DNA from: Desertivirga xinjiangensis
GTDB taxonomy: Bacteria > Bacteroidota > Bacteroidia > Sphingobacteriales > Sphingobacteriaceae
NCBI RefSeq assembly: GCF_024436435.1
Contig: NZ_JAFMZP010000002.1
Coordinates: 682,001 to 746,000, forward strand
Reading direction: 5' to 3'
Length of the DNA: 64,000 nt
Both the position numbers and the translations under genes were made by a program. The notes under the pieces are model-generated. The model worked only from the letters and a program-made list of their open reading frames with translations. It had not been told where the DNA came from and ran no database searches. This document shows positions 1-64,000 of the stretch, piece after piece. Each line of letters starts with the position of its first letter. Positions within the stretch are counted from its first letter, which is position 1.

Positions 1-22
1 AGTTATCTTTAATAAAGTCTAT

Positions 23-232
23 ATGAGACCGCATTCAGATGAGGATATAATACGAAAGGCATCCCTGCAGGATAAAGAGGCCGGATTAATAAGAGACAAT
101 AAAATTGATATTGCTGTAGATATGGAAGACGACCATGGAACACTGCATACCTATGTGGTTTCTTTTGAAAGGAGCCCCGGTTCAGAAGGGGGGTGGAAAT
201 TTTTAGAGCTAAATGAGCTAAGTTCTTTATAA
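23..232 (+). CDS. small hypothetical protein, possibly 5'-truncated by the window edge
   Basis: This is a 69-residue acidic soluble protein that I do not recognise. It shows no signal peptide, membrane segment or cysteine motif. The middle (DMEDDHGTLHTYVVSFERS) and the end (GGWKFLELNEL) read like strands of a small beta-rich domain. The reading frame stays open upstream of the ATG to the first base of the window, so the true start may lie outside. The next gene on the same strand begins about 115 bp later. Confidence 0.5.
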   Translation: MRPHSDEDIIRKASLQDKEAGLIRDNKIDIAVDMEDDHGTLHTYVVSFERSPGSEGGWKFLELNELSSL

Positions 233-347
233 TTGTAATCTAACCCATTCCTGATTAGAAGGAGAATGTTTATCTTTAAGATATATATAGAGGACCAGTA
301 ATCTCTTATAACCGGCTCTCTCTTAATTGTAATTCATTTTTAGCTTT

Positions 348-1028
348 ATGAAATGGACTTTTGTAATTCAGCAGAAGCTTAAAGTAGCTTCGTTGCTGGC
401 CGGTGTAATGTTGATGGTGGTTCTGTTCAATCTAATCGAGCGAAAGAATATTGCTGAAATGAACCGTTCAGTTACTTCTATCTATAATGACCGGTTGGTT
501 CCGGCTACCGGCATCTTTTATCTTACCGATAATTTATATAGCAAAAGGTTCCTGCTTGAAAAGTTTCTTTCTTCGGGCAGCCAGGACATAAAGGCCCTGA
601 GGTTAAGTCTGGCAGTTCATGACCAGAATATAAAACTCCTTATCAATCAGTTTGAGAAAACTTATATGGTTGATAAAGAGCTGACTTTTTTGAACGAGTT
701 TAAGCAAAAGGTGACCAGTTATACCCGGATAGAAGAGCAAATACTTTTGCTGGCTGAAAACCATTCGAAAAGGGAAGCCCTTGCTTTATATGATACACAA
801 GGCAAAAGCTCACTTATCTCCACTGTTCAAAAGTTATCTGAACTTACGAAAATTCAGACAACGGTTGGAGGAGAACTATTAAATAATACCAAAAGAATAC
901 TAGCCACGTCTGACCTTTTATCGCATCTTCAGATGGCTCTGGCGATTGGAATTGGCCTGGTAATTGTTTCCTTGATTACTGCTTCCAAGGCCGTTACTCA
1001 TACAGAAAAGAATTTCCACTTGAATTGA
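348..1028 (+). CDS. MCP four-helix-bundle sensor-domain membrane protein without output domain
   Basis: The 226-residue protein has an N-terminal membrane segment (about residues 12-29), a mostly helical periplasmic region of about 160 residues, and a second membrane segment (about 195-215) followed by only a dozen cytoplasmic residues. This topology matches the four-helix-bundle ligand-binding module of chemoreceptors and kinases (4HB_MCP family). There is no HAMP, methyl-accepting or kinase domain after the second segment, so it could act only through a partner or be a remnant. Family assignment is from topology and sequence character. The hybrid kinase at 2654 is a possible but unproven partner. 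Confidence 0.6.
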   Translation: MKWTFVIQQKLKVASLLAGVMLMVVLFNLIERKNIAEMNRSVTSIYNDRLVPATGIFYLTDNLYSKRFLLEKFLSSGSQDIKALRLSLAVHDQNIKLLINQFEKTYMVDKELTFLNEFKQKVTSYTRIEEQILLLAENHSKREALALYDTQGKSSLISTVQKLSELTKIQTTVGGELLNNTKRILATSDLLSHLQMALAIGIGLVIVSLITASKAVTHTEKNFHLN

Positions 1029-1222
1029 GCTCTTTGCTAACATTTAATTACTTTAGCGAAATTTCTTGCATCTCAAAAGAATTGTATTCAGTGCTATAAT
1101 GGCTTTTTTTTGTTTGTGAAAACAGAACCAGCTGTTGCCCGTTAAAATTTATCGGATGCATTTACCATTTGCGGCTTGTGGATATTTTATAATGTTCGGA
1201 AGCCGACCTATTTTTTTATATT

Positions 1223-1720
1223 ATGAAGATTCAACCCAACAGCGTAGTGGCGCTTACGTACGATTTGTACACCACCGAAGATGGTCAGGAAGTTTTTGTC
1301 GAGAAAGCTTCAGAAGAACAACCTCTTGTGTTCCTGTACGGAGTAGGCATGATGTTGCCAAAATTTGAGGAAAATTTATCCGGACTAGCTGCAGGTGATA
1401 GCTATGATTTCCATCTGTCTGCCATAGATGCTTATGGTGAAAAAGATGCGAATGCTGTTGCTGAACTTGGCATAGAAATGTTCCAGGGAGCAGATCTACC
1501 GGAAGTTGATGCTGTGTTACCTTTACAGGATAACCATGGCAATCAGTTTCGCGCACGGGTGACCAACGTGTCTGACACCAATGTTACTGTTGATTTGAAT
1601 CACCCTATGGCAGGTCAGGACCTGCATTTCAAGGGGCAGATCTTAAACGTTCGCGAAGCGACGAAAGATGAATTGGCACATGGTCATGCTCATGGTGCTG
1701 ATGGCCATTCAGGACACTAA
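1223..1720 (+). CDS. FKBP-type peptidyl-prolyl isomerase, SlyD-like
   Basis: The 165-residue cytoplasmic protein matches the SlyD class of FKBP isomerases, which catalyse proline cis/trans isomerisation and have chaperone activity. It opens with the typical beta strand (VVALTYDLYTTEDGQEVF), continues with FLYGVGMMLPKFEENLSGL, and has an insert-in-flap region at about residues 70-125. The C-terminus is histidine-rich (HGHAHGADGHSGH), like the metal-binding tail of SlyD. The start follows an AT-rich leader with no Shine-Dalgarno sequence. A hairpin terminator follows immediately. Confidence 0.88.
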   Translation: MKIQPNSVVALTYDLYTTEDGQEVFVEKASEEQPLVFLYGVGMMLPKFEENLSGLAAGDSYDFHLSAIDAYGEKDANAVAELGIEMFQGADLPEVDAVLPLQDNHGNQFRARVTNVSDTNVTVDLNHPMAGQDLHFKGQILNVREATKDELAHGHAHGADGHSGH

Positions 1721-1729
1721 GAGTAATAA

Positions 1730-1760
1730 AAAAAGCGTCGTTTGACCAACGGCGCTTTTT
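1730..1760. terminator. bidirectional intrinsic terminator
   Basis: Arms AAAAAGCGTCGTT (1730-1742) and AACGGCGCTTTTT (1748-1760) pair over 13 bp with one G-T wobble around a 5-nt loop. There are A and T runs on both sides. It sits between the convergent FKBP gene (ends 1720) and the barrel-protein gene (ends 1766) and can serve both. Confidence 0.85.
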
Positions 1761-1765
1761 GCGCT

Positions 1766-2497
1766 TTAGAAATACCTTTCTGCTTTAAACCCGTAGGTGA
1801 GGATCAGGTTCTCACTCCTCGTTTTTGTTAATTTATTATATTTAAGTGAAGTATTAAGGGATAGGTATTTATTAAGTATCACCGAAAATCCGGAGCTGGT
1901 ACTTATAATATAATCATCCTTGTAATTTAGTGAGTTCTGTAAGAATCCGGTACCGTCCAGGACAATAATTTTCTTTATTGAATATTTAAAAAATACTCGT
2001 AGAGAATTCCTGAATGTTTGGTAGTATTCATTGTGATCATTGACCAGGAGTTTACTCGTTTCAAATAGTATCCCATTGCTGATATTCAACTGTATGCGCT
2101 CCGAATTTACGACATTATACGCAAGGCCTAGCCCCGCTTGCAACTGATTGACTATCTTTAAGGAATAGCTTGTGGTAAAATTAGCCAGGCCCCAGTAGTA
2201 AGGTGAAGGCTCCTTTTGATAGAGATTGAAATCAAGGCTTGCCGTATAGTCATTATTGGAAAGTTGCCGGTTTTGTTTACCATAAAGCCAGTTGTTATTA
2301 AAGTTAAGCACTGCTTTTTTATTCCGGACACTGAATTTCAGGGAATTATTAAGGATGTATGCATCCGTTGTATTGGTTTTATTAATATTGCCACTTGCAT
2401 TAAAAGCGATGAAATGATGCGTGCTGTCCTTGAACTGCGGATAGCCGGATAAGTATAAAAGTACCAGAAGCAGAGATGTAAGAGTTTTAATGATCAT
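1766..2497 (-). CDS. DUF481-like outer-membrane beta-barrel protein
   Basis: The 243-residue protein begins with a signal peptide (MIIKTLTSLLLVLLYLSGYPQ) and continues as amphipathic beta strands ending in aromatic YF, the usual C-terminal signature of outer-membrane barrels. The pattern (SLKFSVRNKKAVLNFNNNW, PSPYYWGLANF, GLGLAYNVV) resembles DUF481/YdiY proteins of Bacteroidetes, whose role is not established. A longer frame opens at 2539, but the internal ATG at 2497 is chosen because the signal peptide begins there. In addition, a strong TTTG-N21-TAGTTTTG promoter lies between the two ATGs. Confidence 0.72.
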   Translation of the reverse strand: MIIKTLTSLLLVLLYLSGYPQFKDSTHHFIAFNASGNINKTNTTDAYILNNSLKFSVRNKKAVLNFNNNWLYGKQNRQLSNNDYTASLDFNLYQKEPSPYYWGLANFTTSYSLKIVNQLQAGLGLAYNVVNSERIQLNISNGILFETSKLLVNDHNEYYQTFRNSLRVFFKYSIKKIIVLDGTGFLQNSLNYKDDYIISTSSGFSVILNKYLSLNTSLKYNKLTKTRSENLILTYGFKAERYF

Positions 2498-2512
2498 AGA
2501 TTGTGTGCTGAT

Positions 2513-2545
2513 CAAAACTACTGGATTGTATTGGTACATACCAAA
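2513..2545 (-). promoter_or_regulatory. Bacteroidetes-type promoter for the DUF481-like gene
   Basis: On the minus strand, TTTG (2545-2542), 21 nt, then TAGTTTTG (2520-2513) match the Bacteroidetes consensus (-33 TTTG, -7 TAnnTTTG) with exact spacing. Transcription would start near 2507, about 10 nt before the ATG at 2497. This excludes the longer start at 2539. Confidence 0.65.
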
Positions 2546-2653
2546 TGCTGATTGACTAAATTTGCTTCAAATGCTTTGAACGGATATAGGAAACACAAAA
2601 AACTAAATCTATTCGTTATTAATAGATACATTCATGAAGGTTAAAAAGAATCT

Positions 2654-5206
2654 ATGCAATTTATAAAGGGTAAGGTAATTGTAGCTTTTCTTTCGGGATG
2701 TATAGCGTTATTTTTTGCCTGGGAAGCCAGCCGGCAGGCCTCCATACAGATACTTGGGAATGTAGATAGTTTATCGACTCCAGTCGACAAATTACATCTG
2801 GTCAATCAGTTATTTCGTGATATCAATAAGTTGGAACAATTACAGCGTGCGCAGGCCATCCAGGGTAAAGACCGGGATTCTAATAATCTGCGCAATGAAT
2901 CACTGGAATTAAGGAAATCATTAGACAACCTTGGAAAGATGTATACGGGCGATTCATCCCAATTGGCCCGGATAGCCTCCATGAAAAAGATATTACGCGA
3001 CCGGGACAGCTTGTTCTCAAATTATATGAGGGTAAGGGAAGGCCTGGTAAGTGGTAAAGAGCTTTCCAGGCAGCTCGGCAGGCTGACCAGCATTTATTCT
3101 AAAAGCCCGGTGCTTGTTGAGAAAATAATTACAACGGAAAAAACGTCGACTATTACCATCAACCCGCCTGGATACGAAGACGATAAAAAGGCATCCAGGG
3201 GATTTTTGGGCAGACTTTTCGGTAAAAAGCGGGATGTTGCACCGGAGACGACAGAAGTAGACCAGTTGCCTCACGAACAATTGGCAAGTGAAACCGTAGA
3301 TGTGAAGATCGATACCATTTCGTCGGCAGCTCAGGTGAATCCGGATAGCTTAAAGAGGGAGATCGATAAGGCCCGCCGAACCATTGTCAGCACTCAGCGC
3401 CTAAAAAGTACCAGTTTTATCGACCGTGAGGCTGCCCTGACCAATGCAGGGAATATTCTTATTAACCAGATGTTGAATATCCTGCAGGAGGTAGAGAAGG
3501 ATGCTCTGGCGCAGGTGGAGAGAAATAACAGCAAAACAAAAGGGGTTGTCGAAGAAGGGGCCAGAAATATTATTAACATTATTTTGCTGTTTGTTTTGGC
3601 CACTGCGATTCTGTTGTACCTTATCCTGACAGATATTTCACGTAGTGCACGCTATAGAAACCAGCTGGAACTGGCAAAGGATGAGGCGGAGCATCATAGT
3701 GCAGTAAGGCAGCGTTTCCTGGCCAATATGAGTCACGAGATCCGGACTCCGTTGCAATCTATAATCGGGTATTCGGAGCAGTTACGGCAAGGCCATACAC
3801 AAAGCAATGAAGCTATCAACGCCATCCATTACTCATCAGAGCATCTCCTGCAGATCGTAAATGAAATTTTAGATTATTCGAGGCTTGCATCAGGTAAATT
3901 CAGCCTTAATTTCGGAACTTTTAGCCTAAAAAGCCTGCTACAGGAAATTATTGCACTCGTACAGCCTCAAGCATCCAAAAAAGCACTGGCTTTAATATTG
4001 GAAGATCATACACAAGCGGATCAGGTTATAGCGGACTCGTTTAGGTTGAAGCAGATCCTCCTAAACCTGATCAGCAATGCTATTAAATTTACAGATGAGG
4101 GATCTGTCACTTTATGTGTGCGTGCAACTGAAACAGAGCACCGTTATCATTTTGTTTTCCAGGTGGCAGATACAGGACACGGCATTCCTAAAGATAGTTT
4201 TGCTAACATTTTTAACCAGTTCGAACAAGTAAATACTTCGGCGGTGGCCGCGACGAAGGGAACAGGCCTGGGCTTGAGCATAGTTAAAGAATTGGTGGAA
4301 CTGCAAGGCGGATCGGTAACCGTTGAGTCAGAGTTGGGAAGAGGTACTACATTCGAAGTACGACTTGGCTTTGCTAAGCCGACTGCTGTTTTAAAGTCTT
4401 CTTATGAGGTGGTTAGCAATTTTCCGGCTAACGAATTAGACGTATATCTGGTCGATGATGATCAGTTGATCCTTCAACTGGTATGCTCCATATTTGAGAA
4501 ACACCATATCCGTTATCACTGCTTTACTTCGCCTTTGGAGCTGTTGAATAATCTGAAAGATCCGGACAAATCTGTGGTTATGGCCGATATACGCATGCCT
4601 GAAATGAGTGGTATTGAACTTTGTACTGAACTAAGAAAGAAAAGTTCATCACTGCGTATATATGCTCTGACTGCTCAGGCCCTACCCGAGGAGAGGCAGG
4701 TGATCCTAGAGGCAGGGTTTAATGGAATATTAATGAAACCCTTCAGGGAAGCGGATGTTCTGGCTCTGTTGCTGGATACTGTTCCAACCGAACAGCTTCC
4801 GGAGATTCAGCTGGAGAAAGATTTTGATCTGAGTTCTCTGGAGCAAATGACCTTTGGAGACACAGAAAAAATGATCCGGTTGCTTAATCAATATGTAGAG
4901 GATAGCAGAGAGGATGTAAGGCAGCTAAGTGATCTGCAGGGTGACGAGTCTGAGGTGCCTTTCTTACTACACAAGCTAGCAGGGCGAAGTGCTCAATTGG
5001 GTGCAGCCAGACTCGCGGCGTTAATGAGGGAGCTTGAGATATTAGCATATAAAGAGGAGCACGAGGCCCCCTCTTCGGTAACAAAAGATGATCTGAAAGC
5101 AATTGCTGCAGAAGTTGAAAGTGTTATGGGAAAAATTGAAATGGAGATCAGCCGTCTATCTGGTATTTCTCCATCTTATAGTAAAGAGTTTTCCGGTCAA
5201 TATTAA
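2654..5206 (+). CDS. hybrid sensor histidine kinase with receiver and HPt domains
   Basis: The 850-residue membrane kinase has a first membrane segment (about 7-25), a long extracytoplasmic helical region, a second membrane segment (about 305-325), and an H-box with phosphoacceptor H361 (NMSHEIRTPLQS). An HATPase domain follows (N-box SNAIKF, G-boxes DTGHGIP and GTGLGLSI), then a receiver with D645 (MADIRMPEMSG) and an HPt domain with H773 (LHKLAGRSAQLGA). The phosphate path is therefore His-Asp-His within one chain, implying a separate final receiver. The sensor region contains a charged low-complexity stretch near residues 185-225. The 3' end overlaps the convergent response regulator gene by 59 bp. 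Confidence 0.92.
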   Translation: MQFIKGKVIVAFLSGCIALFFAWEASRQASIQILGNVDSLSTPVDKLHLVNQLFRDINKLEQLQRAQAIQGKDRDSNNLRNESLELRKSLDNLGKMYTGDSSQLARIASMKKILRDRDSLFSNYMRVREGLVSGKELSRQLGRLTSIYSKSPVLVEKIITTEKTSTITINPPGYEDDKKASRGFLGRLFGKKRDVAPETTEVDQLPHEQLASETVDVKIDTISSAAQVNPDSLKREIDKARRTIVSTQRLKSTSFIDREAALTNAGNILINQMLNILQEVEKDALAQVERNNSKTKGVVEEGARNIINIILLFVLATAILLYLILTDISRSARYRNQLELAKDEAEHHSAVRQRFLANMSHEIRTPLQSIIGYSEQLRQGHTQSNEAINAIHYSSEHLLQIVNEILDYSRLASGKFSLNFGTFSLKSLLQEIIALVQPQASKKALALILEDHTQADQVIADSFRLKQILLNLISNAIKFTDEGSVTLCVRATETEHRYHFVFQVADTGHGIPKDSFANIFNQFEQVNTSAVAATKGTGLGLSIVKELVELQGGSVTVESELGRGTTFEVRLGFAKPTAVLKSSYEVVSNFPANELDVYLVDDDQLILQLVCSIFEKHHIRYHCFTSPLELLNNLKDPDKSVVMADIRMPEMSGIELCTELRKKSSSLRIYALTAQALPEERQVILEAGFNGILMKPFREADVLALLLDTVPTEQLPEIQLEKDFDLSSLEQMTFGDTEKMIRLLNQYVEDSREDVRQLSDLQGDESEVPFLLHKLAGRSAQLGAARLAALMRELEILAYKEEHEAPSSVTKDDLKAIAAEVESVMGKIEMEISRLSGISPSYSKEFSGQY

Positions 5207-6479
5207 GCAGCTTTGCAGCCTGCGATTTATTGTATTTTACTTTTACTAATGTTTGGGCGATCAGTTCCTTCTCATTAGCTTCGTTAACAGCTTTGATGTC
5301 GGATGTTGACGGTTTCGCACCATGCTTTACGGCAATGAACATTTCGGAAGGTAAAGCGGTTTTCTGAGCAATTTGTCCCGGTGTTAGAAGAACCATCCGT
5401 TTGATCACGTTGCGCAATTCACGCAAATTGCCTGGCCAGTCATATTTTAAAAGGAGATCTTTAACTTCAAGGGATACACCTTGCACGTTCCGGTCCAATT
5501 CTTTGTTCGATTGACGAATAAAATGGTCTATAAAAATATCGATGTCATCATCGCGTTCGCGCAGGGCGGGTACCTCAATTTTAAATTCATTGAGCCGGTG
5601 GTATAAGTCTTCCCTGAAGTCACCTTTACTCACACTATTATAGAGGTCATCGTTAGTGGCAGTAATGATCCGCACATCAACACTTACCTGTTTGTTACTT
5701 CCAATAGGCTGTATCACTCTTTCCTGTAGCACGCGCAGGAGCTGCACCTGAACCTCATAATCGAGGTTCCCAACCTCATCAAGAAAGAGTGTGCCACCAT
5801 TTGCTGCCTCGAACCGGCCTTTTTTATCAAGAACAGCCCCGGTGAAAGAGCCTTTAACGTGGCCAAATAATTCACTTCCTGCGAGATGTTTGGACAAAGC
5901 TCCGCAGTCAATAGATACAAAGGGCATCTGTGCCCGTTTACTGAAGCGGTGTATAGATTTGGCAGCATATTCCTTTCCGGTACCGCTTTCACCCTGGATT
6001 ATAACAGACATGTCTGTAGGTGCTACCAGTTTTATATAATCATGTAACTGAATCGAAGCATCACTTCGTCCTTCAATAAAGTTTAAATTTACAGGAAATT
6101 GGTTGTTAGTCTTTTCAACTTTTTTCTCCAGGGCTTCGTTCACAGCCATTAAAAGCTCATCTGGATTTACAGGTTTTGTTATGTAGTCCAGCGCACCGAA
6201 CCGCATTGCTCTCACGGCGGTCCTCACATCATTGAAGCTAGTCATTATAATAGAGGGAGCAACTATTCCTTTGGATTTGGCGGCAGCTATTACGTCGAGT
6301 CCAGTTCCATCAGGCAAGCGATAATCGAGGAGAAACAGATCGTATTCTTTTTGTTCCAAGGCTTTGACGGCCAACTTCACCTTTGATGCAGTTTCTACGT
6401 CATGCCCTTTTTTAGTAAGAAATCCTTGTAATAATTCTGAAAAAGTTATATCATCTTCAACAAGCAGAAGCTTAGCCAT
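5148..6479 (-). CDS. sigma-54-dependent response regulator, NtrC family
   Basis: The 443-residue protein has a receiver domain (acid pocket E8-D10, phosphoacceptor D52 in LLDYRLPDGTG), an AAA+ domain with Walker A GESGTGKE (163-170), a GSFTGA loop (210-215; the usual form is GAFTGA) and Walker B LFLDEVG (231-237). It ends with a Fis-type helix-turn-helix (KSQAAKLLNIDRKTLYYKM). It should activate RNA polymerase carrying sigma-54. The gene overlaps the hybrid kinase tail-to-tail, making it the obvious candidate acceptor for the kinase's HPt, but pairing is inferred from position only. A promoter-like TATTTTTG lies 19 nt before the ATG. Confidence 0.93.
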   Translation of the reverse strand: MAKLLLVEDDITFSELLQGFLTKKGHDVETASKVKLAVKALEQKEYDLFLLDYRLPDGTGLDVIAAAKSKGIVAPSIIMTSFNDVRTAVRAMRFGALDYITKPVNPDELLMAVNEALEKKVEKTNNQFPVNLNFIEGRSDASIQLHDYIKLVAPTDMSVIIQGESGTGKEYAAKSIHRFSKRAQMPFVSIDCGALSKHLAGSELFGHVKGSFTGAVLDKKGRFEAANGGTLFLDEVGNLDYEVQVQLLRVLQERVIQPIGSNKQVSVDVRIITATNDDLYNSVSKGDFREDLYHRLNEFKIEVPALRERDDDIDIFIDHFIRQSNKELDRNVQGVSLEVKDLLLKYDWPGNLRELRNVIKRMVLLTPGQIAQKTALPSEMFIAVKHGAKPSTSDIKAVNEANEKELIAQTLVKVKYNKSQAAKLLNIDRKTLYYKMEKYQIDG

Positions 6480-6498
6480 AGCAACGGGTTTAATTAAT

Positions 6499-6506
6499 CA
6501 AAAATA
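6499..6506 (-). promoter_or_regulatory. candidate -7 element for the response regulator gene
   Basis: TATTTTTG on the minus strand fits TAnnTTTG and lies 19 nt upstream of the ATG at 6479. It coincides with the T-run of the terminator of the upstream small gene. No clear TTTG is present at the -33 distance, so confidence is modest. Confidence 0.35.
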
Positions 6507-6530
6507 CAAAAGCCGAAGGATTCTTCGGCT
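6501..6530 (-). terminator. intrinsic terminator after the small exported peptide gene
   Basis: Perfect 8-bp arms AGCCGAAG (6511-6518) and CTTCGGCT (6523-6530) with a 4-nt loop are followed on the minus strand by TTTGTATTTT. It lies 70 bp beyond the stop of the 56-residue gene and only 22 bp before the response regulator start. Confidence 0.75.
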
Positions 6531-6600
6531 ATTGTAAAGGATTAACTGTAATTAACTGTAAAATATTGTATTGAAAATTGTTTGCCTATGGCTTTTTAGG

Positions 6601-6771
6601 CTATTGCTTTGGCTTTTTAGTTTTTAAGGTGTCTGTAGGGGTTTGAGCTGTGTCTTTTTTGGTCGTATCCTGCAAGCTTATTCCTGAATAGTTTGACGAA
6701 ATAGATGCAGTTGTTGAATTGATGCCTGCAAATGCCAGAGCTACTATAATTGCTAATGCTGTCCTTTTCAT
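6601..6771 (-). CDS. small exported Thr/Lys-rich peptide
   Basis: Reading from the ATG at 6771 gives 56 codons and a TAG stop. Residues 1-22 form a clear signal peptide (MKRTALAIIVALAFAGINST) with probable cleavage near residue 22. The mature part is short and low-complexity, rich in Asp, Thr and Lys (DTTKKDTAQTPTDTLKTKK). Such small secreted proteins are common and uncharacterised in Sphingobacteriaceae. A hairpin terminator follows. I do not know the function. Confidence 0.65.
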   Translation of the reverse strand: MKRTALAIIVALAFAGINSTTASISSNYSGISLQDTTKKDTAQTPTDTLKTKKPKQ

Positions 6772-6919
6772 AGTTTTAGTTTTTAGTACGCCACCTATAG
6801 TATCAACATAGTGCCATGAAAATATAAATTGTTAATACATTGATAATTAGTGTGTTTTGATTTTTGTGCGCTTATTTCTTTGTGGAATTATTCTACACAC
6901 TGCTGCATTAGGCCGCAAC

Positions 6920-7483
6920 TTATAAGCTGTTGTGGTTGCTAAAAGCGCTGCTGTTGGCAGTTGGGATGTATTTGGTATTACCGGCTTCAAAGCGGTTTCG
7001 CAGGCTATACTTTATAATCTTATTTTCTTGTAGGGCTTTGTAAGTCTCCGCCAGGGCCTGAGCAGTGTAAATTGCACAAAAAGGCTGGGGGAAGTCAGCC
7101 AGTTCATAAACGTAGAAATCGAAGTTGGTCTGTTCGTTATATGTTTGGATCAGGAAGGAGAGGGTTTGCTGCTCCATGTCGATAAGATCGCAAGCCATTA
7201 ACAGTAGGTCTTTTTGCGGGTAGGCGTCGTGAACGCTGAGCAGGCCATTCAGCGGACCCTGGACTGGCAATTTATCTTGTATCAACGTGAATTCCGGGAG
7301 AGCCTCTTGGTATTTGTCGAATTGCCCGTGATTGACCGATACCACCACAGGCAGGTTTATAGATTGCAGCTTAGCGGCAATAACCTTAGCCCAGGGCCTG
7401 TTTTGAATCATCAACAAGCCTTTATCGCTTCCCATCCGGGTGCTCCGGCCTCCGCATAAAATTACGCCAAGAAGTTCCTTCAT
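6920..7483 (-). CDS. mobA: molybdenum cofactor guanylyltransferase MobA
   Basis: The 187-residue enzyme transfers GMP from GTP to molybdopterin, giving the guanine dinucleotide cofactor needed by DMSO-reductase-family enzymes such as the nitrate reductase upstream. The nucleotidyltransferase signature is clear at the N-terminus (VILCGGRSTRMGSDKGLL), with LPVQGPLNGLL and LLLMACDLIDM (metal-binding Asp) following. Length matches the family. Its start overlaps the stop of the SelW-like gene by 4 nt, indicating translational coupling, and it is the last gene of the nitrate/molybdopterin run. Confidence 0.93.
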   Translation of the reverse strand: MKELLGVILCGGRSTRMGSDKGLLMIQNRPWAKVIAAKLQSINLPVVVSVNHGQFDKYQEALPEFTLIQDKLPVQGPLNGLLSVHDAYPQKDLLLMACDLIDMEQQTLSFLIQTYNEQTNFDFYVYELADFPQPFCAIYTAQALAETYKALQENKIIKYSLRNRFEAGNTKYIPTANSSAFSNHNSL

Positions 7484-7764
7484 AGATCAGCCTTATCAGA
7501 ATGACCCAAATTCTTGTCCGGATTGACGAGATCCCTGATGTGTTGTTTCAATTCTTTGATTTCGGGAAACTTACCTGCAGCTTTTCGATCAAAGATCAGA
7601 GTACCGTCAAGCCATATTTTAAAAGTACCACCCAATTCAGCGGGGTGTAAGGACACACCTCTCAGTTCCTCAGTAAATGTAGTCAGGAGTTCCTGTGCAA
7701 AATAAGCGGAACGGAGCAGCCATCCGCACTTCGGGCAATATTCTATAGTGATCAGAGGTTTCAT
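7480..7764 (-). CDS. SelT/SelW/SelH (Rdx) family thioredoxin-fold protein
   Basis: This 94-residue protein has the N-terminal redox motif C10-P-K-C13 after a beta strand (ITIEYCPKCGW), and the family's GGTFKIWLDGTLIFDRK segment. It corresponds to the cysteine form of selenoprotein W-like Rdx proteins, thought to be thiol-disulfide redox proteins; bacterial members lack an assigned partner. It sits 12 bp after moaE and overlaps mobA by 4 nt, so it is embedded in the cofactor operon. A role in thiol or sulfur handling during molybdopterin synthesis is an inference from position only. Confidence 0.85.
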   Translation of the reverse strand: MKPLITIEYCPKCGWLLRSAYFAQELLTTFTEELRGVSLHPAELGGTFKIWLDGTLIFDRKAAGKFPEIKELKQHIRDLVNPDKNLGHSDKADL

Positions 7765-7776
7765 GTAAGTTTAATT

Positions 7777-8283
7777 TTAATAGGAACCAGTCTCATAAAC
7801 ATGTTTGTTAGGGTCGCCGGTAAAATCCTCGCAATTGCAATTTCCACCCCATTTCTTTGAACCATCTTTGAAGTACTCACACTTCCATATCGGAACTTCA
7901 TGTTTTATACGGTCGATTATGTAGCGGTTCGCTTCGTATGCCTCCCGCCGATGCGGGCTTGCAGTAATAACCACCACTGCTGATTCGGCCACGGAAACTT
8001 TGCCAATCCTGTGCTGTGCCACAGCAATGTTCAGTTTCCACTTTTCCCTGGCTTTATCCAGTATTTCATGGATCATTTTAGCAGCCAGACTTTCTTTGGC
8101 TTCGTACTCAAGGTAAGCTACAGCCATGCCCAGGTTATTGTCTCTTACTTCTCCGCTAAAGACAACAAGTGCTCCTGCCTGCGGATGATGAGCAGAGGAC
8201 AGCAGACCAACTATGTCTAACGGAAGTGCAGATATATATGTATTAGCCTCCGCTGCTGGGAGGGATGATGCTGATGCTGTCAT
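7777..8283 (-). CDS. moaE: molybdopterin synthase catalytic subunit MoaE
   Basis: The large subunit of molybdopterin synthase uses MoaD thiocarboxylate to put two sulfurs on cyclic pyranopterin monophosphate. Family features are GALVVFSGEVRDNN, VAYLEYEA, the VAQHRIGKVSV strand, SPHRREAYEANRYIIDRIKHEVPIWK with its catalytic lysines, and the C-terminal GSKKWGGN. I chose the ATG at 8283, giving a 41-bp overlap with moaD; an ATG at 8310 is also possible. The start differs little in function because the first 20 residues are unstructured in the family. Confidence 0.9.
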   Translation of the reverse strand: MTASASSLPAAEANTYISALPLDIVGLLSSAHHPQAGALVVFSGEVRDNNLGMAVAYLEYEAKESLAAKMIHEILDKAREKWKLNIAVAQHRIGKVSVAESAVVVITASPHRREAYEANRYIIDRIKHEVPIWKCEYFKDGSKKWGGNCNCEDFTGDPNKHVYETGSY

Positions 8284-8476
8284 TCTGTTTAAATTTATAG
8301 GAGGTGTCAATAAATTCGTCGTTCACAGCAAAACGGCATGAACTTAGGATCCGGGTAGCTTCAGGGTTTTGTTGGCCAAGATAATCTTTCAATGAATTGA
8401 TATCCTCTACCAGATCCGGTACGAAAAACTGTTTGTCGAAATACTCTTTCAGTAGTGCAAAAACTTCCACCTTCAT
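8243..8476 (-). CDS. moaD: molybdopterin synthase sulfur carrier subunit MoaD
   Basis: The 77-residue ubiquitin-like sulfur carrier ends in the required Gly-Gly (IIPPSSGG), whose carboxylate is adenylated and thiolated. The start at 8476 (MKVEVFALLKEYF) is chosen over an upstream ATG at 8572 because it gives the usual family length and avoids overlap with moaA. The gene lies 14 bp after moaA and overlaps moaE. No MoeB-type adenylyltransferase gene is seen in the window, so activation must come from elsewhere. Confidence 0.9.
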   Translation of the reverse strand: MKVEVFALLKEYFDKQFFVPDLVEDINSLKDYLGQQNPEATRILSSCRFAVNDEFIDTSYKFKQNDSISIIPPSSGG

Positions 8477-8490
8477 ATGTTTATTTTTAA

Positions 8491-9456
8491 TTAGCCTCCA
8501 ATACTTAACATACTCAAATTGCTCCCGGTAAACTTCAAGCTTTGTTTTTGTGACATGGCAGCCTGTAAACAATCAATCAACGCTGCATCATCATGGATGT
8601 GGTTTACGGAAACCGGGGAATTACTACTCAGGCAGCCGTAAATGTTTCCGAGCGAATCGAGTCGCAAACGATCACAATCTCCGCAAAATGGTTCGGTTTC
8701 ATTGGCTACGATACCAAATGTGTAACCACTGGTAGTTTTCCAGTAATTGGCTGTCGAACAGGGCTTGCGTTCCAGGCGCTCGAAATCATAACCTTTGCTA
8801 ATTTCAGAAAGGATCTCATCTTGTGAAAAGAAGTGTTCATCCGCCTTGCCAAACAAGTGCCCCATTGCCATTATCTCAAGAAAGCGAATTCTGATGTTCC
8901 TTTCAAAGGCGAACTTAAGTAATGGAATAATCTGGTTTTCGTTAAGGCCCCGCATAATCACAGCGTTCAACTTAACTTCTAGTCCCTCATCTATTGCAGT
9001 ATCAATACCTTTTAAGATTCGGTTTATGCCATGCCTCCGGCTAACACTGTAAAATACCTCTTCATCTATGGCATCGAGTGAGATGTTAATGGAGCGAAGC
9101 CCGGCTTCGGCCAGGGCCGCAGCCTGATTTTCCAGTAATAAGCCATTAGTGGTAAGTTTTAAGTTGTCGATGCCGAGAAGCCTTGTCGACCTTATTATCT
9201 CAGGCAGTTGGTGATAGAGGAGTGGTTCTCCACCCGTGAAACGAACGGTATCTAACTTTAGAACCCTGTGCAGCTTTTTTATAATGGCTGATAAGTCACC
9301 GGCAGAAATACCCTGTGCCTTAGATATGGTTAAGTTATCTTTGAGATCTTCTGTGCCGCAAGTGCAGTATACGCATCCTAAATTGCAGGTATTTATCAAA
9401 CTTACCCGCAAAGTTTTGAATCTTCTCCCAAACTCATCTATCAATCCTTCCATCAT
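8491..9456 (-). CDS. moaA: GTP 3',8-cyclase MoaA
   Basis: This radical SAM enzyme carries out the first step of molybdopterin synthesis, GTP to 3',8-cyclo-GTP. The SAM cluster motif is C24-x3-C28-x2-C31 (TCNLGCVYC), followed by FTGGEPLL. The second C-terminal [4Fe-4S] motif C258-x2-C261-x13-C275 (FCGDCDRLRL...YGC) and the conserved terminal Gly-Gly (320-321) are present. At 321 residues it is of usual length. It follows the TSUP transporter by 7 bp and precedes moaD in the operon. Its partner MoaC is encoded in the moaCB fusion at 22.2 kb. Confidence 0.95.
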   Translation of the reverse strand: MMEGLIDEFGRRFKTLRVSLINTCNLGCVYCTCGTEDLKDNLTISKAQGISAGDLSAIIKKLHRVLKLDTVRFTGGEPLLYHQLPEIIRSTRLLGIDNLKLTTNGLLLENQAAALAEAGLRSINISLDAIDEEVFYSVSRRHGINRILKGIDTAIDEGLEVKLNAVIMRGLNENQIIPLLKFAFERNIRIRFLEIMAMGHLFGKADEHFFSQDEILSEISKGYDFERLERKPCSTANYWKTTSGYTFGIVANETEPFCGDCDRLRLDSLGNIYGCLSSNSPVSVNHIHDDAALIDCLQAAMSQKQSLKFTGSNLSMLSIGG

Positions 9457-9463
9457 CTTACGA

Positions 9464-10195
9464 TCACATAAAAAATATAAGCTTTACCGATGCAACGGCA
9501 AGTACTGCAGTTAGCACATACCGTACGGTGACTAACTGAAAGCGCTGGCTTCCCCAATAGGCGCCTGCGAGACCTCCACATAAGGCTGCAGAAAACCAAG
9601 TTAGTGATTCTGCATTAATGCTAATATCCCCAGGATGTCCTAGTAAGCCTGAAGCCGAGTTTAATACAATAAAAATGGCTGAAGCAGCAGCGGCTTCCTT
9701 TGCATTTCCCCATGCCAGAAGAATAAGTATGGGACTCAAAAAAATTCCTCCGCCAATATTTAACATTCCAGATAAAAAGCCAATGATCATCCCAAGCAAC
9801 AACGCAAGAGGAAGTGTAAGCTCTTTCCTCGCCATTTTCTCAACCGGGCTAAATCCTAATAACCGAATAACAGGGATCATTAATGCCAAACCAAGCAGCA
9901 GATTGTATAATTGTCCATGCAAGGGCATTTTTGAACCTAGGAAGGCCATCGGAATAGACGTTATTAAAAATGGCCAGCAGAGCTTCCATTTAAGGAACCC
10001 AGCCCTGCTAAATTGAATAAATCCCATTCCCGCTACCAAAATATTCAGTACCAGTATTAGAGGTTTATATGACGCAATGGGAACGGAAAAAATAGAAAGT
10101 ACTGCAAGATATCCGCTTGCACCTCCATGGCCAACCGACGCGTATAAAAAACCAATTACAAAAAGTGAAAGCGTAAGAAGCAGGGTATAATCCAT
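9464..10195 (-). CDS. TSUP (TauE/SafE) family anion transporter
   Basis: The 243-residue hydrophobic protein has about eight membrane segments in two pseudo-repeats, each with a glycine-rich loop (VGHGGASGYLAVL and GMLNIGGGIFLSPILILL), diagnostic of the TauE/SafE sulfite exporter family. It lies between the rubredoxin protein (36 bp) and moaA (7 bp) in the nitrate/molybdopterin run. The family exports or imports small sulfur or organic anions. Within a nitrate operon it might handle nitrite, sulfite or another oxyanion, but substrate cannot be read from the sequence. Confidence 0.85.
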   Translation of the reverse strand: MDYTLLLTLSLFVIGFLYASVGHGGASGYLAVLSIFSVPIASYKPLILVLNILVAGMGFIQFSRAGFLKWKLCWPFLITSIPMAFLGSKMPLHGQLYNLLLGLALMIPVIRLLGFSPVEKMARKELTLPLALLLGMIIGFLSGMLNIGGGIFLSPILILLAWGNAKEAAAASAIFIVLNSASGLLGHPGDISINAESLTWFSAALCGGLAGAYWGSQRFQLVTVRYVLTAVLAVASVKLIFFM

Positions 10196-10231
10196 TCTTC
10201 TGCAAAATTAAATAAAATTAGTGGGTTTAAT

Positions 10232-11722
10232 TTAGGTGCTTAAAGTTACCAGCGTGTTCTTGTCAACTACTATAAAATCTGACTTCGCAGAATCGCAGGT
10301 AGGGCAGCAATAGGTTTCCGGCAAAAGATCGAAAGTTGTAGCTGGAGAAATGTTATTAGTAGCATCGCCATAAAAAGAGTCATAAACAGTAAAACAATTT
10401 TTGCATTGATGGACGTATGTAATTTGCTCTTCCTTAACTGCTTCGACAGGTTCGGGAGCTGTGAACAAATCACCGTCGGTCTGTAAATTATAAAAGAAGT
10501 CGCACAAGGCTATTAATGATGCCGACAGTCCATCGTAAGTTACACCTTGCTCATACATAACAAAATCTTTAGAGTTTGGATTGAAGTCTCTGGTATACAA
10601 AATGTCAAATTTATCCTGCTGATCATTCTCTGATTTTTCCAGCTTTTTAATTATCACAGAGCCAAATAATCCAGTTTTTGGGTTGATTTTGATCGCAAAG
10701 CTAAGCTTGAATGTTCTCAGGTCTACGAGGTCGAACTGGCGGACGAGGTGCTGCTTTAATTTTAAGCCGTATTCGCAAAGATCTTCAAGCTGCCAGTTTA
10801 ACTCGTTTGACGCATGTCTCACATTAATCCGGTTTTTTGCCAGGATCCAGTTCCAGGATTTTCTATCTTCAGGTTTTATGTCCTTTATGATCAGCGATTT
10901 CCAGGGAGTGGTGTAAATTTGACCTACACGTGTTTGCAGACAAATAGAGGAGATGTCTTTTAAAAATTTAACAGTGTATTGTTCATTCCTATTGTATATA
11001 CCCAACCAATATTTGCCGCCGTATCTATTGAATCCCTCATAATAAGGAAGCTGGAAGTCGGGAAGGGTGAGGGCCTCGCCAGGCGTTTGGTTAATAAAAC
11101 GTTTAAGGGCTGATATCTTTTTGAATAATACAGCTCCATCTACTTGTTCTCTGTCGTAAAACAGATCTTTGCTGGCAAAAATATATTCTTCAATCAGCTT
11201 GCTGAGGGATGCAATGTCTTCTGTGTAGATCAAACTGGGCCAGGCATAAAAAGTGTTTGTTCTAGGGAACCGGATGTGCAAATGCCAGAAATTGCTGATC
11301 GCCGAAGCTATGAAGTTCAGGTTTCCCGTAAAAAAAGGGATGAAAGTCTGATTATTATCAGCAAGGTTAATTTTAAGTCTGGGTTTAAAATCGAAGCCAT
11401 CCAGGATATCCTTGTACACGCCTTCGCGCAGCCAGTTTGAGATGCTAAAAATATCTTCAGAAACATATGAGCTTATGATATTAGGCCATTGGTCCGAATC
11501 AAGCTCATATTCAACGTCAGCAATTAAAAATTCATGTTCGAGGTCTTCCAGCTGCTGATCATTGACCAGCAGGAAGAGTTGTTGCCTGTTTCCTAAACTG
11601 ACAGTTTCAATTCCTGCTTTTTCCGCTGCATTTAAAATTCCAAGCAAATCTCCTGCAGCAACAATACCACCCGGAAGGTTAATTTTTATGATGTGCTTTG
11701 TTTCAATCAATTCTTCTGTCAT
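10232..11722 (-). CDS. sulfite/nitrite-reductase-like half-domain protein with C-terminal rubredoxin
   Basis: The 496-residue protein starts like the ferredoxin-like half-domain of sulfite and nitrite reductases (HIIKINLPGGIVAAGDLLGIL) and ends with a rubredoxin-type iron site, C440-x2-C443 and C473-P-T-C476. The central 350 residues contain only scattered cysteines, and I cannot find the paired cysteines that hold the [4Fe-4S]-siroheme centre. It is therefore probably an electron-transfer or scaffold subunit rather than a nitrite reductase. The start codon overlaps the stop of the nitrate reductase gene by 4 nt, so the two are translationally coupled, and rubredoxin may feed electrons to that enzyme. 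Function beyond this is inference. Confidence 0.75.
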   Translation of the reverse strand: MTEELIETKHIIKINLPGGIVAAGDLLGILNAAEKAGIETVSLGNRQQLFLLVNDQQLEDLEHEFLIADVEYELDSDQWPNIISSYVSEDIFSISNWLREGVYKDILDGFDFKPRLKINLADNNQTFIPFFTGNLNFIASAISNFWHLHIRFPRTNTFYAWPSLIYTEDIASLSKLIEEYIFASKDLFYDREQVDGAVLFKKISALKRFINQTPGEALTLPDFQLPYYEGFNRYGGKYWLGIYNRNEQYTVKFLKDISSICLQTRVGQIYTTPWKSLIIKDIKPEDRKSWNWILAKNRINVRHASNELNWQLEDLCEYGLKLKQHLVRQFDLVDLRTFKLSFAIKINPKTGLFGSVIIKKLEKSENDQQDKFDILYTRDFNPNSKDFVMYEQGVTYDGLSASLIALCDFFYNLQTDGDLFTAPEPVEAVKEEQITYVHQCKNCFTVYDSFYGDATNNISPATTFDLLPETYCCPTCDSAKSDFIVVDKNTLVTLST

Positions 11723-14700
11723 ACTGCGGCGCTTTCAACTAATGCATTTTTTAAACTTTCTTCTAATATCCTTTTTACCTCCGGACGGCATGAGCCACAG
11801 CCCGTACCTGCGCCAGTTGATAAGCAAATTTCCTTAAGGTCTGTACATCCTGCCTGGATTCTGTTCTTTATGTTTTCAGTACCTACATTATTACAGCTGC
11901 AAACAAGTTTTCCCAATACAGGGTCAGCTTTGGTGCCACTTCGCAGGAGTTGCAATCTTTTCTCACTCAATTCCGTTTTATTACCAATAAGTTCTCTGAA
12001 TTCCTGAAATTCTGATTTATCCCCTATAAGTATGGTTCCAACCAGCCTGTCTTCGTGTATGATGCACTTTTTGTAGTAACGTTTTGCCTTGTCGATAAAA
12101 ACGATCTCTTCGTAGTTTTTATCATCCGGACTTTCCGGAATTCCTATACTACAGAGGTCAAATCCCTGGATCTTGATAATGTTCATAAACAAACTGCCCT
12201 CGTAGAAGCTAGCAATATCGCCGTTTAGAAATTTTGCTACCACCTCGGCTTGTTGTTCAGCCGCTGCAGTTATCCCATAAAGCGTTCCTTCGAATTCGGC
12301 AATTTCGCCGATGGCAAAAACGGATGGGTCGCTCGTCTGAAGCCGATCATTTACCACCACACCCCGCTTGCATTCCAAACCACTTTCGCGGGCGAGCTCA
12401 AGGTTTGGGCTGGTGCCGATCGCCAGGATCAGTGCGTCGCAATTTATCTTATGACCACTGGCCAGCCCTACACCCGTAAGCTTGGACCGTCCGTAAAATA
12501 GCTGTACTTCATCATTATAGTAAATGTCGCAACCCTGGTCTACCATTTCTTCATGGAGCAGCTGGCTTCCCAACGGATCTAACTGCCGGTTCAAAAATCT
12601 GGATATCCTTTGGACAATGGTGATCTTGATGCCTATCTCACGTAAAGACGCAGCCATCTCGAGTCCTAATAGACCTCCGCCCACAATTACGACATGCCCG
12701 CCTTTTGAAACATGCTTTTTAAAATTGTCAGCGTCAGTGCGGCTACGCATGGTAAAAATACCGGGCAGAGAAGGTACATTACGCGGAACTGCCGCCCTGC
12801 TGCCTGTAGCCATGATCAGAACATCGTAATAGGTTTTAACACCCCGGGAATCGATAACAAATTTTTCCTCCCTGTTCACCATTTCGACACTTACTCCTCT
12901 GAGCAGACGTATGTTATACTCTGGTTCTTCTGAATCTTTCATTTTAACCAGCTGTTCCCATTTCTGCTCGCCACTGATATAGTCAGGAAGCATTACCCGG
13001 TTGTAAAAGGGAAAGTTTTCCTTGCTGAAAATGGTTATCTCATCCTCCTGATTGATTTCACGATAGCTTTTTACGAAACCATAAGAGCCGGCGCCTGCAC
13101 CGATCACTACAATACGTTGCACGGGCTTCTGATACTTTTCCACCCGGACTGCGCAGTATTTGAAATCAGGCTCTTTCGAGATGGGATCAACCAGTGTACT
13201 GGTAATGTTGTTTGTGCGGTTTAAATCGTTACCAAGGATTTTTCCCCAATGCATGGGAAGAAAAACAATACCAGTTTTTATACTGCCGGAAACTTTAGCT
13301 TTTACCCGCACATCTCCACGACGAGAACTTACAGACACAATATCTCCATCACTTATTGATAGATTTTCAGCATCCGTTGGATGGATCTCCAAATAAGCTT
13401 GCGAGATGTGTTTTTTCAACTTATTGACTTTGCCGGTTTTCGTCATGGTATGCCAGTGATCTCTGACCCGCCCTGTGGTAAGAATGAAGGGAAAGTCAGC
13501 ATCGGGCAATTCACTCAATAAGGTATCGTCGGGAGAATGGATTATTGCTTTTTTGCTCGTGGTATAGAACTTCCGGTCGGTAAAAAGCCGTTTTGTTCCC
13601 GATTCTGTCTTTTTGTTGAAAGGCCATTGTATGGTCCTGTGTTTTTTAATTATACTGTAATCTAGCCCATGAATATTAAGGTTGGTTTTTACAGTAAGCC
13701 TGGTATGTTCCCTGTAAATATCCTCCATGCTGGAGTAGTCAAATCCTTTATAGCCCATTTTACGCGCAAAGCGGCAAATGATCTCGGCGTCGGGGAGAGC
13801 TTCCCCCGGAGCCTCAATAATTTTATTTAGATAACTTATCCTTCTCTCAGAATTAGTCATGGTGCCCTCTTTTTCGGTCCATGCTGCTGCTGGAAGAATA
13901 ACATCAGCGTATTTAAGAGTCTCAGGCTTATTGCTTACCTCCTGAACAACAACGAACTTTGCTTTTTTTAAAGCTTGTTCTGCGAAACGGGTATTGGGCA
14001 GGCTTGTAAGCGGGTTGGTACAAAGAATCCAGATGGCTTTCAAGCGCCCATCGTGGAGGGCTTCGAACATTTCTGTAGCTGTCAGGCCCGGTTTTTCTGA
14101 AATAGATGTACCTCCCCAAAACTTTTCAACTTCCTGACGGTGTAAGGGATTTGCCAGGTTCCGGTGCGCAGGCAAAAGGTTTGACAATCCTCCAACTTCA
14201 CGGCCGCCCATCGCATTTGGTTGGCCGGTTAGTGAGAATGGGCCTGAACCCGGCTTGCCAATATGTCCTGTGATGAGATTCAGATTGATCAGGCTCAGGT
14301 TTTTATTGGTTCCAACAGAACTCTGATTTAAGCCCATTGTCCACATGCTTAAAAATCCTTTTGCATTTCCAATGTATTCAGCGGCAAGATGGATGTCGTC
14401 TTCACTTAGGCCGCAAATTACAGAAGCTTCAAATATCGTTTTTTGAAACACCAGTTCCCTGTATTTTTCAAAACCTTCGGTATGATCTTTCACAAATTCC
14501 AGGTCGATACAGCCGTTCTGAATTAAAATACGACCGATTGCATGGTTTAGGGTGATGTCTGTACCAGGATTAATCTGTAGGTGTAAATCGGCAATAGAAG
14601 CGCTGTCTGTGACCCGTGGATCTACCACAATAATCTTAATGCCGGGATTTGCCGCTTTATGTGCTTCCACCCGGCGCCAGATTATTGGATGGCACCAGGC

Positions 14701-15246
14701 AGGGTTGGCCCCGGTAACATAAAAGCAATCAGCAAGTTCTATATCATCGTAGCAAACCGGGACGCTGTCTTCACCCAGTGCCATTTTGTAACCCACAACC
14801 GCACTGCTCATGCAAAGTCTGGAATTGGTGTCTATGTTATTACTGCCGATAAATCCTTTTATTAATTTATTGATCACATAGTATTCCTCAGTTAAGCACT
14901 GACCGGAAGCATAAAAGGCTACTGAATCGGGGCCGTATTTCTCGATAAAGGTTTTAAAAACGGCAGCTGTACGTTCCAGAGCGCTATCCCATGAGACACG
15001 CTGCATAGGCATATTTTTGTTGAAACGCATTTCGGGGTACAACAGACGGTCTGTCTTGTCATTTACTGTGTAACCCAGGTTTAAGCCTTTGCTGCAAAGC
15101 ATTCCCCGGTTAACCGGATGGTCCTTGTCGCCACTTACAGAAATTGTCCCGTTTTTTTCGATCTCGACCTCAATGCCACAACCCACGCCGCAATAGCAGC
15201 AGGTTGTGGTTAATTTCTGTGCGTTGTGTTTGTGCTCCATTATCAA
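11719..15246 (-). CDS. nasA: assimilatory nitrate reductase fused to FAD/NAD oxidoreductase and BFD [2Fe-2S] domains
   Basis: This 1175-residue cytoplasmic enzyme reduces nitrate to nitrite. Residues 1-700 form the molybdopterin reductase: [4Fe-4S] motif C16-x2-C19-x3-C23-x27-C51, probable Mo ligand C145 (NSRLCMSSA), and the dinucleotide-binding domain with ILTTGRVRDHWHTMT. From about residue 708 a pyridine-nucleotide-disulfide-type FAD/NAD module follows (IVVIGAGAG, VVIVGGGLLGLEMA, FAIGEIAEF), resembling the N-terminus of NirB. The last 65 residues are a BFD-like [2Fe-2S] domain (C1116, C1118, C1150, C1153). The fusion suggests NAD(P)H-FAD-FeS electron supply within one chain. No signal peptide is present, as expected for assimilatory enzymes. 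It needs bis-MGD from the neighbouring moa/mob genes. Confidence 0.93.
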   Translation of the reverse strand: MIMEHKHNAQKLTTTCCYCGVGCGIEVEIEKNGTISVSGDKDHPVNRGMLCSKGLNLGYTVNDKTDRLLYPEMRFNKNMPMQRVSWDSALERTAAVFKTFIEKYGPDSVAFYASGQCLTEEYYVINKLIKGFIGSNNIDTNSRLCMSSAVVGYKMALGEDSVPVCYDDIELADCFYVTGANPAWCHPIIWRRVEAHKAANPGIKIIVVDPRVTDSASIADLHLQINPGTDITLNHAIGRILIQNGCIDLEFVKDHTEGFEKYRELVFQKTIFEASVICGLSEDDIHLAAEYIGNAKGFLSMWTMGLNQSSVGTNKNLSLINLNLITGHIGKPGSGPFSLTGQPNAMGGREVGGLSNLLPAHRNLANPLHRQEVEKFWGGTSISEKPGLTATEMFEALHDGRLKAIWILCTNPLTSLPNTRFAEQALKKAKFVVVQEVSNKPETLKYADVILPAAAWTEKEGTMTNSERRISYLNKIIEAPGEALPDAEIICRFARKMGYKGFDYSSMEDIYREHTRLTVKTNLNIHGLDYSIIKKHRTIQWPFNKKTESGTKRLFTDRKFYTTSKKAIIHSPDDTLLSELPDADFPFILTTGRVRDHWHTMTKTGKVNKLKKHISQAYLEIHPTDAENLSISDGDIVSVSSRRGDVRVKAKVSGSIKTGIVFLPMHWGKILGNDLNRTNNITSTLVDPISKEPDFKYCAVRVEKYQKPVQRIVVIGAGAGSYGFVKSYREINQEDEITIFSKENFPFYNRVMLPDYISGEQKWEQLVKMKDSEEPEYNIRLLRGVSVEMVNREEKFVIDSRGVKTYYDVLIMATGSRAAVPRNVPSLPGIFTMRSRTDADNFKKHVSKGGHVVIVGGGLLGLEMAASLREIGIKITIVQRISRFLNRQLDPLGSQLLHEEMVDQGCDIYYNDEVQLFYGRSKLTGVGLASGHKINCDALILAIGTSPNLELARESGLECKRGVVVNDRLQTSDPSVFAIGEIAEFEGTLYGITAAAEQQAEVVAKFLNGDIASFYEGSLFMNIIKIQGFDLCSIGIPESPDDKNYEEIVFIDKAKRYYKKCIIHEDRLVGTILIGDKSEFQEFRELIGNKTELSEKRLQLLRSGTKADPVLGKLVCSCNNVGTENIKNRIQAGCTDLKEICLSTGAGTGCGSCRPEVKRILEESLKNALVESAAV

Positions 15247-15272
15247 TCTTTTTTAATTCTGTAAGATTTAAT

Positions 15273-16583
15273 TCAGGCTGTTTTTAGCTCAGCAGGATTA
15301 ATATCGGCAACAGAGGTTTCTTCTTCCGATCTGGTTTCAAAAGGAATAACGGCTATAAGAATTCCAATAATTGCTACCGCTATGCCCAGGTAAAGAAAAG
15401 CATCAGCATACGTGATTGATTTCGCCTTGAAAAGGAAGCCAGCGAGCATCGCTCCAATATTACCGCCGGCACCCACTATTCCGCTTACAGAACCGATAGC
15501 TTTTTTATTTATAAAAGGCACAATAGAATAGGTCCCACCGTTTGCCATTTTAAGAAATAGCGCGAAGAACAACATAGCGATGATGGCAGCCGTTAGTGTG
15601 CCGGCCTGCGCAAACAATGCAATTCCGACTCCTTCCAGGATAAGGAAAGCACCCAATAATAGACCTTTTCCTTTCAATCCATGTATTTTTCCCACTTTAT
15701 CACTAAAATATCCGCCCAGGGCACGGGCGAAGATATTCATCAATCCGAATGAAGCGGCGAGTGCTCCGGCCATGATCAGCGAAGCATTGAAGTTATCCAC
15801 AAAAAAAGTCGCAGCTACATTGTCAACGGTAATTTCGATTCCGAAACAAGCAGCATAGGCGAAAGATAAGGCCCATGTGCGGTAATCTTTCAGTGCCAGT
15901 TTGAAGGACCCTTTTGACTTTTGAGTGGCAGCACGTTTGATATCTTTATAATTGCCTGCAGGAGTGTCTTTAGTATATTTATAGTAGATAAAGGCCATAA
16001 TCACCAGAATCAGGCCCGGAATGATCATCGCATACCTCCATGAGTTAGCTGCTGTAGTGAATCCCAGCGTAACGAATCCGGACGCGATTAAAGGCATTAC
16101 AAGGTTGGTAACACCTCCGCCAAGGTTTCCCCAGCCACCGGATACTGCGTTTGCTGTACCAACTATACTTGGCGCAAACATCATCGAGGTGTGGAATTGG
16201 GTAATTACAAATGAGGCTCCGATGATGCCGATAATGAACCGGAACAAAAGGAAAGATTCATAACTATTACTAAAACCTATACACATTACGGGAACGGCTC
16301 CAATGAGTAAAAGAATTGTGTACGATAATCGTGGTCCAAGGCTGTCGCATAATTTTCCTATGATCAGGCGGGCTATTATAGTAGCCGACACTGAAGCAAT
16401 AATGATATTTCCAACCTGTTCCTTATCAAGTCCCAACTGTTCCCGCACGAGGGGCATCAGTGGTGCAATTCCGAACCAACCAAAAAAACAAAAAAAGAAA
16501 GTTACCCAGGTAATGTGAAAAGTACGCATTTGAATGCCTGAAGTGCTGAATATATTAAGTTTGCTTAGAGGTTTTGCAGTCAT
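15273..16583 (-). CDS. narK: NarK/NasA-type nitrate/nitrite MFS transporter
   Basis: The 436-residue major facilitator protein with about 12 membrane segments belongs to the nitrate/nitrite porter family. Both nitrate signature stretches are visible: GGWGNLGGGVTNLV in the fifth segment and GIVGAGGNIGAMLAG in the eleventh. It imports nitrate, or exchanges nitrate for nitrite, across the inner membrane. It lies 26 bp upstream of the reductase gene and 46 bp downstream of the ATPase gene. The symbol reflects family membership; uptake rather than exchange is assumed from the assimilatory context. Confidence 0.92.
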   Translation of the reverse strand: MTAKPLSKLNIFSTSGIQMRTFHITWVTFFFCFFGWFGIAPLMPLVREQLGLDKEQVGNIIIASVSATIIARLIIGKLCDSLGPRLSYTILLLIGAVPVMCIGFSNSYESFLLFRFIIGIIGASFVITQFHTSMMFAPSIVGTANAVSGGWGNLGGGVTNLVMPLIASGFVTLGFTTAANSWRYAMIIPGLILVIMAFIYYKYTKDTPAGNYKDIKRAATQKSKGSFKLALKDYRTWALSFAYAACFGIEITVDNVAATFFVDNFNASLIMAGALAASFGLMNIFARALGGYFSDKVGKIHGLKGKGLLLGAFLILEGVGIALFAQAGTLTAAIIAMLFFALFLKMANGGTYSIVPFINKKAIGSVSGIVGAGGNIGAMLAGFLFKAKSITYADAFLYLGIAVAIIGILIAVIPFETRSEEETSVADINPAELKTA

Positions 16584-16629
16584 GTCTTGTCGTTTTTAAT
16601 ATTGTGTTTTAATACTTTGATGGTGTTTT

Positions 16630-17397
16630 TTAGTTACAGGAAGAATACCTGTCAAATAAAAAGTTTAGGAGTCTGTCCTTAATTTCTATATACAAGGGGT
16701 TTTGTAGCATATTTTTTTTGTGACGGGGTCTGGGGAGAGCAACGTCTATGATGGTCTTTATTGCCGGCGCCGGCGCGTGATTCATCAGCACTACGCGGTC
16801 TGAAAGAATTATTGCTTCTTCAAGATCGTTTGTTACTACAATAATAGTTTTCTGGCGGTTGTCGAGATGCCATAGCTTGAGAAGTTCCATATGCATTAGT
16901 CCTTTTGTTGTTGCATCCAGAGCCAGGAAGGGTTCGTCAAGCAGCAGGATCTTTGGGTTCATGGCAAATGACCGTGCAACAGCGGTCAGTTGTTTGATGT
17001 CGGGTGGGAGCTGTCCGGGAAGTTTATCTTTGTATGGGTCAAGATTTACCATGGTAAGCGTGTTGCGTGTTGTTTGCTGTTTTTCTGACTCTGGGTTGTT
17101 GGGCATAACCTTGTCAATCGCATCATAAACATTCTGATACACTGACAGCCATGGGACAAACCTGTCATTTTGAAGAACAATCTCCGAGTTATATTCCCGT
17201 CCAGTAGTGCCGCGGCTGCTTGCGGTGTAATCGCTGTTACCTGGATTAACTAAAGCTGCAATCTTGTTTATTAAGGTGGATTTCCCAGAGCCTGAGTGTC
17301 CCATGATCGCAATGATTTCGCCCTTTTTAATCTCCAGGTTAATGTCTTTAATAAATACAGACCTTTTAGCCCCGGGTAGTTTTGTAGTGAATTCCAT
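16630..17397 (-). CDS. orphan ABC-type ATPase with degenerate signature and H-loop, NrtC/D-like
   Basis: The 255-residue protein aligns with nitrate/taurine-type ABC ATPases: Walker A GHSGSGKST (33-41), Q-loop Q76 in VLQNDRFVPWLSV, Walker B and DEP (KILLLDEPFLALD, 149-161). The signature that should read LSGGM is LPPDI (130-134), and the switch histidine is asparagine N190 (VVTND where VTHD is usual). ATP binding looks intact, but the sandwich-dimer hydrolysis chemistry is probably impaired. No permease or binding-protein gene accompanies it; it lies between a porin and the NarK transporter. It may be a nucleotide-responsive regulator of transport, or a relic. Both are inference. Confidence 0.85.
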   Translation of the reverse strand: MEFTTKLPGAKRSVFIKDINLEIKKGEIIAIMGHSGSGKSTLINKIAALVNPGNSDYTASSRGTTGREYNSEIVLQNDRFVPWLSVYQNVYDAIDKVMPNNPESEKQQTTRNTLTMVNLDPYKDKLPGQLPPDIKQLTAVARSFAMNPKILLLDEPFLALDATTKGLMHMELLKLWHLDNRQKTIIVVTNDLEEAIILSDRVVLMNHAPAPAIKTIIDVALPRPRHKKNMLQNPLYIEIKDRLLNFLFDRYSSCN

Positions 17398-17406
17398 AGC
17401 CTAAGA

Positions 17407-18936
17407 TTATCCGCGGGTTTTAAAAAGAAAATCAGGCCGGATATTCAACATCAGGTATCCAAATGAGGGCGACCTATCATAGTCGATAGAAATATCCTGC
17501 CCTTTGGCCTGGGAAAGGGCGCTTGTAGCCATCATCGCTGAATATCCCAGTTCAATGTTAGTAAATCTATTCAGCGAATAATTTAAAACCAGATCTAGTT
17601 CGTGTGCCAGGTGCTTTTTAGTGGAAGCAGCCAGAGAATGATTGGAATCAAAGCGATGCAAATCCGCCGATACATAATATTTTGTAGTAGTATACTTTGT
17701 TTTAAAGTAATAGTCCTTCAAGCCGGAAGCTGGCGAACCTGTGGGTGCGTAGAAGTAATCCATATATCCCCAGAACTTATGGGGTGTTCCGTACAAAGGG
17801 TCGAATCGTTTGGAGTCGGATGCCAATGTGGTGGTCTTATTGCCGGAAAGAACATCGAATCCAGGGCCAAAACTAAACTTTCCTTTAGTATAACTGGCTA
17901 AAACTGAAGCATGAAATGCATTCAATTTTTTTCCGTCGCGATCTTCTCCTAGTTGATGATAATAAGCTCCCTGGATAGTGACATTTTTTATGGCAGAACT
18001 AAGCATGCCGCCGAACGTGTAGCGGTCATTGGTGCCTTTTACGTCGTATACTCTGCCATATATAGTTCCATCAGTAATCCCGTCATTATCTGCATCGGTG
18101 ACTACCGATACTGGCCTGTACTTTGAAAAGTTATCTTTGAATGCAAGGAAAGACAGTTTGGTCTGATTGATCTTTTTACTTGCATACAAGCTGACGAAAC
18201 TTTTGTAATTCTGGTTTCCGGCATTAGTATTTGCCGGGTTAGCATAAGAAGGGTTGCCTGTAGCGGAGCTGTTTCCATTTGCAGAAGTTAAAGGAATTAT
18301 TCCGGAGGGGGTAGATACTAAAATACCACGATCTGTTTTCACGGTCGCCGGAACGTTTCCAGGGGTATAGGCGGTGCCGCTAGAGTTCTCAGTATTTTGG
18401 TTGTAGGCATATCCCATATCTACTTGCCATCCATGATGTAAAGCTTTAATCAGGGCCATATCGAATCGACGTCCTTGCTGGAGCCAGTCGAGATTGCCGA
18501 TCAGGCGGGCGTCGTCGTAAATTAGCTCCTGACGACCAACCTTAAATGAAAGAAAATCAAGGATCTTAAACTTTTGAGTAGAATCCGTCTTATCGGCTAA
18601 AATCAGTTCTGCCCAGCCTTCATGAAGCATTAGTTTGTTACCGTCGGCAGGGCTGATTGTTGAAGCGTCCTGTCCCCATACTCTAACATCTTGTAACGTG
18701 ACTCCAAAATTTACCTTATCCCATTTATAACCAAAATTGAGTCGCGTTCGTTGCGACACGAAGGACGCGGGAGAGGCGGTCTCAGGCGTTAAATTCGCAA
18801 AACCGTCTCTGACTTCTAAACGAGGCCTTAATTGTCCGGTCAAACTTATTTGAGCTTTTGCCGGAGTGACAGACAGCGCTGCGACCGCAGTCAGACTAGT
18901 TGTTAAGAACCGTTGAATGATAACTTTTTTGTACAT
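17407..18936 (-). CDS. outer-membrane porin, alginate-export family
   Basis: The 509-residue protein has a signal peptide (about residues 1-28, ending AKA) and a beta-barrel pattern typical of the alginate_exp family (ISLTGQLRPRLEVRDGF, RTRLNFGYKW, QQGRRFDMALIKALHHGWQVDMGYAYNQ). The family includes AlgE-like and other substrate-selective outer-membrane channels. It is the first gene of the nitrate/molybdopterin run, 9 bp before the ATPase gene, so it may let nitrate or molybdate across the outer membrane rather than alginate; that is inferred from position. A long AT-rich leader region separates it from the divergent FNR-type regulator. Confidence 0.82.
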   Translation of the reverse strand: MYKKVIIQRFLTTSLTAVAALSVTPAKAQISLTGQLRPRLEVRDGFANLTPETASPASFVSQRTRLNFGYKWDKVNFGVTLQDVRVWGQDASTISPADGNKLMLHEGWAELILADKTDSTQKFKILDFLSFKVGRQELIYDDARLIGNLDWLQQGRRFDMALIKALHHGWQVDMGYAYNQNTENSSGTAYTPGNVPATVKTDRGILVSTPSGIIPLTSANGNSSATGNPSYANPANTNAGNQNYKSFVSLYASKKINQTKLSFLAFKDNFSKYRPVSVVTDADNDGITDGTIYGRVYDVKGTNDRYTFGGMLSSAIKNVTIQGAYYHQLGEDRDGKKLNAFHASVLASYTKGKFSFGPGFDVLSGNKTTTLASDSKRFDPLYGTPHKFWGYMDYFYAPTGSPASGLKDYYFKTKYTTTKYYVSADLHRFDSNHSLAASTKKHLAHELDLVLNYSLNRFTNIELGYSAMMATSALSQAKGQDISIDYDRSPSFGYLMLNIRPDFLFKTRG

Positions 18937-19451
18937 TTGATAGGTTTTTAAGTTTGTTAAAGCACTTGAAACTTTGCCCCGTCTGGACTGCGACCTCCAT
19001 TCGGGGTTTTCTTTTGTTTTTCTTTTCTATATTCTTTTAAGACTTTGCCATTAAATGTTGATATAAAACTATTGTATTTTGGTAAAAAAGTAAAGAAAAT
19101 TATCAATTTAATTGAATTAATATGATTTATTTAATACAAATTGTGGTTTTTTGGTGTTTTATTAAATATTATTAGTGATTTAGCTTTAAAATTGTCGAAT
19201 TTTTAATTTCCATATCATGAATATGATGGTTTTATTTTATGTATATGGGTAATAGTAGTGAGAAAATTGGTATAAATGTTCAAAATATCAGAGATGTATC
19301 TCGTTTTTTGATTGTTTTTTAAATTTTGTAGGTGGTTTCAGCTTTTTTTTAGTCTTTTGTGTTTGGCATGTCGCCTTTTACGTTATCTGTTCGTGAACAA
19401 ACAAAGAATTATACTAGTAGATTGGGAAACGATCAATTGTAGAGAGGAAAA
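18937..19451. promoter_or_regulatory. 515-bp divergent control region of the nas operon and its FNR-type regulator
   Basis: This very AT-rich stretch has no credible gene. It holds two short inverted repeats that could be operators: TCAATTTAATTGA (19103-19115) and TGTTC-GT-GAACA (19388-19399, about 55 bp before the regulator start). A GC-rich hairpin lies near the porin start (separate entry). I find no TAnnTTTG element facing the porin gene, so that operon may rely on an activator or another sigma factor. No exact FNR box (TTGAT-N4-ATCAA) is seen. Confidence 0.45.
18977..19006 (-). promoter_or_regulatory. structured RNA element in the 5' leader of the nas operon
   Basis: On the minus strand, CCCCG pairs with CGGGG (5 bp), then an A/G-rich internal loop, then TGGA pairs with TCCA around an 8-nt loop (GGTCGCAG). 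The element is 30 nt and lies about 40 nt upstream of the porin ATG. It stands out as GC-rich in an otherwise AT-rich region. On the plus strand it is followed by TTTTCTTTT, so it could alternatively block plus-strand transcription. It does not match a riboswitch I can name. Confidence 0.4.
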
Positions 19452-20195
19452 ATGAAAAAATCAAAACATGAATGTAGTTTAGACGGGTGTTTTTTATGCA
19501 GGTTGTGTCTAAAAGAATGGCTTCCTGCTCTGAGGGCTCAGAGGCAAAACTTTAATGTTAAAAAAGGCGAGGTGATATTTAGAGAAGGGGATAGGGTAAC
19601 GGGCGTATATTTTGTCTACGAAGGAAATGTGAAGGTTCATAAAAAATGGGGATCAGATAAAGAGCTTATTATTCGCTTCGCCAAAAAAGGAGCAATAATT
19701 GGGCACAGGGGGCTCGGCTCAAATTCATATTATCCGGTAACCGGAACAGCGCTTGAGAACGGGGTGGTTTGTTTTATTCCTATAGAGTTATTTGAGGCTA
19801 CCTTAAAGGTAAACCACGAGCTGACATATCAGCTCATGATGTTTTTTGCTGATGAGTTACAAGAATCCGAGCGGAAAATGCGAAATCTCGCGCATATGCC
19901 CGTTAAAGGAAGAGTTGCACAGGCCTTATTTTCGCTTAAAGATAAATTTGGGCTTACTTCGGAAGGCTACATTGATATCGACTTAACCAGACAGGATTTG
20001 GCATCTTATGCAGGTGCAACCTATGAAACCGTTTTTAGGATAATAAACGAACTAAGTAACGAAGGGATGATCAGTACTTCCGGTAAGAGTATTAAAATAT
20101 TGAATCCTGAATCTTTATCCGATATAATCAACGATGGAGAGCTTTTAAATACAAATGCAGGCATTTTTAAAAAGAAGATCCCAATAGATCTATAG
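19452..20195 (+). CDS. Crp/Fnr-family regulator with FNR-like iron-sulfur cysteines
   Basis: The 247-residue protein has a cyclic-nucleotide-binding-like domain (about 30-150) and a C-terminal winged helix (RQDLASYAGATYETVFRIINEL, recognition helix near 195-215). The N-terminus has C8, C13, C16 and C19, and C107 lies in ENGVVCFIP, matching the position of C122 of E. coli FNR (SMVCEIP). It is therefore likely to hold an oxygen- or NO-sensitive cluster. It is divergent from the nitrate operon and overlaps the convergent moeA end by 6 bp, so control of these genes is a reasonable inference. Residues usually contacting cAMP are not conserved. Confidence 0.85.
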   Translation: MKKSKHECSLDGCFLCRLCLKEWLPALRAQRQNFNVKKGEVIFREGDRVTGVYFVYEGNVKVHKKWGSDKELIIRFAKKGAIIGHRGLGSNSYYPVTGTALENGVVCFIPIELFEATLKVNHELTYQLMMFFADELQESERKMRNLAHMPVKGRVAQALFSLKDKFGLTSEGYIDIDLTRQDLASYAGATYETVFRIINELSNEGMISTSGKSIKILNPESLSDIINDGELLNTNAGIFKKKIPIDL

Positions 20196-21383
20196 TTTGA
20201 AAAAGCTAACGACTGTCCCGGGGGATAATTCGTGAGTTTTTTTTGGATGATGAGCCAATCCGTCTGCATAAAGCCCCAATCGTATATCTCCCGAGCCGTT
20301 AATTGCAGTGGTCACCAGTTTAGAAGGTTCACCCTGGACAATTACAGGAAAAAATTCATCAAGATCGGATTTTTTTACTCTGGTATCACCCAAGGGAAGA
20401 TGGAGTTCTTCGGCCATGCTTTTAAGGCCAAGCGATTTTGCAAGGTAGGTCTCAATAAAAAGTTTAAAACCAACCATGCATGAAAAAGGATTGCCGGGTA
20501 GTGCAAATACCATTCCGCCCCGGGGCATCTGACCGCACCATATAGGCTTGCCGGGTTTTATTGCAACTTTATGAAAAAGTTTGGTCACCCCGCATTTCTC
20601 CAAAACCTGGGGTACATAATCGGCATCGCCGGCTGACACACCTCCGCACATGATAAGGATGTCACAATGCAGTGATTTTTTTATAGTAGCTTCCAGCTCC
20701 GGAGGACTATCAATCAGGTGTGCATATAACCAGGGTTTAAGCTGCCATTTTTTTAACAACGATTTAATTAACCATTCGTTGCTGTTTCTGATTTCTGAAG
20801 GACCTATTTCTGAAGTAATTGGTTTGACTTCATTTCCCGTAGTAAAAAATGAAACTGTTGGGAGCTTTTTAACATTTACTTCAGCATGCCCAAGGGCAGC
20901 GAGTGTACTGATGACAGCCGGAGTACAGATGCTGTCTGCTTTGATAGCCAGGTCACCCTTTGCAAGGTCTTCACCCTCCCGGGCCACATTTTGAAATTCT
21001 CTTAAATTGGAGATTTTAAAGGAAACCTCTCCATCGGCCTCGGCTGTATCTTCGCGACGTATAACAACGTTAGCCGGTGAGGGAACCGGGGCGCCCGTCA
21101 TGATCTTAAAACAGTATCCTTTAGCTAACGTTTTTTGCGGGGTCATGCCTGCATAGATGATCTCCTGGATCCTGAATGTCCTGATCCCTTCATTCCAGTC
21201 ATCCAAACAGAATGCATATCCGTCCATGGCAGAGCGGTTAAATGGGGGGTAGGATCTGTCGGAAAAGGCGTCCTGTGCAAGAACCCGGTCGCCGGCATCT
21301 CCCAGCGGAATCAGCTCTGTTCCAAACCCCTTCGCTTTTGATGAAATAATGGCTTGAGCATCTCTGAAGTTTAGCATATGCAT
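20190..21383 (-). CDS. moeA: molybdopterin molybdenumtransferase MoeA
   Basis: The 397-residue enzyme inserts molybdate into adenylylated molybdopterin. Family features include DRSYPPFNRSAMDGYAF near residues 40-55, FKIMTGAPVP, VSFFTTGNEV, IRNSNEW, MCGGVSAGDADYVP, and KPGKPIWCG followed by FALPGNPFS. Domain order and length match MoeA. It is the last gene of a minus-strand group running NTF2-like, moaCB, esterase, moeA, and its 3' end meets the FNR-type regulator gene with a 6-bp convergent overlap. It acts after the MogA/MoaB-type domain encoded in the moaCB fusion. Confidence 0.94.
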   Translation of the reverse strand: MHMLNFRDAQAIISSKAKGFGTELIPLGDAGDRVLAQDAFSDRSYPPFNRSAMDGYAFCLDDWNEGIRTFRIQEIIYAGMTPQKTLAKGYCFKIMTGAPVPSPANVVIRREDTAEADGEVSFKISNLREFQNVAREGEDLAKGDLAIKADSICTPAVISTLAALGHAEVNVKKLPTVSFFTTGNEVKPITSEIGPSEIRNSNEWLIKSLLKKWQLKPWLYAHLIDSPPELEATIKKSLHCDILIMCGGVSAGDADYVPQVLEKCGVTKLFHKVAIKPGKPIWCGQMPRGGMVFALPGNPFSCMVGFKLFIETYLAKSLGLKSMAEELHLPLGDTRVKKSDLDEFFPVIVQGEPSKLVTTAINGSGDIRLGLYADGLAHHPKKTHELSPGTVVSFFKL

Positions 21384-21419
21384 AGGACAAATATTGTTAT
21401 GAATCAGGTCTCCTGTTTC

Positions 21420-22247
21420 TTATTTGTTTGAGTCTGATATTCTTTTTATTTCTTTTATTAATAACGGAAAAGCAGGTTCTGTCATCCCATGTCCGTATCC
21501 ATCTAGTTCAAGAAGAGTAGTTTGTTTATGGCCAGCTAATTTCATCATTCTCATGAGGTATGCATTTTCTTCATAGCGGCCAAGCATTTCAAGCTCCCTG
21601 TCGCCAGTGATGAGGAGTAAAGGAGGAGCATCTGCTCTTACATGAAACAAGGGGGCATAATGGTCTATAGTTGGCTGCAATTCTTTGATGCCTTTTTCAT
21701 TGCGTATCGTAAAATGAGTAATGGCCTGGCCGCTCATGGATATGATTCCTGCGATTTTGTTTGCATCAATGTTGAAAGCATTTAGCCACGTCTTGTCTAG
21801 TCCGACCATAGTAGCAAGATAAGCTCCTGCCGAATGCCCGGAAAGGAAGATCCTGGAAGGGTCGCCTCCATAGGTTGCTATATTGTTGAATGCCCACGCT
21901 ATGGAAGCAGCGGCATCTTTAATATAATCGGGAGCATTTACTTTTGGCGATAAGCGGTAATTGACGCCGATGATACAAAGTCCTTTTTCTTTAAAAGCCG
22001 CTGGGATTTCTTTGCTGCCCTGGGTTAACCCGCCACCATGGAACCAGACAACGGTGCTGAATCCCTTTTGATTTTTTGGATAATAAATGTCTAAAATGCA
22101 GCGCTCATTGATATAACTATCCATATTGCTTTGTTTTTCAGAATAGTACCGGATATTGGTCGTAATATTATATTCTATCTTCTGAGCTGAAGCAAATGTT
22201 ACCCAGCTAAACAAAACACATGCAAAAGAAATTTTCTGAATGTTCAT
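21420..22247 (-). CDS. secreted alpha/beta hydrolase, hormone-sensitive-lipase type
   Basis: The 275-residue protein has a signal peptide (about 1-21, ending ASA) and the HSL-type esterase motifs HGGG (oxyanion hole, WFHGGGLTQG) and GHSAG (nucleophile Ser, LSGHSAGAYLA). The acid is probably in ITGDRE and the histidine in DGYGHGM. It should hydrolyse small esters in the periplasm. It starts 1 nt after the moaCB stop and precedes moeA by 36 bp, so it is almost certainly co-transcribed with cofactor genes although no link to molybdenum is known. Confidence 0.85.
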   Translation of the reverse strand: MNIQKISFACVLFSWVTFASAQKIEYNITTNIRYYSEKQSNMDSYINERCILDIYYPKNQKGFSTVVWFHGGGLTQGSKEIPAAFKEKGLCIIGVNYRLSPKVNAPDYIKDAAASIAWAFNNIATYGGDPSRIFLSGHSAGAYLATMVGLDKTWLNAFNIDANKIAGIISMSGQAITHFTIRNEKGIKELQPTIDHYAPLFHVRADAPPLLLITGDRELEMLGRYEENAYLMRMMKLAGHKQTTLLELDGYGHGMTEPAFPLLIKEIKRISDSNK

Positions 22248-22248
22248 A

Positions 22249-23199
22249 TTAATGTCCTCCGCCTTTCATCATTTTTCTTGCATGAAAAACTGCTGGTAAA
22301 ATAGCTTCTAAGGATTCTCTTGCGCCATCCGAACTGCCAGGCAGCGTTACAATAAGTGTATGTGCAATGGAACCTGCGACACCCCGGCTCATCATAGCTA
22401 AAGGAGTACGCATCTGCCCAAAGTTTCTCATGGCTTCTGTTATTCCACCTGCATCCCGCTCCAAAATTTCGCTGACGGCACTGACTGTGTTATCCCTGGG
22501 TCCGAGGCCTGTTCCGCCAGTGGTGAAAATAAACTGGATATCTTCAGCTACCCACTGTTTTATCTGAGTCTGGATTAAATGCTTCTCATCAGGCAGGATA
22601 CTGTAATACTTTACCTCAGCTCTTGCTTCTTCAAGCATGCGTTTTATCAGTAAGCCGCTGCGGTCTTCGCGTGTGCCCTGTGCACAGGAGTCTGAGCAAA
22701 CCAGCACAGCACAAGTAGGCGAGGTGGCGAAGAACTTTTTCCGGTCGCTTTTTCCCCCCTTTTTTTCCAATAACTTAATATGTCCTATTTCAAGGGCGGT
22801 ATCTACTGGTTTGAGCATATCATATATTTCCAGTGCGGCTACACTTACTGCTGTGAGTATTTCCATCTCAATCCCTGTCCGGCCTATGGATTTAGCTTCT
22901 CCATAAATCACAATTCCTGCTTTTGACAACACCGCCTCAGAAAACTGATCAAAGTGAATGGCGGGGTCAAGAAACTCAAAGGAAATGTCCATACCATCGA
23001 TAGCTACAGGGTGGCAATGAGGAAGCAGTTGCGGCGTAAGCTTGGCGCCCATAAAACCAGCTGCCCTGGCTACATCAAACAGATTACCTTTGGGCAGCTG
23101 GTTATCCTTAATTTTATTGATAGTTTCTGGAGAACAAAATATAATTCCTGTTGCTCTTGCCGAACGTAACGTTATTTGCTTATGGGTAATATCCCTCAT
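22249..23199 (-). CDS. moaCB: bifunctional MoaC/MoaB molybdenum cofactor protein
   Basis: The 316-residue fusion has an N-terminal MoaC (cyclic pyranopterin monophosphate synthase; KQITLRSARATG, LLPHCHPVAIDG, EIYDMLKPVD with catalytic Asp/Lys, LLEKKGGKSD) and a C-terminal MoaB/MogA domain (VLVCSDSCAQGTREDRSG, FTTGGTGLGPRDNT, TLPGSSDGARES) that adenylylates molybdopterin. The ATG at 23199 begins the conserved MoaC sequence (MRDITHKQ). The frame extends to 23271, but that would overlap the preceding gene. It completes the pathway between MoaA and MoeA. Confidence 0.93.
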   Translation of the reverse strand: MRDITHKQITLRSARATGIIFCSPETINKIKDNQLPKGNLFDVARAAGFMGAKLTPQLLPHCHPVAIDGMDISFEFLDPAIHFDQFSEAVLSKAGIVIYGEAKSIGRTGIEMEILTAVSVAALEIYDMLKPVDTALEIGHIKLLEKKGGKSDRKKFFATSPTCAVLVCSDSCAQGTREDRSGLLIKRMLEEARAEVKYYSILPDEKHLIQTQIKQWVAEDIQFIFTTGGTGLGPRDNTVSAVSEILERDAGGITEAMRNFGQMRTPLAMMSRGVAGSIAHTLIVTLPGSSDGARESLEAILPAVFHARKMMKGGGH

Positions 23200-23248
23200 A
23201 TTTTTATATGTATAGCAAATATTGGAATTAATTTTCGTAAAACCTGTC

Positions 23249-23674
23249 TTAAATAAAGGTGGATGATACATCAGTTATTTTCCAGCCCCGGCTAGTGTAC
23301 ACTATATTCAGAAACTCAACTTTTGAAAAATTCTCATACTTCATAGTTACTTTAACCACAGCTTGGCGCGGATTCGACTCCATAATTGTATAATCAGCAA
23401 TACAGTTCTGTTGTATGTTTTCGTTGTGCTTGAAAATGCTCAGCATTTCAATTTTGCCGTGTCGGATAATTCGCTGGCCGCGGGTACTTGTAAACTTTAT
23501 CTCGGGATCTAAAACCTGTGCTAGGCCTTTAAGTTTACCTAAACTTACGGCATCCAAATAGGTTTTTACCGCATGGTTCATGCTTAGCTTCTCAGTAGCT
23601 GCTTCATCTGATGCAAATGCACTAAGTGTAAATACTATCAATACCAGAGTGCCTAAAGATCTTAATGTTTTCAT
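23249..23674 (-). CDS. NTF2-like / putative lumazine-binding family secreted protein
   Basis: The 141-residue protein has a signal peptide (1-21, ending AFA) and an NTF2-like cone fold pattern: an initial helix (VKTYLDAVSLGKLKGLAQVL), a DPEIKFTSTRG strand, and terminal strands (QAVVKVTMKYENFSKVEFLNIVYT, GWKITDVSSTF). These match the SnoaL/lumazine-binding-2 superfamily common in Bacteroidetes. The specific ligand is unknown. It is the first gene of the minus-strand moaCB group, 50 bp upstream of moaCB. Confidence 0.72.
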   Translation of the reverse strand: MKTLRSLGTLVLIVFTLSAFASDEAATEKLSMNHAVKTYLDAVSLGKLKGLAQVLDPEIKFTSTRGQRIIRHGKIEMLSIFKHNENIQQNCIADYTIMESNPRQAVVKVTMKYENFSKVEFLNIVYTSRGWKITDVSSTFI

Positions 23675-23921
23675 GGCATTTTAATTTTGAGTGTTTGAGT
23701 AATTTCTTAGGTCAAAACTAATGTCCGGATGAGTCGTTAGAAAGGAGTAATAGGTCAGCGTAGTTCGGATCTCGGTAAATAATGAAGTTTTGTCGGTAAA
23801 AGAAATTGCACTTTTTAACCACCAGGTTTCATGTCGATCCTGAATTGTCCGGTTGACTAATCTTTGGAACACTAATTGTTCAAACCTGAACATCTACTTA
23901 ACAAACATTAAAAAAAAATCT

Positions 23922-25076
23922 ATGTTAGCTATGAACTACAGGGGTCCATTTAGGGTGAGGCTTGACCAGAAGCCCTATCCTGAGATCAAACACCCCAACG
24001 ATGCTATTATTCGCGTTACCCGTTCTTGTATATGCGGTTCTGACCTGCATTTGTATCACGGACTAGTGCCTGATACAAGAGTGGGTATGACCTTCGGACA
24101 CGAATTTGTGGGAGTAGTGGAAGAAATTGGTGAGTCTGTACAAAAACTGAAAGTCGGCGACAACGTCCTGGTGCCATTCAATATTGCATGCGGAGCCTGC
24201 GCTTTCTGTAAGCAAGGTTTGTACGGCAATTGTCACGAATCCAATTCGCAGGCTACAGCTGTAGGAGGGATCTTCGGGTATTCGCACACTGCTGGTGGTT
24301 ACGATGGTGGACAAGCTGAATATGTCAGAGTACCCTATGCAGATGTTGGCCCGACAGTAATACCCGAAGGAATGGATCCTGATGATGCTGTTCTCTTAAC
24401 CGATGTGGTGCCTACAGGGTATCAGGCGGCCGAAATGGCCGGTATTCAAAAAGGGGATACAGTTGTAATTTTCGGTGCAGGACCCATTGGAATAATGGCG
24501 GCTAAATGCTGCTGGCTTTTTGGGGCAGGAAGGGTCATTGTGATCGACCATCTCGATTACAGACTTGAGTTTGCCAGAAATTACGCTAACTGTGAAGCCT
24601 ATAATTTTAAATCACTTGAGGATCCCGTCTTATTTATTAAAAAAATAACGGATTGGCTAGGAGCTGATGCCTGTATAGATGCGGTTGGATGTGAGGCTGC
24701 TGGTAGCGCCCTGCAAACCATAACCGGAAGGAAGATGTTACTACAGGCTGGTTCTGCCACAGCACTTCATTGGGCTATTAATTCTGTAAAAAAAGGAGGA
24801 ATAGTTTCTATTGTAGGAGTATACGGTCCTACCGGCAATCTTATTCCAATAGGAAATGTGGTAAATAAAGGAATAACGATCAGGGCAAATCAGGCTTCGG
24901 TGAAGCGTTTACTTCCAAGGCTAATAGATCACGTTCAGGCTGGCCGCCTTGACCCGAAAGGATTAATTACTCATCGCATCCCATTGGAGGAGATCTCAGA
25001 GGCTTATCATATTTTTTCAGCAAAACTGGATAATTGTATTAAACCAGTTCTTATTCCACCATCGGCACAACGATAA
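23922..25076 (+). CDS. zinc-dependent alcohol dehydrogenase, formaldehyde-dehydrogenase-like
   Basis: The 384-residue medium-chain dehydrogenase has catalytic zinc ligands in TRSCICGSDLHLYHG and FGHEFVG, a structural zinc site CGACAFCKQGLYGNC, and an NAD-binding loop (VVIFGAGPIGIMAAK). The long C-terminal portion (LQAGSATALHWAINSVKKGG) resembles glutathione-independent formaldehyde dehydrogenase-like enzymes. The ATG at 23922 is chosen because it begins the conserved sequence; the frame is open from 23853. It is followed after 11 bp by an unknown gene and then an SDR gene, probably one operon. Substrate is not determined. Confidence 0.88.
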   Translation: MLAMNYRGPFRVRLDQKPYPEIKHPNDAIIRVTRSCICGSDLHLYHGLVPDTRVGMTFGHEFVGVVEEIGESVQKLKVGDNVLVPFNIACGACAFCKQGLYGNCHESNSQATAVGGIFGYSHTAGGYDGGQAEYVRVPYADVGPTVIPEGMDPDDAVLLTDVVPTGYQAAEMAGIQKGDTVVIFGAGPIGIMAAKCCWLFGAGRVIVIDHLDYRLEFARNYANCEAYNFKSLEDPVLFIKKITDWLGADACIDAVGCEAAGSALQTITGRKMLLQAGSATALHWAINSVKKGGIVSIVGVYGPTGNLIPIGNVVNKGITIRANQASVKRLLPRLIDHVQAGRLDPKGLITHRIPLEEISEAYHIFSAKLDNCIKPVLIPPSAQR

Positions 25077-25087
25077 AATTTGACATC

Positions 25088-25594
25088 ATGGAAAATACAC
25101 CAACAAACTATAAGGACATTAAGGGCTGGGGAATAGACGCAGATCCTGAAAATGATCCAACATATCCAATCAAGAACAGAACCGACGAAGAACATAAGGG
25201 ATACAACTGGGAGCGACCGGCTCAGCAGCCCGTGGACATTGAGGTGCTTCAATCAAACGAACGGCCAAATGTGACGGCTGTTTTTGGAACTTCAACCCCG
25301 CCCTCAGGTTTAAGCGGAGAGATCCGCCGATTTGCTTTCAAATACAGTGAGGGTAGTTACGGGCACTGGCTGCCACTGATTCTGGCCGACAGGATCAATG
25401 TTTATGAAGGCATTATTGACGACTTGAGTTCAGGGCGTGTACCTAATATTTTTGCCGAAAGAGGCTGGACTGCAGAGTGGAAATATAACCGTGAAGGTTT
25501 TATAAAAAAGGCACTCGCCGGAATTGTCATAGGATCTTTCGTGGTAGCGGCCTTATGTTACAAGAATAAAAGCAAATCTCATTTCAAAAAATAA
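25088..25594 (+). CDS. conserved hypothetical protein with C-terminal membrane anchor
   Basis: The 168-residue protein has a charged N-terminal tail rich in Asp, Pro and Trp (GWGIDADPENDPTYP), a central globular part (GEIRRFAFKYSEGSYGHWLPLILADRINVYEGIIDD) and one hydrophobic helix near residues 142-160 followed by lysines. I recognise no catalytic motif. Similar proteins accompany stress-related dehydrogenases in Sphingobacteriaceae as far as I know, but function is unassigned. It lies between a zinc dehydrogenase gene (11 bp) and an SDR gene (16 bp). Confidence 0.65.
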   Translation: MENTPTNYKDIKGWGIDADPENDPTYPIKNRTDEEHKGYNWERPAQQPVDIEVLQSNERPNVTAVFGTSTPPSGLSGEIRRFAFKYSEGSYGHWLPLILADRINVYEGIIDDLSSGRVPNIFAERGWTAEWKYNREGFIKKALAGIVIGSFVVAALCYKNKSKSHFKK

Positions 25595-25610
25595 TTTAGT
25601 TAACAGATAT

Positions 25611-26480
25611 ATGCAAAAGTCAAATGAATCCCAGCAAGTGCAGCCCCCTCAGCATCAGGACAAACAGCCGGGCCTGGAGTCGGAAATGACGCCAAGACCT
25701 GCTTATCAGGGAGAGAAAACGGATGTTTTCTCAAAGTTGGCAGATAAAGTCGCGATAATTACAGGCGGAGACAGTGGGATAGGCAGGGCTGTAGCGGTTG
25801 CTTTTGCACGCCAGGGTGCTAATGTGGTTATTTCTTATCTTAATGAAGAAGAAGATGCCAAAGAGACCAAATGGCAAGTAGAGCAGGAGGGCCAGCAATG
25901 TTTACTTGTTCCCGGAGATGTGGGAAAAGAACAACATTGTATCAAAATTGTAGCAGATACTATTCAAAGTTTTGGAAAACTGGATATCCTGGTAAATAAT
26001 GCAGCTGTTCAGTATCCACAGGAGAGCCTCGAGCATATCACCTCAGAACAATTAGAAAAGACATTTCGCACGAATATTTTCGCTTACTTCTATATGGCAA
26101 AGGCAGCTTTGCCGCATCTGCCGAAAGGCGGCGTCATTATCAATACAACTTCGGTTACGGCTTACAGAGGAAGCGGTCATCTGATAGATTATGCTTCAAC
26201 AAAAGGTGCAATTGTTGCATTCACAAGATCTCTTTCTCAGTCGCTTGCCGACAAATTTATCCGGGTAAACGGAGTTGCTCCAGGTCCGATATGGACGCCA
26301 TTGATCCCAGCCACATTTCCGGCTGATCAGGTAGCTTCTTTTGGAAGTGATGTTCCTTTAAAACGCCCTGGGCAGCCAGAAGAAGTGGCACCTTGTTACG
26401 TTTTTCTTGCTTCGGAGGATTCAAGCTACATGACCGGTCAGGTTCTCCATCCAAATGGGGGAGAAATTATAAATGGTTAG
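25611..26480 (+). CDS. SDR family oxidoreductase, YhdF/general-stress type
   Basis: The 289-residue short-chain dehydrogenase has a Pro/Gln-rich leader (about 1-45), NAD(P)-binding GGDSGIGRA, the NNAA motif (LVNNAAVQ), catalytic Ser in TTSVTAY and Y-x3-K (DYASTKGA), and PGPIWTPLIP. The N-terminal extension and YQGEKTDVFSKLADKVA lead are typical of the glucose-dehydrogenase-like stress proteins (YhdF, YdaD). It ends the dehydrogenase group; a long hairpin terminator follows 36 bp downstream. Confidence 0.9.
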   Translation: MQKSNESQQVQPPQHQDKQPGLESEMTPRPAYQGEKTDVFSKLADKVAIITGGDSGIGRAVAVAFARQGANVVISYLNEEEDAKETKWQVEQEGQQCLLVPGDVGKEQHCIKIVADTIQSFGKLDILVNNAAVQYPQESLEHITSEQLEKTFRTNIFAYFYMAKAALPHLPKGGVIINTTSVTAYRGSGHLIDYASTKGAIVAFTRSLSQSLADKFIRVNGVAPGPIWTPLIPATFPADQVASFGSDVPLKRPGQPEEVAPCYVFLASEDSSYMTGQVLHPNGGEIING

Positions 26481-26515
26481 GGAGTTTTGTAAAAAAAGAG
26501 GCTTAATAATGAATA

Positions 26516-26566
26516 AAAGGATGATAAATTGACAAAATACTTGTCTTTTTATCATCCTTTAATTTT
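26516..26566 (+). terminator. intrinsic terminator after the SDR gene
   Basis: Perfect 13-bp arms AAAGGATGATAAA (26516-26528) and TTTATCATCCTTT (26548-26560) enclose a second small stem (GACAA/TTGTC). T-rich AATTTTA follows. It separates the dehydrogenase operon from ppc. Confidence 0.85.
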
Positions 26567-26585
26567 AGTATCTGCATAAAGCTGT

Positions 26586-26593
26586 TATTTTTG
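26586..26593 (+). promoter_or_regulatory. candidate -7 element for ppc
   Basis: TATTTTTG fits TAnnTTTG and lies 25 nt before the ppc ATG. A TTTT run sits 19 nt upstream but a clean TTTG is lacking. Confidence 0.4.
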
Positions 26594-26618
26594 CTGCAAT
26601 AAGCTCATATATTAATAA

Positions 26619-29180
26619 ATGAAATTAAGCCAGAAAGAAGCTCTTTTTGCGAGTGAAGTTGTCACACGATTTGAACTCTACAATAGTTTATTCCTTACTC
26701 TTCCATTTTACCGGGTAAAGCATACAGGAACGCTTCTCCCGTTTTTTACATCGCATTGCGAAGAAGGAGTAAAGCAGAGTCTAGCCCCTGCAGATATTAT
26801 AGAGAGTTTTTTTGGACAATATGAGCAATACGTTCAAACTGAAGACAGGACGGATCTCTTGTTTCGCTTTATTCAGTACATTGAACGTCAGGTTGTATTG
26901 TTTGATGCAATTGAAGACTCTGCTTTTACCAAGACAAACTCTGATGAAAATGCCCTGGCTTTCTTAATGCAGCAGGCTTCCTCTAACCCTGCGATGAAGG
27001 CTGAAATTAAGCAAAAGCTTGAAGAATTCTCTTTACGCTTGGTTCTTACAGCTCATCCCACACAATTTTATCCGGGTAGGGTACTTGCAATCATTAACGA
27101 CCTTACTGATGCTTTAAAGTCTAATGATATTAATACAGTTCACCAGCTTTTGCAACAGCTTGGGAAGACTCCTTTTTTCAATAAGACTAAACCTACGCCG
27201 GTAAACGAGGCTGCCAGCCTTGCCTGGTTCCTTGAGAATGTCTTCTATCATGTGGTTTCTTCTTTACAGAAGGAAGTCGAGAATGAGATGGAAGGACTTT
27301 CTTTCAGTGCTCATCAGTTAATCGAACTTGGCTTCTGGCCAGGAGGCGACCGTGACGGAAATCCAAATGTAACTTCAGAAAGTACTAAAGAGGTTTCGGA
27401 GCTTCTTCGTGAAATATTGTTCCGCTGCTATTACCGCGACTTCCGGGTACTTAAACGCAGAATCACTTTCAGAGGCCTTGAAAATTATATGGCCAAACTG
27501 CAGGAGTTGTTTTATCAGAATAGTTTTACCAGGGTTGAAAACATGGTTGACATTCAAAAAGAAATCCTGGACAATCTTGGCTCTGTAAAGAGTGTGCTGC
27601 AAAGTGTGCACGACGGACTTTTTGTTGATACTGTTGATGATCTGATCCGGAAAGTTACCTTGTTTGGGTGTTATTTTGCATCCATAGACATTCGTCAGGA
27701 CAGCCGTGTATTACGAAATACTCATATTACCTGTCGTTCATCTTTAAGGTCTTCTTTCCTTGAGGGTTACGATAATTTACCTGAAGAAGAAAAGGTTAAG
27801 AAGGTTACTTTTGAAGAAGATGATATTCAATGTGACGGTCTTGATAGTCTCAGCAACGATACTTTGCAGACGATTCGCCTGATGAAGAAAATGCAGCTCG
27901 CAGGTGGCGAGATGGCCTCTCATCGTTTCATTATCAGTAATTGTCAGCAAGCTTCTGATATTTTGCAATTAATAAACCTCTTCCTGTGGAGCGGCTGGAA
28001 AAAGGACGAGTTGAAAATTGACTTCGTGCCTCTGTTTGAAACTGTACAAGATCTTTCAGCAGCTTCTTCTGTTATGGAAAGTCTTTATACGAATGAGTTT
28101 TATAAAACCCATTTAAAGAATAGAGGCAATAAGCAGGTGATCATGCTTGGTTTCTCTGACAGTACAAAAGATGGCGGGTATCTTATGGCGAACTGGTCTA
28201 TCTACAAGGCTAAGTCTGAGTTGACCTCATTAGCGAGGAAATATGGAGTTCAGCTTGCGTTCTTTGATGGCCGTGGTGGCCCTCCTGCCCGCGGTGGAGG
28301 TAAAACACATCGTTTTTACGCTACTATGGGTAAGGAAATAGCTAACGAACATATTCAGCTAACTATCCAGGGACAAACAATAAGCAGTCAGTACGGTTCT
28401 TTTGATACAGCTCATCATAATATTGAACAAATGATTAATGCGGGTTTAGTTAATGCCCTGGATAAGAGTGATAAAAATACTTTTACACCGGAGCAAAAGG
28501 CCTTCATTGAAGGAATGGCTTCTGTAAGTCACAAGCGATTTGTTGCACTTCGGGAAAATCCATTATTCCTAAAGTATCTCGAAAAGCTCAGTCCTCTGAA
28601 GTTGTTGTCCCATATCAATATCAGTAGTCGTCCGGTAAAAAGGAATTCAGGTGGCGAGTTAAAACTCGAAGATCTGAGAGCTATCAGCTTCGTAACTGCC
28701 TGGAGTCAGCTTAAACAAAATATACCAGGATTTTTTGGGGTTGGCTCAGCTTTAAAGAAAGCTAAAGAAAGCGGTGAATGGAACGATGTCAGATCTTTGT
28801 ATGAAACTTCCGGATGGTTTAAAACGATGATGGACAACTGCATGATGTCTATGTCTAAAGCCAATTTTAACATTACTGCTTATCTTGAAAACGACAGTGA
28901 ATTCGGCGAGTTCTGGAGGGTACTGAGAGATGAATTTAATCTTACAAAAGCTTTATTGCTGGAGCTAACTGATTCGTCAACCTTGATGGAACATTATCCG
29001 GTAGAGCGTCGTTCAATTGCTTTGCGTGAGAAAATTGTTCTTCCATTGGTATTGATACAACATTATGCCTTGCGCCAGCTTGAAAGTGGCAATGTTTCAG
29101 AGGAACAACGGCAGATATTATCCAAACTTGTTATACGTACCGTTTACGGAATTGTGAATGCAGGAAGAAACCTGGCGTAA
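26619..29180 (+). CDS. ppc: phosphoenolpyruvate carboxylase
   Basis: The 853-residue enzyme carboxylates PEP to oxaloacetate, replenishing the TCA cycle. Motifs are LVLTAHPTQFYPGR (canonical HPTE), WPGGDRDGNP, the LGFSDSTKDGG loop, and FDGRGGPPARGGG where other enzymes have FHGRGG. The C-terminus is AGRNLA instead of the usual RNTG. These differences place it in a divergent subgroup, but the key arginines are kept. It has its own terminator at 29218 and a candidate promoter. Confidence 0.9.
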   Translation: MKLSQKEALFASEVVTRFELYNSLFLTLPFYRVKHTGTLLPFFTSHCEEGVKQSLAPADIIESFFGQYEQYVQTEDRTDLLFRFIQYIERQVVLFDAIEDSAFTKTNSDENALAFLMQQASSNPAMKAEIKQKLEEFSLRLVLTAHPTQFYPGRVLAIINDLTDALKSNDINTVHQLLQQLGKTPFFNKTKPTPVNEAASLAWFLENVFYHVVSSLQKEVENEMEGLSFSAHQLIELGFWPGGDRDGNPNVTSESTKEVSELLREILFRCYYRDFRVLKRRITFRGLENYMAKLQELFYQNSFTRVENMVDIQKEILDNLGSVKSVLQSVHDGLFVDTVDDLIRKVTLFGCYFASIDIRQDSRVLRNTHITCRSSLRSSFLEGYDNLPEEEKVKKVTFEEDDIQCDGLDSLSNDTLQTIRLMKKMQLAGGEMASHRFIISNCQQASDILQLINLFLWSGWKKDELKIDFVPLFETVQDLSAASSVMESLYTNEFYKTHLKNRGNKQVIMLGFSDSTKDGGYLMANWSIYKAKSELTSLARKYGVQLAFFDGRGGPPARGGGKTHRFYATMGKEIANEHIQLTIQGQTISSQYGSFDTAHHNIEQMINAGLVNALDKSDKNTFTPEQKAFIEGMASVSHKRFVALRENPLFLKYLEKLSPLKLLSHINISSRPVKRNSGGELKLEDLRAISFVTAWSQLKQNIPGFFGVGSALKKAKESGEWNDVRSLYETSGWFKTMMDNCMMSMSKANFNITAYLENDSEFGEFWRVLRDEFNLTKALLLELTDSSTLMEHYPVERRSIALREKIVLPLVLIQHYALRQLESGNVSEEQRQILSKLVIRTVYGIVNAGRNLA

Positions 29181-29217
29181 TTACCAAAACCGGAAGAAAA
29201 CAAAAGCGTTATTTATA

Positions 29218-29241
29218 GGGATACTTTGGTATCCCTTTTTT
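29218..29241 (+). terminator. intrinsic terminator after ppc
   Basis: GGGATAC (29218-29224), loop TTTG, GTATCCC (29229-29235), then TTTTTT. It is strong and textbook-like, yet only 9 nt before the next ATG at 29251. Confidence 0.9.
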
Positions 29242-29250
29242 CAAAAATAG

Positions 29251-30261
29251 ATGGAAAAGCAAATTGTTACCGGCTTATTATCCTATGGAATGTCTGGCCG
29301 CGTGTTTCATGCCCCTTTTATCCAAACGCATCCCTCATTTCAACTGTACGCTGCCACTGAGAGGACCAGGAAGAAAATAAATGAACGGTATCCGGAGGTG
29401 ATCAGCTATAGCTCTGTGGAAGAGCTTATAAATGATCCAAAGATTGAACTGGTTATTGTTAATACGCCTAATCATTTGCATTTTGAACATGCAATGCTTG
29501 CTTTGAACGCAGGCAAACACGTATTGATTGAAAAACCGTTTGCAGCTACAGCAGACGAAGCGAGCCAAATGTTTGATCTGGCAAAGCAAAATCAGTGCAA
29601 GATCATGGCATACCAGAACCGGAGATGGGATTCAGATTTTCAATCTGTCAGGTCTATAATAGGAGAAGGGGCTTTAGGTAATTTGATCGAAGTTCACTTC
29701 CGGTTTGATCGCTATCGAAACGAACTAAGCCCCAAATATTTCAAAGAACAGTCTTTACCCGCAAGTGGCTTGAGTTACGACCTGGGCCCGCATTTGCTGG
29801 ATCAGGTGATCAGTCTCTTTGGCAAACCTCTCTTGTTTACAAAAACTTCGGGCACATTTCGCGAGGGCTCGCAGGTAGATGATTACCTGCACGTTCACCT
29901 CAAATATCCGGAGAACTTAAATGTTTTTGTAACCGCGAATTTGCTGGTCGCCCATCCTTTACCCTCATTTGTAATACATGGTACAAAAGGCTCTTATATA
30001 AAGAAGAGAACAGATGTACAGGAAGAGCAGCTCGATAAAAATATCTCTCCAATTGATCCTCATTATGGTATAGAGCCTAATGGGGCCGAGGGGATGCTGG
30101 TTACGGTGAATAATGATGGCAGCTCTGGTACTCATTACAATACCGCACTTAAAGGTAACTATAATCGTTTATTTGACGCCATAGCGAATCATATCCAGCT
30201 GGATAAGCCATATCCGATAAAGGAAGAAGAAATCATCTGGCAACTGGAGATCCTGCAATAA
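29251..30261 (+). CDS. Gfo/Idh/MocA family oxidoreductase
   Basis: The 336-residue NAD(P)-dependent oxidoreductase acts on sugars or related polyols. The N-terminal Rossmann part contains GLLSYGMSGRVFHAPFI, IVNTPNHLHFEHAMLALNAG and HVLIEKPFAAT with the conserved EKP lysine; LSYDLGPHLLDQ carries the catalytic His. The C-terminal domain resembles the yeast GFO-like subgroup (YhhX-like). Specific substrate is not readable. The start lies just 9 nt beyond the ppc terminator, so its promoter must overlap that hairpin, or there is read-through. Confidence 0.88.
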   Translation: MEKQIVTGLLSYGMSGRVFHAPFIQTHPSFQLYAATERTRKKINERYPEVISYSSVEELINDPKIELVIVNTPNHLHFEHAMLALNAGKHVLIEKPFAATADEASQMFDLAKQNQCKIMAYQNRRWDSDFQSVRSIIGEGALGNLIEVHFRFDRYRNELSPKYFKEQSLPASGLSYDLGPHLLDQVISLFGKPLLFTKTSGTFREGSQVDDYLHVHLKYPENLNVFVTANLLVAHPLPSFVIHGTKGSYIKKRTDVQEEQLDKNISPIDPHYGIEPNGAEGMLVTVNNDGSSGTHYNTALKGNYNRLFDAIANHIQLDKPYPIKEEEIIWQLEILQ

Positions 30262-30293
30262 ATATTTAATTATTCTGATACAAAAATAAAACA

Positions 30294-30360
30294 GGCTATA
30301 AAGCAATATGTTCTAATAACATATTCTTTATAGCCATGATAACCGATATATATCGGCTAT
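30294..30360 (+). promoter_or_regulatory. mutually exclusive hairpins around the DUF4142 gene start
   Basis: Hairpin 1 pairs GGCTATAAAG (30294-30303) with CTTTATAGCC (30326-30335) and AATATGTT (30305-30312) with AACATATT (30318-30325), about 18 bp with one bulged C, ending at the base before the ATG (30336). Hairpin 2 is the palindrome CCGATATATATCGG (30343-30356). ATAGCC (30330-30335) can instead pair with GGCTAT (30355-30360), which would compete with hairpin 1. This resembles a translational switch, but no ligand or protein is known. Confidence 0.45.
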
Positions 30361-30962
30361 GCATCTGTTTATTTTGTTGCATAGTCACAGGGTGTAATAG
30401 TGTCGATCAATCCCTGTCCTACCTTCCTGAAGGCAGTACGGCATTACGAGGAACGTCGTCTGAAGCAACTAATACAACGGCAATAATAGCGCAGCAACAA
30501 AACGCGTCTATCGATTCTGCAAGTGCGGAGTTCGCAAAACAAGCCTGCATATCGAACAAACTTATCATTCAATTAAGTTTGCTAGCAAAGGAACGATCAC
30601 AGAGCTCCATTATTCCTGCCTTTGCCGAGACTACGATAACGCAATACCGGAAAGCAGAATCAACTCTTGAAGATATCCTCAGGGAGAAGGGGATACCATC
30701 TGATAGCCATATTCCTGCCAACGAGCAGGATGGAATAAATAAGCTATATACTTTAAAAAGTCATGCGTTTGATAAATCATATCTTGATTTGATGGAGCAG
30801 GCTCACAGAAGAGCCATAGCGGTTTATAAAAAAGGTGCTACCAAACCGCTGGATAATAATATAAAAACGTATGCACAAGAACGCTTGCCCGATATCGAAG
30901 CGCAATACGATGCACTTAAAGAAATTGAAAGATCAGTAAAAAGCCTGGTAAAAGATCAATAG
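30336..30962 (+). CDS. DUF4142 domain lipoprotein
   Basis: The 208-residue protein has a lipoprotein signal (lipobox IVTGC, Cys20), a Ser/Thr/Ala-rich linker, and a helical DUF4142 domain (SAEFAKQACISNKLIIQLSLLAKE, SHAFDKSYLDLMEQAHRRAI), which has a ferritin-like four-helix arrangement and no known activity. It is probably anchored in the outer or inner membrane facing the periplasm. It precedes the MBL-fold gene by 11 bp, suggesting an operon. The start codon is flanked by strong hairpins. Confidence 0.78.
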   Translation: MITDIYRLCICLFCCIVTGCNSVDQSLSYLPEGSTALRGTSSEATNTTAIIAQQQNASIDSASAEFAKQACISNKLIIQLSLLAKERSQSSIIPAFAETTITQYRKAESTLEDILREKGIPSDSHIPANEQDGINKLYTLKSHAFDKSYLDLMEQAHRRAIAVYKKGATKPLDNNIKTYAQERLPDIEAQYDALKEIERSVKSLVKDQ

Positions 30963-30973
30963 AAGTACATACT

Positions 30974-31942
30974 ATGAAAACAATCGAAAAAGAAGGTTAT
31001 AAACTAAGGAAATCTGATAAGCTGGAATACTTCAAGGTTTCCCCGGGTGTATGGGGGATGAAGATCGTGTTTGTCAATATTTATATTGTCGCAACGGGCG
31101 ACGACGAAGGGAAGGACTGGGTCCTGATAGATGCCGGGTTAAAGGGATCCGGAACGAAAATCAGGCGTTTGGCCGAACACCTGTTTGGTGCTGGAACTAA
31201 ACCCACTGCTATCTTGCTCACTCACGGACATTTTGATCATGTAGGAGCTTTGGAGGAGCTGCTGGGATTTTGGGAAGTTCCTGTTTATGCACATTACCTG
31301 GAATTACCTTACCTGAAAGGATTATCATCCTATCCTCCGCCAGATCCAATGGTAGGTGGGGGCTTAATGAGTTTGATGTCCTGGATTTACCCTCGAAGTC
31401 CTAAGGACCTGGGTAACAGGATAAAAAAGCTGAACATGGGAACCGAACTGGAAGAGTTGCCGGGATGGACGTTCATTCATACTCCGGGGCACTCACCGGG
31501 CCAGGTTTCTATTTTCAGGGAAAGTGATAAAACGCTTATTGCTGGTGATGCATTTGTAACCACAAAGCAGGAGTCGGCATTTTCTGTAATGACACAAAGA
31601 AAAGTTTTATCCGGCCCGCCGAAGTATTTTACGATAGATTGGTCCGCTGCTAAAGAGTCAGTTAAAGCTCTGCGTTTGCTAGAACCAGAAGTAGCTGCCA
31701 CAGGTCATGGCTATCCCATGTATGGAGAAGTGCTGAAAGCCGCCCTGGTTGATCTTGCTGATCATTTCGATGAAAAAGCTGTTCCGCATTATGGCCGTTA
31801 TGTGAAGGAACCGGCCCGGGCAAATAAAAACGGTGTTCAATACATTCCCCGTAAGGTGAATAATCCGGTAATTTTAACCAGTGTCTTCATTCTCGCGGGG
31901 CTGACCACTGCGGGTTTACTTTGGGGAATCAGACGCCGGTGA
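30974..31942 (+). CDS. MBL-fold metallo-hydrolase with C-terminal membrane segment
   Basis: The 322-residue protein has the metallo-beta-lactamase zinc motif THGHFDHVGALEEL, HTPGHSPGQ, AGDAF and TGHGYP, giving the full set of metal ligands. A hydrophobic segment near residues 298-318 with terminal GIRRR suggests a membrane anchor with the domain facing the cytoplasm. The substrate is unknown; relatives include glyoxalase-II-like thioesterases and lactonases. It follows the DUF4142 gene closely. Confidence 0.88.
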   Translation: MKTIEKEGYKLRKSDKLEYFKVSPGVWGMKIVFVNIYIVATGDDEGKDWVLIDAGLKGSGTKIRRLAEHLFGAGTKPTAILLTHGHFDHVGALEELLGFWEVPVYAHYLELPYLKGLSSYPPPDPMVGGGLMSLMSWIYPRSPKDLGNRIKKLNMGTELEELPGWTFIHTPGHSPGQVSIFRESDKTLIAGDAFVTTKQESAFSVMTQRKVLSGPPKYFTIDWSAAKESVKALRLLEPEVAATGHGYPMYGEVLKAALVDLADHFDEKAVPHYGRYVKEPARANKNGVQYIPRKVNNPVILTSVFILAGLTTAGLLWGIRRR

Positions 31943-32111
31943 CCTGAACCATGAATGTATTATACTAATTTATTGACGTATGAACCGTGTATATTTCGTA
32001 ATAGCATTTATGCCGACGGGATGGAAACCTTTCTCCAACGATGGACTATTGTTCGGGAATTTTTTTGGATAATTGCTGCACTATGGTTTCTTTTGTTTAA
32101 ATCATAATGCT

Positions 32112-33083
32112 ATGAATCGAATCGACCGGATATCAGCTATCCTTATTCAATTGCAAACTCGTCGTGTGATAAAAGCGCAGGATATAGCAGACAGGTTTGA
32201 GATAAGTTTGCGTACGGTTTACCGCGATATACGATCATTGGAGGAAGCAGGTGTACCCATAATAGGAGAGGCGGGGATCGGTTATTCACTGGTGGAAGGA
32301 TACAGGTTGCCACCTGTGATGTTTACCAGGGACGAGGCATCCGCGTTCCTGACTGCTGAAAAACTGGTAGCCCAATTAACCGATGCTTCCACCAGCGCAG
32401 ATTATTCGTCTGCGATGTATAAAATAAAAGCAGTACTTAAATCATCTGAAAAAGAGTACCTGGAGGATATTGAATCCAGCATCGCTGTTTTAAAAAGCAA
32501 GCGACAGGAGAACAGCGCTCTGGAATTAAATCTGCTTCAAACAACGCTCAAAAGTATTGCCGAAAAAAGGGCAATGACTATCAAATATTTTACACATTAT
32601 AGTCAGGAATCTAACGAACGCTGCGTAGAACCTGTCGGTGTCTTTTTCCTGGACACTTACTGGCATCTGATTGCTTTCTGCAGATTGAGAAATGACTACC
32701 GGGATTTCCGCCTGGACCGGATCTCAGACCTTAGGTTAAGCAATCAGTTATTTTCCAGGCAGCATCCACCGCTCAAAGAATATCTGCAGTTCTCTTGCAA
32801 GGAAAAAAACCTGCATGAAGTTGTTATCAGGGTCTCTAAAAATTGGCATGCTTACCTTGATAATCAGAAATATTATAATGGTTTTATTTCTGAAGTGAAA
32901 GATGGCGACGAAACTGAAATGACTTTTATGACCACATCCATTACTGGTTTTGCACGTTGGTACATGATGTTTGGTGATGAGGCTTGTATAAAAAAACCAG
33001 ATATACTGGTAGAGACTGTGCGGTCTATGCTCTCCAACATTGCTGAACGATTGACGACCACCGTGCCGGAGCCGGTCCTGTAA
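32112..33083 (+). CDS. YafY-family transcriptional regulator (HTH_11 and WYL domains)
   Basis: The 323-residue protein has an N-terminal winged helix (ISAILIQLQTRRVIKAQDIADRF, TVYRDIRSLEEAGVPI) and a WYL domain (YFTHYSQESNERCVEPVGVFF, YWHLIAFCRLRNDYRDFRLDRI), used for ligand sensing. The ATG at 32112 (MNRIDRISAIL) is chosen over 32073 because the conserved domain begins there. It stands alone between the MBL gene and the SUMT gene; targets are unknown. Confidence 0.88.
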   Translation: MNRIDRISAILIQLQTRRVIKAQDIADRFEISLRTVYRDIRSLEEAGVPIIGEAGIGYSLVEGYRLPPVMFTRDEASAFLTAEKLVAQLTDASTSADYSSAMYKIKAVLKSSEKEYLEDIESSIAVLKSKRQENSALELNLLQTTLKSIAEKRAMTIKYFTHYSQESNERCVEPVGVFFLDTYWHLIAFCRLRNDYRDFRLDRISDLRLSNQLFSRQHPPLKEYLQFSCKEKNLHEVVIRVSKNWHAYLDNQKYYNGFISEVKDGDETEMTFMTTSITGFARWYMMFGDEACIKKPDILVETVRSMLSNIAERLTTTVPEPVL

Positions 33084-33111
33084 TATTGCTGATGTTAAAC
33101 AGAGTCGTTAG

Positions 33112-33156
33112 GCACACGCGGCACGTGCACCAGCAAGGGTTCAGCATGGCGTGTGC
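33112..33156. repeat. GC-rich inverted repeat, possible terminator of the WYL regulator gene
   Basis: GCACACGC (33112-33119) pairs with GCGTGTGC (33149-33156), and the loop carries the palindrome GCACGTGC (33121-33128). A second inverted repeat GCTTAA/TTAAGC follows (33155-33171). There is no T-run, so it is not a classical terminator. The core CACGCGGCAC also occurs in the hairpin at 62473. Confidence 0.45.
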
Positions 33157-33302
33157 TTAAAGCAATTAAGCCGCAATTTAGCCGCAAAAAAAGCGAGAAA
33201 ATTATGCTAATGCATACTTTTGCTGCTTTTTACCCGAAAATGGTAAAGATAAGTCCTCTGAATTTGAAAAATGTTGTATTTTACCCGCATAAAAAGCGAT
33301 AG

Positions 33303-34037
33303 ATGCAGGAGAATACTATAAAACCACAATTATATGTTATCGGAGCTGGCCCGGGAGATCCGGAACTGATTACATTAAAGGCATTTAAGGTGCTTCAGAA
33401 GACAAAAGTGATTTTATATGATAATCTTGCTAATAAAGAACTTTTGGATCTGGCTCCAGAGGACTGCGAATTAATATATGTGGGGAAACATCCTTATGGC
33501 GAATATACTCCTCAGGAAAGAATTCATGAACTGATCAAAGAAAAGTCATTTGAGAAGGGGCTGATTGTGCGTTTAAAGGGGGGAGATCCATTTATATTTG
33601 GACGAGGCTATGAGGAAATGATCTTTGCCAGGGAAAATGGTATTGAAGCTTTTTTCATTCCGGGGATAACCAGTATGCAAGCTTCCGGATTCGAAGACAT
33701 CCCTTTAACTCATCGTACCTTGAGTGAGGGAATATGGGTAGTAACCGGCACTAAAAAAGACGGCACTTTATCAAATGACTTGCGTCTTGCTATGCAAAGC
33801 AATTCAACTGTGGTGATTTATATGGGGATGAAGAAGCTGCAGGATATTGCCGACACGTATATTAAGGAAGGAATGGGAGAAACTCCTGCCGCCATAATTC
33901 AACATGCAACTTTAGCAAAGCAAAAATCGGCCGTTGGTACAGCAAAAAATCTACCTAAGATGGCCATTGATAACAAGCTTACACATCCAGCCATTGTAAT
34001 CATCGGAGAGGTTGTCGGGTTGAAAATAAAAGGCTAA
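33303..34037 (+). CDS. cobA: uroporphyrinogen-III C-methyltransferase (SUMT)
   Basis: The 244-residue SAM-dependent enzyme makes precorrin-2, the branch point to siroheme and cobalamin. Features are VIGAGPGDPELITLKA, VILYDNLAN, VRLKGGDPFIFGRGYEE, PGITSMQASGFEDIPLTHR and VIYMGMKKLQDI. It is a stand-alone SUMT without the CysG dehydrogenase/chelatase half. Siroheme is the cofactor of assimilatory nitrite and sulfite reductases, so it may support the nitrate genes 15 kb away, but no siroheme enzyme is in the window. The 3' end overlaps the convergent glycosyltransferase gene by 4 bp. Confidence 0.92.
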   Translation: MQENTIKPQLYVIGAGPGDPELITLKAFKVLQKTKVILYDNLANKELLDLAPEDCELIYVGKHPYGEYTPQERIHELIKEKSFEKGLIVRLKGGDPFIFGRGYEEMIFARENGIEAFFIPGITSMQASGFEDIPLTHRTLSEGIWVVTGTKKDGTLSNDLRLAMQSNSTVVIYMGMKKLQDIADTYIKEGMGETPAAIIQHATLAKQKSAVGTAKNLPKMAIDNKLTHPAIVIIGEVVGLKIKG

Positions 34038-35056
34038 TCTACCTCAAGCTGACTGAACTTTCTAATGCCTTTTACGAAATACATCCAGACAATGCTTCCC
34101 GGATAAAGTCCACTATGCCTCCGGTGAGGGAGAGATTTTGAGGCCTTATTTAGGTTACGCCGGAGATCTTTGAAAAAGGCAATATGAGCTTTGTTAATTG
34201 CCCTTGCCTGTTTAAACTGACCTCCGGCCAGGAATTTCAGCAAGGTGATGAAATCCAGCCAAAACCGCGTAAACAGGATGGAAAAACGTTTGTCTTTAGG
34301 CAGATTTTTTAAAAGCATAGCTAAATTGTTCCTGAAGTTTAGATAGCTTTTATAGGGGCTGGTGCTGTTTAAGGTTCCGCCTCCTATATGATAAACAGCA
34401 GATCCCGGGCAATACATAATTTTATAACCCATGTTTTTTAATCTCCAGCACAGATCTATTTCTTCCATATGTGCAAAGAAATCGGCATCAAAGCCACCTG
34501 CTTTCTCCCAGCATGCTTTTTTTATGAATAAGGTAGCACCACTGGCCCAAAAAACCTCTGTGGCTTGATTGTATTGGCCCTCATCTGTTTCAACAGTATC
34601 AAACAGCCGCCCTCTGCAAAAAGGATATCCATATTTGTCTATAAATCCTCCCGCGGCACCAGCATACTCAAAGGCGTTTCTATTATTCCATGCCTTGATC
34701 TTAGGTTGTGCAACGGCAATTTCAGGATCACTTTCCATTAGCGTTACAACGGGCTCAATCCAACCTCTGGTAACTTCAACATCAGAGTTTAACAATACAA
34801 AGTAGTCGGCATCCACTTGGTTTAAAGCTTCATTATACCCGCCTGCAAATCCTAAGTTTTTGTTGTTCAAAATAAGCCTTACTGTACTGAAATAGGTAGA
34901 GATCATCTCCACTGAATCGTCATCCGACTTATTGTCGGCGACAATAACCTCAAGGTTCGGATAGGAGGAAGCTACCACCGCAGGAAGGAATTGTTTAAGG
35001 AATTCTCGACCGTTCCAGTTTAAAATAATAACGGCGACTCTGGGGTAAATTTCCAT
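34034..35056 (-). CDS. glycosyltransferase family 2
   Basis: The 340-residue GT-A fold enzyme has VAVIILNWNGREFLKQFLP, VIVADNKSDDDS, LGFAGGYNEAL, the nucleotide-sugar LLNSDVEV motif and the acceptor-side EIDLCWRLK. It resembles rhamnosyltransferase-like enzymes of cell-surface polysaccharide synthesis. It starts 4 bp after the acyltransferase gene, so the two probably work together on lipopolysaccharide or a lipid-linked glycan. Sugar donor and acceptor are not known. Confidence 0.88.
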   Translation of the reverse strand: MEIYPRVAVIILNWNGREFLKQFLPAVVASSYPNLEVIVADNKSDDDSVEMISTYFSTVRLILNNKNLGFAGGYNEALNQVDADYFVLLNSDVEVTRGWIEPVVTLMESDPEIAVAQPKIKAWNNRNAFEYAGAAGGFIDKYGYPFCRGRLFDTVETDEGQYNQATEVFWASGATLFIKKACWEKAGGFDADFFAHMEEIDLCWRLKNMGYKIMYCPGSAVYHIGGGTLNSTSPYKSYLNFRNNLAMLLKNLPKDKRFSILFTRFWLDFITLLKFLAGGQFKQARAINKAHIAFFKDLRRNLNKASKSLPHRRHSGLYPGSIVWMYFVKGIRKFSQLEVD

Positions 35057-35060
35057 TTAA

Positions 35061-35933
35061 TTATTCTGCTGATTTAAATTTCCAACGTTTATGAGACCAC
35101 AGCCAAAGTTCCGGCCTTGCTTTTATTTGCTGTTCCAGTTCTTTCGTGTGAATTTCTGTGATTTCGAACTCGCTTGTTTCCTTAGGATCTTCTACAATAG
35201 TTTTGAACCTGGCTTCGTAGTACCCTCTTTTAATACGATCTATGTAACAGAAAACTACCGGGTTTCCCGTGGTTTTTGCTATTTTCTCTATACCGAGAAA
35301 TACTGACGTTCGCTGGTTGAGAAATTCTGTGAAGTAGTTAGACTCATGTCTGGTGGGTGTCTGGTCGCTTACAAAAACGGCAAAATATAACCTGTGCCTG
35401 TTTTCAGCAATCTTTCTCAACGTATGTTTCATAGGTACCATTATAGTACCGAACCTGCTCCTCATTTTGTTAAGGAGTGCACCAAAAAGTTTATCACCAA
35501 GCGGTTTATATACCACTAAAACCGTTTTGTTAATAAACAGGTTTATTGCCAGATTTCCCCATTCCCAATTTGCATAATGGCCACCAGTTGCCAAAACAGA
35601 TCTCCCGTTATGAAAATGGCGTTCTGCTTCTTCCGGGTTAAGGAACTTTAATCTTTTTTTCATACTATTACGAGAAATGGTCAGCATTTTAAAAGATTCA
35701 AGTATGTTGTCGCATAAAAAGCGATAGAACTTTTTTTCGATCACCTTTAACTCCGCCTCAGTTTTTTCGGGGAAGGAATTTCTGAGATTGGGTTCTACCA
35801 CATGCCTGCGGTACTTTACAATATAGTATATGATGTAGTAAAAAAAATCGGAAACCAGGTAAAGGATTGGAAAGGGCAGGTAAGAAATCAGATATATTGA
35901 AAATTTACTTAGCCCCCAAAGAACCTTCTTCAT
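35061..35933 (-). CDS. lipid A biosynthesis acyltransferase, LpxL/HtrB-like
   Basis: The 290-residue membrane-associated protein has an N-terminal hydrophobic helix (about 8-35) and the family motif H-x4-E (GGHYANWEWG), followed by VLVVYKPLGDKLFGALLNKMRS and FVSDQTPTR. It transfers an acyl chain to the lipid A precursor or a related amphiphile. It precedes the glycosyltransferase by 4 bp. A promoter-like element lies at 35971. Confidence 0.9.
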   Translation of the reverse strand: MKKVLWGLSKFSIYLISYLPFPILYLVSDFFYYIIYYIVKYRRHVVEPNLRNSFPEKTEAELKVIEKKFYRFLCDNILESFKMLTISRNSMKKRLKFLNPEEAERHFHNGRSVLATGGHYANWEWGNLAINLFINKTVLVVYKPLGDKLFGALLNKMRSRFGTIMVPMKHTLRKIAENRHRLYFAVFVSDQTPTRHESNYFTEFLNQRTSVFLGIEKIAKTTGNPVVFCYIDRIKRGYYEARFKTIVEDPKETSEFEITEIHTKELEQQIKARPELWLWSHKRWKFKSAE

Positions 35934-35970
35934 GTATGTTATTTATTTTTAATTTCGGCGAACCGGAACA

Positions 35971-36003
35971 CAAACTTACTATATACAATGAATAAAGGTG
36001 CAA
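35971..36003 (-). promoter_or_regulatory. promoter of the LpxL-type gene
   Basis: On the minus strand, TTG (36003-36001), 22 nt, then TAAGTTTG (35978-35971) resemble the Bacteroidetes consensus. The inferred start of transcription lies about 32 nt before the ATG at 35933. The -33 part lies inside the divergent WbqC coding sequence. Confidence 0.5.
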
Positions 36004-36596
36004 TCTTTCCATTATTTTACCTTCCGCCTGTTAGCTTTTTTCCTGAACTTCTTCAGTATAAAGATCATATTGTTATCGAGCGCTTTGAGCATTTTCCCAA
36101 ACAAACGTACAGGAACCGGGCGTCAATCCATTCTCCCCAGGGGAAACTTGACCTGATCATTCCGGTAGTAAAGGGATCGAAAGTTCATACGAAAGTAAAG
36201 GATGTAAGGATCTCGTACGACTTCCAATGGCAGCGCTTGCATTGGTTAAGCCTTCAGTCATCGTACAGAAGCTCCGCATATTTCGAATTTTACGAAGATG
36301 AGTTCGCTCCGTTCTTTGAGAAAAAATGGGACTTCCTGTTTGACTTTAATAGTGATTTGCTGCAGGTTTTGTTGAAGTTATTGAAAATTAATATTAATCT
36401 GTCCTATTCGGAAGAATATGAAAAAGAATACGCTGATCTGGCAGATTTTCGTCATGAAATGAATCCGAAGGCCGGGATTACCTATTCTAATAAAACTTAT
36501 TATCAGGTTTTTGACGACAGGAATGGCTTTTTACCCAACCTAAGTATAGTCGATTTGTTATTTAACCAGGGGCCACAAAGCATCCAATTCATTTAA
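35988..36596 (+). CDS. WbqC family protein
   Basis: The 202-residue protein matches the WbqC-like family: FPLFYLPPVSFFPEL near the N-terminus, ERFEHFPKQTYRNRASIHSP, LDLIIPV, WQRLHWLSLQSSYRSSAYF and FLPNLSIVDLLFNQGP. The family occurs in polysaccharide loci and as stand-alone genes in Bacteroidetes; its biochemical role is not settled. It precedes corA by 3 bp. Confidence 0.88.
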   Translation: MNKGAIFPLFYLPPVSFFPELLQYKDHIVIERFEHFPKQTYRNRASIHSPQGKLDLIIPVVKGSKVHTKVKDVRISYDFQWQRLHWLSLQSSYRSSAYFEFYEDEFAPFFEKKWDFLFDFNSDLLQVLLKLLKININLSYSEEYEKEYADLADFRHEMNPKAGITYSNKTYYQVFDDRNGFLPNLSIVDLLFNQGPQSIQFI

Positions 36597-36599
36597 AAA

Positions 36600-37724
36600 A
36601 TGTCGAATTTTTTTAGAAGGATAAGTATTAAAAAGACCAAAAGGCGCCTGCCGCCGCCTGGTACCAGCCCAGGGTCTTTGCAACCGGCTGAAGGCGCTTT
36701 GCCTCCAAAGATAGACGTGTATTCCTTTTCTCCCTCATTTTTTGAGAAAGTTGAAGTTTCATCATTTGAGGAAATAAAGACGATTCTCCATAATCATCCT
36801 TCAGAAATTCATTGGATTGACGTTAAGGGCCTGGGTGATAGTTCATTGTTGGAAACGATCAGGGATGAATTTTCCGTTAGTACCCTTATTCTGGAAGACA
36901 TATTGCATACACATCAGCGCCCCAAATTAGAAGAGTTCGAAGATCATCTGTTCGCCACCAGCAGAATGCTTTGCCTAAACAGCAAACTGCAGCTGGAAAA
37001 TGAACAGATCTCATTTTTATTAACTGAAAGAGTGCTTCTGACCTTTCAGGAAAATTACGAAGATTGCCTGGACCCGGTGAGGAAGCGATTACTGGAAGGG
37101 AAAGGAAATATCCGTATTGGCGGCACTTCTTATCTGATGTATGCATTGATGGATTTGATCCTGGATAATTACTTTATACTGATCAACCGGTTTGGAGATG
37201 AACTAGATTCGCTCGAGGAGCTGTTATACCGGCGTCCGGGAAAGTCAATAACCTATGATGCGCAACAGATTAAGCGGGCTTTAATCACTGTAAGACGAGC
37301 GGTATGGCCTGAAAGAGATAAAATAAATGACATGCTGAGAAGCTCATCGCCCCTGATAACCGATCATACCAAGACTTTCCTGAGGGATGTTTATGATCAT
37401 TCTATGCAGATCATTGACCTCGTAGAGAGTTATAAAGAGATTGCTACCAGTGTGATCGATATGTACTTGTCTTTCATGAGTAACAGAACCAACGAAATTA
37501 TGAGGGTGCTTACGGTGATCTCCTCCATATTTATTCCGCTTACCTTTATAGCAGGGGTGTACGGTATGAATTTTGCCGATAAGAATCCCGAAACAGGACA
37601 GGTGCTGGAAAAAAATATGCCCGAACTTTATTCAGAAAATGGATACTTGTATACCATGTTCGTGATGGGCTTCATTGCATTGGTACAGGTGATCTATTTT
37701 TGGCGTAAGGGCTGGCTTAAGTAA
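36600..37724 (+). CDS. corA: CorA family magnesium/cobalt transporter
   Basis: The 374-residue protein has a large soluble N-terminal domain, a long stalk helix, two C-terminal membrane segments and the signature GMN motif (AGVYGMNFADKNPE, near residue 325), with basic residues at the end (WRKGWLK). It forms pentameric Mg2+ channels in the inner membrane. It follows the WbqC gene by 3 bp and precedes mgtE by 90 bp. Confidence 0.93.
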   Translation: MSNFFRRISIKKTKRRLPPPGTSPGSLQPAEGALPPKIDVYSFSPSFFEKVEVSSFEEIKTILHNHPSEIHWIDVKGLGDSSLLETIRDEFSVSTLILEDILHTHQRPKLEEFEDHLFATSRMLCLNSKLQLENEQISFLLTERVLLTFQENYEDCLDPVRKRLLEGKGNIRIGGTSYLMYALMDLILDNYFILINRFGDELDSLEELLYRRPGKSITYDAQQIKRALITVRRAVWPERDKINDMLRSSSPLITDHTKTFLRDVYDHSMQIIDLVESYKEIATSVIDMYLSFMSNRTNEIMRVLTVISSIFIPLTFIAGVYGMNFADKNPETGQVLEKNMPELYSENGYLYTMFVMGFIALVQVIYFWRKGWLK

Positions 37725-37726
37725 GT

Positions 37727-37748
37727 CCTGCTTTGTGTTACCAGCAGG
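37727..37748. terminator. weak hairpin between corA and mgtE
   Basis: CCTGCT (37727-37732) and AGCAGG (37743-37748) form a 6-bp stem with a 10-nt loop, 3 nt after the corA stop. No strong T-run follows, so termination would be partial. Confidence 0.3.
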
Positions 37749-37813
37749 TTAACATAGCCTTAATTGTTATTATAAAACATAAATCAGGCATCATTTTACT
37801 ATTTTAGCGAGCA

Positions 37814-39163
37814 ATGCAATCTTTTGAACTTGACAAAACGGATATTCAGAGAATAACACAAGCACTTGAGGGCGATGATGAGGCTCTGAAGGTCTTGCTG
37901 GCTGAATACCATGCGTCAGAAATTGCGATCTTATTCGAAGGGCTTAGCCAGGAAGCCAGAGAATATATCATTAATATTCTTCCCAGCGATATCGCTTCGG
38001 AGGTAATTTCAGAAATGGATGCTGAGATTCACCCCGAAAAGATCCTGGGAAATCTGCATCCCGAAAAACGTTCAGAAATTGTAGAGGAACTCGATTACGA
38101 CGATGCTACAGATATTATCAGCCAGCTGTCTGAGAAACAGCAAGAAGAGATATTAGAAGGCCTGGATGCCGAAGATGCTTCTCATATACGGGCCCTCCTG
38201 AATTACGACGAGGACACCGCTGGCGGCCTGATGAATACCCAGGTACTTAAAGTGAACAGCGGCCTTACCAAAAAGGAGGCACTGGACGAAATCATACGTC
38301 TTTCTGAAGAAATTGAGGAGTTTTATACGATAAATGTAGTCGACAATGACAATAGGCTGGTAGGTATCGTCTCTTTAAAGGATATTATAAAATCAAAGTA
38401 TACGGTTCATATTCGTGAACTAGTTAAGGACGATTTTGTATACGTAACTGCTGATACGGATCAGGAGGAGGTTGCCAAGCTTCTATCCCAATATAACCTG
38501 ACCAGTATTCCCGTAGTCGACGATAAAATGAAACTACTGGGCCGGATAACCTTTGACGACGTTATCGACGTGTTGCAGGAAGAAAATACAGAAGACATTC
38601 TGAAAATTTCCGGGGTATCAGAAGATGAGGAATTATCAGGAAACTGGAGAGAAGCAATTAAAAGCCGACTTCCCTGGCTTGTTCTAAATCTTGGGACTGC
38701 CTTTCTTGCTTCATCTGTTATCAGGCATTTTGAGCCTACTATTACGCATCTGGTGATACTATCAGGTTATATGACCATGATTGCGGGTATGGGAGGTAAT
38801 GCGGCGACCCAGGCTTTAGCAGTAACCGTCCGGCGCATCTCATTGAACGACCTTACCGATAAACAGGCCTATCAGACTGTTTTTAAGGAACTTACTGTAG
38901 GCTTAATTAACGGTGCAATTATCGGTTGTATAATTTTTCTGTTCGCCGTGTTTTACGATAGAAATCCCATGCTAGGCCTTGTAGTCTTCCTGGCGATGAC
39001 TGGCAATCTGTTGATAGCCGGTATTACAGGGGCCTCTATACCCTTGCTTCTTAAAAGGATCGGAATTGATCCCGCAATTGCATCCTCCATCATCATTACT
39101 ACATTTACAGATGTGCTTGGTTTTTTGCTGCTTTTGGGTATGGCAAGCAAGTTGCTTCTATAA
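37814..39163 (+). CDS. mgtE: magnesium transporter MgtE
   Basis: The 449-residue protein has an N-terminal superhelical domain of about 130 residues (helical repeats such as LHPEKRSEIVEELDYDDAT), two CBS domains (about 135-255), and a C-terminal five-helix channel domain (about 285-449) with GMGGNAATQALAVTVR and GNLLIAGITGASIPLLLKRIG. The CBS region senses cytosolic Mg2+ and gates the channel. It is next to corA on the same strand. Confidence 0.94.
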   Translation: MQSFELDKTDIQRITQALEGDDEALKVLLAEYHASEIAILFEGLSQEAREYIINILPSDIASEVISEMDAEIHPEKILGNLHPEKRSEIVEELDYDDATDIISQLSEKQQEEILEGLDAEDASHIRALLNYDEDTAGGLMNTQVLKVNSGLTKKEALDEIIRLSEEIEEFYTINVVDNDNRLVGIVSLKDIIKSKYTVHIRELVKDDFVYVTADTDQEEVAKLLSQYNLTSIPVVDDKMKLLGRITFDDVIDVLQEENTEDILKISGVSEDEELSGNWREAIKSRLPWLVLNLGTAFLASSVIRHFEPTITHLVILSGYMTMIAGMGGNAATQALAVTVRRISLNDLTDKQAYQTVFKELTVGLINGAIIGCIIFLFAVFYDRNPMLGLVVFLAMTGNLLIAGITGASIPLLLKRIGIDPAIASSIIITTFTDVLGFLLLLGMASKLLL

Positions 39164-39200
39164 CAAATCAATCTCTGCTGTTCTTTCTGTAAATTTCTTC

Positions 39201-39208
39201 TAAATTTG
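39201..39208 (+). promoter_or_regulatory. candidate -7 element for bioB
   Basis: TAAATTTG fits TAnnTTTG and ends 21 nt before the ATG at 39230. It overlaps the alternative ATG at 39206, which argues for the later start. A clear -33 TTTG is not seen. Confidence 0.4.
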
Positions 39209-39229
39209 TTGCAATTAAGATATGAGATT

Positions 39230-40225
39230 ATGACTGAGATCAGGAACGATTGGACCAAAGAAGAAATTTCTGAAATATATAACAGCCCTTTACTGGATTT
39301 AATTTACCGTTCGGCGAGTGTGCACCGTGAAAATAAAGATTATTCTGAAGTGCAAATAAGCAGTTTGTTATCTATCAAGACTGGTGGATGCTCTGAAGAT
39401 TGTTCGTATTGTCCGCAAGCGGCCCGTTATAACACTGGTCTTGAGGTACAGGCACTGATGTCGCTGGAACAGGTTACTTTTGCCGCGCAGAAAGCAAAGG
39501 ATGGAGGTGCCTCCCGTTTATGCATGGGAGCCGCCTGGCGTGAAGTTCGTGATAACCGCGATTTTGATAAGGTCATAGAGATGGTTAAAACGGTGAACAG
39601 CATGGACATGGAAGTTTGCTGTACACTAGGCATGTTAACCGAGAGCCAGGCTCAACGCCTTGCCGACGCTGGTTTGTACGCCTACAATCATAACCTGGAT
39701 ACCTCTGAAGAAGATTACAAGCGAATTATCACCACCAGGACTTATGATGATCGCTTGAAAACAATAGAAAATGTTCGCAAAGCTAAACTTACAGTTTGCA
39801 GCGGAGGAATTATCGGACTGGGAGAAACAGTTGAAGACCGTATTTCAATGTTAAAAACGCTTTCCAACATGCCTAAACATCCGGAATCTGTGCCAATTAA
39901 TGCATTGGTGCCGGTAAAAGGAACGCCTATGGAGAATCAGCCTTTAGTTCCTATCTGGGACATGGTGCGTATGATTGCTACGGCACGTATTATCATGCCC
40001 AAAACCGTAGTGCGCCTTTCAGCAGGACGTACTCAGATGAGCCTCACTGATCAGGCACTTTGCTTTATGGCAGGAGCTAATTCAATCTTTGCCGGAGATA
40101 AACTACTCACAACTCCTAACCCTGAATTTAACGAGGATATGCAGATGTTTGATATACTTGGTCTCAAACCACGGGAGGCCTTTAAAAACGGGCGTCCGGC
40201 TGTACGGGAAACGGTGGAGTTGTAG
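39230..40225 (+). CDS. bioB: biotin synthase BioB
   Basis: The 331-residue radical SAM enzyme inserts sulfur into dethiobiotin. The SAM cluster motif is in [16 protein letters not shown] (C-x3-C-x2-C), followed by [27 protein letters not shown] (ligands of the second cluster), [12 protein letters not shown] and VRLSAGR. The ATG at 39230 (MTEIRNDW) is preferred over 39206. bioA is at 60.2 kb; no other biotin genes are in the window. Confidence 0.95.
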
Positions 40226-40265
40226 ATTTACTTTCTCTAAATAATTTAAGCTTTAATATAAACTT

Positions 40266-40302
40266 GAAAGCCGGGATATAACTATTCCGGCTTTCTATTT
40301 TT
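40266..40302. terminator. bidirectional terminator between bioB and the lipoprotein gene
   Basis: GAAAGCCGG (40266-40274) pairs with CCGGCTTTC (40287-40295), a perfect 9-bp stem with a 12-nt loop, then TATTTTTT on the plus strand. It lies between convergent genes and reaches the stop codon of the minus-strand gene. Confidence 0.8.
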
Positions 40303-41041
40303 TGCCCAGGTTGATTACCGCGCCGAGGGTAAAAACCGAATGGCCGGCAGTTAAATACTGCCTGTTCTTCAAACCAATTATGCTTCCGCTGGTATATTGG
40401 ATCTGCACTGTTTCACTTACTTTCATACGGGTGAAAAAAACAGGCTCAAGAAAAATATTGTCCTCCTTAAAAGGCGAAGAAGTCACACTGGCGGTGCTTA
40501 TGGCAAATTTATCCAGATCCAGGTAATTTATTCTTAAGGCTGTTCCATAATTCAAAGGGTATCTTTTACCAAACAGCTTGAGCGACTTTTTATTTTTCGC
40601 ACTGTAATTAGCCTGGACAAAATATTTATTGAAATCAGCATTTTGGGTTTCTATCGGGAAAGACCCCTCATATTGCAGATCTTTGTAAACTCTCTCAGAG
40701 CTGCCACGGCCAAAACCAGCATACACTTCGAAGATGCGTTCGTTTTGTTTTCCGAAGCTTGTGAAGTAACCCGCGGCAGCTTCTATAAGGTTTTGGCTGA
40801 AATCCTTCCTGTCACGATTCCGGTCAATGTATGAACCATTCAACAGAACACCTACATGGTCTGACACGGCGAGCGCCGAATTAAAGCTCAGGTTTCCTTT
40901 TAAAGAAATATGAGCACTTCCATGGATCTCACCCCGTGAACTCAGCATTGGTGTATTGGGGACGTTTGGCATATATATAGATGAGCATCCGGTAGTAACC
41001 AGTAAGGGTAAGATAAAAATTAAAAGGGACCTGTTTCGCAT
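40295..41041 (-). CDS. predicted outer-membrane lipoprotein with beta-barrel-like body
   Basis: The 248-residue protein has a lipoprotein signal (lipobox VTTGC, Cys19) and a body of alternating beta strands (GEIHGSAHISLKGNLSFNSALAVSDHVGVLLNGSY, IFEVYAGFGRGSSERVY), ending FTLGAVINLGKK. It resembles Bacteroidetes outer-membrane beta-barrel proteins of unknown function. It is monocistronic, with a shared terminator at its 3' end. Confidence 0.7.
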   Translation of the reverse strand: MRNRSLLIFILPLLVTTGCSSIYMPNVPNTPMLSSRGEIHGSAHISLKGNLSFNSALAVSDHVGVLLNGSYIDRNRDRKDFSQNLIEAAAGYFTSFGKQNERIFEVYAGFGRGSSERVYKDLQYEGSFPIETQNADFNKYFVQANYSAKNKKSLKLFGKRYPLNYGTALRINYLDLDKFAISTASVTSSPFKEDNIFLEPVFFTRMKVSETVQIQYTSGSIIGLKNRQYLTAGHSVFTLGAVINLGKK

Positions 41042-41480
41042 TAAGGGACAATGTTAAATTACGATGTTAAAAATGATGTTAAGTACTAACGCAGCTGTTT
41101 GCAATTAATTATAGCAGCAGCTCCTTTGAATATTGTGCAAAAAATTGCTCACTTCCTTCACAAACATTTAATAGTGATAAAAAGTTGGAAATTTAATGAT
41201 TAAGGTCATCGGAACGCTATTTTGTACACACTACATTAGTAAAAACAAGGTTTGGGAAGAATCGAGGAAGAAATAGATGTTGCCAGCAAATTTCTGTACA
41301 ACAGACCAGGAAAGAAAAGGACGTGTAATCGTCTTAAAAGCGTATCGAATCAGCCTTTTTGCTGTTTGTCTGATAAGAGAAACTGGATTTTTTTAGAAAA
41401 AAAATAAAAATTTAATTTCAGTAAAATGTGGAATAATACTTGCGTTTATAGTAGTATATTTTTAATCTAAACTTGATGTT
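41042..41480. other. 439-bp intergenic region with a candidate sigma-54 promoter
   Basis: The stretch is AT-rich, lies between the divergent lipoprotein gene and a small membrane-protein gene, and contains no reading frame I would call. Its only clear feature is the GG-N10-GC motif at 41429-41443, listed separately. A short inverted repeat (TGCAA-N4-TTGC) lies near 41138. Confidence 0.4.
41429..41443 (+). promoter_or_regulatory. candidate sigma-54 (-24/-12) promoter
   Basis: TGG (41429-41431), 8 nt, TTGC (41440-41443) reproduces the invariant GG-N10-GC spacing of sigma-54 promoters, though the -24 box is TGGAAT, not TGGCAC. The ATG of the small membrane protein lies 37 nt after it. The window also encodes a sigma-54 activator at 5148-6479. 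Confidence 0.4.
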
Positions 41481-41681
41481 ATGTTAAAGAAGCCAGGATT
41501 TGCAGTTTCGGTGCTCAATATATATATAATCACATTTTTAGTGATCCTTCAAATAAATATCTCACAAAGGTTAGAACATGCTATGTTCCTGATGGCACCT
41601 TTCATTGCCATATGGGCCTTTTATACAGTGATCCATTATAGCGAGACTGTTCGCTTCGACAGAAAAAGGTTACTCCGATAA
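41481..41681 (+). CDS. small two-helix membrane protein
   Basis: The 66-residue protein has two predicted membrane segments (about 9-25 and 33-52) and a basic cytoplasmic end (RFDRKRLLR). I recognise no family. The ATG is preceded by an AT-rich leader and a candidate sigma-54 promoter, which makes it more credible than a chance frame. It is convergent with xerD, 38 bp apart. Confidence 0.5.
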   Translation: MLKKPGFAVSVLNIYIITFLVILQINISQRLEHAMFLMAPFIAIWAFYTVIHYSETVRFDRKRLLR

Positions 41682-41719
41682 AATGAGAGAGTTCGATCTT
41701 AATTGCTGAAGCAAGATAA

Positions 41720-42622
41720 CTAGCTTCTTGGATGAAATTGGATAATTGTGTTTCTTAGGAAATCACGGTCAAGATGTGTATATATCTCCGTTGTAGTAAT
41801 ACTCTCATGTCCAAGCATATCCTGAACTGCTCTTAGGTCGGCGCCTCCCTCAATTAAATGAGTAGCGAAAGAGTGTCTGAAGGTATGAGGACTGATTGTC
41901 TTATTTAAACCTATGGTCTTAGCCAGCTGTTTGATGATCATGAATACCATAACCCTGCTTAATGGAGCTCCCCGCCGGTTAAGAAAAACAAAATCTTCCT
42001 TTCCGACTTTAATGTTTATATGTACCCTGACTTCGTTTATGTAGATCTTTAAAAGCTTAATTGCTTCCAGACCTACTGGTACCAGCCGTTCCTTATTTCC
42101 TTTTCCTGTAACTTTGATAAATTCAATATCGAGGTATAAGTCAGAAAGTTTTAAGTTGGTCAGTTCAGATACCCGCAGGCCGCAGCCATATAACACCTCA
42201 AGCATAGCTTTATTTCGCATCCCTTCAGCACTTGAAAGATCTATCGCTTCAATAAGTGCGTCTATTTCGTAGATGTTCAGCGTTTCAGGGAGTTTTCTGC
42301 TGAGTCGGGGACTCTCTATCAGCGATATTGGGTCCCGGTGTATGATGTTCTCCAGGAGGAGGTACTTATAAAAGGCTTTCAAACCCGAGAGAACTCTTGC
42401 CTGGCTATGAGGTAGCATCCCCAGCTCATTTATCCAGGATAGAAAGAGCTCAATGTCCTCTCTTTTTATAGCGGTGGGAAGTATTCCTCCAACACTATCT
42501 GAATATTGATGAAGTTTATCAACATCGCTTAAATAAGCATCAATACTATTGACTGACAAGCCCCTTTCCAGTTGGAGATATGACTTAAAACCGGTTTTAC
42601 AAATCTTCCAATCCATGGGCAA
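41720..42622 (-). CDS. xerD: site-specific tyrosine recombinase XerD
   Basis: The 300-residue recombinase resolves chromosome dimers at dif. It has an N-terminal SAM-like core-binding domain (about 8-95) and a catalytic domain with R150 (GCGLRVSEL), K174, H246-x2-R249 (HTFRHSFATHL), H272 (LGHESITTT) and nucleophile Y281 (IYTH). Length and sequence are those of housekeeping XerD, not a phage integrase, and no att sites or cargo surround it. It is divergent from aroQ with 48 bp between. Confidence 0.92.
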   Translation of the reverse strand: MPMDWKICKTGFKSYLQLERGLSVNSIDAYLSDVDKLHQYSDSVGGILPTAIKREDIELFLSWINELGMLPHSQARVLSGLKAFYKYLLLENIIHRDPISLIESPRLSRKLPETLNIYEIDALIEAIDLSSAEGMRNKAMLEVLYGCGLRVSELTNLKLSDLYLDIEFIKVTGKGNKERLVPVGLEAIKLLKIYINEVRVHINIKVGKEDFVFLNRRGAPLSRVMVFMIIKQLAKTIGLNKTISPHTFRHSFATHLIEGGADLRAVQDMLGHESITTTEIYTHLDRDFLRNTIIQFHPRS

Positions 42623-42657
42623 TTACATCTTTCAACAACAAAATAAAATAAAACTCT

Positions 42658-42665
42658 TAAGTTTG
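42658..42665 (+). promoter_or_regulatory. -7 element 5 nt before the aroQ start codon
   Basis: TAAGTTTG fits TAnnTTTG and is separated from the ATG at 42671 by five bases (AAGGG). With the usual start of transcription a few bases downstream, the message would be leaderless or nearly so. No exact -33 TTTG is present. Confidence 0.4.
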
Positions 42666-42670
42666 AAGGG

Positions 42671-43084
42671 ATGAAGATACAAATCATTAATGGGCCTAAC
42701 CTGAATTTATTGGGAACCCGCGAAAAGTCGATATATGGAGAAAGTGGTTTCGAACCTTTTTTGGCTGAACTAAAAAGCAGCTATCACAGTGTTGATATTC
42801 AGTATTTCCAAAGCAATATTGAAGGCGAGCTTATTAATAAACTTCATGAAATCGGATTCAGCTATGACGGAATAATATTCAATGCAGGAGCGTACACGCA
42901 TACTTCACTTGCCATTGCCGACGCTATTGCAGCTATAAATACGCCGGTGATAGAAGTTCACATTTCCAATGTTTATTCCCGTGAAGAATACCGGCACAAA
43001 TCTATGATGGCCAAAAATTGTAAAGGCATCATTACCGGCTTCGGGCTACATAGCTACAGGCTGGCCCTTGAGAGCTTCTTATAG
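42671..43084 (+). CDS. aroQ: type II 3-dehydroquinate dehydratase
   Basis: The 137-residue flavodoxin-like enzyme dehydrates 3-dehydroquinate in the shikimate pathway. It shows the N-terminal signature IINGPNLNLLGTREKSIYG with the catalytic Tyr on the lid, QSNIEGELINKLHE, IIFNAGAYTHTSLAIADAI, and EVHISNVYSREEYRHKS with the catalytic His. Length fits the dodecameric type II family. Confidence 0.95.
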   Translation: MKIQIINGPNLNLLGTREKSIYGESGFEPFLAELKSSYHSVDIQYFQSNIEGELINKLHEIGFSYDGIIFNAGAYTHTSLAIADAIAAINTPVIEVHISNVYSREEYRHKSMMAKNCKGIITGFGLHSYRLALESFL

Positions 43085-43347
43085 TTATTTATTAAACCAC
43101 CTGAATAAACGATCTATATACAAATAGTTATATAAAAGGTTAGTGATCCTGATATGACTACGAAATTTCATTTTAAATATTTTTTAAGGTAGAGGTGCGG
43201 TCATATAGTTTATTTAAAACACGTTATCATTTCATCATTTAAAACTATATTCTAACAAAAATATTGTGAGAATGATTTGCATTTTTTCCCACATCTGTCT
43301 ACTAGATCCTATAAATGCCAATAATTTTATAATTGAGCCTTAAAAGC

Positions 43348-43355
43348 TATTTTTG
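43348..43355 (+). promoter_or_regulatory. candidate -7 element for valS
   Basis: TATTTTTG fits TAnnTTTG and ends 23 nt before the valS ATG. Nothing else notable is seen in the 294 bp between aroQ and valS, which is AT-rich. Confidence 0.35.
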
Positions 43356-43378
43356 CATTCAACATTGTTAATCGGCAC

Positions 43379-46054
43379 ATGAGCATTTCCAGAACGTACA
43401 ATCCAAAAGAAACAGAAGATAAATGGTATAAATACTGGCTTGAAAAGGCCTTTTTTAAATCGGTGCCCGATGAGCGCGAACCTTACACAATTGTAATTCC
43501 TCCTCCTAACGTCACTGGTGTATTGCACATGGGGCATATGCTGAACAATACCATACAGGACGTCCTTATAAGAAGAGCCAGGATGCTTGGGAAAAATGCA
43601 TGCTGGGTTCCTGGAACCGATCATGCGTCAATAGCTACTGAGGCTAAAGTGGTGGCTATGCTTAAAGAAAGGGGGATAGAAAAAAAAGATATAAGCCGTG
43701 AGGAGTTTTTAAAATATGCATGGGAGTGGAAAGAAAAATATGGAGGCATAATATTAAAGCAACTTGAAAAGCTTGGAGCTTCCTGCGATTGGGACCGTAC
43801 TAGCTTTACCATGGATGAAGCCCTTTCTGAGGCGGTTACTGATACTTTTATTCATCTCTATAAAAAAGGATTGGTTTATCGGGGAGTTAGAATGGTGAAC
43901 TGGGATCCGAAGGGCCTGACTGCAGTGTCAGATGAAGAGGTGATCCGTAAAGAAGTAAATCAAAAACTATATTATATAAAGTATAAGGTATCCGGAAGCG
44001 AGGAATATCTGGTGATTGCTACCACTCGCCCGGAGACTATTATGGCTGATACAGCCATCTGTATTAATCCTCATGATGAACGCTATAGTCATCTTAAAGG
44101 AAAGAAAGTTTTGATTCCTTTAATTAACCGCGAAATACCAGTTATTGAAGACGAATACGTGGATGTAGCTTTTGGTACGGGCTGCCTGAAAGTAACTCCT
44201 GCACACGACCTCAATGACTATGAATTGGGTTTAAAGCATAACCTACCGGTAATTGATATTCTTAACGACGACGGAACTTTAAATGACAAAGCTGAAATTT
44301 TAATAGGAGTGGAGCGTTTCGCCGCCAGGAAAAAGATTGCCGAACTTCTGGAAGAGGCAGAACAACTGGAAAAAGTTGAAGATTATAAATCTCAGATCGG
44401 TTTTTCAGAACGGACTGATTCTGCAATTGAACCTAAATTGTCGCTTCAGTGGTTTTGCAAAATGGACGTGATGGCCAAACCTGCGCTGGAATACGTTCTG
44501 AATGGCGATGTTAAACTTATCCCTGACAAGTTTATAAATACCTATCGCCATTGGATGGAAAACGTTAAAGACTGGTGTATTAGCCGGCAATTGTGGTGGG
44601 GACAAAGGATACCGGCCTGGTACTATAAAAATGAAGTTGTAGTAGCTAAATCCAAGGACGAAGCAGTAGAACAGTTGTTATTAGCCGAGTCTAGAAATGG
44701 ACTTTCGGATGAGGAAAAGGCTGCTTTCAAAGAGGAGGCTAAGTCGCTTATCTCTCAGGATGAGGATGTGGTTGATACCTGGTTTTCTTCATGGTTGTGG
44801 CCCATTTCGGTGTTTGACCCTTCTGTTTGCGGTCACCCGGAAAATCCGGGTAATGCCGATCTTAACTATTATTACCCCACTAACGACTTGGTAACTGCTC
44901 CTGAAATCCTCTTCTTTTGGGTAGCCCGGATGATCATGGCGGGACACGAATTTAAGGGCGAAGTGCCTTTCAAAAATGTCTATCTCACTGGAATTGTTAG
45001 GGACAAACTAGGTAGAAAAATGTCTAAATCGCTGGGCAATTCCCCCGATCCGATTGATCTTATTGACAAATATGGAGCGGATGGCGTACGGGTCGGGATG
45101 TTGCTGTGCTCACCCGCAGGAAACGATTTGATGTTTGATGAATCTTACTGCGAACAGGGCAGGAACTTTGCCAATAAGATTTGGAATGCCTTCCGTTTGG
45201 TTAAGGGGTGGGAAATCGACACTCAGCTCGGTGCTGCAAATGAAGCTGCTGTTGAATGGTTCGATAACCGTTTTAATGAGGCTTTGGCAGAGATTGAAGA
45301 TAACTTTGCACAATACCGCTTATCTGAAGCTTTAATGGCCTCTTACAAACTGGTGTGGGATGATTTCTGTTCCTGGTATCTTGAAATGGTTAAACCGGCT
45401 TATCAACAACCTGTAGATCAGTTTACGTATAAGGCAACCAAAGAATTTTTTGAAAGGATACTGAAGCTTCTGCATCCTTTTATGCCCTTTCTTACAGAAG
45501 AACTATGGCATGACGATGAGATATTCGCAAGCCGTTCAGAGCTGGATTGCTGTATAGTGTCGAACTATCCGGTTTCAGTAGATGTAAAAAAAGGTCTGTT
45601 GAAAAACGTTGAGGTAGTAAAGCAGGTAATCTCTGAAGTTCGAAACATCAGGAATTCTAAACAGATCTCTCCAAAAGAAAGTCTGCCATTATCTGTAAAA
45701 ATAAATTCTGAAATACCTTATCAGCGATATTCCGGTATCATAAACAAACTGGCTAACCTTAGTGAATTTATTGTAGTAACCGAGAAGGTTCAGGGAGCCA
45801 CAAGTTTTATGTCGGACAGGGATGAGTTTTTTGTTGTCTTACAAGGAAGTCTCGACGTGGAAGCCGAACGCGAGCGTATCAGCAAAGAAATAAAATATCT
45901 TAAAGGTTTCCTTAAGTCGGTGGATGCGAAGCTTTCAAATGAACGTTTTGTAAATAATGCTAAAGCTGAGGTGGTGGATAACGAGCGTAAAAAGAAAGCT
46001 GATGCCGAGGCAAAGATCCTGATATTGGAAGAAGGCTTAAGCGCGATCAAATAA
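43379..46054 (+). CDS. valS: valyl-tRNA synthetase
   Basis: The 891-residue class I synthetase charges tRNA-Val. It has the HIGH motif as HMGH (PPPNVTGVLHMGHMLNN, near residue 47), an editing domain (about 200-340; TTRPETIMADTA), the KMSKS motif (KLGRKMSKSLGNSPDP), an anticodon-binding domain, and a C-terminal coiled-coil arm (about 825-891, DVEAERERISKEIKYLKGFL). All expected domains are present. Confidence 0.96.
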   Translation: MSISRTYNPKETEDKWYKYWLEKAFFKSVPDEREPYTIVIPPPNVTGVLHMGHMLNNTIQDVLIRRARMLGKNACWVPGTDHASIATEAKVVAMLKERGIEKKDISREEFLKYAWEWKEKYGGIILKQLEKLGASCDWDRTSFTMDEALSEAVTDTFIHLYKKGLVYRGVRMVNWDPKGLTAVSDEEVIRKEVNQKLYYIKYKVSGSEEYLVIATTRPETIMADTAICINPHDERYSHLKGKKVLIPLINREIPVIEDEYVDVAFGTGCLKVTPAHDLNDYELGLKHNLPVIDILNDDGTLNDKAEILIGVERFAARKKIAELLEEAEQLEKVEDYKSQIGFSERTDSAIEPKLSLQWFCKMDVMAKPALEYVLNGDVKLIPDKFINTYRHWMENVKDWCISRQLWWGQRIPAWYYKNEVVVAKSKDEAVEQLLLAESRNGLSDEEKAAFKEEAKSLISQDEDVVDTWFSSWLWPISVFDPSVCGHPENPGNADLNYYYPTNDLVTAPEILFFWVARMIMAGHEFKGEVPFKNVYLTGIVRDKLGRKMSKSLGNSPDPIDLIDKYGADGVRVGMLLCSPAGNDLMFDESYCEQGRNFANKIWNAFRLVKGWEIDTQLGAANEAAVEWFDNRFNEALAEIEDNFAQYRLSEALMASYKLVWDDFCSWYLEMVKPAYQQPVDQFTYKATKEFFERILKLLHPFMPFLTEELWHDDEIFASRSELDCCIVSNYPVSVDVKKGLLKNVEVVKQVISEVRNIRNSKQISPKESLPLSVKINSEIPYQRYSGIINKLANLSEFIVVTEKVQGATSFMSDRDEFFVVLQGSLDVEAERERISKEIKYLKGFLKSVDAKLSNERFVNNAKAEVVDNERKKKADAEAKILILEEGLSAIK

Positions 46055-46091
46055 CTGAACCTGACTTGAATTATTGTACAACCATATCATA

Positions 46092-46724
46092 ATGAAATAT
46101 ACTTCTTTATTTTTCTTAAGCCTGGCGCTGTTCGCTTGTCAGGAACCCAAAAAAGCCAAACAAAAAAAAGAAATCGATCCCAAAATACTTATTACTTGTA
46201 ATGCTATCGGTGAGATCGGTTTGAAAGATACCCATCAATCGCTGGTGGACAGATTTGGGAAAAATGCCATTACCGAGCATGAAAATACCGTATATGGACA
46301 TTATTCTACTGTTTTCGAAGGTGATGAAAAACAGGTAAACGTTTACTGGAAGGAGAGTAGTGCTCCATTTAAAACGGTGAAGTTTGTTGAAGTAAACACG
46401 GCAGGATCTGTTTACATGACTAAAGATAGTGTTAAAGTTGGATTAACGATGCGCCAGTTAGTAAAGTTGAACGGCTTTATGCCGGTTACCTTCAAAAATA
46501 TCTGGCAGCCATCGGAGGCAGGTATCATAAAGAGCTTCAACGGAGGAACTGTAGAAAGCAATTCACCGTGTCTTTCAGGCTTTATGGAGCAGGTCAAAAT
46601 CAATGTAGTGCACAAAGATGAAATAAAGGCTTTCAGAAATAAGGAGTGGGTGGAATCGTCAGACCCACTTTTTAATCGCATTGATATGGAACTTAGCTCA
46701 ATCAGAATATTCCCCAAACAATAA
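46092..46724 (+). CDS. lipoprotein, first of two tandem paralogues
   Basis: The 210-residue protein has a lipoprotein signal (lipobox LFAC, Cys16; MKYTSLFFLSLALFAC) and a soluble domain of unknown family. The ATG at 46092 is chosen because the signal peptide begins there. Shared blocks with the next gene include ITCNAIGEIGL / ITCWGVGRIDL, VDRFG / IEKFG, PFKTVKFVEV / PFKNIRFIEI, VKVGLTMRQLVKLNG / IKIGTSMAEIVKLNG and FNGGTVESNSPCL / FDGGKLEGDIPCF. Function is unknown. It lies 37 bp after valS. Confidence 0.75.
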   Translation: MKYTSLFFLSLALFACQEPKKAKQKKEIDPKILITCNAIGEIGLKDTHQSLVDRFGKNAITEHENTVYGHYSTVFEGDEKQVNVYWKESSAPFKTVKFVEVNTAGSVYMTKDSVKVGLTMRQLVKLNGFMPVTFKNIWQPSEAGIIKSFNGGTVESNSPCLSGFMEQVKINVVHKDEIKAFRNKEWVESSDPLFNRIDMELSSIRIFPKQ

Positions 46725-46762
46725 TGTTACAAGGTTTATTTAATAAGGGAAAACTCATATTT

Positions 46763-47428
46763 ATGCGGCTTTCCCTTTTTTTATTAGTTTTCTTTTTATT
46801 GTCTTGCGGGCCAAGCAAGCGAGGGGCTGAACCGGGAGACTCGACAGGCAATTTAATTTCTGTGGGCCTTGATGCTCCTGGAACAGAAAGTATTATCACC
46901 TGTTGGGGCGTAGGCAGAATTGACCTGGGCGATGATCTGGATGCTATCATAGAGAAGTTCGGCCCGGAAAGGGTTACTCAGGATTCACTCTATCAGGAAG
47001 GGATGTTTCAGGGGCTGATAACGGTTGTTGGAAAAGGTACTCCGGAAGAAGTAATTGTACGCTGGGAAGAAAACAAACCGCCATTTAAGAACATCCGTTT
47101 CATTGAGATAGAAAAAGTTGACTCCCCATATCAGTTCGCAAACGGCATCAAGATTGGAACCTCAATGGCTGAAATAGTTAAGTTAAATGGAGGAAACGCA
47201 GTTCGTTTTTATGGCTTCGGCTGGGATTATGCAGGTACTTTTGCCAATTTCGACGGAGGAAAACTGGAGGGCGATATTCCCTGCTTTGGAGGAGTGTTTG
47301 CACCAGGTGATCAAGCATCTTCAGAACTGCCGGCAGGGCTGAACGGCGATAAAAAACTAAGTTCCGATCATCCGGATTTAAAAGGGCTCAATTTAAAGCT
47401 TGTAAAAATACGGATTATGAATAAGTAG
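46763..47428 (+). CDS. lipoprotein, second of two tandem paralogues
   Basis: The 221-residue protein has a lipoprotein signal (MRLSLFLLVFFLLSC, Cys15) and the same domain as its upstream neighbour, with about 30-40 percent identity judged by eye. The conserved paired cysteines (ITCWG and DIPCFGG) may form a disulfide. The start at 46763 is chosen by the signal peptide; the frame also has an ATG at 46724 overlapping the previous stop. Function is unknown. It is convergent with the gene at 47432. Confidence 0.73.
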   Translation: MRLSLFLLVFFLLSCGPSKRGAEPGDSTGNLISVGLDAPGTESIITCWGVGRIDLGDDLDAIIEKFGPERVTQDSLYQEGMFQGLITVVGKGTPEEVIVRWEENKPPFKNIRFIEIEKVDSPYQFANGIKIGTSMAEIVKLNGGNAVRFYGFGWDYAGTFANFDGGKLEGDIPCFGGVFAPGDQASSELPAGLNGDKKLSSDHPDLKGLNLKLVKIRIMNK

Positions 47429-47431
47429 CCT

Positions 47432-47881
47432 TTAATCAAATGCTTTTCCGGAAGTTTCGCAAGTGAAGCTCCGGGTGAATTCTTTAATTTCCCATCTGGT
47501 TTGAGGACTTTTAATATCCATCAGACTGATATTATGTATATGATTATCTCTGGTTGAAATTTGAATCCTGCAAAAGTTGGTGTTTATATGATGGATATCT
47601 GATCCTGCTATGGTGATTATTTCATTCAGGTCTTCATTATAATAACTTATACCATCTTTTGTTACAGCAAGGGCCAAAGGTCGTTTACTGAAATGCGCTC
47701 GCAGATAAATAGCCGAAACACATGCGGCTGTTAATACCAGTGCCAGGGAAAACCAACCTGGTATGATTAATACGGACAGGATGCCGATTACTACTGTAAT
47801 GCCGATAAAAATGGCGTGAAAAGGAGAGCTCTGCTCTTTTAAAGATATCACAGCACTTTCCCTGTAAAACCTAAACTTCAT
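47432..47881 (-). CDS. hypothetical membrane protein, PH-domain-like
   Basis: The 149-residue protein has two adjacent membrane segments (about 23-42 and 43-63) and a soluble C-terminal part (LALAVTKDGISYYNEDLNEIITIAGSDIHHI) whose strand pattern suggests a small PH-like domain, as in some bacterial membrane proteins. No catalytic motif is visible. It follows the HsdR_N-like gene by 32 bp on the same strand. Confidence 0.55.
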   Translation of the reverse strand: MKFRFYRESAVISLKEQSSPFHAIFIGITVVIGILSVLIIPGWFSLALVLTAACVSAIYLRAHFSKRPLALAVTKDGISYYNEDLNEIITIAGSDIHHINTNFCRIQISTRDNHIHNISLMDIKSPQTRWEIKEFTRSFTCETSGKAFD

Positions 47882-47913
47882 GACACTGATTTTACGAAAA
47901 TTAAAATATTAGG

Positions 47914-48378
47914 TTACAGTGAATTATCGTAATCTGGCAAATCTTTTACAAAGGTGTATTTCTGATTTTCAAAGTCTATAAGGCAGTAAAAGTGTTCGAG
48001 TCCGTTACTTACTGCCAATAAAGGTACTCTATGAATGATGTTGTACCGTGCTATCTGGTCAAACACGTTTTGAGTAATCTTCACGGAAGGCGCTTTGCAT
48101 TCAATCATAAGTATTTTTTCACCCCGATTATTGAAAACGACCACGTCTGTTCTTTTTTGCAGCGAATTAAGCTTTAAGCCCCCTTCCAATTTAATTAGCG
48201 ATCTTGGATAGCTCTTTTCCTTAACAATGTACTGAACCAAATGTTGCCTTACCCACTCTTCCGGAGTTAACACAAGGTATTTTTTTCTTATTTCATCGAA
48301 GATATAAGTAATACTTAGCTCTTGCTTTATCTTAAATGGGTGAGCGGGAAGATTTAATTGTAAGGGTTCAAATATCAC
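47914..48378 (-). CDS. orphan HsdR N-terminal-domain (PD-(D/E)xK nuclease-fold) protein
   Basis: The 154-residue protein matches the stand-alone type I restriction HsdR N-terminal-like domain (HSDR_N_2). The nuclease-fold core is visible: RTDVVVFNNRGEKILMIECKAP, with D of TDVVV and E-x-K of ECK, plus the family lead TPEEWVRQHLVQYIVKE. No methylase, specificity subunit or helicase domain is nearby, so it is not a restriction system. It is widespread in Bacteroidetes next to holA as I recall, with unknown role. Confidence 0.8.
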   Translation of the reverse strand: MIFEPLQLNLPAHPFKIKQELSITYIFDEIRKKYLVLTPEEWVRQHLVQYIVKEKSYPRSLIKLEGGLKLNSLQKRTDVVVFNNRGEKILMIECKAPSVKITQNVFDQIARYNIIHRVPLLAVSNGLEHFYCLIDFENQKYTFVKDLPDYDNSL

Positions 48379-48502
48379 GTGGCAAAATTCGTAAAATTTG
48401 CTGAAAGCAACAGCCTAAGTATCTGGGTATTTTCAAACTCCTTACCGAAAAAAACTTCCAGAACAGTTCTAAGACAAAAATTACTTAATTTGGCAACCTG
48501 AT

Positions 48503-49528
48503 ATGACTGCTGCAGCACTGTTAAATGATCTGAAAAACCGGAAATTTAAACCGGTTTATCTCTTCCATGGCGAAGAACCTTATTATATTGATCTGTTTGG
48601 CACTTACATCGAAGAGCATCTATTAACCGATGCTGAGAAAGGCTTCAACCAAACGGTAGTTTATGGTCGAGATACAGATATGATAACAGTATTAAATGCC
48701 GCAAAACGATTTCCAATGATGAGTGAATATCAATTGGTGATGGTAAAAGAGGCACAGGATCTGAAATGGGGAAAGGATGAAGATAAAAAGGGTGCAGATC
48801 CGGTACTGGCATATTTCGAAAACCCTGTTCCCAGTACTATACTTGTATTTTGTTTTAAGCATTCCAAATTCGATAAGCGGAAAAAAACATATAAGGCTAT
48901 AGAAAAAATCGGAGTAATCTATGAATCAGCCACTATTTATGAAAGTAAGGTTCCAGGTTGGATAGAGGAGTTCATGAAAGATAAGGCCTATCGCATCCAG
49001 CCACGGGCATCAGCACTAATGGCTGAGTATCTTGGTAATGACCTTTCAAAAATTTCAAATGAGCTTGAAAAACTCATGTTAAACGTTCCTAAGGGAAATG
49101 AGATTTCGGTGGAGGACGTTCAAAACAATATCGGTATAAGTAAAGAATACAATGTCTTTGAGCTTCAGGATGCCCTTGCCCGGCGTGATCCCTTGAAGGC
49201 AAATCAGATAATTGATTATTTCGCTTCTAATCCCAAATCAAATCCAATACAAATGGTTTTGGGAGCATTAAATACTTGGTTCACCAAAGTTTTAAAATAC
49301 CATTATATCTCCGACAAGTCGTCTTCAAACCTGGCTAGGGAGTTGGGTGTTAACCCATATTTTGTGAAAGATTATGAGCTAGCAGGTAAAAGTTACAACG
49401 CCTGGAAGACGATCGACATCATAAGTTACCTTCGCGAATACGATCTGAAAACTAAAGGTGTCGACTCGACAGGTAATACAACCGACGGCGAATTGTTAAA
49501 GGAGCTGGTATTTAAAATCTTGCATTAG
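48503..49528 (+). CDS. holA: DNA polymerase III delta subunit
   Basis: The 341-residue clamp-loader subunit opens the beta clamp. It has the family start (KNRKFKPVYLFHGEEPYYIDLFG), an AAA+-like fold lacking a Walker A (as usual for delta), the middle lid segment with LMAEYLGNDLSKISNELEKLML, and the C-terminal collar (FELQDALARRDPLKANQIIDYF). It is divergent from the HsdR_N-like gene. Confidence 0.92.
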   Translation: MTAAALLNDLKNRKFKPVYLFHGEEPYYIDLFGTYIEEHLLTDAEKGFNQTVVYGRDTDMITVLNAAKRFPMMSEYQLVMVKEAQDLKWGKDEDKKGADPVLAYFENPVPSTILVFCFKHSKFDKRKKTYKAIEKIGVIYESATIYESKVPGWIEEFMKDKAYRIQPRASALMAEYLGNDLSKISNELEKLMLNVPKGNEISVEDVQNNIGISKEYNVFELQDALARRDPLKANQIIDYFASNPKSNPIQMVLGALNTWFTKVLKYHYISDKSSSNLARELGVNPYFVKDYELAGKSYNAWKTIDIISYLREYDLKTKGVDSTGNTTDGELLKELVFKILH

Positions 49529-49531
49529 ACT

Positions 49532-50008
49532 CTAATCAACCCGTGTCCATGTCTCGGTTTTTCCAATGAGAGCAATGCCAAAAAACGCCCGTATATCCAG
49601 CTCTCTTTCAGATTGAAGGCTCATCTGGCAATTGTATGTTTTTCCAGACTTTGGATCATAAACGGTACCACCACCCCAGGTATTATTGCCTTTATAAGCC
49701 AGATCTCTAAATATCTCTAATCCCATAATAGGCCGGTTCCTTAGTGCTTCGTCTGGGTTTTTGATGTCAGTCAGAGGCTTGCCATTTTCGTCATTTGGCG
49801 TTTTAAGCCAGATTAGCTTACCAAAGAACTTTTCACCTTTTTTGTAGATTTCAATTTTTCCACTGCCGTGTGCACTGCGCCAATGACCAAGAATATCGTT
49901 GCCGTTATGACTCAAGTTAAAGTTTTTCTTATAGTCAGTACTATTATTTCCCGCCTGGCTTGCAAAGGAAGTTAGAAAAACGAGTATCGTTGTAAGTAGA
50001 GATTTCAT
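49532..50008 (-). CDS. DUF2147 domain secreted protein
   Basis: The 158-residue protein has a signal peptide (MKSLLTTILVFLTSFASQA) and a DUF2147 beta-sandwich domain: ILGHWRSAHGSGKIEIYKKG, FFGKLIWLK, GKTYNCQMSLQSERELDIRAFFG and ALIGKTETWTRV. Family members are periplasmic, of unknown function. The ATG at 50008 is chosen because the signal peptide begins there. It starts 14 nt after the T-run of the terminator of the gene upstream. Confidence 0.82.
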   Translation of the reverse strand: MKSLLTTILVFLTSFASQAGNNSTDYKKNFNLSHNGNDILGHWRSAHGSGKIEIYKKGEKFFGKLIWLKTPNDENGKPLTDIKNPDEALRNRPIMGLEIFRDLAYKGNNTWGGGTVYDPKSGKTYNCQMSLQSERELDIRAFFGIALIGKTETWTRVD

Positions 50009-50021
50009 AGGATAGGTTATC

Positions 50022-50080
50022 AAAAAAAGAAGGTGTCCAGAAAGTTTCAACTATCGTGAGTCGGACCTTCAGACACCTTC
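50022..50080 (-). terminator. intrinsic terminator after the YtxH-like gene
   Basis: On the minus strand GAAGGTGTC (50080-50072), a 34-nt loop and GACACCTTC (50037-50029) are followed by TTTTTTTG. The large loop is unusual but contains no clear additional pairing. Confidence 0.65.
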
Positions 50081-50087
50081 GTTATTT

Positions 50088-50303
50088 TTAAGCTGTGAAA
50101 TTATCTTTTTGAGCTTTTAGATTAGCAAGTGTATCATTCGCCTTGGTGGCAACAGTATCACTGAAACCGTTGATTGAATCAGTTAAATGTGTTAATGTTT
50201 TCTTTCCATTATCTGTACCTAATAAGTACCATGCGGCAGCACCTGTTGCAATTCCTGCAAGTAGTAAGGTAGTTGTAGCTTTTGAATTATTTCTGATATT
50301 CAT
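50088..50303 (-). CDS. small YtxH-like membrane-anchored protein
   Basis: The 71-residue protein has one N-terminal membrane segment (about 10-28, TTLLLAGIATGAAAWYLL) and an amphipathic helical tail (TLTHLTDSINGFSDTVATKANDTLANLKAQ). It resembles YtxH-type stress-associated proteins, with the Gly/Ala-rich helix and GTDNGKKT. Function is unknown. It lies downstream of the ferritin gene but a terminator separates them. Confidence 0.65.
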   Translation of the reverse strand: MNIRNNSKATTTLLLAGIATGAAAWYLLGTDNGKKTLTHLTDSINGFSDTVATKANDTLANLKAQKDNFTA

Positions 50304-50370
50304 AGGATGTGATTTTTATTTATCACTATAGTAATAAATATCTTGCCAAACTTTAAAAAAGACTATAGAA

Positions 50371-50397
50371 CAAAAAAAAGCCGCTTGATGAGCGGCT
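50371..50397 (-). terminator. intrinsic terminator after the ferritin gene
   Basis: AGCCGCT and AGCGGCT (50379-50385 and 50391-50397) form a perfect 7-bp stem with a 5-nt loop, followed on the minus strand by eight T. It lies 14 bp past the ferritin stop. Confidence 0.85.
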
Positions 50398-50410
50398 CTT
50401 ACTTTTTCTA

Positions 50411-50947
50411 TTATTCCCCCGGGTCTTCCCCATAGGTGACCTTGGGAATATGCTTATCAATCTGCCAGCGTCCTGTTCCTTCTTCTCCGATTACATCAAA
50501 AAGTTCGAGGATGCGACGAGCTACATATTCTTCTTCAATTTGTTCTTTCAAGAACCACTGAATAAACTGGAAGGTCATAAAATCTTTGGCCTTAAAACAG
50601 CGGTCTGCCATACGGTTAAACTGAGAAGTAACGTGAATCTCCTGCTGTAAAGCTAATTCAAAAACACCCTTAAAAGAATCAAACTCCTGTGGAATGTTTG
50701 TAATTTCGGGAGATATAGCCCGTCCGCCCATATCATTTACAAATCGAAAGAGTTTCATCATGTGTTCTCTTTCTTCGTATGATTGTTTTTCCAGGTATCC
50801 TGCACTATTATCAAAACCATTTCTGTTGCACCAGGATGCCATTGAAAGGTATACTGCTGAAGAATATGCTTCTGTCTTTATTTGTTCATTTAAAAGAGCT
50901 TCGATTTCTTCGGTCAAAGAAGTTCTAAGTCTGAGAAGGTCTTTCAT
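50411..50947 (-). CDS. ftnA: ferritin
   Basis: The 178-residue iron-storage protein has four helices with ferroxidase ligands in QIKTEAYSSAVYLSMASWC, YEEREHMMKLFRFVNDMGG (E-x2-H) and LQQEIHVTSQFNRMADRC, then FIQWFLKEQIEEEY. It is non-haem bacterial ferritin, oxidising Fe2+ and storing ferric iron in a 24-mer. It ends with its own terminator. Confidence 0.93.
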   Translation of the reverse strand: MKDLLRLRTSLTEEIEALLNEQIKTEAYSSAVYLSMASWCNRNGFDNSAGYLEKQSYEEREHMMKLFRFVNDMGGRAISPEITNIPQEFDSFKGVFELALQQEIHVTSQFNRMADRCFKAKDFMTFQFIQWFLKEQIEEEYVARRILELFDVIGEEGTGRWQIDKHIPKVTYGEDPGE

Positions 50948-51065
50948 AATACTGTCGTTTTATATTTCTAAGTTAGCTATTATAACAGTATTAAAGACAG
51001 ATTGTATACTATAAAATACAATAAAGAATAAGTCTAAATATTCTCATTAAATTCTCACCAGGAAT

Positions 51066-51407
51066 TTAAACAAGGGAATGAAGACATTCCCGGATAATAC
51101 TGTTAAGCTGAACCATAAACTTCGCTCCGTTTAAAATCTCACGAAGATTTAAAATGTCAGTAATGGTGAGTAAAAAACAGCGTTCAGTATAATGCGGCAT
51201 TAGTATAGCTATATCAGCATTGCGTGACATATTTTTAGCCATTTCAGCGATATCAATCTGATTTACCCTTTTTATAAAATCGAGGAAGTCGCTGATTTTG
51301 AAGAACGAGTGGTGCCCACCAAACTCCAGACGGAAAACATTTTTAAGGTTACATTGGTGTACAGATCCGTGCTGAGTTTTAAAAATTTCTACTAGTTGAC
51401 AGCTCAT
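51066..51407 (-). CDS. conserved hypothetical cytosolic protein
   Basis: The 113-residue protein contains several cysteines (Cys at 3, 17) and the sequence VHQCNLKNVFRLEFGGHHSFFKISDFLDFIKRVNQID, and ends with FMVQLNSIIRECLH. I recognise no family with certainty; similar short proteins occur in Sphingobacteriaceae. The ATG at 51407 is chosen; a longer frame begins with TTG at 51434, which falls between promoter and ATG. A strong consensus promoter supports that the gene is real. Confidence 0.62.
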   Translation of the reverse strand: MSCQLVEIFKTQHGSVHQCNLKNVFRLEFGGHHSFFKISDFLDFIKRVNQIDIAEMAKNMSRNADIAILMPHYTERCFLLTITDILNLREILNGAKFMVQLNSIIRECLHSLV

Positions 51408-51436
51408 TTTTATACTTCTTGTGTTACTAAGCAATA

Positions 51437-51468
51437 CAAATATAGAACTAGTTTATAATTAGTCCAAA
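51437..51468 (-). promoter_or_regulatory. Bacteroidetes-type promoter of the gene at 51066-51407
   Basis: On the minus strand TTTG (51468-51465), 20 nt, TATATTTG (51444-51437): a match to both consensus elements with correct spacing. The ATG at 51407 follows 29 nt after the -7 box. Confidence 0.65.
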
Positions 51469-51607
51469 TAGATTGTTGCAATTTTATCACTTATTTACAA
51501 TACCTGGCCCAAAAAAAAAGATTTGCTTATAAATTGCATCTTCGCAGCAGCTTAATGAAACAAAACATCTGCATATTATATTTAGATTTCTAATTAGTTT
51601 CGCTTTT

Positions 51608-52753
51608 ATGAAGGAAATGCCGGTTACCGTTAAACGCTCAATAGAACTTTTAGGCCTGGTGCTTATCGGTTTTTTATTAGTGATAGGAAAAGACATAATT
51701 ATGCCTGTTACTATGGCATTTTTTATCAGTATCGTGTTACTGCCTGTTTATCAATTTTTTTTAAGGAAAAAATTTCCTGAATCGCTTGCCATCTTTTTAT
51801 CGATCTTCTTTCTTATTATTCTGGTTGCTTTGTTAGTATGGTTTTTCTCATCACAGATAACCAGCCTGGTATCCGATTTTCCTCAAATCAAGAAGAATGT
51901 GACCACGCATCTAAATTCTTTGAGTAACTGGATAAATGCAAAAACAAAATTTTCTACCAAAGAGCAGATCGATCTGATCAATGAACAGAGCAATAAACTG
52001 CTTAATTATGCAGCAGGAATGCTGAGTGGCGCAGCAGGTTCTGTATCTTCAACCTTACTTTTTGTCGGTCTGCTGCCTATCTATATATATCTGCTTCTCT
52101 ATTACAAAAATGTGCTTCTGCGCTTTATCTTTTTATGGTTCCCTGAAGAAAATCATGAAAAGGTTAGGGAAGCGATGTTAGAAACGAAAGTTATTATTAA
52201 AAGCTACCTGATAGGTTTGGTGATACAGATAACATATATGACTATTATTCTCGGAGGCATTCTTTTGATAATAGGTATTAAACATGCCTTACTTATTGCT
52301 GTGATCTTCTCGTTTTTAAACCTGATTCCTTATGTTGGAGCTTTGATCGGAAATGTGATAGGTGTGCTCCTTACCCTTACTTCAAGTGACGAGTTATGGC
52401 CCATTTTTGCAGTTCTCGGAACCATTGCGCTTGTTCAATTTCTTGACAATAACATACTAATGCCGCGGATTGTCGGTTCGAAGGTCAAAATTAATGCACT
52501 TATTACTATTATCGGTGTTTTTGTCGGCGGAAGCCTTGCCGGAATTTCGGGAATGTTCCTTTCGTTGCCTGTGATCGCTGTGCTGAAAATAACGTTCGAC
52601 AGATCCACTGAGCTTAAACACTGGGGAGTCCTTCTCGGAGACGAAAGGCCGGTAAGAAGCCCAATTTCATCCCCTGAAATGCGATCAGACAAAGAAGAGG
52701 TGCAGCAAAAGATCCAAAAAGATAATAACATAGAGCCAACTAAGAAGAAATAG
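51608..52753 (+). CDS. AI-2E family transporter
   Basis: The 381-residue membrane protein has about eight membrane segments: two pairs near the N-terminus (about 10-80), a central soluble loop (about 85-150, QIKKNVTTHLNSLSNWINAK), and the C-terminal cluster with FSFLNLIPYVGALIGNVIG and LVQFLDNNILMPRIVGSKVKINALITI, the family signature. Members include the TqsA (AI-2 exporter) and sodium/proton antiporter types; substrate here is unknown. A charged C-terminal tail follows. Confidence 0.9.
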   Translation: MKEMPVTVKRSIELLGLVLIGFLLVIGKDIIMPVTMAFFISIVLLPVYQFFLRKKFPESLAIFLSIFFLIILVALLVWFFSSQITSLVSDFPQIKKNVTTHLNSLSNWINAKTKFSTKEQIDLINEQSNKLLNYAAGMLSGAAGSVSSTLLFVGLLPIYIYLLLYYKNVLLRFIFLWFPEENHEKVREAMLETKVIIKSYLIGLVIQITYMTIILGGILLIIGIKHALLIAVIFSFLNLIPYVGALIGNVIGVLLTLTSSDELWPIFAVLGTIALVQFLDNNILMPRIVGSKVKINALITIIGVFVGGSLAGISGMFLSLPVIAVLKITFDRSTELKHWGVLLGDERPVRSPISSPEMRSDKEEVQQKIQKDNNIEPTKKK

Positions 52754-52821
52754 TATTTTTTACTTAAAGCCTGGCCACCGATAAATACTACACATGATTG
52801 TGTATATTTACATATTCTTAA

Positions 52822-54141
52822 GTGGTGGGTATTTATTCTAAAATCAAAGATAGCTGGGAAAGTTTAACTGGATCAGCTTCAGAGTTTCCGTTAGAAAACC
52901 GTCTGTTTAATTCAGCGTGTGTTATCGCGCTGGTGGCTTTCGCGTATCATGTTCCATTCAATTATTTTGTAGGCTTGCCCTTGTCAGCACTTGTAGCCCT
53001 TGTGCTGCTGTTGATTCAGGCTGCATGCTATTACTTATCCAGATTCAAAGGAAAAGTTGTAACCAGTATAATCATCATGGGCTTAAGCGTTTATGCCCTG
53101 TTCGGGCTTAACTATTACTATAATTCGGGAATTCAAGGCCCAACCTTACTGCTTTTTGCACTTTCTTTTTTTCTCATTATAGCTATCGCGCCAGGCTGGC
53201 AGTATAGATGGTGGTTTCTTTTGAACCTGGCAATCGTCGGGGCAATTTTAATATCCGAATATTATCATCCCGACCTGGTTCATCAGACGTATAATACCAG
53301 GTTTGACAGGTTTGCCGACATTTCCTCTTCTTATTTTGTAGTGATAGTTCTGATCTATTACGGTACAGCTTTTCTGGTGAAGAGTTATCGGAAAGAAAGA
53401 AATTCCGCGGAGCAAAAGGCGGAGGAGCTGGAAAAAATCAATGCTGAAAAAAATAAGTTGTTCACTATCATTTCACACGACATAAGAGCACCTTTGTCGT
53501 CTATTCAGAATTACCTTGAGCTTCTTTCCGAGGACTATCTGGAAGAGGAGGAAAGGCTGGAGCTCTCGAAAGAGCTATTATCAAGTACCAGGCGAACGCA
53601 GGAAATGTTGATGAATATTCTTTCGTGGTCAAAGACTCAGCTTGATGGCGCTTCGGTAAATTTAGACCCGGTTGAATTACACTCAACATTACAGTCTACA
53701 ATCGATCTTTGTAAGTCAGTAGCACATAAAAAGGGTATACAAATTATATACCACATATCGGATGATATCACTATACTAGCCGATAAAGACATGCTTCAGC
53801 TAATTGTCAGGAACCTGATAAATAATGCTATTAAGTTTACCAGATTGAACGGCCGGATCGAAGTGAAAGTGCTTGCTGAAGCCGGCGAATGCAAAATTAC
53901 GATAAAGGATAACGGGATAGGGATTAATCCTGAGCGACAAAGAGATCTGTTTTCTCTAAAGGCCAAATCAACTTATGGTACTGGTCAGGAAAAAGGAATC
54001 GGACTGGGTTTGGTATTATGTAAAGAATTCACAGAAATTCAAAATGGTAAAATCTGGTTTGAAAGCTCAACTGATACAGGTACTTCTTTTTTCGTTTCTT
54101 TTCCCTTAGTCGAAAATCATGTATTGATGGCTGTCTCTTAA
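52822..54141 (+). CDS. membrane sensor histidine kinase
   Basis: The 439-residue kinase has six predicted membrane helices (about 30-190), a coiled-coil linker (KERNSAEQKAEELEKINAEKNKLF), an H-box with H219 (IISHDIRAPLSS), and an HATPase domain (N-box RNLINNAIKFT, DNGIGI, GTGQEKGIGLGLVL). The start is GTG at 52822; another GTG follows directly. There is no receiver domain and no adjacent response regulator gene, so it is an orphan kinase. A perfect palindromic terminator follows. Confidence 0.9.
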   Translation: MVGIYSKIKDSWESLTGSASEFPLENRLFNSACVIALVAFAYHVPFNYFVGLPLSALVALVLLLIQAACYYLSRFKGKVVTSIIIMGLSVYALFGLNYYYNSGIQGPTLLLFALSFFLIIAIAPGWQYRWWFLLNLAIVGAILISEYYHPDLVHQTYNTRFDRFADISSSYFVVIVLIYYGTAFLVKSYRKERNSAEQKAEELEKINAEKNKLFTIISHDIRAPLSSIQNYLELLSEDYLEEEERLELSKELLSSTRRTQEMLMNILSWSKTQLDGASVNLDPVELHSTLQSTIDLCKSVAHKKGIQIIYHISDDITILADKDMLQLIVRNLINNAIKFTRLNGRIEVKVLAEAGECKITIKDNGIGINPERQRDLFSLKAKSTYGTGQEKGIGLGLVLCKEFTEIQNGKIWFESSTDTGTSFFVSFPLVENHVLMAVS

Positions 54142-54163
54142 CTTAACCCGTCTGTTCTGCAAA

Positions 54164-54195
54164 AAAACCTATAAGATTCGAATCTTATAGGTTTT
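54164..54195. terminator. bidirectional terminator, 32-bp perfect palindrome
   Basis: AAAACCTATAAGATTC (54164-54179) is followed directly by its exact reverse complement (54180-54195). With the A and T runs on its arms it can terminate both the kinase (plus) and the RNA-binding protein gene (minus). Confidence 0.88.
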
Positions 54196-54244
54196 ATAAA
54201 ACAAATTAAAGGAGCATATTCAAACTCCCGATTTATAGAAATAT

Positions 54245-54664
54245 TTACCAACGATTTCCGCCTCTGCTATCTCTGTCTCTGCCACCGCCATTTCCGCCTC
54301 TGCTATTTCCTGACTTGTTATAGCCGCCTTTGTTATAACCGCCGCCACCTTCGCCCCGGTTAAAGCCACCGCCAGATCCAGATCTGTCAGATCTGCCGAA
54401 GCTTCTCCCTCCAGAATTCTCTCTCTTGTCTTCTGCCTTAGAAACAGAAATCGCTCTACCGTGGAACTCAGCGCCATTTAGCTTATCTATAGCTTCTTGT
54501 CCCTGCTCGTCTTCGGGCATTTCCACAAAACCAAAACCCCTTTTTCTTCCGGTTTCTTTATCCAGGATAAGCTTAACTGATGAAACAGTTCCGAATTCTT
54601 CAAATGTTTGCCTGATATCAGCTTCTTCTAGCTGAAAAGGAAGGCTTGCAACAAAAATGTTCAT
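54245..54664 (-). CDS. RRM-type RNA-binding protein with glycine-rich tail
   Basis: The 139-residue protein has one RNA-recognition motif (residues 1-78), with RNP2 (MNIFVASLPF) and RNP1 (RKRGFGFVEM), and a Gly/Arg/Ser/Asn-rich tail (GGGYNKGGYNKSGNSRGG) typical of bacterial RRM proteins of cold-shock type. It should bind single-stranded RNA. It is divergent from a DEAD-box helicase gene, with 295 bp of AT-rich DNA between, which may contain long leaders. Confidence 0.92.
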   Translation of the reverse strand: MNIFVASLPFQLEEADIRQTFEEFGTVSSVKLILDKETGRKRGFGFVEMPEDEQGQEAIDKLNGAEFHGRAISVSKAEDKRENSGGRSFGRSDRSGSGGGFNRGEGGGGYNKGGYNKSGNSRGGNGGGRDRDSRGGNRW

Positions 54665-54959
54665 GTACTAATAAAATAATGGTGAGAATGAATGAGTATT
54701 ATTTTTAATTAATTAAAAGGTGTTTGTGAAATTCATTAACATAGTTCATAGGCTTTTGTTTGTTGTTAATTTTCTTTCTTTTAAACAATTACTGCATTGA
54801 AGATATGAATAAAGAATGTTTAAATCTATTATTTTTAATAATTTATTTTTCTGAGAAAAATTATCTCTGTCTGTTTTCCAATATCGAATATCAGACAGTT
54901 TAAAGAATAGAGGTCTTTGTGAGATGATTTTGTTATCTTGGCGCAATAACACAAAATAA

Positions 54960-56177
54960 GTGACATTTCAGGATTTTAACTTTCATGAACATTTGCAGGA
55001 GGGCTTGGATAGTATGGGATACAGTGAGCCAACTCCTATTCAGCAGTCTGCTATACCAATTATCCTAAAAGGCCATGATCTGATAGCATGTGCCCAGACA
55101 GGTACAGGGAAAACGGCCTCATACCTGCTGCCGGTTATGGATTACATCAGCAAAACTGATAAAAAGAATATAACTACTCTTATACTTGCTCCAACACGGG
55201 AACTGGCACAGCAGATTGATCAGCAGGCAGAAGGCCTGGCTTATTTTACAGGAATAAGCTCTGTCGCCATTTTTGGAGGAGGCGACGGCATCGTATATGA
55301 ACAGCAACGGCGGGCAATTCAGAATAATGTAAACATCCTGATAGCTACTCCAGGCAGATTAATCGCCCATCTTTCGTCGGGTGTGCTGAAACTGAATCAG
55401 GTTAAACACCTGGTATTGGATGAAGCTGACAGGATGCTTGATATGGGATTTCAGGAAGATATTCTTAGGATTATCAGTTATCTCCCAAAAGAGCGGCAGA
55501 CACTGCTGTTCTCAGCCACCATGCCTTCACGCATACGGAGCCTAGCCAATACTGCTTTAAATAATCCCGAACAGATAAACCTTGCCGTATCGCAGCCGGC
55601 AGCAGGTATCGATCAGCAGATCTATAAGGTGCTTGATGAGCAGAAAATACCACTTATACAATTGATCCTTAATAAAGGAGCATTTTCGAGTGTCATCATT
55701 TTTGCTTCTACCAAAGAAAAAGTTAAAGAGCTTTACAAGGCTTTGCGCAAGATTCATATTGACGCCAAAGCCTTTCACTCTGATCTTGACCAATCAGAAC
55801 GGGAGGAAATTCTTCTTGAGTTTAAAAACAGGAAACTAAAGGTGCTGATCGGAACTGATGTCTTATCGCGAGGGATTGACGTAGAAGGGATAGACCTGGT
55901 AGTCAACTATGACGCTCCTTCCGACCCGGAAGACTATATTCACAGAATTGGAAGAACCGCCCGTGCAGCGACAACAGGTACAGCCATTACGCTGGTAAAC
56001 GAGCGTGATCAAAGAAAACTATCCCAGATCGAAGCGATGATAGGGCGCGAGATACCTTGCAGTATTTTGCCGGATGAAGCAGGGGAGCAGGTTGAATTTA
56101 AACCGTACGTAAAAGCCAAAAAGAATAGAAAGCCACCCCAGGGAAAAAGGAAGTTCAAGCCTAAAACAAGGCAATAA
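54960..56177 (+). CDS. DEAD-box RNA helicase
   Basis: The 405-residue helicase has the Q-motif (YSEPTPIQQSAIP), motif I AQTGTGKT, Ia PTRELAQQ, II DEAD, III SAT, IV (VIIFASTKEKVKEL), V GTDVLSRGIDV and VI HRIGRTAR, then a basic C-terminal tail rich in Lys (KAKKNRKPPQGKRKFKPKTRQ) that probably aids RNA binding. The start is GTG at 54960. It resembles RhlE-type helicases, involved in ribosome assembly or RNA decay. Confidence 0.93.
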   Translation: MTFQDFNFHEHLQEGLDSMGYSEPTPIQQSAIPIILKGHDLIACAQTGTGKTASYLLPVMDYISKTDKKNITTLILAPTRELAQQIDQQAEGLAYFTGISSVAIFGGGDGIVYEQQRRAIQNNVNILIATPGRLIAHLSSGVLKLNQVKHLVLDEADRMLDMGFQEDILRIISYLPKERQTLLFSATMPSRIRSLANTALNNPEQINLAVSQPAAGIDQQIYKVLDEQKIPLIQLILNKGAFSSVIIFASTKEKVKELYKALRKIHIDAKAFHSDLDQSEREEILLEFKNRKLKVLIGTDVLSRGIDVEGIDLVVNYDAPSDPEDYIHRIGRTARAATTGTAITLVNERDQRKLSQIEAMIGREIPCSILPDEAGEQVEFKPYVKAKKNRKPPQGKRKFKPKTRQ

Positions 56178-56460
56178 ATATAGCCGATGTTCGCATATGC
56201 CGGCGCACGCGCATTGTCCTTTAGTTAAGAGATCCAATGTTTGATCAGCGCTGTCCTTAGTCTGTAGCCTGAGTTAAGTGCGCGAGAGACTAAGGATTAT
56301 CCAATAAAAACGGAGTCTTTGACTCCTTAGGCATTAAACACTGCGCTTTAGCGAGTCAGAGACTCTTTCTCATTGCTGAATCCTTAGTGATCCTGCGGAA
56401 CACAAAGGACAGACAAACAGACGATTCTTATATATAACCAAAGATCAGACAGCAAGCTGA
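56178..56460. repeat. convergent intergenic region dense in hairpins and CCTTAG motifs
   Basis: Three inverted repeats are visible: TCCTTAGTCT / AGACTAAGGA (56254-56263, 56287-56296), GGAGTC-TTT-GACTCC (56312-56326) and GAGTC-AGA-GACTC (56353-56365). CCTTAG occurs at about 56255, 56325 and 56382, CTAAGG once inverted, and CCTTTAG near 56219. No frame or tRNA fits. It lies between the convergent helicase and heptose kinase genes. Confidence 0.5.
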
Positions 56461-56494
56461 AAGCTGAAGAACTATTTAAATAGTTCTTCAGCTT
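56461..56494. repeat. 34-bp perfect palindrome at the heptose kinase stop codon
   Basis: AAGCTGAAGAACTATTT (56461-56477) is followed directly by its exact reverse complement (56478-56494). It spans the stop codon at 56472 and the last seven codons of the minus-strand gene. In RNA it would fold into a long hairpin, and on the minus strand it is followed by TCAGCTT, not a T-run. Confidence 0.7.
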
Positions 56495-57452
56495 CTTCAA
56501 TGAGTTGATCTTTGTTGATAGGTACTACACCTATATGCTCGCAAACCAAACCGCCTGCTAAATTCGCTATCGCTGCAGTTTTAAAATCGTCAAAGCCAGC
56601 AGCCAGGCAAAGAGCAGCAGTAGAGATTACAGTATCACCTGCACCCGAAACATCTGCAATGTCTCGAACATGTGCAGGAATGATTCGTTTACCATTTTTT
56701 GATTGTATAAACACCCCATGTTCTGAAAGTGTCACCATTATTTTTTCTGCCCTCAGCTTTTCCTGTAGTTTGTTTACAGCCCTGTCCAAATCGTCGGACT
56801 TTTGCAGGTTAATATCTACTTTTAAACCTTCCCGAAGTTCCTTCAAATTCGGTTTAAACAGTGTGACATCTTTGTAGCTTAAAAAGTTGCGTTTTTTTGG
56901 ATCAACAACAGTTATGATCTTCCGACGATTTGCTTCTGTAACTACCTGAGCGATCAGACTTTCGCTGATAACACCTTTGTCGTAATCTTCGAAAATTATA
57001 GCATCGACTTTTTGATGCTCTAGTATGAATAATATTCTTAACAGCAGATCAGCACTTTCAGAGCTAGTTATTTCTTCATCCACCTCTGCATCGATTCTCA
57101 GCATCTGCTGGTGGTGTCCGATAACCCGTGTCTTAACAGTAGTTGGCCTGCTTGACAGGCGAAGTAAACCTTCAGAACTAAGCTCTTGCTTGTCCATCAG
57201 TTTTATAAACTCGTCTCCTTCTATGTCCGTGCCTATGGTTGCACATATGATAGGATTGGCCCCCAGGGCCTGAATATTCAAGGCTACGTTAGCTGCTCCG
57301 CCCAAACGGTTTTCCTTTTTCTTAACGGATACGATAGGAACAGGAGCCTCCGGAGAAATGCGGTCAACATTTCCCCAGAGGTACGAGTCCATCATCACGT
57401 CGCCAATTACAAGGATATTTAAGTTGTTAAACTGTTGGAACAGCTTTTTCAT
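56472..57452 (-). CDS. hldA: D-glycero-beta-D-manno-heptose-7-phosphate kinase (RfaE1/HldA-like)
   Basis: The 326-residue PfkB-type kinase phosphorylates the heptose precursor used for the lipopolysaccharide core. It shows VIGDVMMDSYLWGNVDRISPE, RLGGAANVALNIQALGAN, HQQMLRIDAE, DYDKGVIS, VDPKKRNF, and the catalytic loop DVSGAGDTVIS. It is the kinase half of HldE, without the nucleotidyltransferase domain. Its 5' end overlaps the aminotransferase stop region by 26 bp on the same strand, and it ends in a 34-bp palindrome. Confidence 0.88.
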   Translation of the reverse strand: MKKLFQQFNNLNILVIGDVMMDSYLWGNVDRISPEAPVPIVSVKKKENRLGGAANVALNIQALGANPIICATIGTDIEGDEFIKLMDKQELSSEGLLRLSSRPTTVKTRVIGHHQQMLRIDAEVDEEITSSESADLLLRILFILEHQKVDAIIFEDYDKGVISESLIAQVVTEANRRKIITVVDPKKRNFLSYKDVTLFKPNLKELREGLKVDINLQKSDDLDRAVNKLQEKLRAEKIMVTLSEHGVFIQSKNGKRIIPAHVRDIADVSGAGDTVISTAALCLAAGFDDFKTAAIANLAGGLVCEHIGVVPINKDQLIEEAEELFK

Positions 57453-58644
57453 CCTTTAATTGTTCTAGAGCGAATTTAATGCGTTTAATAGCTTCTATTA
57501 ATTTCTCGTCTGCTGCCGCATACGACAAACGAATTGAATTCGGATCTCCAAAAGAATCGCCGCTTACAGTGGCTACATGACCAACATTTAAAAGATATAA
57601 TGAAAGATCTTCTGCGTTTTTAATTACAGAACCATTAAATGATTTTCCGAAGAACGAACTTACTTCCGGGAAGAAGTAAAATGCTCCTGCCGGAAGGTTT
57701 ACTTTGATGCCATCAATTTCTTTTAACAAACCGTAAACTAGGTCGCGACGTCTTAAGAAAGTTTTTTGCATTTCCTTAACACTGTCTAAACTGCCTTGAT
57801 ATGCTGCTGTTCCAGCCATTTGAGTGATCGAACAAGTTCCGGAAGTTACCTGACTCTGCAGTTTGTCGATAGCATTCGCAATTTCTTTATTGCTTGCAGA
57901 AAAGCCTAATCTCCATCCGGTCATAGCATAAGCTTTAGACAGACCGTTGATTATGATAACCCTGTCTTTTATACTTTCAAACTCGGCAATAGAAACGTGC
58001 TCTCCAATAAAGTTGATGTGCTCATAAATTTCATCGGAGATAATATATACATCAGGGTGTTTTTCAAAAACCTTTACTAATGCGGCAAGCTCTTCACGTG
58101 TGTAAACAGTCCCGGTTGGGTTGTTAGGTGAAGAAAACATAAATAATTTCGTTTTCGGAGTTATCGCTGCTTTTAATTGTTCCGGGCTGATTTTAAAATC
58201 AGTATCTATCGTTGCATTAATAAATACCGACTCGCCATCTGCTAATTTCACCAGCTCAGAGTATGATACCCAATAAGGTGTTGGAATCACCACCTCGTCG
58301 CCCGGGTTAACAAGGCAAAGGATAGCGTTGGCTAATGACTGTTTTGCCCCGGTAGAAACAACAATCTGGTCGAAATTATATTCAATCTTATTTTCACGCT
58401 TTAATTTAGCGGCTATAGCCTTTCTCAGGTCCGGATAACCGGCAACAGGAGTGTAGTAAGAATAATTTCCATCAATAGCTTTTTTGGCAGCATCTTTAAC
58501 AAAATCAGGTGTAAAGAAGTCTGTTTCTCCAAGGCTAAGGCTGATAACATCTACGCCCTGAGCCGCTAATTCTCTGCCGAGTTTCGCCATTTTTATAGTA
58601 GCTGACTCTGCAAGATTGTTAATTCTGTTCGATAAAATACTCAT
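57427..58644 (-). CDS. aspC: class I aspartate aminotransferase
   Basis: The 405-residue PLP enzyme interconverts aspartate and oxaloacetate with 2-oxoglutarate/glutamate. Features are LGETDFFTPDFV, YTPVAGYPDLRKAIA, VSTGAKQSLANAI, SSPNNPTGTVYT, ISDEIYEHI and the Schiff-base lysine K237 (INGLSKAYAMTGWRLGF). It is of the I-gamma/thermophile type. A -7-like element sits five bases before the ATG. Confidence 0.93.
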   Translation of the reverse strand: MSILSNRINNLAESATIKMAKLGRELAAQGVDVISLSLGETDFFTPDFVKDAAKKAIDGNYSYYTPVAGYPDLRKAIAAKLKRENKIEYNFDQIVVSTGAKQSLANAILCLVNPGDEVVIPTPYWVSYSELVKLADGESVFINATIDTDFKISPEQLKAAITPKTKLFMFSSPNNPTGTVYTREELAALVKVFEKHPDVYIISDEIYEHINFIGEHVSIAEFESIKDRVIIINGLSKAYAMTGWRLGFSASNKEIANAIDKLQSQVTSGTCSITQMAGTAAYQGSLDSVKEMQKTFLRRRDLVYGLLKEIDGIKVNLPAGAFYFFPEVSSFFGKSFNGSVIKNAEDLSLYLLNVGHVATVSGDSFGDPNSIRLSYAAADEKLIEAIKRIKFALEQLKDEKAVPTV

Positions 58645-58649
58645 AAGCG

Positions 58650-58657
58650 CAAATATA
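58650..58657 (-). promoter_or_regulatory. -7 element 5 nt before the aspartate aminotransferase start
   Basis: TATATTTG on the minus strand fits TAnnTTTG and is separated from the ATG at 58644 by five bases (CGCTT). Transcription would begin at or beside the ATG. A T-run (GTTTTTCT) lies about 23 nt upstream in place of TTTG. Confidence 0.42.
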
Positions 58658-58750
58658 TAAAGCCTTTATGTAATGTGTAGAAAAACTTGTATTTTGAATA
58701 AGAAAAATTGGCCGAGTACAGGTACGGCCCGCTGTCTAAATTTATTTCCT

Positions 58751-58783
58751 TTTGAAAATTGACTTATTTATCGCCTACCTTTG
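58751..58783 (+). promoter_or_regulatory. Bacteroidetes-type promoter of the CDF gene
   Basis: TTTG (58751-58754), 21 nt, TACCTTTG (58776-58783): both elements and spacing fit. It overlaps a TTG-initiated frame at 58752, so the real start must lie downstream, at GTG 58800. Confidence 0.6.
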
Positions 58784-58799
58784 CGGAAAACAGATCCGA

Positions 58800-59780
58800 G
58801 TGCATTCTCAAAAGAAGATTATCCTTTTTGCCCTGTGTGTAAGTGTGCTCCTGATGCTTGGGAAGTTCGCGGCTTATTTTATAACTTCATCTAACGCAAT
58901 ACTTACTGATGCCGCTGAGAGCATTGTAAACGTATTAGCGAGTGCATTTGCGTATTACAGCATCTATCTGTCGTCGCAACCCAAAGACTTTAACCACCCA
59001 TATGGGCACGGAAAGGTTGAATTTTTTTCCATGTTTGTGGAGGGAATTCTGATCCTGATCGCAGGCTGCCTTATTTTGTTTAAATCGGTATATAACTTAA
59101 TCTATCCTTCGCAGATTAAAGACCTTTTCGACGGCACTATTATCATCGCTATTACGGGTGTGATTAATTTTTCCCTCGGACAGTATATGATCAACCAATC
59201 TAAAATATTAAGATCGGTTACTCTTTTTGCCGACGGAAAACACCTCAAAACAGATGCTTACAGCAGTGCTGGTTTGGTTGCTGGCTTAGTTCTCATTTAT
59301 CTCACAGGGAACTATTACCTGGATAGCGTTTTATCCATCATCATGGGAGTATATATTGCATATAATGGATATAAACTAGTCCGGAAATCGGTAGGAGCCT
59401 TGATGGATGAGTCTGATCTGGAAAAAGTAGAACAGGTGGTTGAAATTCTGAACAAGAACCGTCATAACAGCTGGATCGACATTCATAATCTTCGGACACA
59501 GAGCTACGGGCATTCACTACACATCGATTGTCACGTTACATTACCCTACTATTTCGAATTGAACAAAGTACACGACGAAATATCAGAGATTGATACCCTT
59601 GTCAATCAAAATGGCTTTTCTCAAACCGAATTTTTCATTCATACTGATCCTTGTCTGCCACAGTGCTGTCACTATTGTCGTATGGATAAATGTCCGGTAA
59701 GGACAGAGGTTCAGAACCGAAATATTGAGTGGACAGTGGAGAATGTGACCAGTAACCATAAGCATTATCAACAAATTTAA
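58800..59780 (+). CDS. cation diffusion facilitator family transporter
   Basis: The 326-residue CDF protein has six membrane segments and the metal-site motif pair SNAILTDAAESIVNVLASAFAYY and KTDAYSSAGLVAGL (Asp residues in segments 2 and 5), NHPYGHGKVEFF and a C-terminal cytoplasmic domain with SYGHSLHIDCHV. The end bears a Cys/His-rich segment (PCLPQCCHYCRMDKC), possibly metal-binding. It should export Zn2+, Fe2+ or similar. I place the start at GTG 58800 because the promoter overlaps the longer TTG frame at 58752. Confidence 0.85.
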   Translation: MHSQKKIILFALCVSVLLMLGKFAAYFITSSNAILTDAAESIVNVLASAFAYYSIYLSSQPKDFNHPYGHGKVEFFSMFVEGILILIAGCLILFKSVYNLIYPSQIKDLFDGTIIIAITGVINFSLGQYMINQSKILRSVTLFADGKHLKTDAYSSAGLVAGLVLIYLTGNYYLDSVLSIIMGVYIAYNGYKLVRKSVGALMDESDLEKVEQVVEILNKNRHNSWIDIHNLRTQSYGHSLHIDCHVTLPYYFELNKVHDEISEIDTLVNQNGFSQTEFFIHTDPCLPQCCHYCRMDKCPVRTEVQNRNIEWTVENVTSNHKHYQQI

Positions 59781-59784
59781 TCGT

Positions 59785-60231
59785 ATGTATCTGTTTAACG
59801 TTCGTGTTTATGGCCTTCTGATTAATGAAAACAACGAGGTTCTTATCAGTGACGAGGAGGAATACGGAATACGTTTCAGCAAGTTTCCGGGTGGTGGTCT
59901 TGAATACGGTGAAGGATTGATAGAGGGCTTAAAGAGAGAATTTGTTGAGGAGTGTAATGTTGATGTTGATGTGCTGAGTCATTTCTACACCACAGATTTC
60001 TTTTGCAAATCGGCATTTAACGAGAGTCAGATAATCAGTATCTACTATTTGGTAAAACCAATAAATGAACTACAGCTACGCTTTAAGCAAGTGGTGTTTG
60101 ATTTTGATAATGAAGGTGATATCAAACAAGCTTTCAGGTGGAAGAAAATTTCAGCACTTGAATTGGAAGACGTTACTTTTCCAACCGATCAGCGTGTGGT
60201 TAAACTTTTAAAAGAAAAAAATATCTCATGA
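59785..60231 (+). CDS. NUDIX hydrolase
   Basis: The 148-residue protein has a NUDIX box (GGGLEYGEGLIEGLKREFVE followed by EC), with G-x5-E-x7-REUxEE present and the final Gly replaced by Asn. It hydrolyses a nucleoside-diphosphate-linked substrate that cannot be named. It starts 4 bp after the CDF stop and overlaps bioA by 4 bp, so translation is coupled. Confidence 0.88.
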   Translation: MYLFNVRVYGLLINENNEVLISDEEEYGIRFSKFPGGGLEYGEGLIEGLKREFVEECNVDVDVLSHFYTTDFFCKSAFNESQIISIYYLVKPINELQLRFKQVVFDFDNEGDIKQAFRWKKISALELEDVTFPTDQRVVKLLKEKNIS

Positions 60232-61493
60232 CATTAGCAAAACGTGATCAGGAGAGCATCTGGCATCCCTATACACAAATGAAGACAGCTTCAGCCCCTG
60301 TTGCCATTCTCAGGGGAGAACGCGAGTTTTTGATTGGGGAAGACGGAAAGAAATATATTGATGCCGTCTCTTCCTGGTGGGTAAATATTCATGGACATGC
60401 CCATCCCCATATTGCCCGGAAAGTATCAGAACAATTACATTCTCTGGAACATGCCATCTTTGCTGGCTTCACGCATAAGCCTGCGGTGGAGCTGGCTGAA
60501 GGCTTATTAAATATCTTACCTGACAATCAGGCAAAGATATTTTACTCTGACAACGGCTCAACCGCAGTAGAGGTTGCGCTTAAGATGTGTTTTCAATATT
60601 GGTCCAACAAGGGTTTGCCGCGACGAAAAGTGATTGCTTTCAACAATTCATACCATGGTGATACATTTGGTGCAATGGCTGTGAGTGCCCGGAGTGCCTT
60701 TACAGCACCATTCGAGAGTTTCCTTTTTGATGTAGAATATATAGACACACCTCACGAAGGAAATATCGAGGTGCTGAAAGCTCAGATTTCAGAATTGGGA
60801 GATACAGTGTCTGCTTTCATTTACGAACCTTTAATTCAGGGCTCAGGAGGCATGCTGATGTATGAAGCCACTTACCTGGATGATCTACTCGCCGTTTGTA
60901 AAGAGAATCAGATATTTACCATTGCTGATGAAGTGATGACCGGATTTGGACGTACAGGAAAGTTGTTTGCATCAGAGTACTTGCAGAACGATCCGGATAT
61001 TGTGTGTCTGTCAAAAGGCTTGACAGGTGGCACAATGGCTTTGGGGGTAACTTCTTGTACAACGGAGATATACAACGCTTTTTTATCTGATGATAAATTA
61101 AAAACGCTTTTTCACGGACACTCGTTCACCGCTAATCCGATAGCCTGTAGTGCTGCATTGGCAAGTTTAGAGCTTACTTTGCAGCCGCAAACTATGCAGA
61201 ACATCCAGCGAATTATAACAAAACATAAAGCGTTTGCTGAAGAAATAAAGGATCACAGGAAACTTAAACAAATTCGTCAAACGGGAACAATCATTGCTTT
61301 TGAATGGGAGACAGGCGAGGATTCTTCGTATTTCAGCAGCTTACGTGATAATCTGTACAGATATTTCCTGGGGGAAGGCATAATTCTCAGGCCTCTGGGG
61401 AATATCATCTATATTTTGCCACCTTATTGTATATCAGATGAGAGTTTAGAATATGTTTACTCAAAAATTAGAAATGCACTGAATTTATTTTGA
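60228..61493 (+). CDS. bioA: adenosylmethionine-8-amino-7-oxononanoate aminotransferase
   Basis: The 421-residue PLP enzyme converts KAPA to DAPA in biotin synthesis, using SAM as amino donor. The N-terminal signature is SIWHPYTQMKT, followed by YIDAVSSWWVNIHGHAHP, AIFAGFTHKPAVELAE, FYSDNGSTAVEVALKM, SYHGDTFGAMAVS, ADEVMTGFGRTG and the lysine in CLSKGLTGG. bioB is 20 kb away. The start overlaps the NUDIX stop by 4 bp. Confidence 0.95.
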   Translation: MTLAKRDQESIWHPYTQMKTASAPVAILRGEREFLIGEDGKKYIDAVSSWWVNIHGHAHPHIARKVSEQLHSLEHAIFAGFTHKPAVELAEGLLNILPDNQAKIFYSDNGSTAVEVALKMCFQYWSNKGLPRRKVIAFNNSYHGDTFGAMAVSARSAFTAPFESFLFDVEYIDTPHEGNIEVLKAQISELGDTVSAFIYEPLIQGSGGMLMYEATYLDDLLAVCKENQIFTIADEVMTGFGRTGKLFASEYLQNDPDIVCLSKGLTGGTMALGVTSCTTEIYNAFLSDDKLKTLFHGHSFTANPIACSAALASLELTLQPQTMQNIQRIITKHKAFAEEIKDHRKLKQIRQTGTIIAFEWETGEDSSYFSSLRDNLYRYFLGEGIILRPLGNIIYILPPYCISDESLEYVYSKIRNALNLF

Positions 61494-61513
61494 ATCTTTG
61501 AGTAATCACAATA

Positions 61514-62449
61514 ATGGAAAGGTCAAAAGTTAAAGATGCAACACCGTTAATGGTGATAGTGGCATTCGTCACAGTCTATCTTGTTTGGGGCTCCACTTAT
61601 TTCTTTATTCAAAAAGCCATACATGGCTTTCCCCCTTTTTTTCTGGGAGCATTTCGTTTTTCTACCGCCGGTCTGATCATGCTTGCATGGTGTACCTACA
61701 AGCAGCAAAAAGTGTTCGTTTGGTCCCAGATCAAACACTCGCTAGTTAGTGGATTTCTTTTATTATTTATCGGAAACGGCGCTGTAATATGGGTCGAGCA
61801 GTTTCTTCCAAGTGCGCTTGTTGCTATCCTGGTCTCTTCGGCACCTTTATGGTTCGTTTTGCTTGACATACCAAAATGGCGTGAAAACCTGAACAGCAGG
61901 TCCACGGTGTTTGGTTTGTTGGTTGGCTTCGTAGGAGTAATTATTCTTTTTTATAAGAATATGTTGGATGCATTTTCAACTGGAGGAAGTACGCTCGAAA
62001 TGGGAGGTATGGCGCTTTTGATAATTGGCGCAATGTCCTGGGCTGGTGGCTCTCTGTACTCAAAATACAAATCTAGCGGAGCCGCCACAGTAAATTCAGC
62101 CTGGCAAATGATAGCTGCGAGTGTAGCTTTCACAATATCCAGCGTAATCAGTAATGAGCCGGAGGGCTTCAATTGGAGCTCAGTTCCTTCGGAAGCCTGG
62201 TGGTCTATCGGCTACCTGGTGATCTTCGGTTCGATCGCAGGATTCAGCGCCTATGTATGGTTGCTCGAAGTAAGACCCGCAACGCAGGTAAGTACCTATG
62301 CCTACGTAAATCCGGTGGTAGCTGTTCTCTTAGGCGTCTTTTTCGCTAATGAATCGATCACCTTACTGCAAATCCTTGGTCTGATCATTATTTTATTGAG
62401 CGTATTGATGATCAACCTTGCAAAGTACCGAGCGGTTAAGTATAAGTAG
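61514..62449 (+). CDS. EamA/DMT family transporter
   Basis: The 311-residue protein has ten predicted membrane segments in two EamA repeats (YLVWGSTYFFIQKAI and GAMSWAGGSLYSKYK), typical of the drug/metabolite transporter superfamily of exporters. The terminal pattern SLLQILGLIIILLSVLMIN fits. It follows bioA by 20 bp and is probably co-transcribed. Substrate is unknown; a metabolite or amino-acid exporter is most likely. Confidence 0.88.
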   Translation: MERSKVKDATPLMVIVAFVTVYLVWGSTYFFIQKAIHGFPPFFLGAFRFSTAGLIMLAWCTYKQQKVFVWSQIKHSLVSGFLLLFIGNGAVIWVEQFLPSALVAILVSSAPLWFVLLDIPKWRENLNSRSTVFGLLVGFVGVIILFYKNMLDAFSTGGSTLEMGGMALLIIGAMSWAGGSLYSKYKSSGAATVNSAWQMIAASVAFTISSVISNEPEGFNWSSVPSEAWWSIGYLVIFGSIAGFSAYVWLLEVRPATQVSTYAYVNPVVAVLLGVFFANESITLLQILGLIIILLSVLMINLAKYRAVKYK

Positions 62450-62472
62450 GTCAGGTGTTATTACTATGAAAG

Positions 62473-62498
62473 CCCACGCGGCACACCTGTCGCGTGGG
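62473..62498. terminator. GC-rich hairpin between the EamA and RNase R genes
   Basis: CCCACGCG (62473-62480) pairs with CGCGTGGG (62491-62498), a perfect 8-bp stem with a 10-nt loop, between convergent genes. No T-run follows. It shares CACGCGGCAC with the element at 33112. Confidence 0.5.
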
Positions 62499-62546
62499 TC
62501 AAGTTAGCTAACACAGACCTCTGCAATCATCAAACACCTGCTTATA

Positions 62547-64000
62547 TTAAAAATCCCACTCATCTTTAACGGTTCCGTTCTGAACGAGAGTAAAGTCGAT
62601 CTGGCGTTTTGATAGATCTACCTTCTTAACCAGGATCCTCACCTCATCACCAAGCTGATATTTCTTCTTTTTTCGCTGACCGATAATACAGTAGTTTTTC
62701 TCATCCAGCACATAAAAGTCGTCGGATATATCTTTCAAGCGGATCATACCTTCACATTTATTCTCGATGATCTCTACATACATACCCCATTCGGTAACTC
62801 CTGAAATGATACCATTATACTCCCGGCCTATATTATCTTCAAGAAACTCTGCTTGTTTATATTTAATTGAAGCCCGTTCTGCATCTGCAGCCTTTTTCTC
62901 CATTTGGGAAGAATAGAGACTAAGCGCCTCATAGTGCTCTTCGTTCGCTGATTTTCCATCGGCAAGGTATAGCTCCAGCAGCCGGTGTACCATCACGTCC
63001 GGATAACGACGGATAGGAGAGGTGAAGTGTGTATAAAAATCGAAAGCCAGGCCATAGTGGCTCGATTTTTTAGTGGTATAGATAGCTTTTGCCATCGAAC
63101 GAATGGCCAGTTGAGTAAGCACATTCTGTTCTTTTTTACCCTCCACATCTTCCATTAAATGATTCAGTGAACGGGCAATCTCCTTATCAGATTTAGTATT
63201 GATCTTATAACCGAACCTGGCTGCAAAAAGCGCGAAGCTGTTTAGTGTTTGTTCGTTCGGTGCATCGTGTGCGCGATAAACAAACGTGTATTTGTTTTTA
63301 CCCTTGCCCTTTTTAGCAATGAACTCAGCTACCTTGCGGTTAGCGAGGAGCATAAAATCTTCAATCAGCTTGTGCGCATCCTTCCGTTCTTTTACGTATA
63401 CTCCAATAGGCTTCCCTGCATCATCAAGTTTAAACTTGACCTCCGTGGATTCAAAACTAATAGCCCCATGCTTAAACTTTCTGTCCCTTAATTTATAGGC
63501 CAGTGCGTTAAGCTTATGGATCTCATTATAATATTCCTGGGAAGTTCCTTCGATAACTTCCTGTGCCTCCTCGTATGAAAAGCGGCGGTCAGAATGGATG
63601 ATCGTTTTACCAAACCATTGTTCAACAACATTCGCCTCGTTATCTAATTCAAAAACCGCGGCGAAGCATAATTTATCCTCTTTCGGTCTTAATGAGCAAA
63701 CACCGTTTGACAATCTTTCCGGTAACATAGGGATCACCCGGTCGACAAGATAAACAGATGTACCACGTGCATAGGCTTCTTTATCTAAAGCGGAATCGGG
63801 TTTTACGTAATGGGATACGTCTGCAATATGAATTCCGACCTCGTAGTTTCCATTGTCCAGGTATTTAAATGAAATGGCATCATCGAAATCTTTCGCATCA
63901 ACAGGGTCAATAGTAAAGGTCAGAACTTCTCTAAAATCACGTCGTTTACTTATCTCCTCAGCACTTATCTCTTCCGGTATCGCGTTAGCTTCCTCTTCTA
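62547..64000 (-). CDS. rnr: ribonuclease R, 5' part cut by the window end
   Basis: The minus-strand frame is open to the window edge, so the N-terminal cold-shock domains are missing and at least 484 residues are visible. The RNB catalytic centre (TIDPVDAKDFDDA with the Asp cluster) lies between about 63860 and 63905, then EVGIHIADVSHYV, LPERLSNGVCSL, HYGLAFDFYTHFTSPIRRYPD and RASIKYKQAEF. The C-terminal S1 domain is EYNGIISGVTEWGMYVEI and RQIDFTLVQ. It degrades structured RNA in the 3'-5' direction. The first methionine in frame (63737) is internal. Confidence 0.93.
   Translation of the reverse strand, partial: EEEANAIPEEISAEEISKRRDFREVLTFTIDPVDAKDFDDAISFKYLDNGNYEVGIHIADVSHYVKPDSALDKEAYARGTSVYLVDRVIPMLPERLSNGVCSLRPKEDKLCFAAVFELDNEANVVEQWFGKTIIHSDRRFSYEEAQEVIEGTSQEYYNEIHKLNALAYKLRDRKFKHGAISFESTEVKFKLDDAGKPIGVYVKERKDAHKLIEDFMLLANRKVAEFIAKKGKGKNKYTFVYRAHDAPNEQTLNSFALFAARFGYKINTKSDKEIARSLNHLMEDVEGKKEQNVLTQLAIRSMAKAIYTTKKSSHYGLAFDFYTHFTSPIRRYPDVMVHRLLELYLADGKSANEEHYEALSLYSSQMEKKAADAERASIKYKQAEFLEDNIGREYNGIISGVTEWGMYVEIIENKCEGMIRLKDISDDFYVLDEKNYCIIGQRKKKKYQLGDEVRILVKKVDLSKRQIDFTLVQNGTVKDEWDF

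Follow-up and report, generated by a model that had tools for sequence, protein, structure and literature searches.

A probable relic of the nitrate importer ATPase NrtD, left without its partner genes in a NarK-containing nitrate operon of Desertivirga xinjiangensis

The window, a stretch of 64,000 nucleotides from the genome of Desertivirga xinjiangensis, carries a nitrate operon whose genes all lie on the reverse strand. In the direction of reading, a gene for an outer-membrane porin with an Alginate_exp match (17407..18936) is followed by an NrtD-type ABC ATPase gene of 255 codons, here designated nrtD* (16630..17397), and a gene for a NarK-type nitrate/nitrite transporter of the major facilitator superfamily (MFS) (15273..16583; TIGR00886), presumably the remaining uptake route. 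Downstream are a gene (11719..15246) that joins the nitrate reductase catalytic domains to a NirB-like flavoprotein plus a BFD [2Fe-2S] domain, and a gene encoding a protein with an NIR_SIR ferredoxin-like half domain and a C-terminal rubredoxin (10232..11722), which, judging from these domains, is a probable nitrite reductase. The porin and the NarK-type MFS transporter had been named as the neighbors of the ATPase in a first-pass annotation of this DNA, and the locus annotation agrees, with NarK scoring 310.3 bits, just under the TIGR00886 cut-off of 311.7. This NarK shares 85% identity with the NarK of congener G031 but only 61% with the one from congener G006 (L051, L052), although the reductase stands closer to G006 (88%) than to G031 (84%). 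Apparently, two narK lineages alternate in the nitrate operon. Promoter-like sites numbered 10 (shuffled sequences, 10.6 ± 3.1) and terminator-like sites 8 (shuffled sequences, 5.0 ± 2.0), and we attach no significance to either count. The operon sits between molybdenum cofactor genes, with MobA-like and MoaA genes to one side and MoeA and MoaC genes to the other; this MoaC is fused to a MoCF_biosynth domain (22249-23271). The MoeA and MoaC genes are separated by an alpha/beta hydrolase gene with a BD-FAE match (21420-22247). Of the 16 loci of relatives compared below, 10 contain both genes, and none of these 10 showed an intervening ORF of at least 120 aa.

The nrtD* ORF starts with ATG and runs through 255 codons with neither stop codons nor frameshifts. 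Its product retains three elements of a functional ABC ATPase, namely, Walker A (GHSGSGKST, residues 33–41), the Q-loop glutamine (Q76), and Walker B (LLLDEP, residues 151–156), and is without two others, the LSGG signature and the H-loop histidine. The signature codons 130–134 (16996..17010, reverse strand; coordinates derived from the sequence) read LPPDI instead of LSGGM, and codon 190 (16828..16830, likewise derived and on the reverse strand) encodes Asn instead of the H-loop His (H190N). The intact motifs, DEP included, and both substitutions had been listed in the first-pass annotation and were borne out when the sequence was re-read. PGPDRG and part of the N-terminus have also been lost relative to the NrtD proteins of relatives. 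The best NCBIfam match was ntrCD (TIGR01184), with a score of 215.1 bits, below the cut-off of 291.8 that the intact NrtD of a congener surpasses (317.3 bits). Each ATP site of an ABC dimer is completed by the signature of the opposite subunit, and hydrolysis involves the H-loop His; a normal, hydrolyzing homodimer is therefore not expected from a chain that has LPPDI and Asn. As regards turnover, the earlier suggestion that the protein may bind ATP without turning it over is thus a reasonable expectation from the lost residues. The best match found for nrtD* was the NrtD of congener G006 (59% identity). An assembly artifact was considered and rejected, since the gene lies inside an 812-kb contig and the operon is otherwise collinear with those of relatives.

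When 12.9–19.9 kb around the loci of 16 relatives were compared, the gene order was porin, a gene of ~400 aa, a gene of ~262 aa, ATPase, and narK in all 16; the reductase came next after narK in 15, and the contig of the sixteenth ends shortly past narK. The two extra genes, in the four of the 16 loci that were scanned, encode NMT1_2 (A gene) and BPD_transp_1 (B gene) proteins, and the permease of G006, the one B gene product compared with NCBIfam, scores above the ntrB cut-off. The window order is porin-nrtD*-narK, as against porin-nrtA-nrtB-nrtD-narK in the relatives, and nrtD* occupies the operon place of NrtD, downstream of the porin and upstream of narK-nasC. Only 9 bp (17398..17406, reverse strand) separate the porin stop from the ATPase start, where the 16 relatives carry nrtA and nrtB, making this gap the putative deletion junction; the gap from nrtD* to narK is 46 bp. 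Furthermore, the ATPase has 255 residues, compared with 280–294 in 21 orthologues (20 family members and L071, measured from the first ATG), and the shortfall is mainly N-terminal. The C-terminal tail of the porin departs from the TKPxAIK ending found in five of six relatives compared, and the sixth, congener G031, also deviates. Taking synteny and length together, the simplest reading would be one deletion reaching from the end of the porin gene into nrtD.

The first-pass annotation had described the ATPase as an orphan, with no permease or binding protein nearby, and this holds genome-wide as far as the PF00528 and PF13379 searches see. In the 5.5-Mb host genome (rated 99.98% complete), the check for a dedicated permease elsewhere returned only two PF00528 (BPD_transp_1) matches, identified as the phosphate permeases PstC and PstA, and no NrtB-type permease. 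The PF13379 search of the whole genome likewise found no NrtA-type binding protein; 12 of 14 control genomes were positive in that search. Within the host genome, the next best ATPase matched nrtD* with an E-value of 1.9e−17 and 29% identity. Scanning genome contigs with the nrtD* protein turned up only two distant, uninformative relatives (31% and 27% identity). A tblastn search of the window with 16 NrtA-like and 16 NrtB-like relatives detected no relic of nrtA or nrtB near the locus, the best match (E-value 0.006) falling at 43373-43540, far from the operon.

NrtD homologues are uncommon in the family. They were found in 22 of 399 family genomes, the window's own included (E-value ≤1e−30), and, at 1e−40, in 17 of 201 genomes of a family draw and 13 of 300 of an order draw. 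Both of the other genomes of the genus that were examined carry one, with 59% and 54% identity. All 21 family homologues besides nrtD* read LSGGMKQ and VTHD. In a class-wide search, 10 of 395 genomes matched, comprising the window's own, six homologues, and three genomes with a two-ATPase system described below; the six homologues all keep LSGG and the His. Across these 27 close homologues (21 from the family and six class-wide), an NrtB-like gene was present within the fetched 1.5 kb in every case and narK in 22, and neither an altered signature nor an absence of NrtB was seen in any other NrtD. The first-pass annotation had asked whether LPPDI and Asn are conserved among homologues and co-occur with narK and not with NrtB-like permeases, and had named intact motifs in most orthologues as the outcome that would speak against its reading. 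This outcome was observed, with LSGG and His intact in 27/27 and NrtB adjacent in 27/27. The same counts contradict a switch on NarK or the reductase as a conserved design and indicate that the changes in nrtD* are lineage-specific. One of the six class-wide homologues, L072 (G568:C5:274297-275085), belongs to a different family and is interrupted by an in-frame TAA, although its motifs and its nrtB neighbor are present; it is possibly a second, independent case of nrtD loss.

Compared with the NrtD of the one-ATPase NrtABD-type importers of the same family (L035; congener G006), nrtD* shares the operon place, Walker A and B, and Gln76, but lacks LSGGM, the H-loop His, PGPDRG, part of the N-terminus, and the partners NrtA and NrtB. 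The closest solved sequences are the NrtD and CmpD chains 8wm7_D and 9u9z_D (E-values 1.6e−57 and 3.1e−57), which we take to be of cyanobacterial origin and parts of complete transporters; unlike nrtD*, they keep SGG and His. The earlier statement that these residues are retained in known nitrate ABC systems is true of the 27 close homologues and of the solved NrtD, NrtC, and CmpD chains aligned, but fails for a related system with two ATPases. Judging by titles and the beginnings of abstracts, we found no literature on an orphan NrtD or on a porin-nrtD*-narK operon.

This two-ATPase version of the importer is present in three other families of the class. We read 24 loci (L135-L157 and L079), drawn from 22 of 144 genomes of the family of G609, from G546 (1 of 13 in its own family), and from G694 (class-wide search). 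In all 24, one ATPase reads LSGGM[RK]Q and ITND, with Asn in place of the H-loop His, and its neighbor reads LSQGM[QK]Q and ITHD. NrtA-like, NrtB-like, and both ATPase genes stand side by side in all five loci read more widely (L158-L162), with a NasC-like reductase in the fetched stretch in three of them. These ATPases share about 40–42% identity with the intact NrtD of the congener. In a heterodimer, the two deviations would come together in a single composite ATP site and leave the other canonical, and the motifs thus point to a conserved importer with one degenerate ATP site out of two, a pattern seen in every locus (24/24). In contrast, NrtD, CmpD, and NrtC keep SGG and His in the five solved-structure alignments examined, and a limited search found no literature on an asymmetric two-ATPase importer of the nitrate type. 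An H-loop Asn and an altered signature (LSQG) occur here as altered motifs do in nrtD*, but judging from the motifs the two ATPases form a complementary pair, whereas nrtD* carries both defects in one partnerless chain. The two-ATPase system does not explain nrtD*, and descent from its clade was rejected, since nothing found matches nrtD* better than the NrtD of the congener (59% identity).

The extent of change in nrtD* exceeds ordinary variation. Among 125 columns that were invariant in 25 intact relatives, 44 were changed in nrtD*, whereas a leave-one-out control gave 0–3 changed columns for any relative; two of the 27 homologues, L084 and the stop-broken L072, were left out of this count. 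At variable columns, nrtD* differed from L035 at 65/127, from L071 at 67/127, and from L036 at 80/129, compared with mutual differences of 40–52 of 127 among the relatives compared. The extra change relative to L035 amounted to 17–29% at variable columns (a rough hand estimate) and 35% at invariant columns, the pattern that lost constraint predicts. The changes were unevenly spread: invariant columns were altered at 1/9 positions in Walker A, 1/13 in Walker B and the D-loop, and 2/9 in the H-loop region, and at 7/8 before the Q-loop, 4/8 at residues 76–83, and 8/14 in the signature region. Walker A and B/D together had 2/22 changed, compared with 42/103 elsewhere (Fisher p = 0.006, with regions picked post hoc).

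Other measures suggest that constraint has not entirely gone. Simulated drift of equal size yielded an expectation of 4.4–5.5 stops, compared with none in nrtD*, and only 0.2–0.7% of runs (160–180 substitutions) contained no stop, with 0.4% and 1.1% in a second set. These simulations used L035 as a stand-in ancestor, assumed base frequencies, and substitutions only; indels would lower the probability of a stop-free frame. BLOSUM-positive changes at invariant columns (18/44) were more conservative than the neutral expectation of 0.27 ± 0.07, and the share of second-position changes at invariant codons was 20/48 against an expected 0.52 ± 0.07, only 1.4 SD from neutral. A codon branch model based on 10 sequences and 250 codons rejected ω = 1 for the nrtD* branch (lnL −5471.46 versus −5460.14) and gave ω = 0.019, no different from the rest of the tree (lnL −5460.18 with one ω). 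This branch covers the periods both preceding and following the disappearance of the partners, which the model could not separate because dS is saturated at about 15, and its ω says little on the later period. Thus, the 44/125 altered columns speak for lost constraint, but the lack of stops, the conservative bias, and the branch model point to a residual constraint on nrtD*.

Nitrate operons without the ABC branch are common in the family. A NasC-type reductase like that of the window occurs in 152 of 399 family genomes (E-value ≤1e−300), and all 22 nrtD-bearing genomes fall among them. In 20 nrtD-less loci, picked by hand from the implied 130, narK adjoins nasC in every case, and no match to nrtA, nrtB, or nrtD was found at E-value ≤1e−4. 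A porin match lies directly before narK in nine of the 20, with match-to-match gaps of 12–62 bp, and one of these porins (L131) is only 30% identical; no porin match adjoins narK in the other 11. The family searches score few first-look candidates per genome, so that very divergent relics may escape these counts. The lineages concerned may have lost nrtABD or may never have had it. Since nrtD-less operons with narK are common, NarK does not need nrtD*, and the window operon, which looks like an intermediate between the full and the ABC-less operon, probably now relies on NarK.

We consider it probable that nrtD* is the surviving ATPase of a nitrate importer that decayed after its partner genes were lost. 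The ancestral protein would have powered an NrtABD importer as its ATPase, within an operon of the order porin-nrtA-nrtB-nrtD-narK-nasC. As synteny and length suggest, nrtA, nrtB, and roughly 25–40 N-terminal codons of nrtD would have been removed by a deletion that began where the porin gene ends and reached into the start of nrtD, and nitrate uptake would then have proceeded through the retained NarK. With the permease gone, the constraint imposed by transport would have been lifted, and the signature, the H-loop, and many other invariant positions may have drifted until nrtD* could presumably no longer drive transport. Because its frame has stayed open, translation of nrtD* probably continues, with some weak constraint left, although the gene may be in the course of being lost. 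Its persistence could reflect what remains of its fold or of ATP binding, the avoidance of polarity, or a newly acquired role.

The last of these possibilities amounts to an explanation of its own, in which the orphan was repurposed by keeping the cis ATP-binding parts and losing those that work across the dimer and in hydrolysis, becoming an ATP-binding soluble regulator of NarK or the reductase. We regard this as unlikely. It would account for a frame left open despite large change, the conservative bias, the sparing of Walker A, Walker B, and the D-loop, and the retention of nrtD* between porin and narK. However, nrtD* is a singleton among the 21 other family homologues (399 genomes) and the six from the class, operons with narK and without nrtD are common, and outside the Walker parts the invariant columns changed freely before the Q-loop, at residues 76–83, and in the signature region. 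A precedent comes from Synechocystis, where PII, according to a published report (PMC6603209), controls nitrate uptake through NrtC and NrtD, so that NrtD-type ATPases can, on that account, be signaling targets. The more specific proposal that nrtD* kept ATP binding, lost hydrolysis, and turned from a motor into a soluble sensor of energy or nitrogen status, partnering NarK or the fused reductase, seems quite unlikely.

An open frame alongside large amino acid change would also be expected if the protein were useless and the frame stayed open only because a stop would cause transcriptional polarity on narK-nasC. Such an effect would fit the place of nrtD* ahead of narK and the reductase in what is presumably a single transcript, 9 bp from the porin gene and 46 bp from narK, but polarity leaves the conservative bias and the intact Walker A and B unaccounted for, and in lineages that lack the gene the problem does not arise in the first place, a simpler solution. 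We therefore judge it very unlikely as the sole cause; because it overlaps with the decay of a surviving importer ATPase, the probabilities that we attach to the explanations do not sum exactly to one. That nrtD* works with a permease elsewhere, or with another ATPase as an asymmetric heterodimer, is extremely improbable. The H-loop Asn and altered signature that are natural in all 24 two-ATPase loci lend this some plausibility, but that system splits the deviations over two chains and nrtD* bears both on one; moreover, the 99.98% complete genome offers only PstC and PstA as BPD_transp_1 matches and no close second ATPase.

The case of nrtD* cautions against inferring function from lost motifs before orthologues have been compared. 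If its open frame turns out to be under selection, nrtD* would represent a transporter motor changing its role. As it stands, nrtD* looks like an intermediate stage at which a NarK-bearing operon is losing its ABC nitrate importer.
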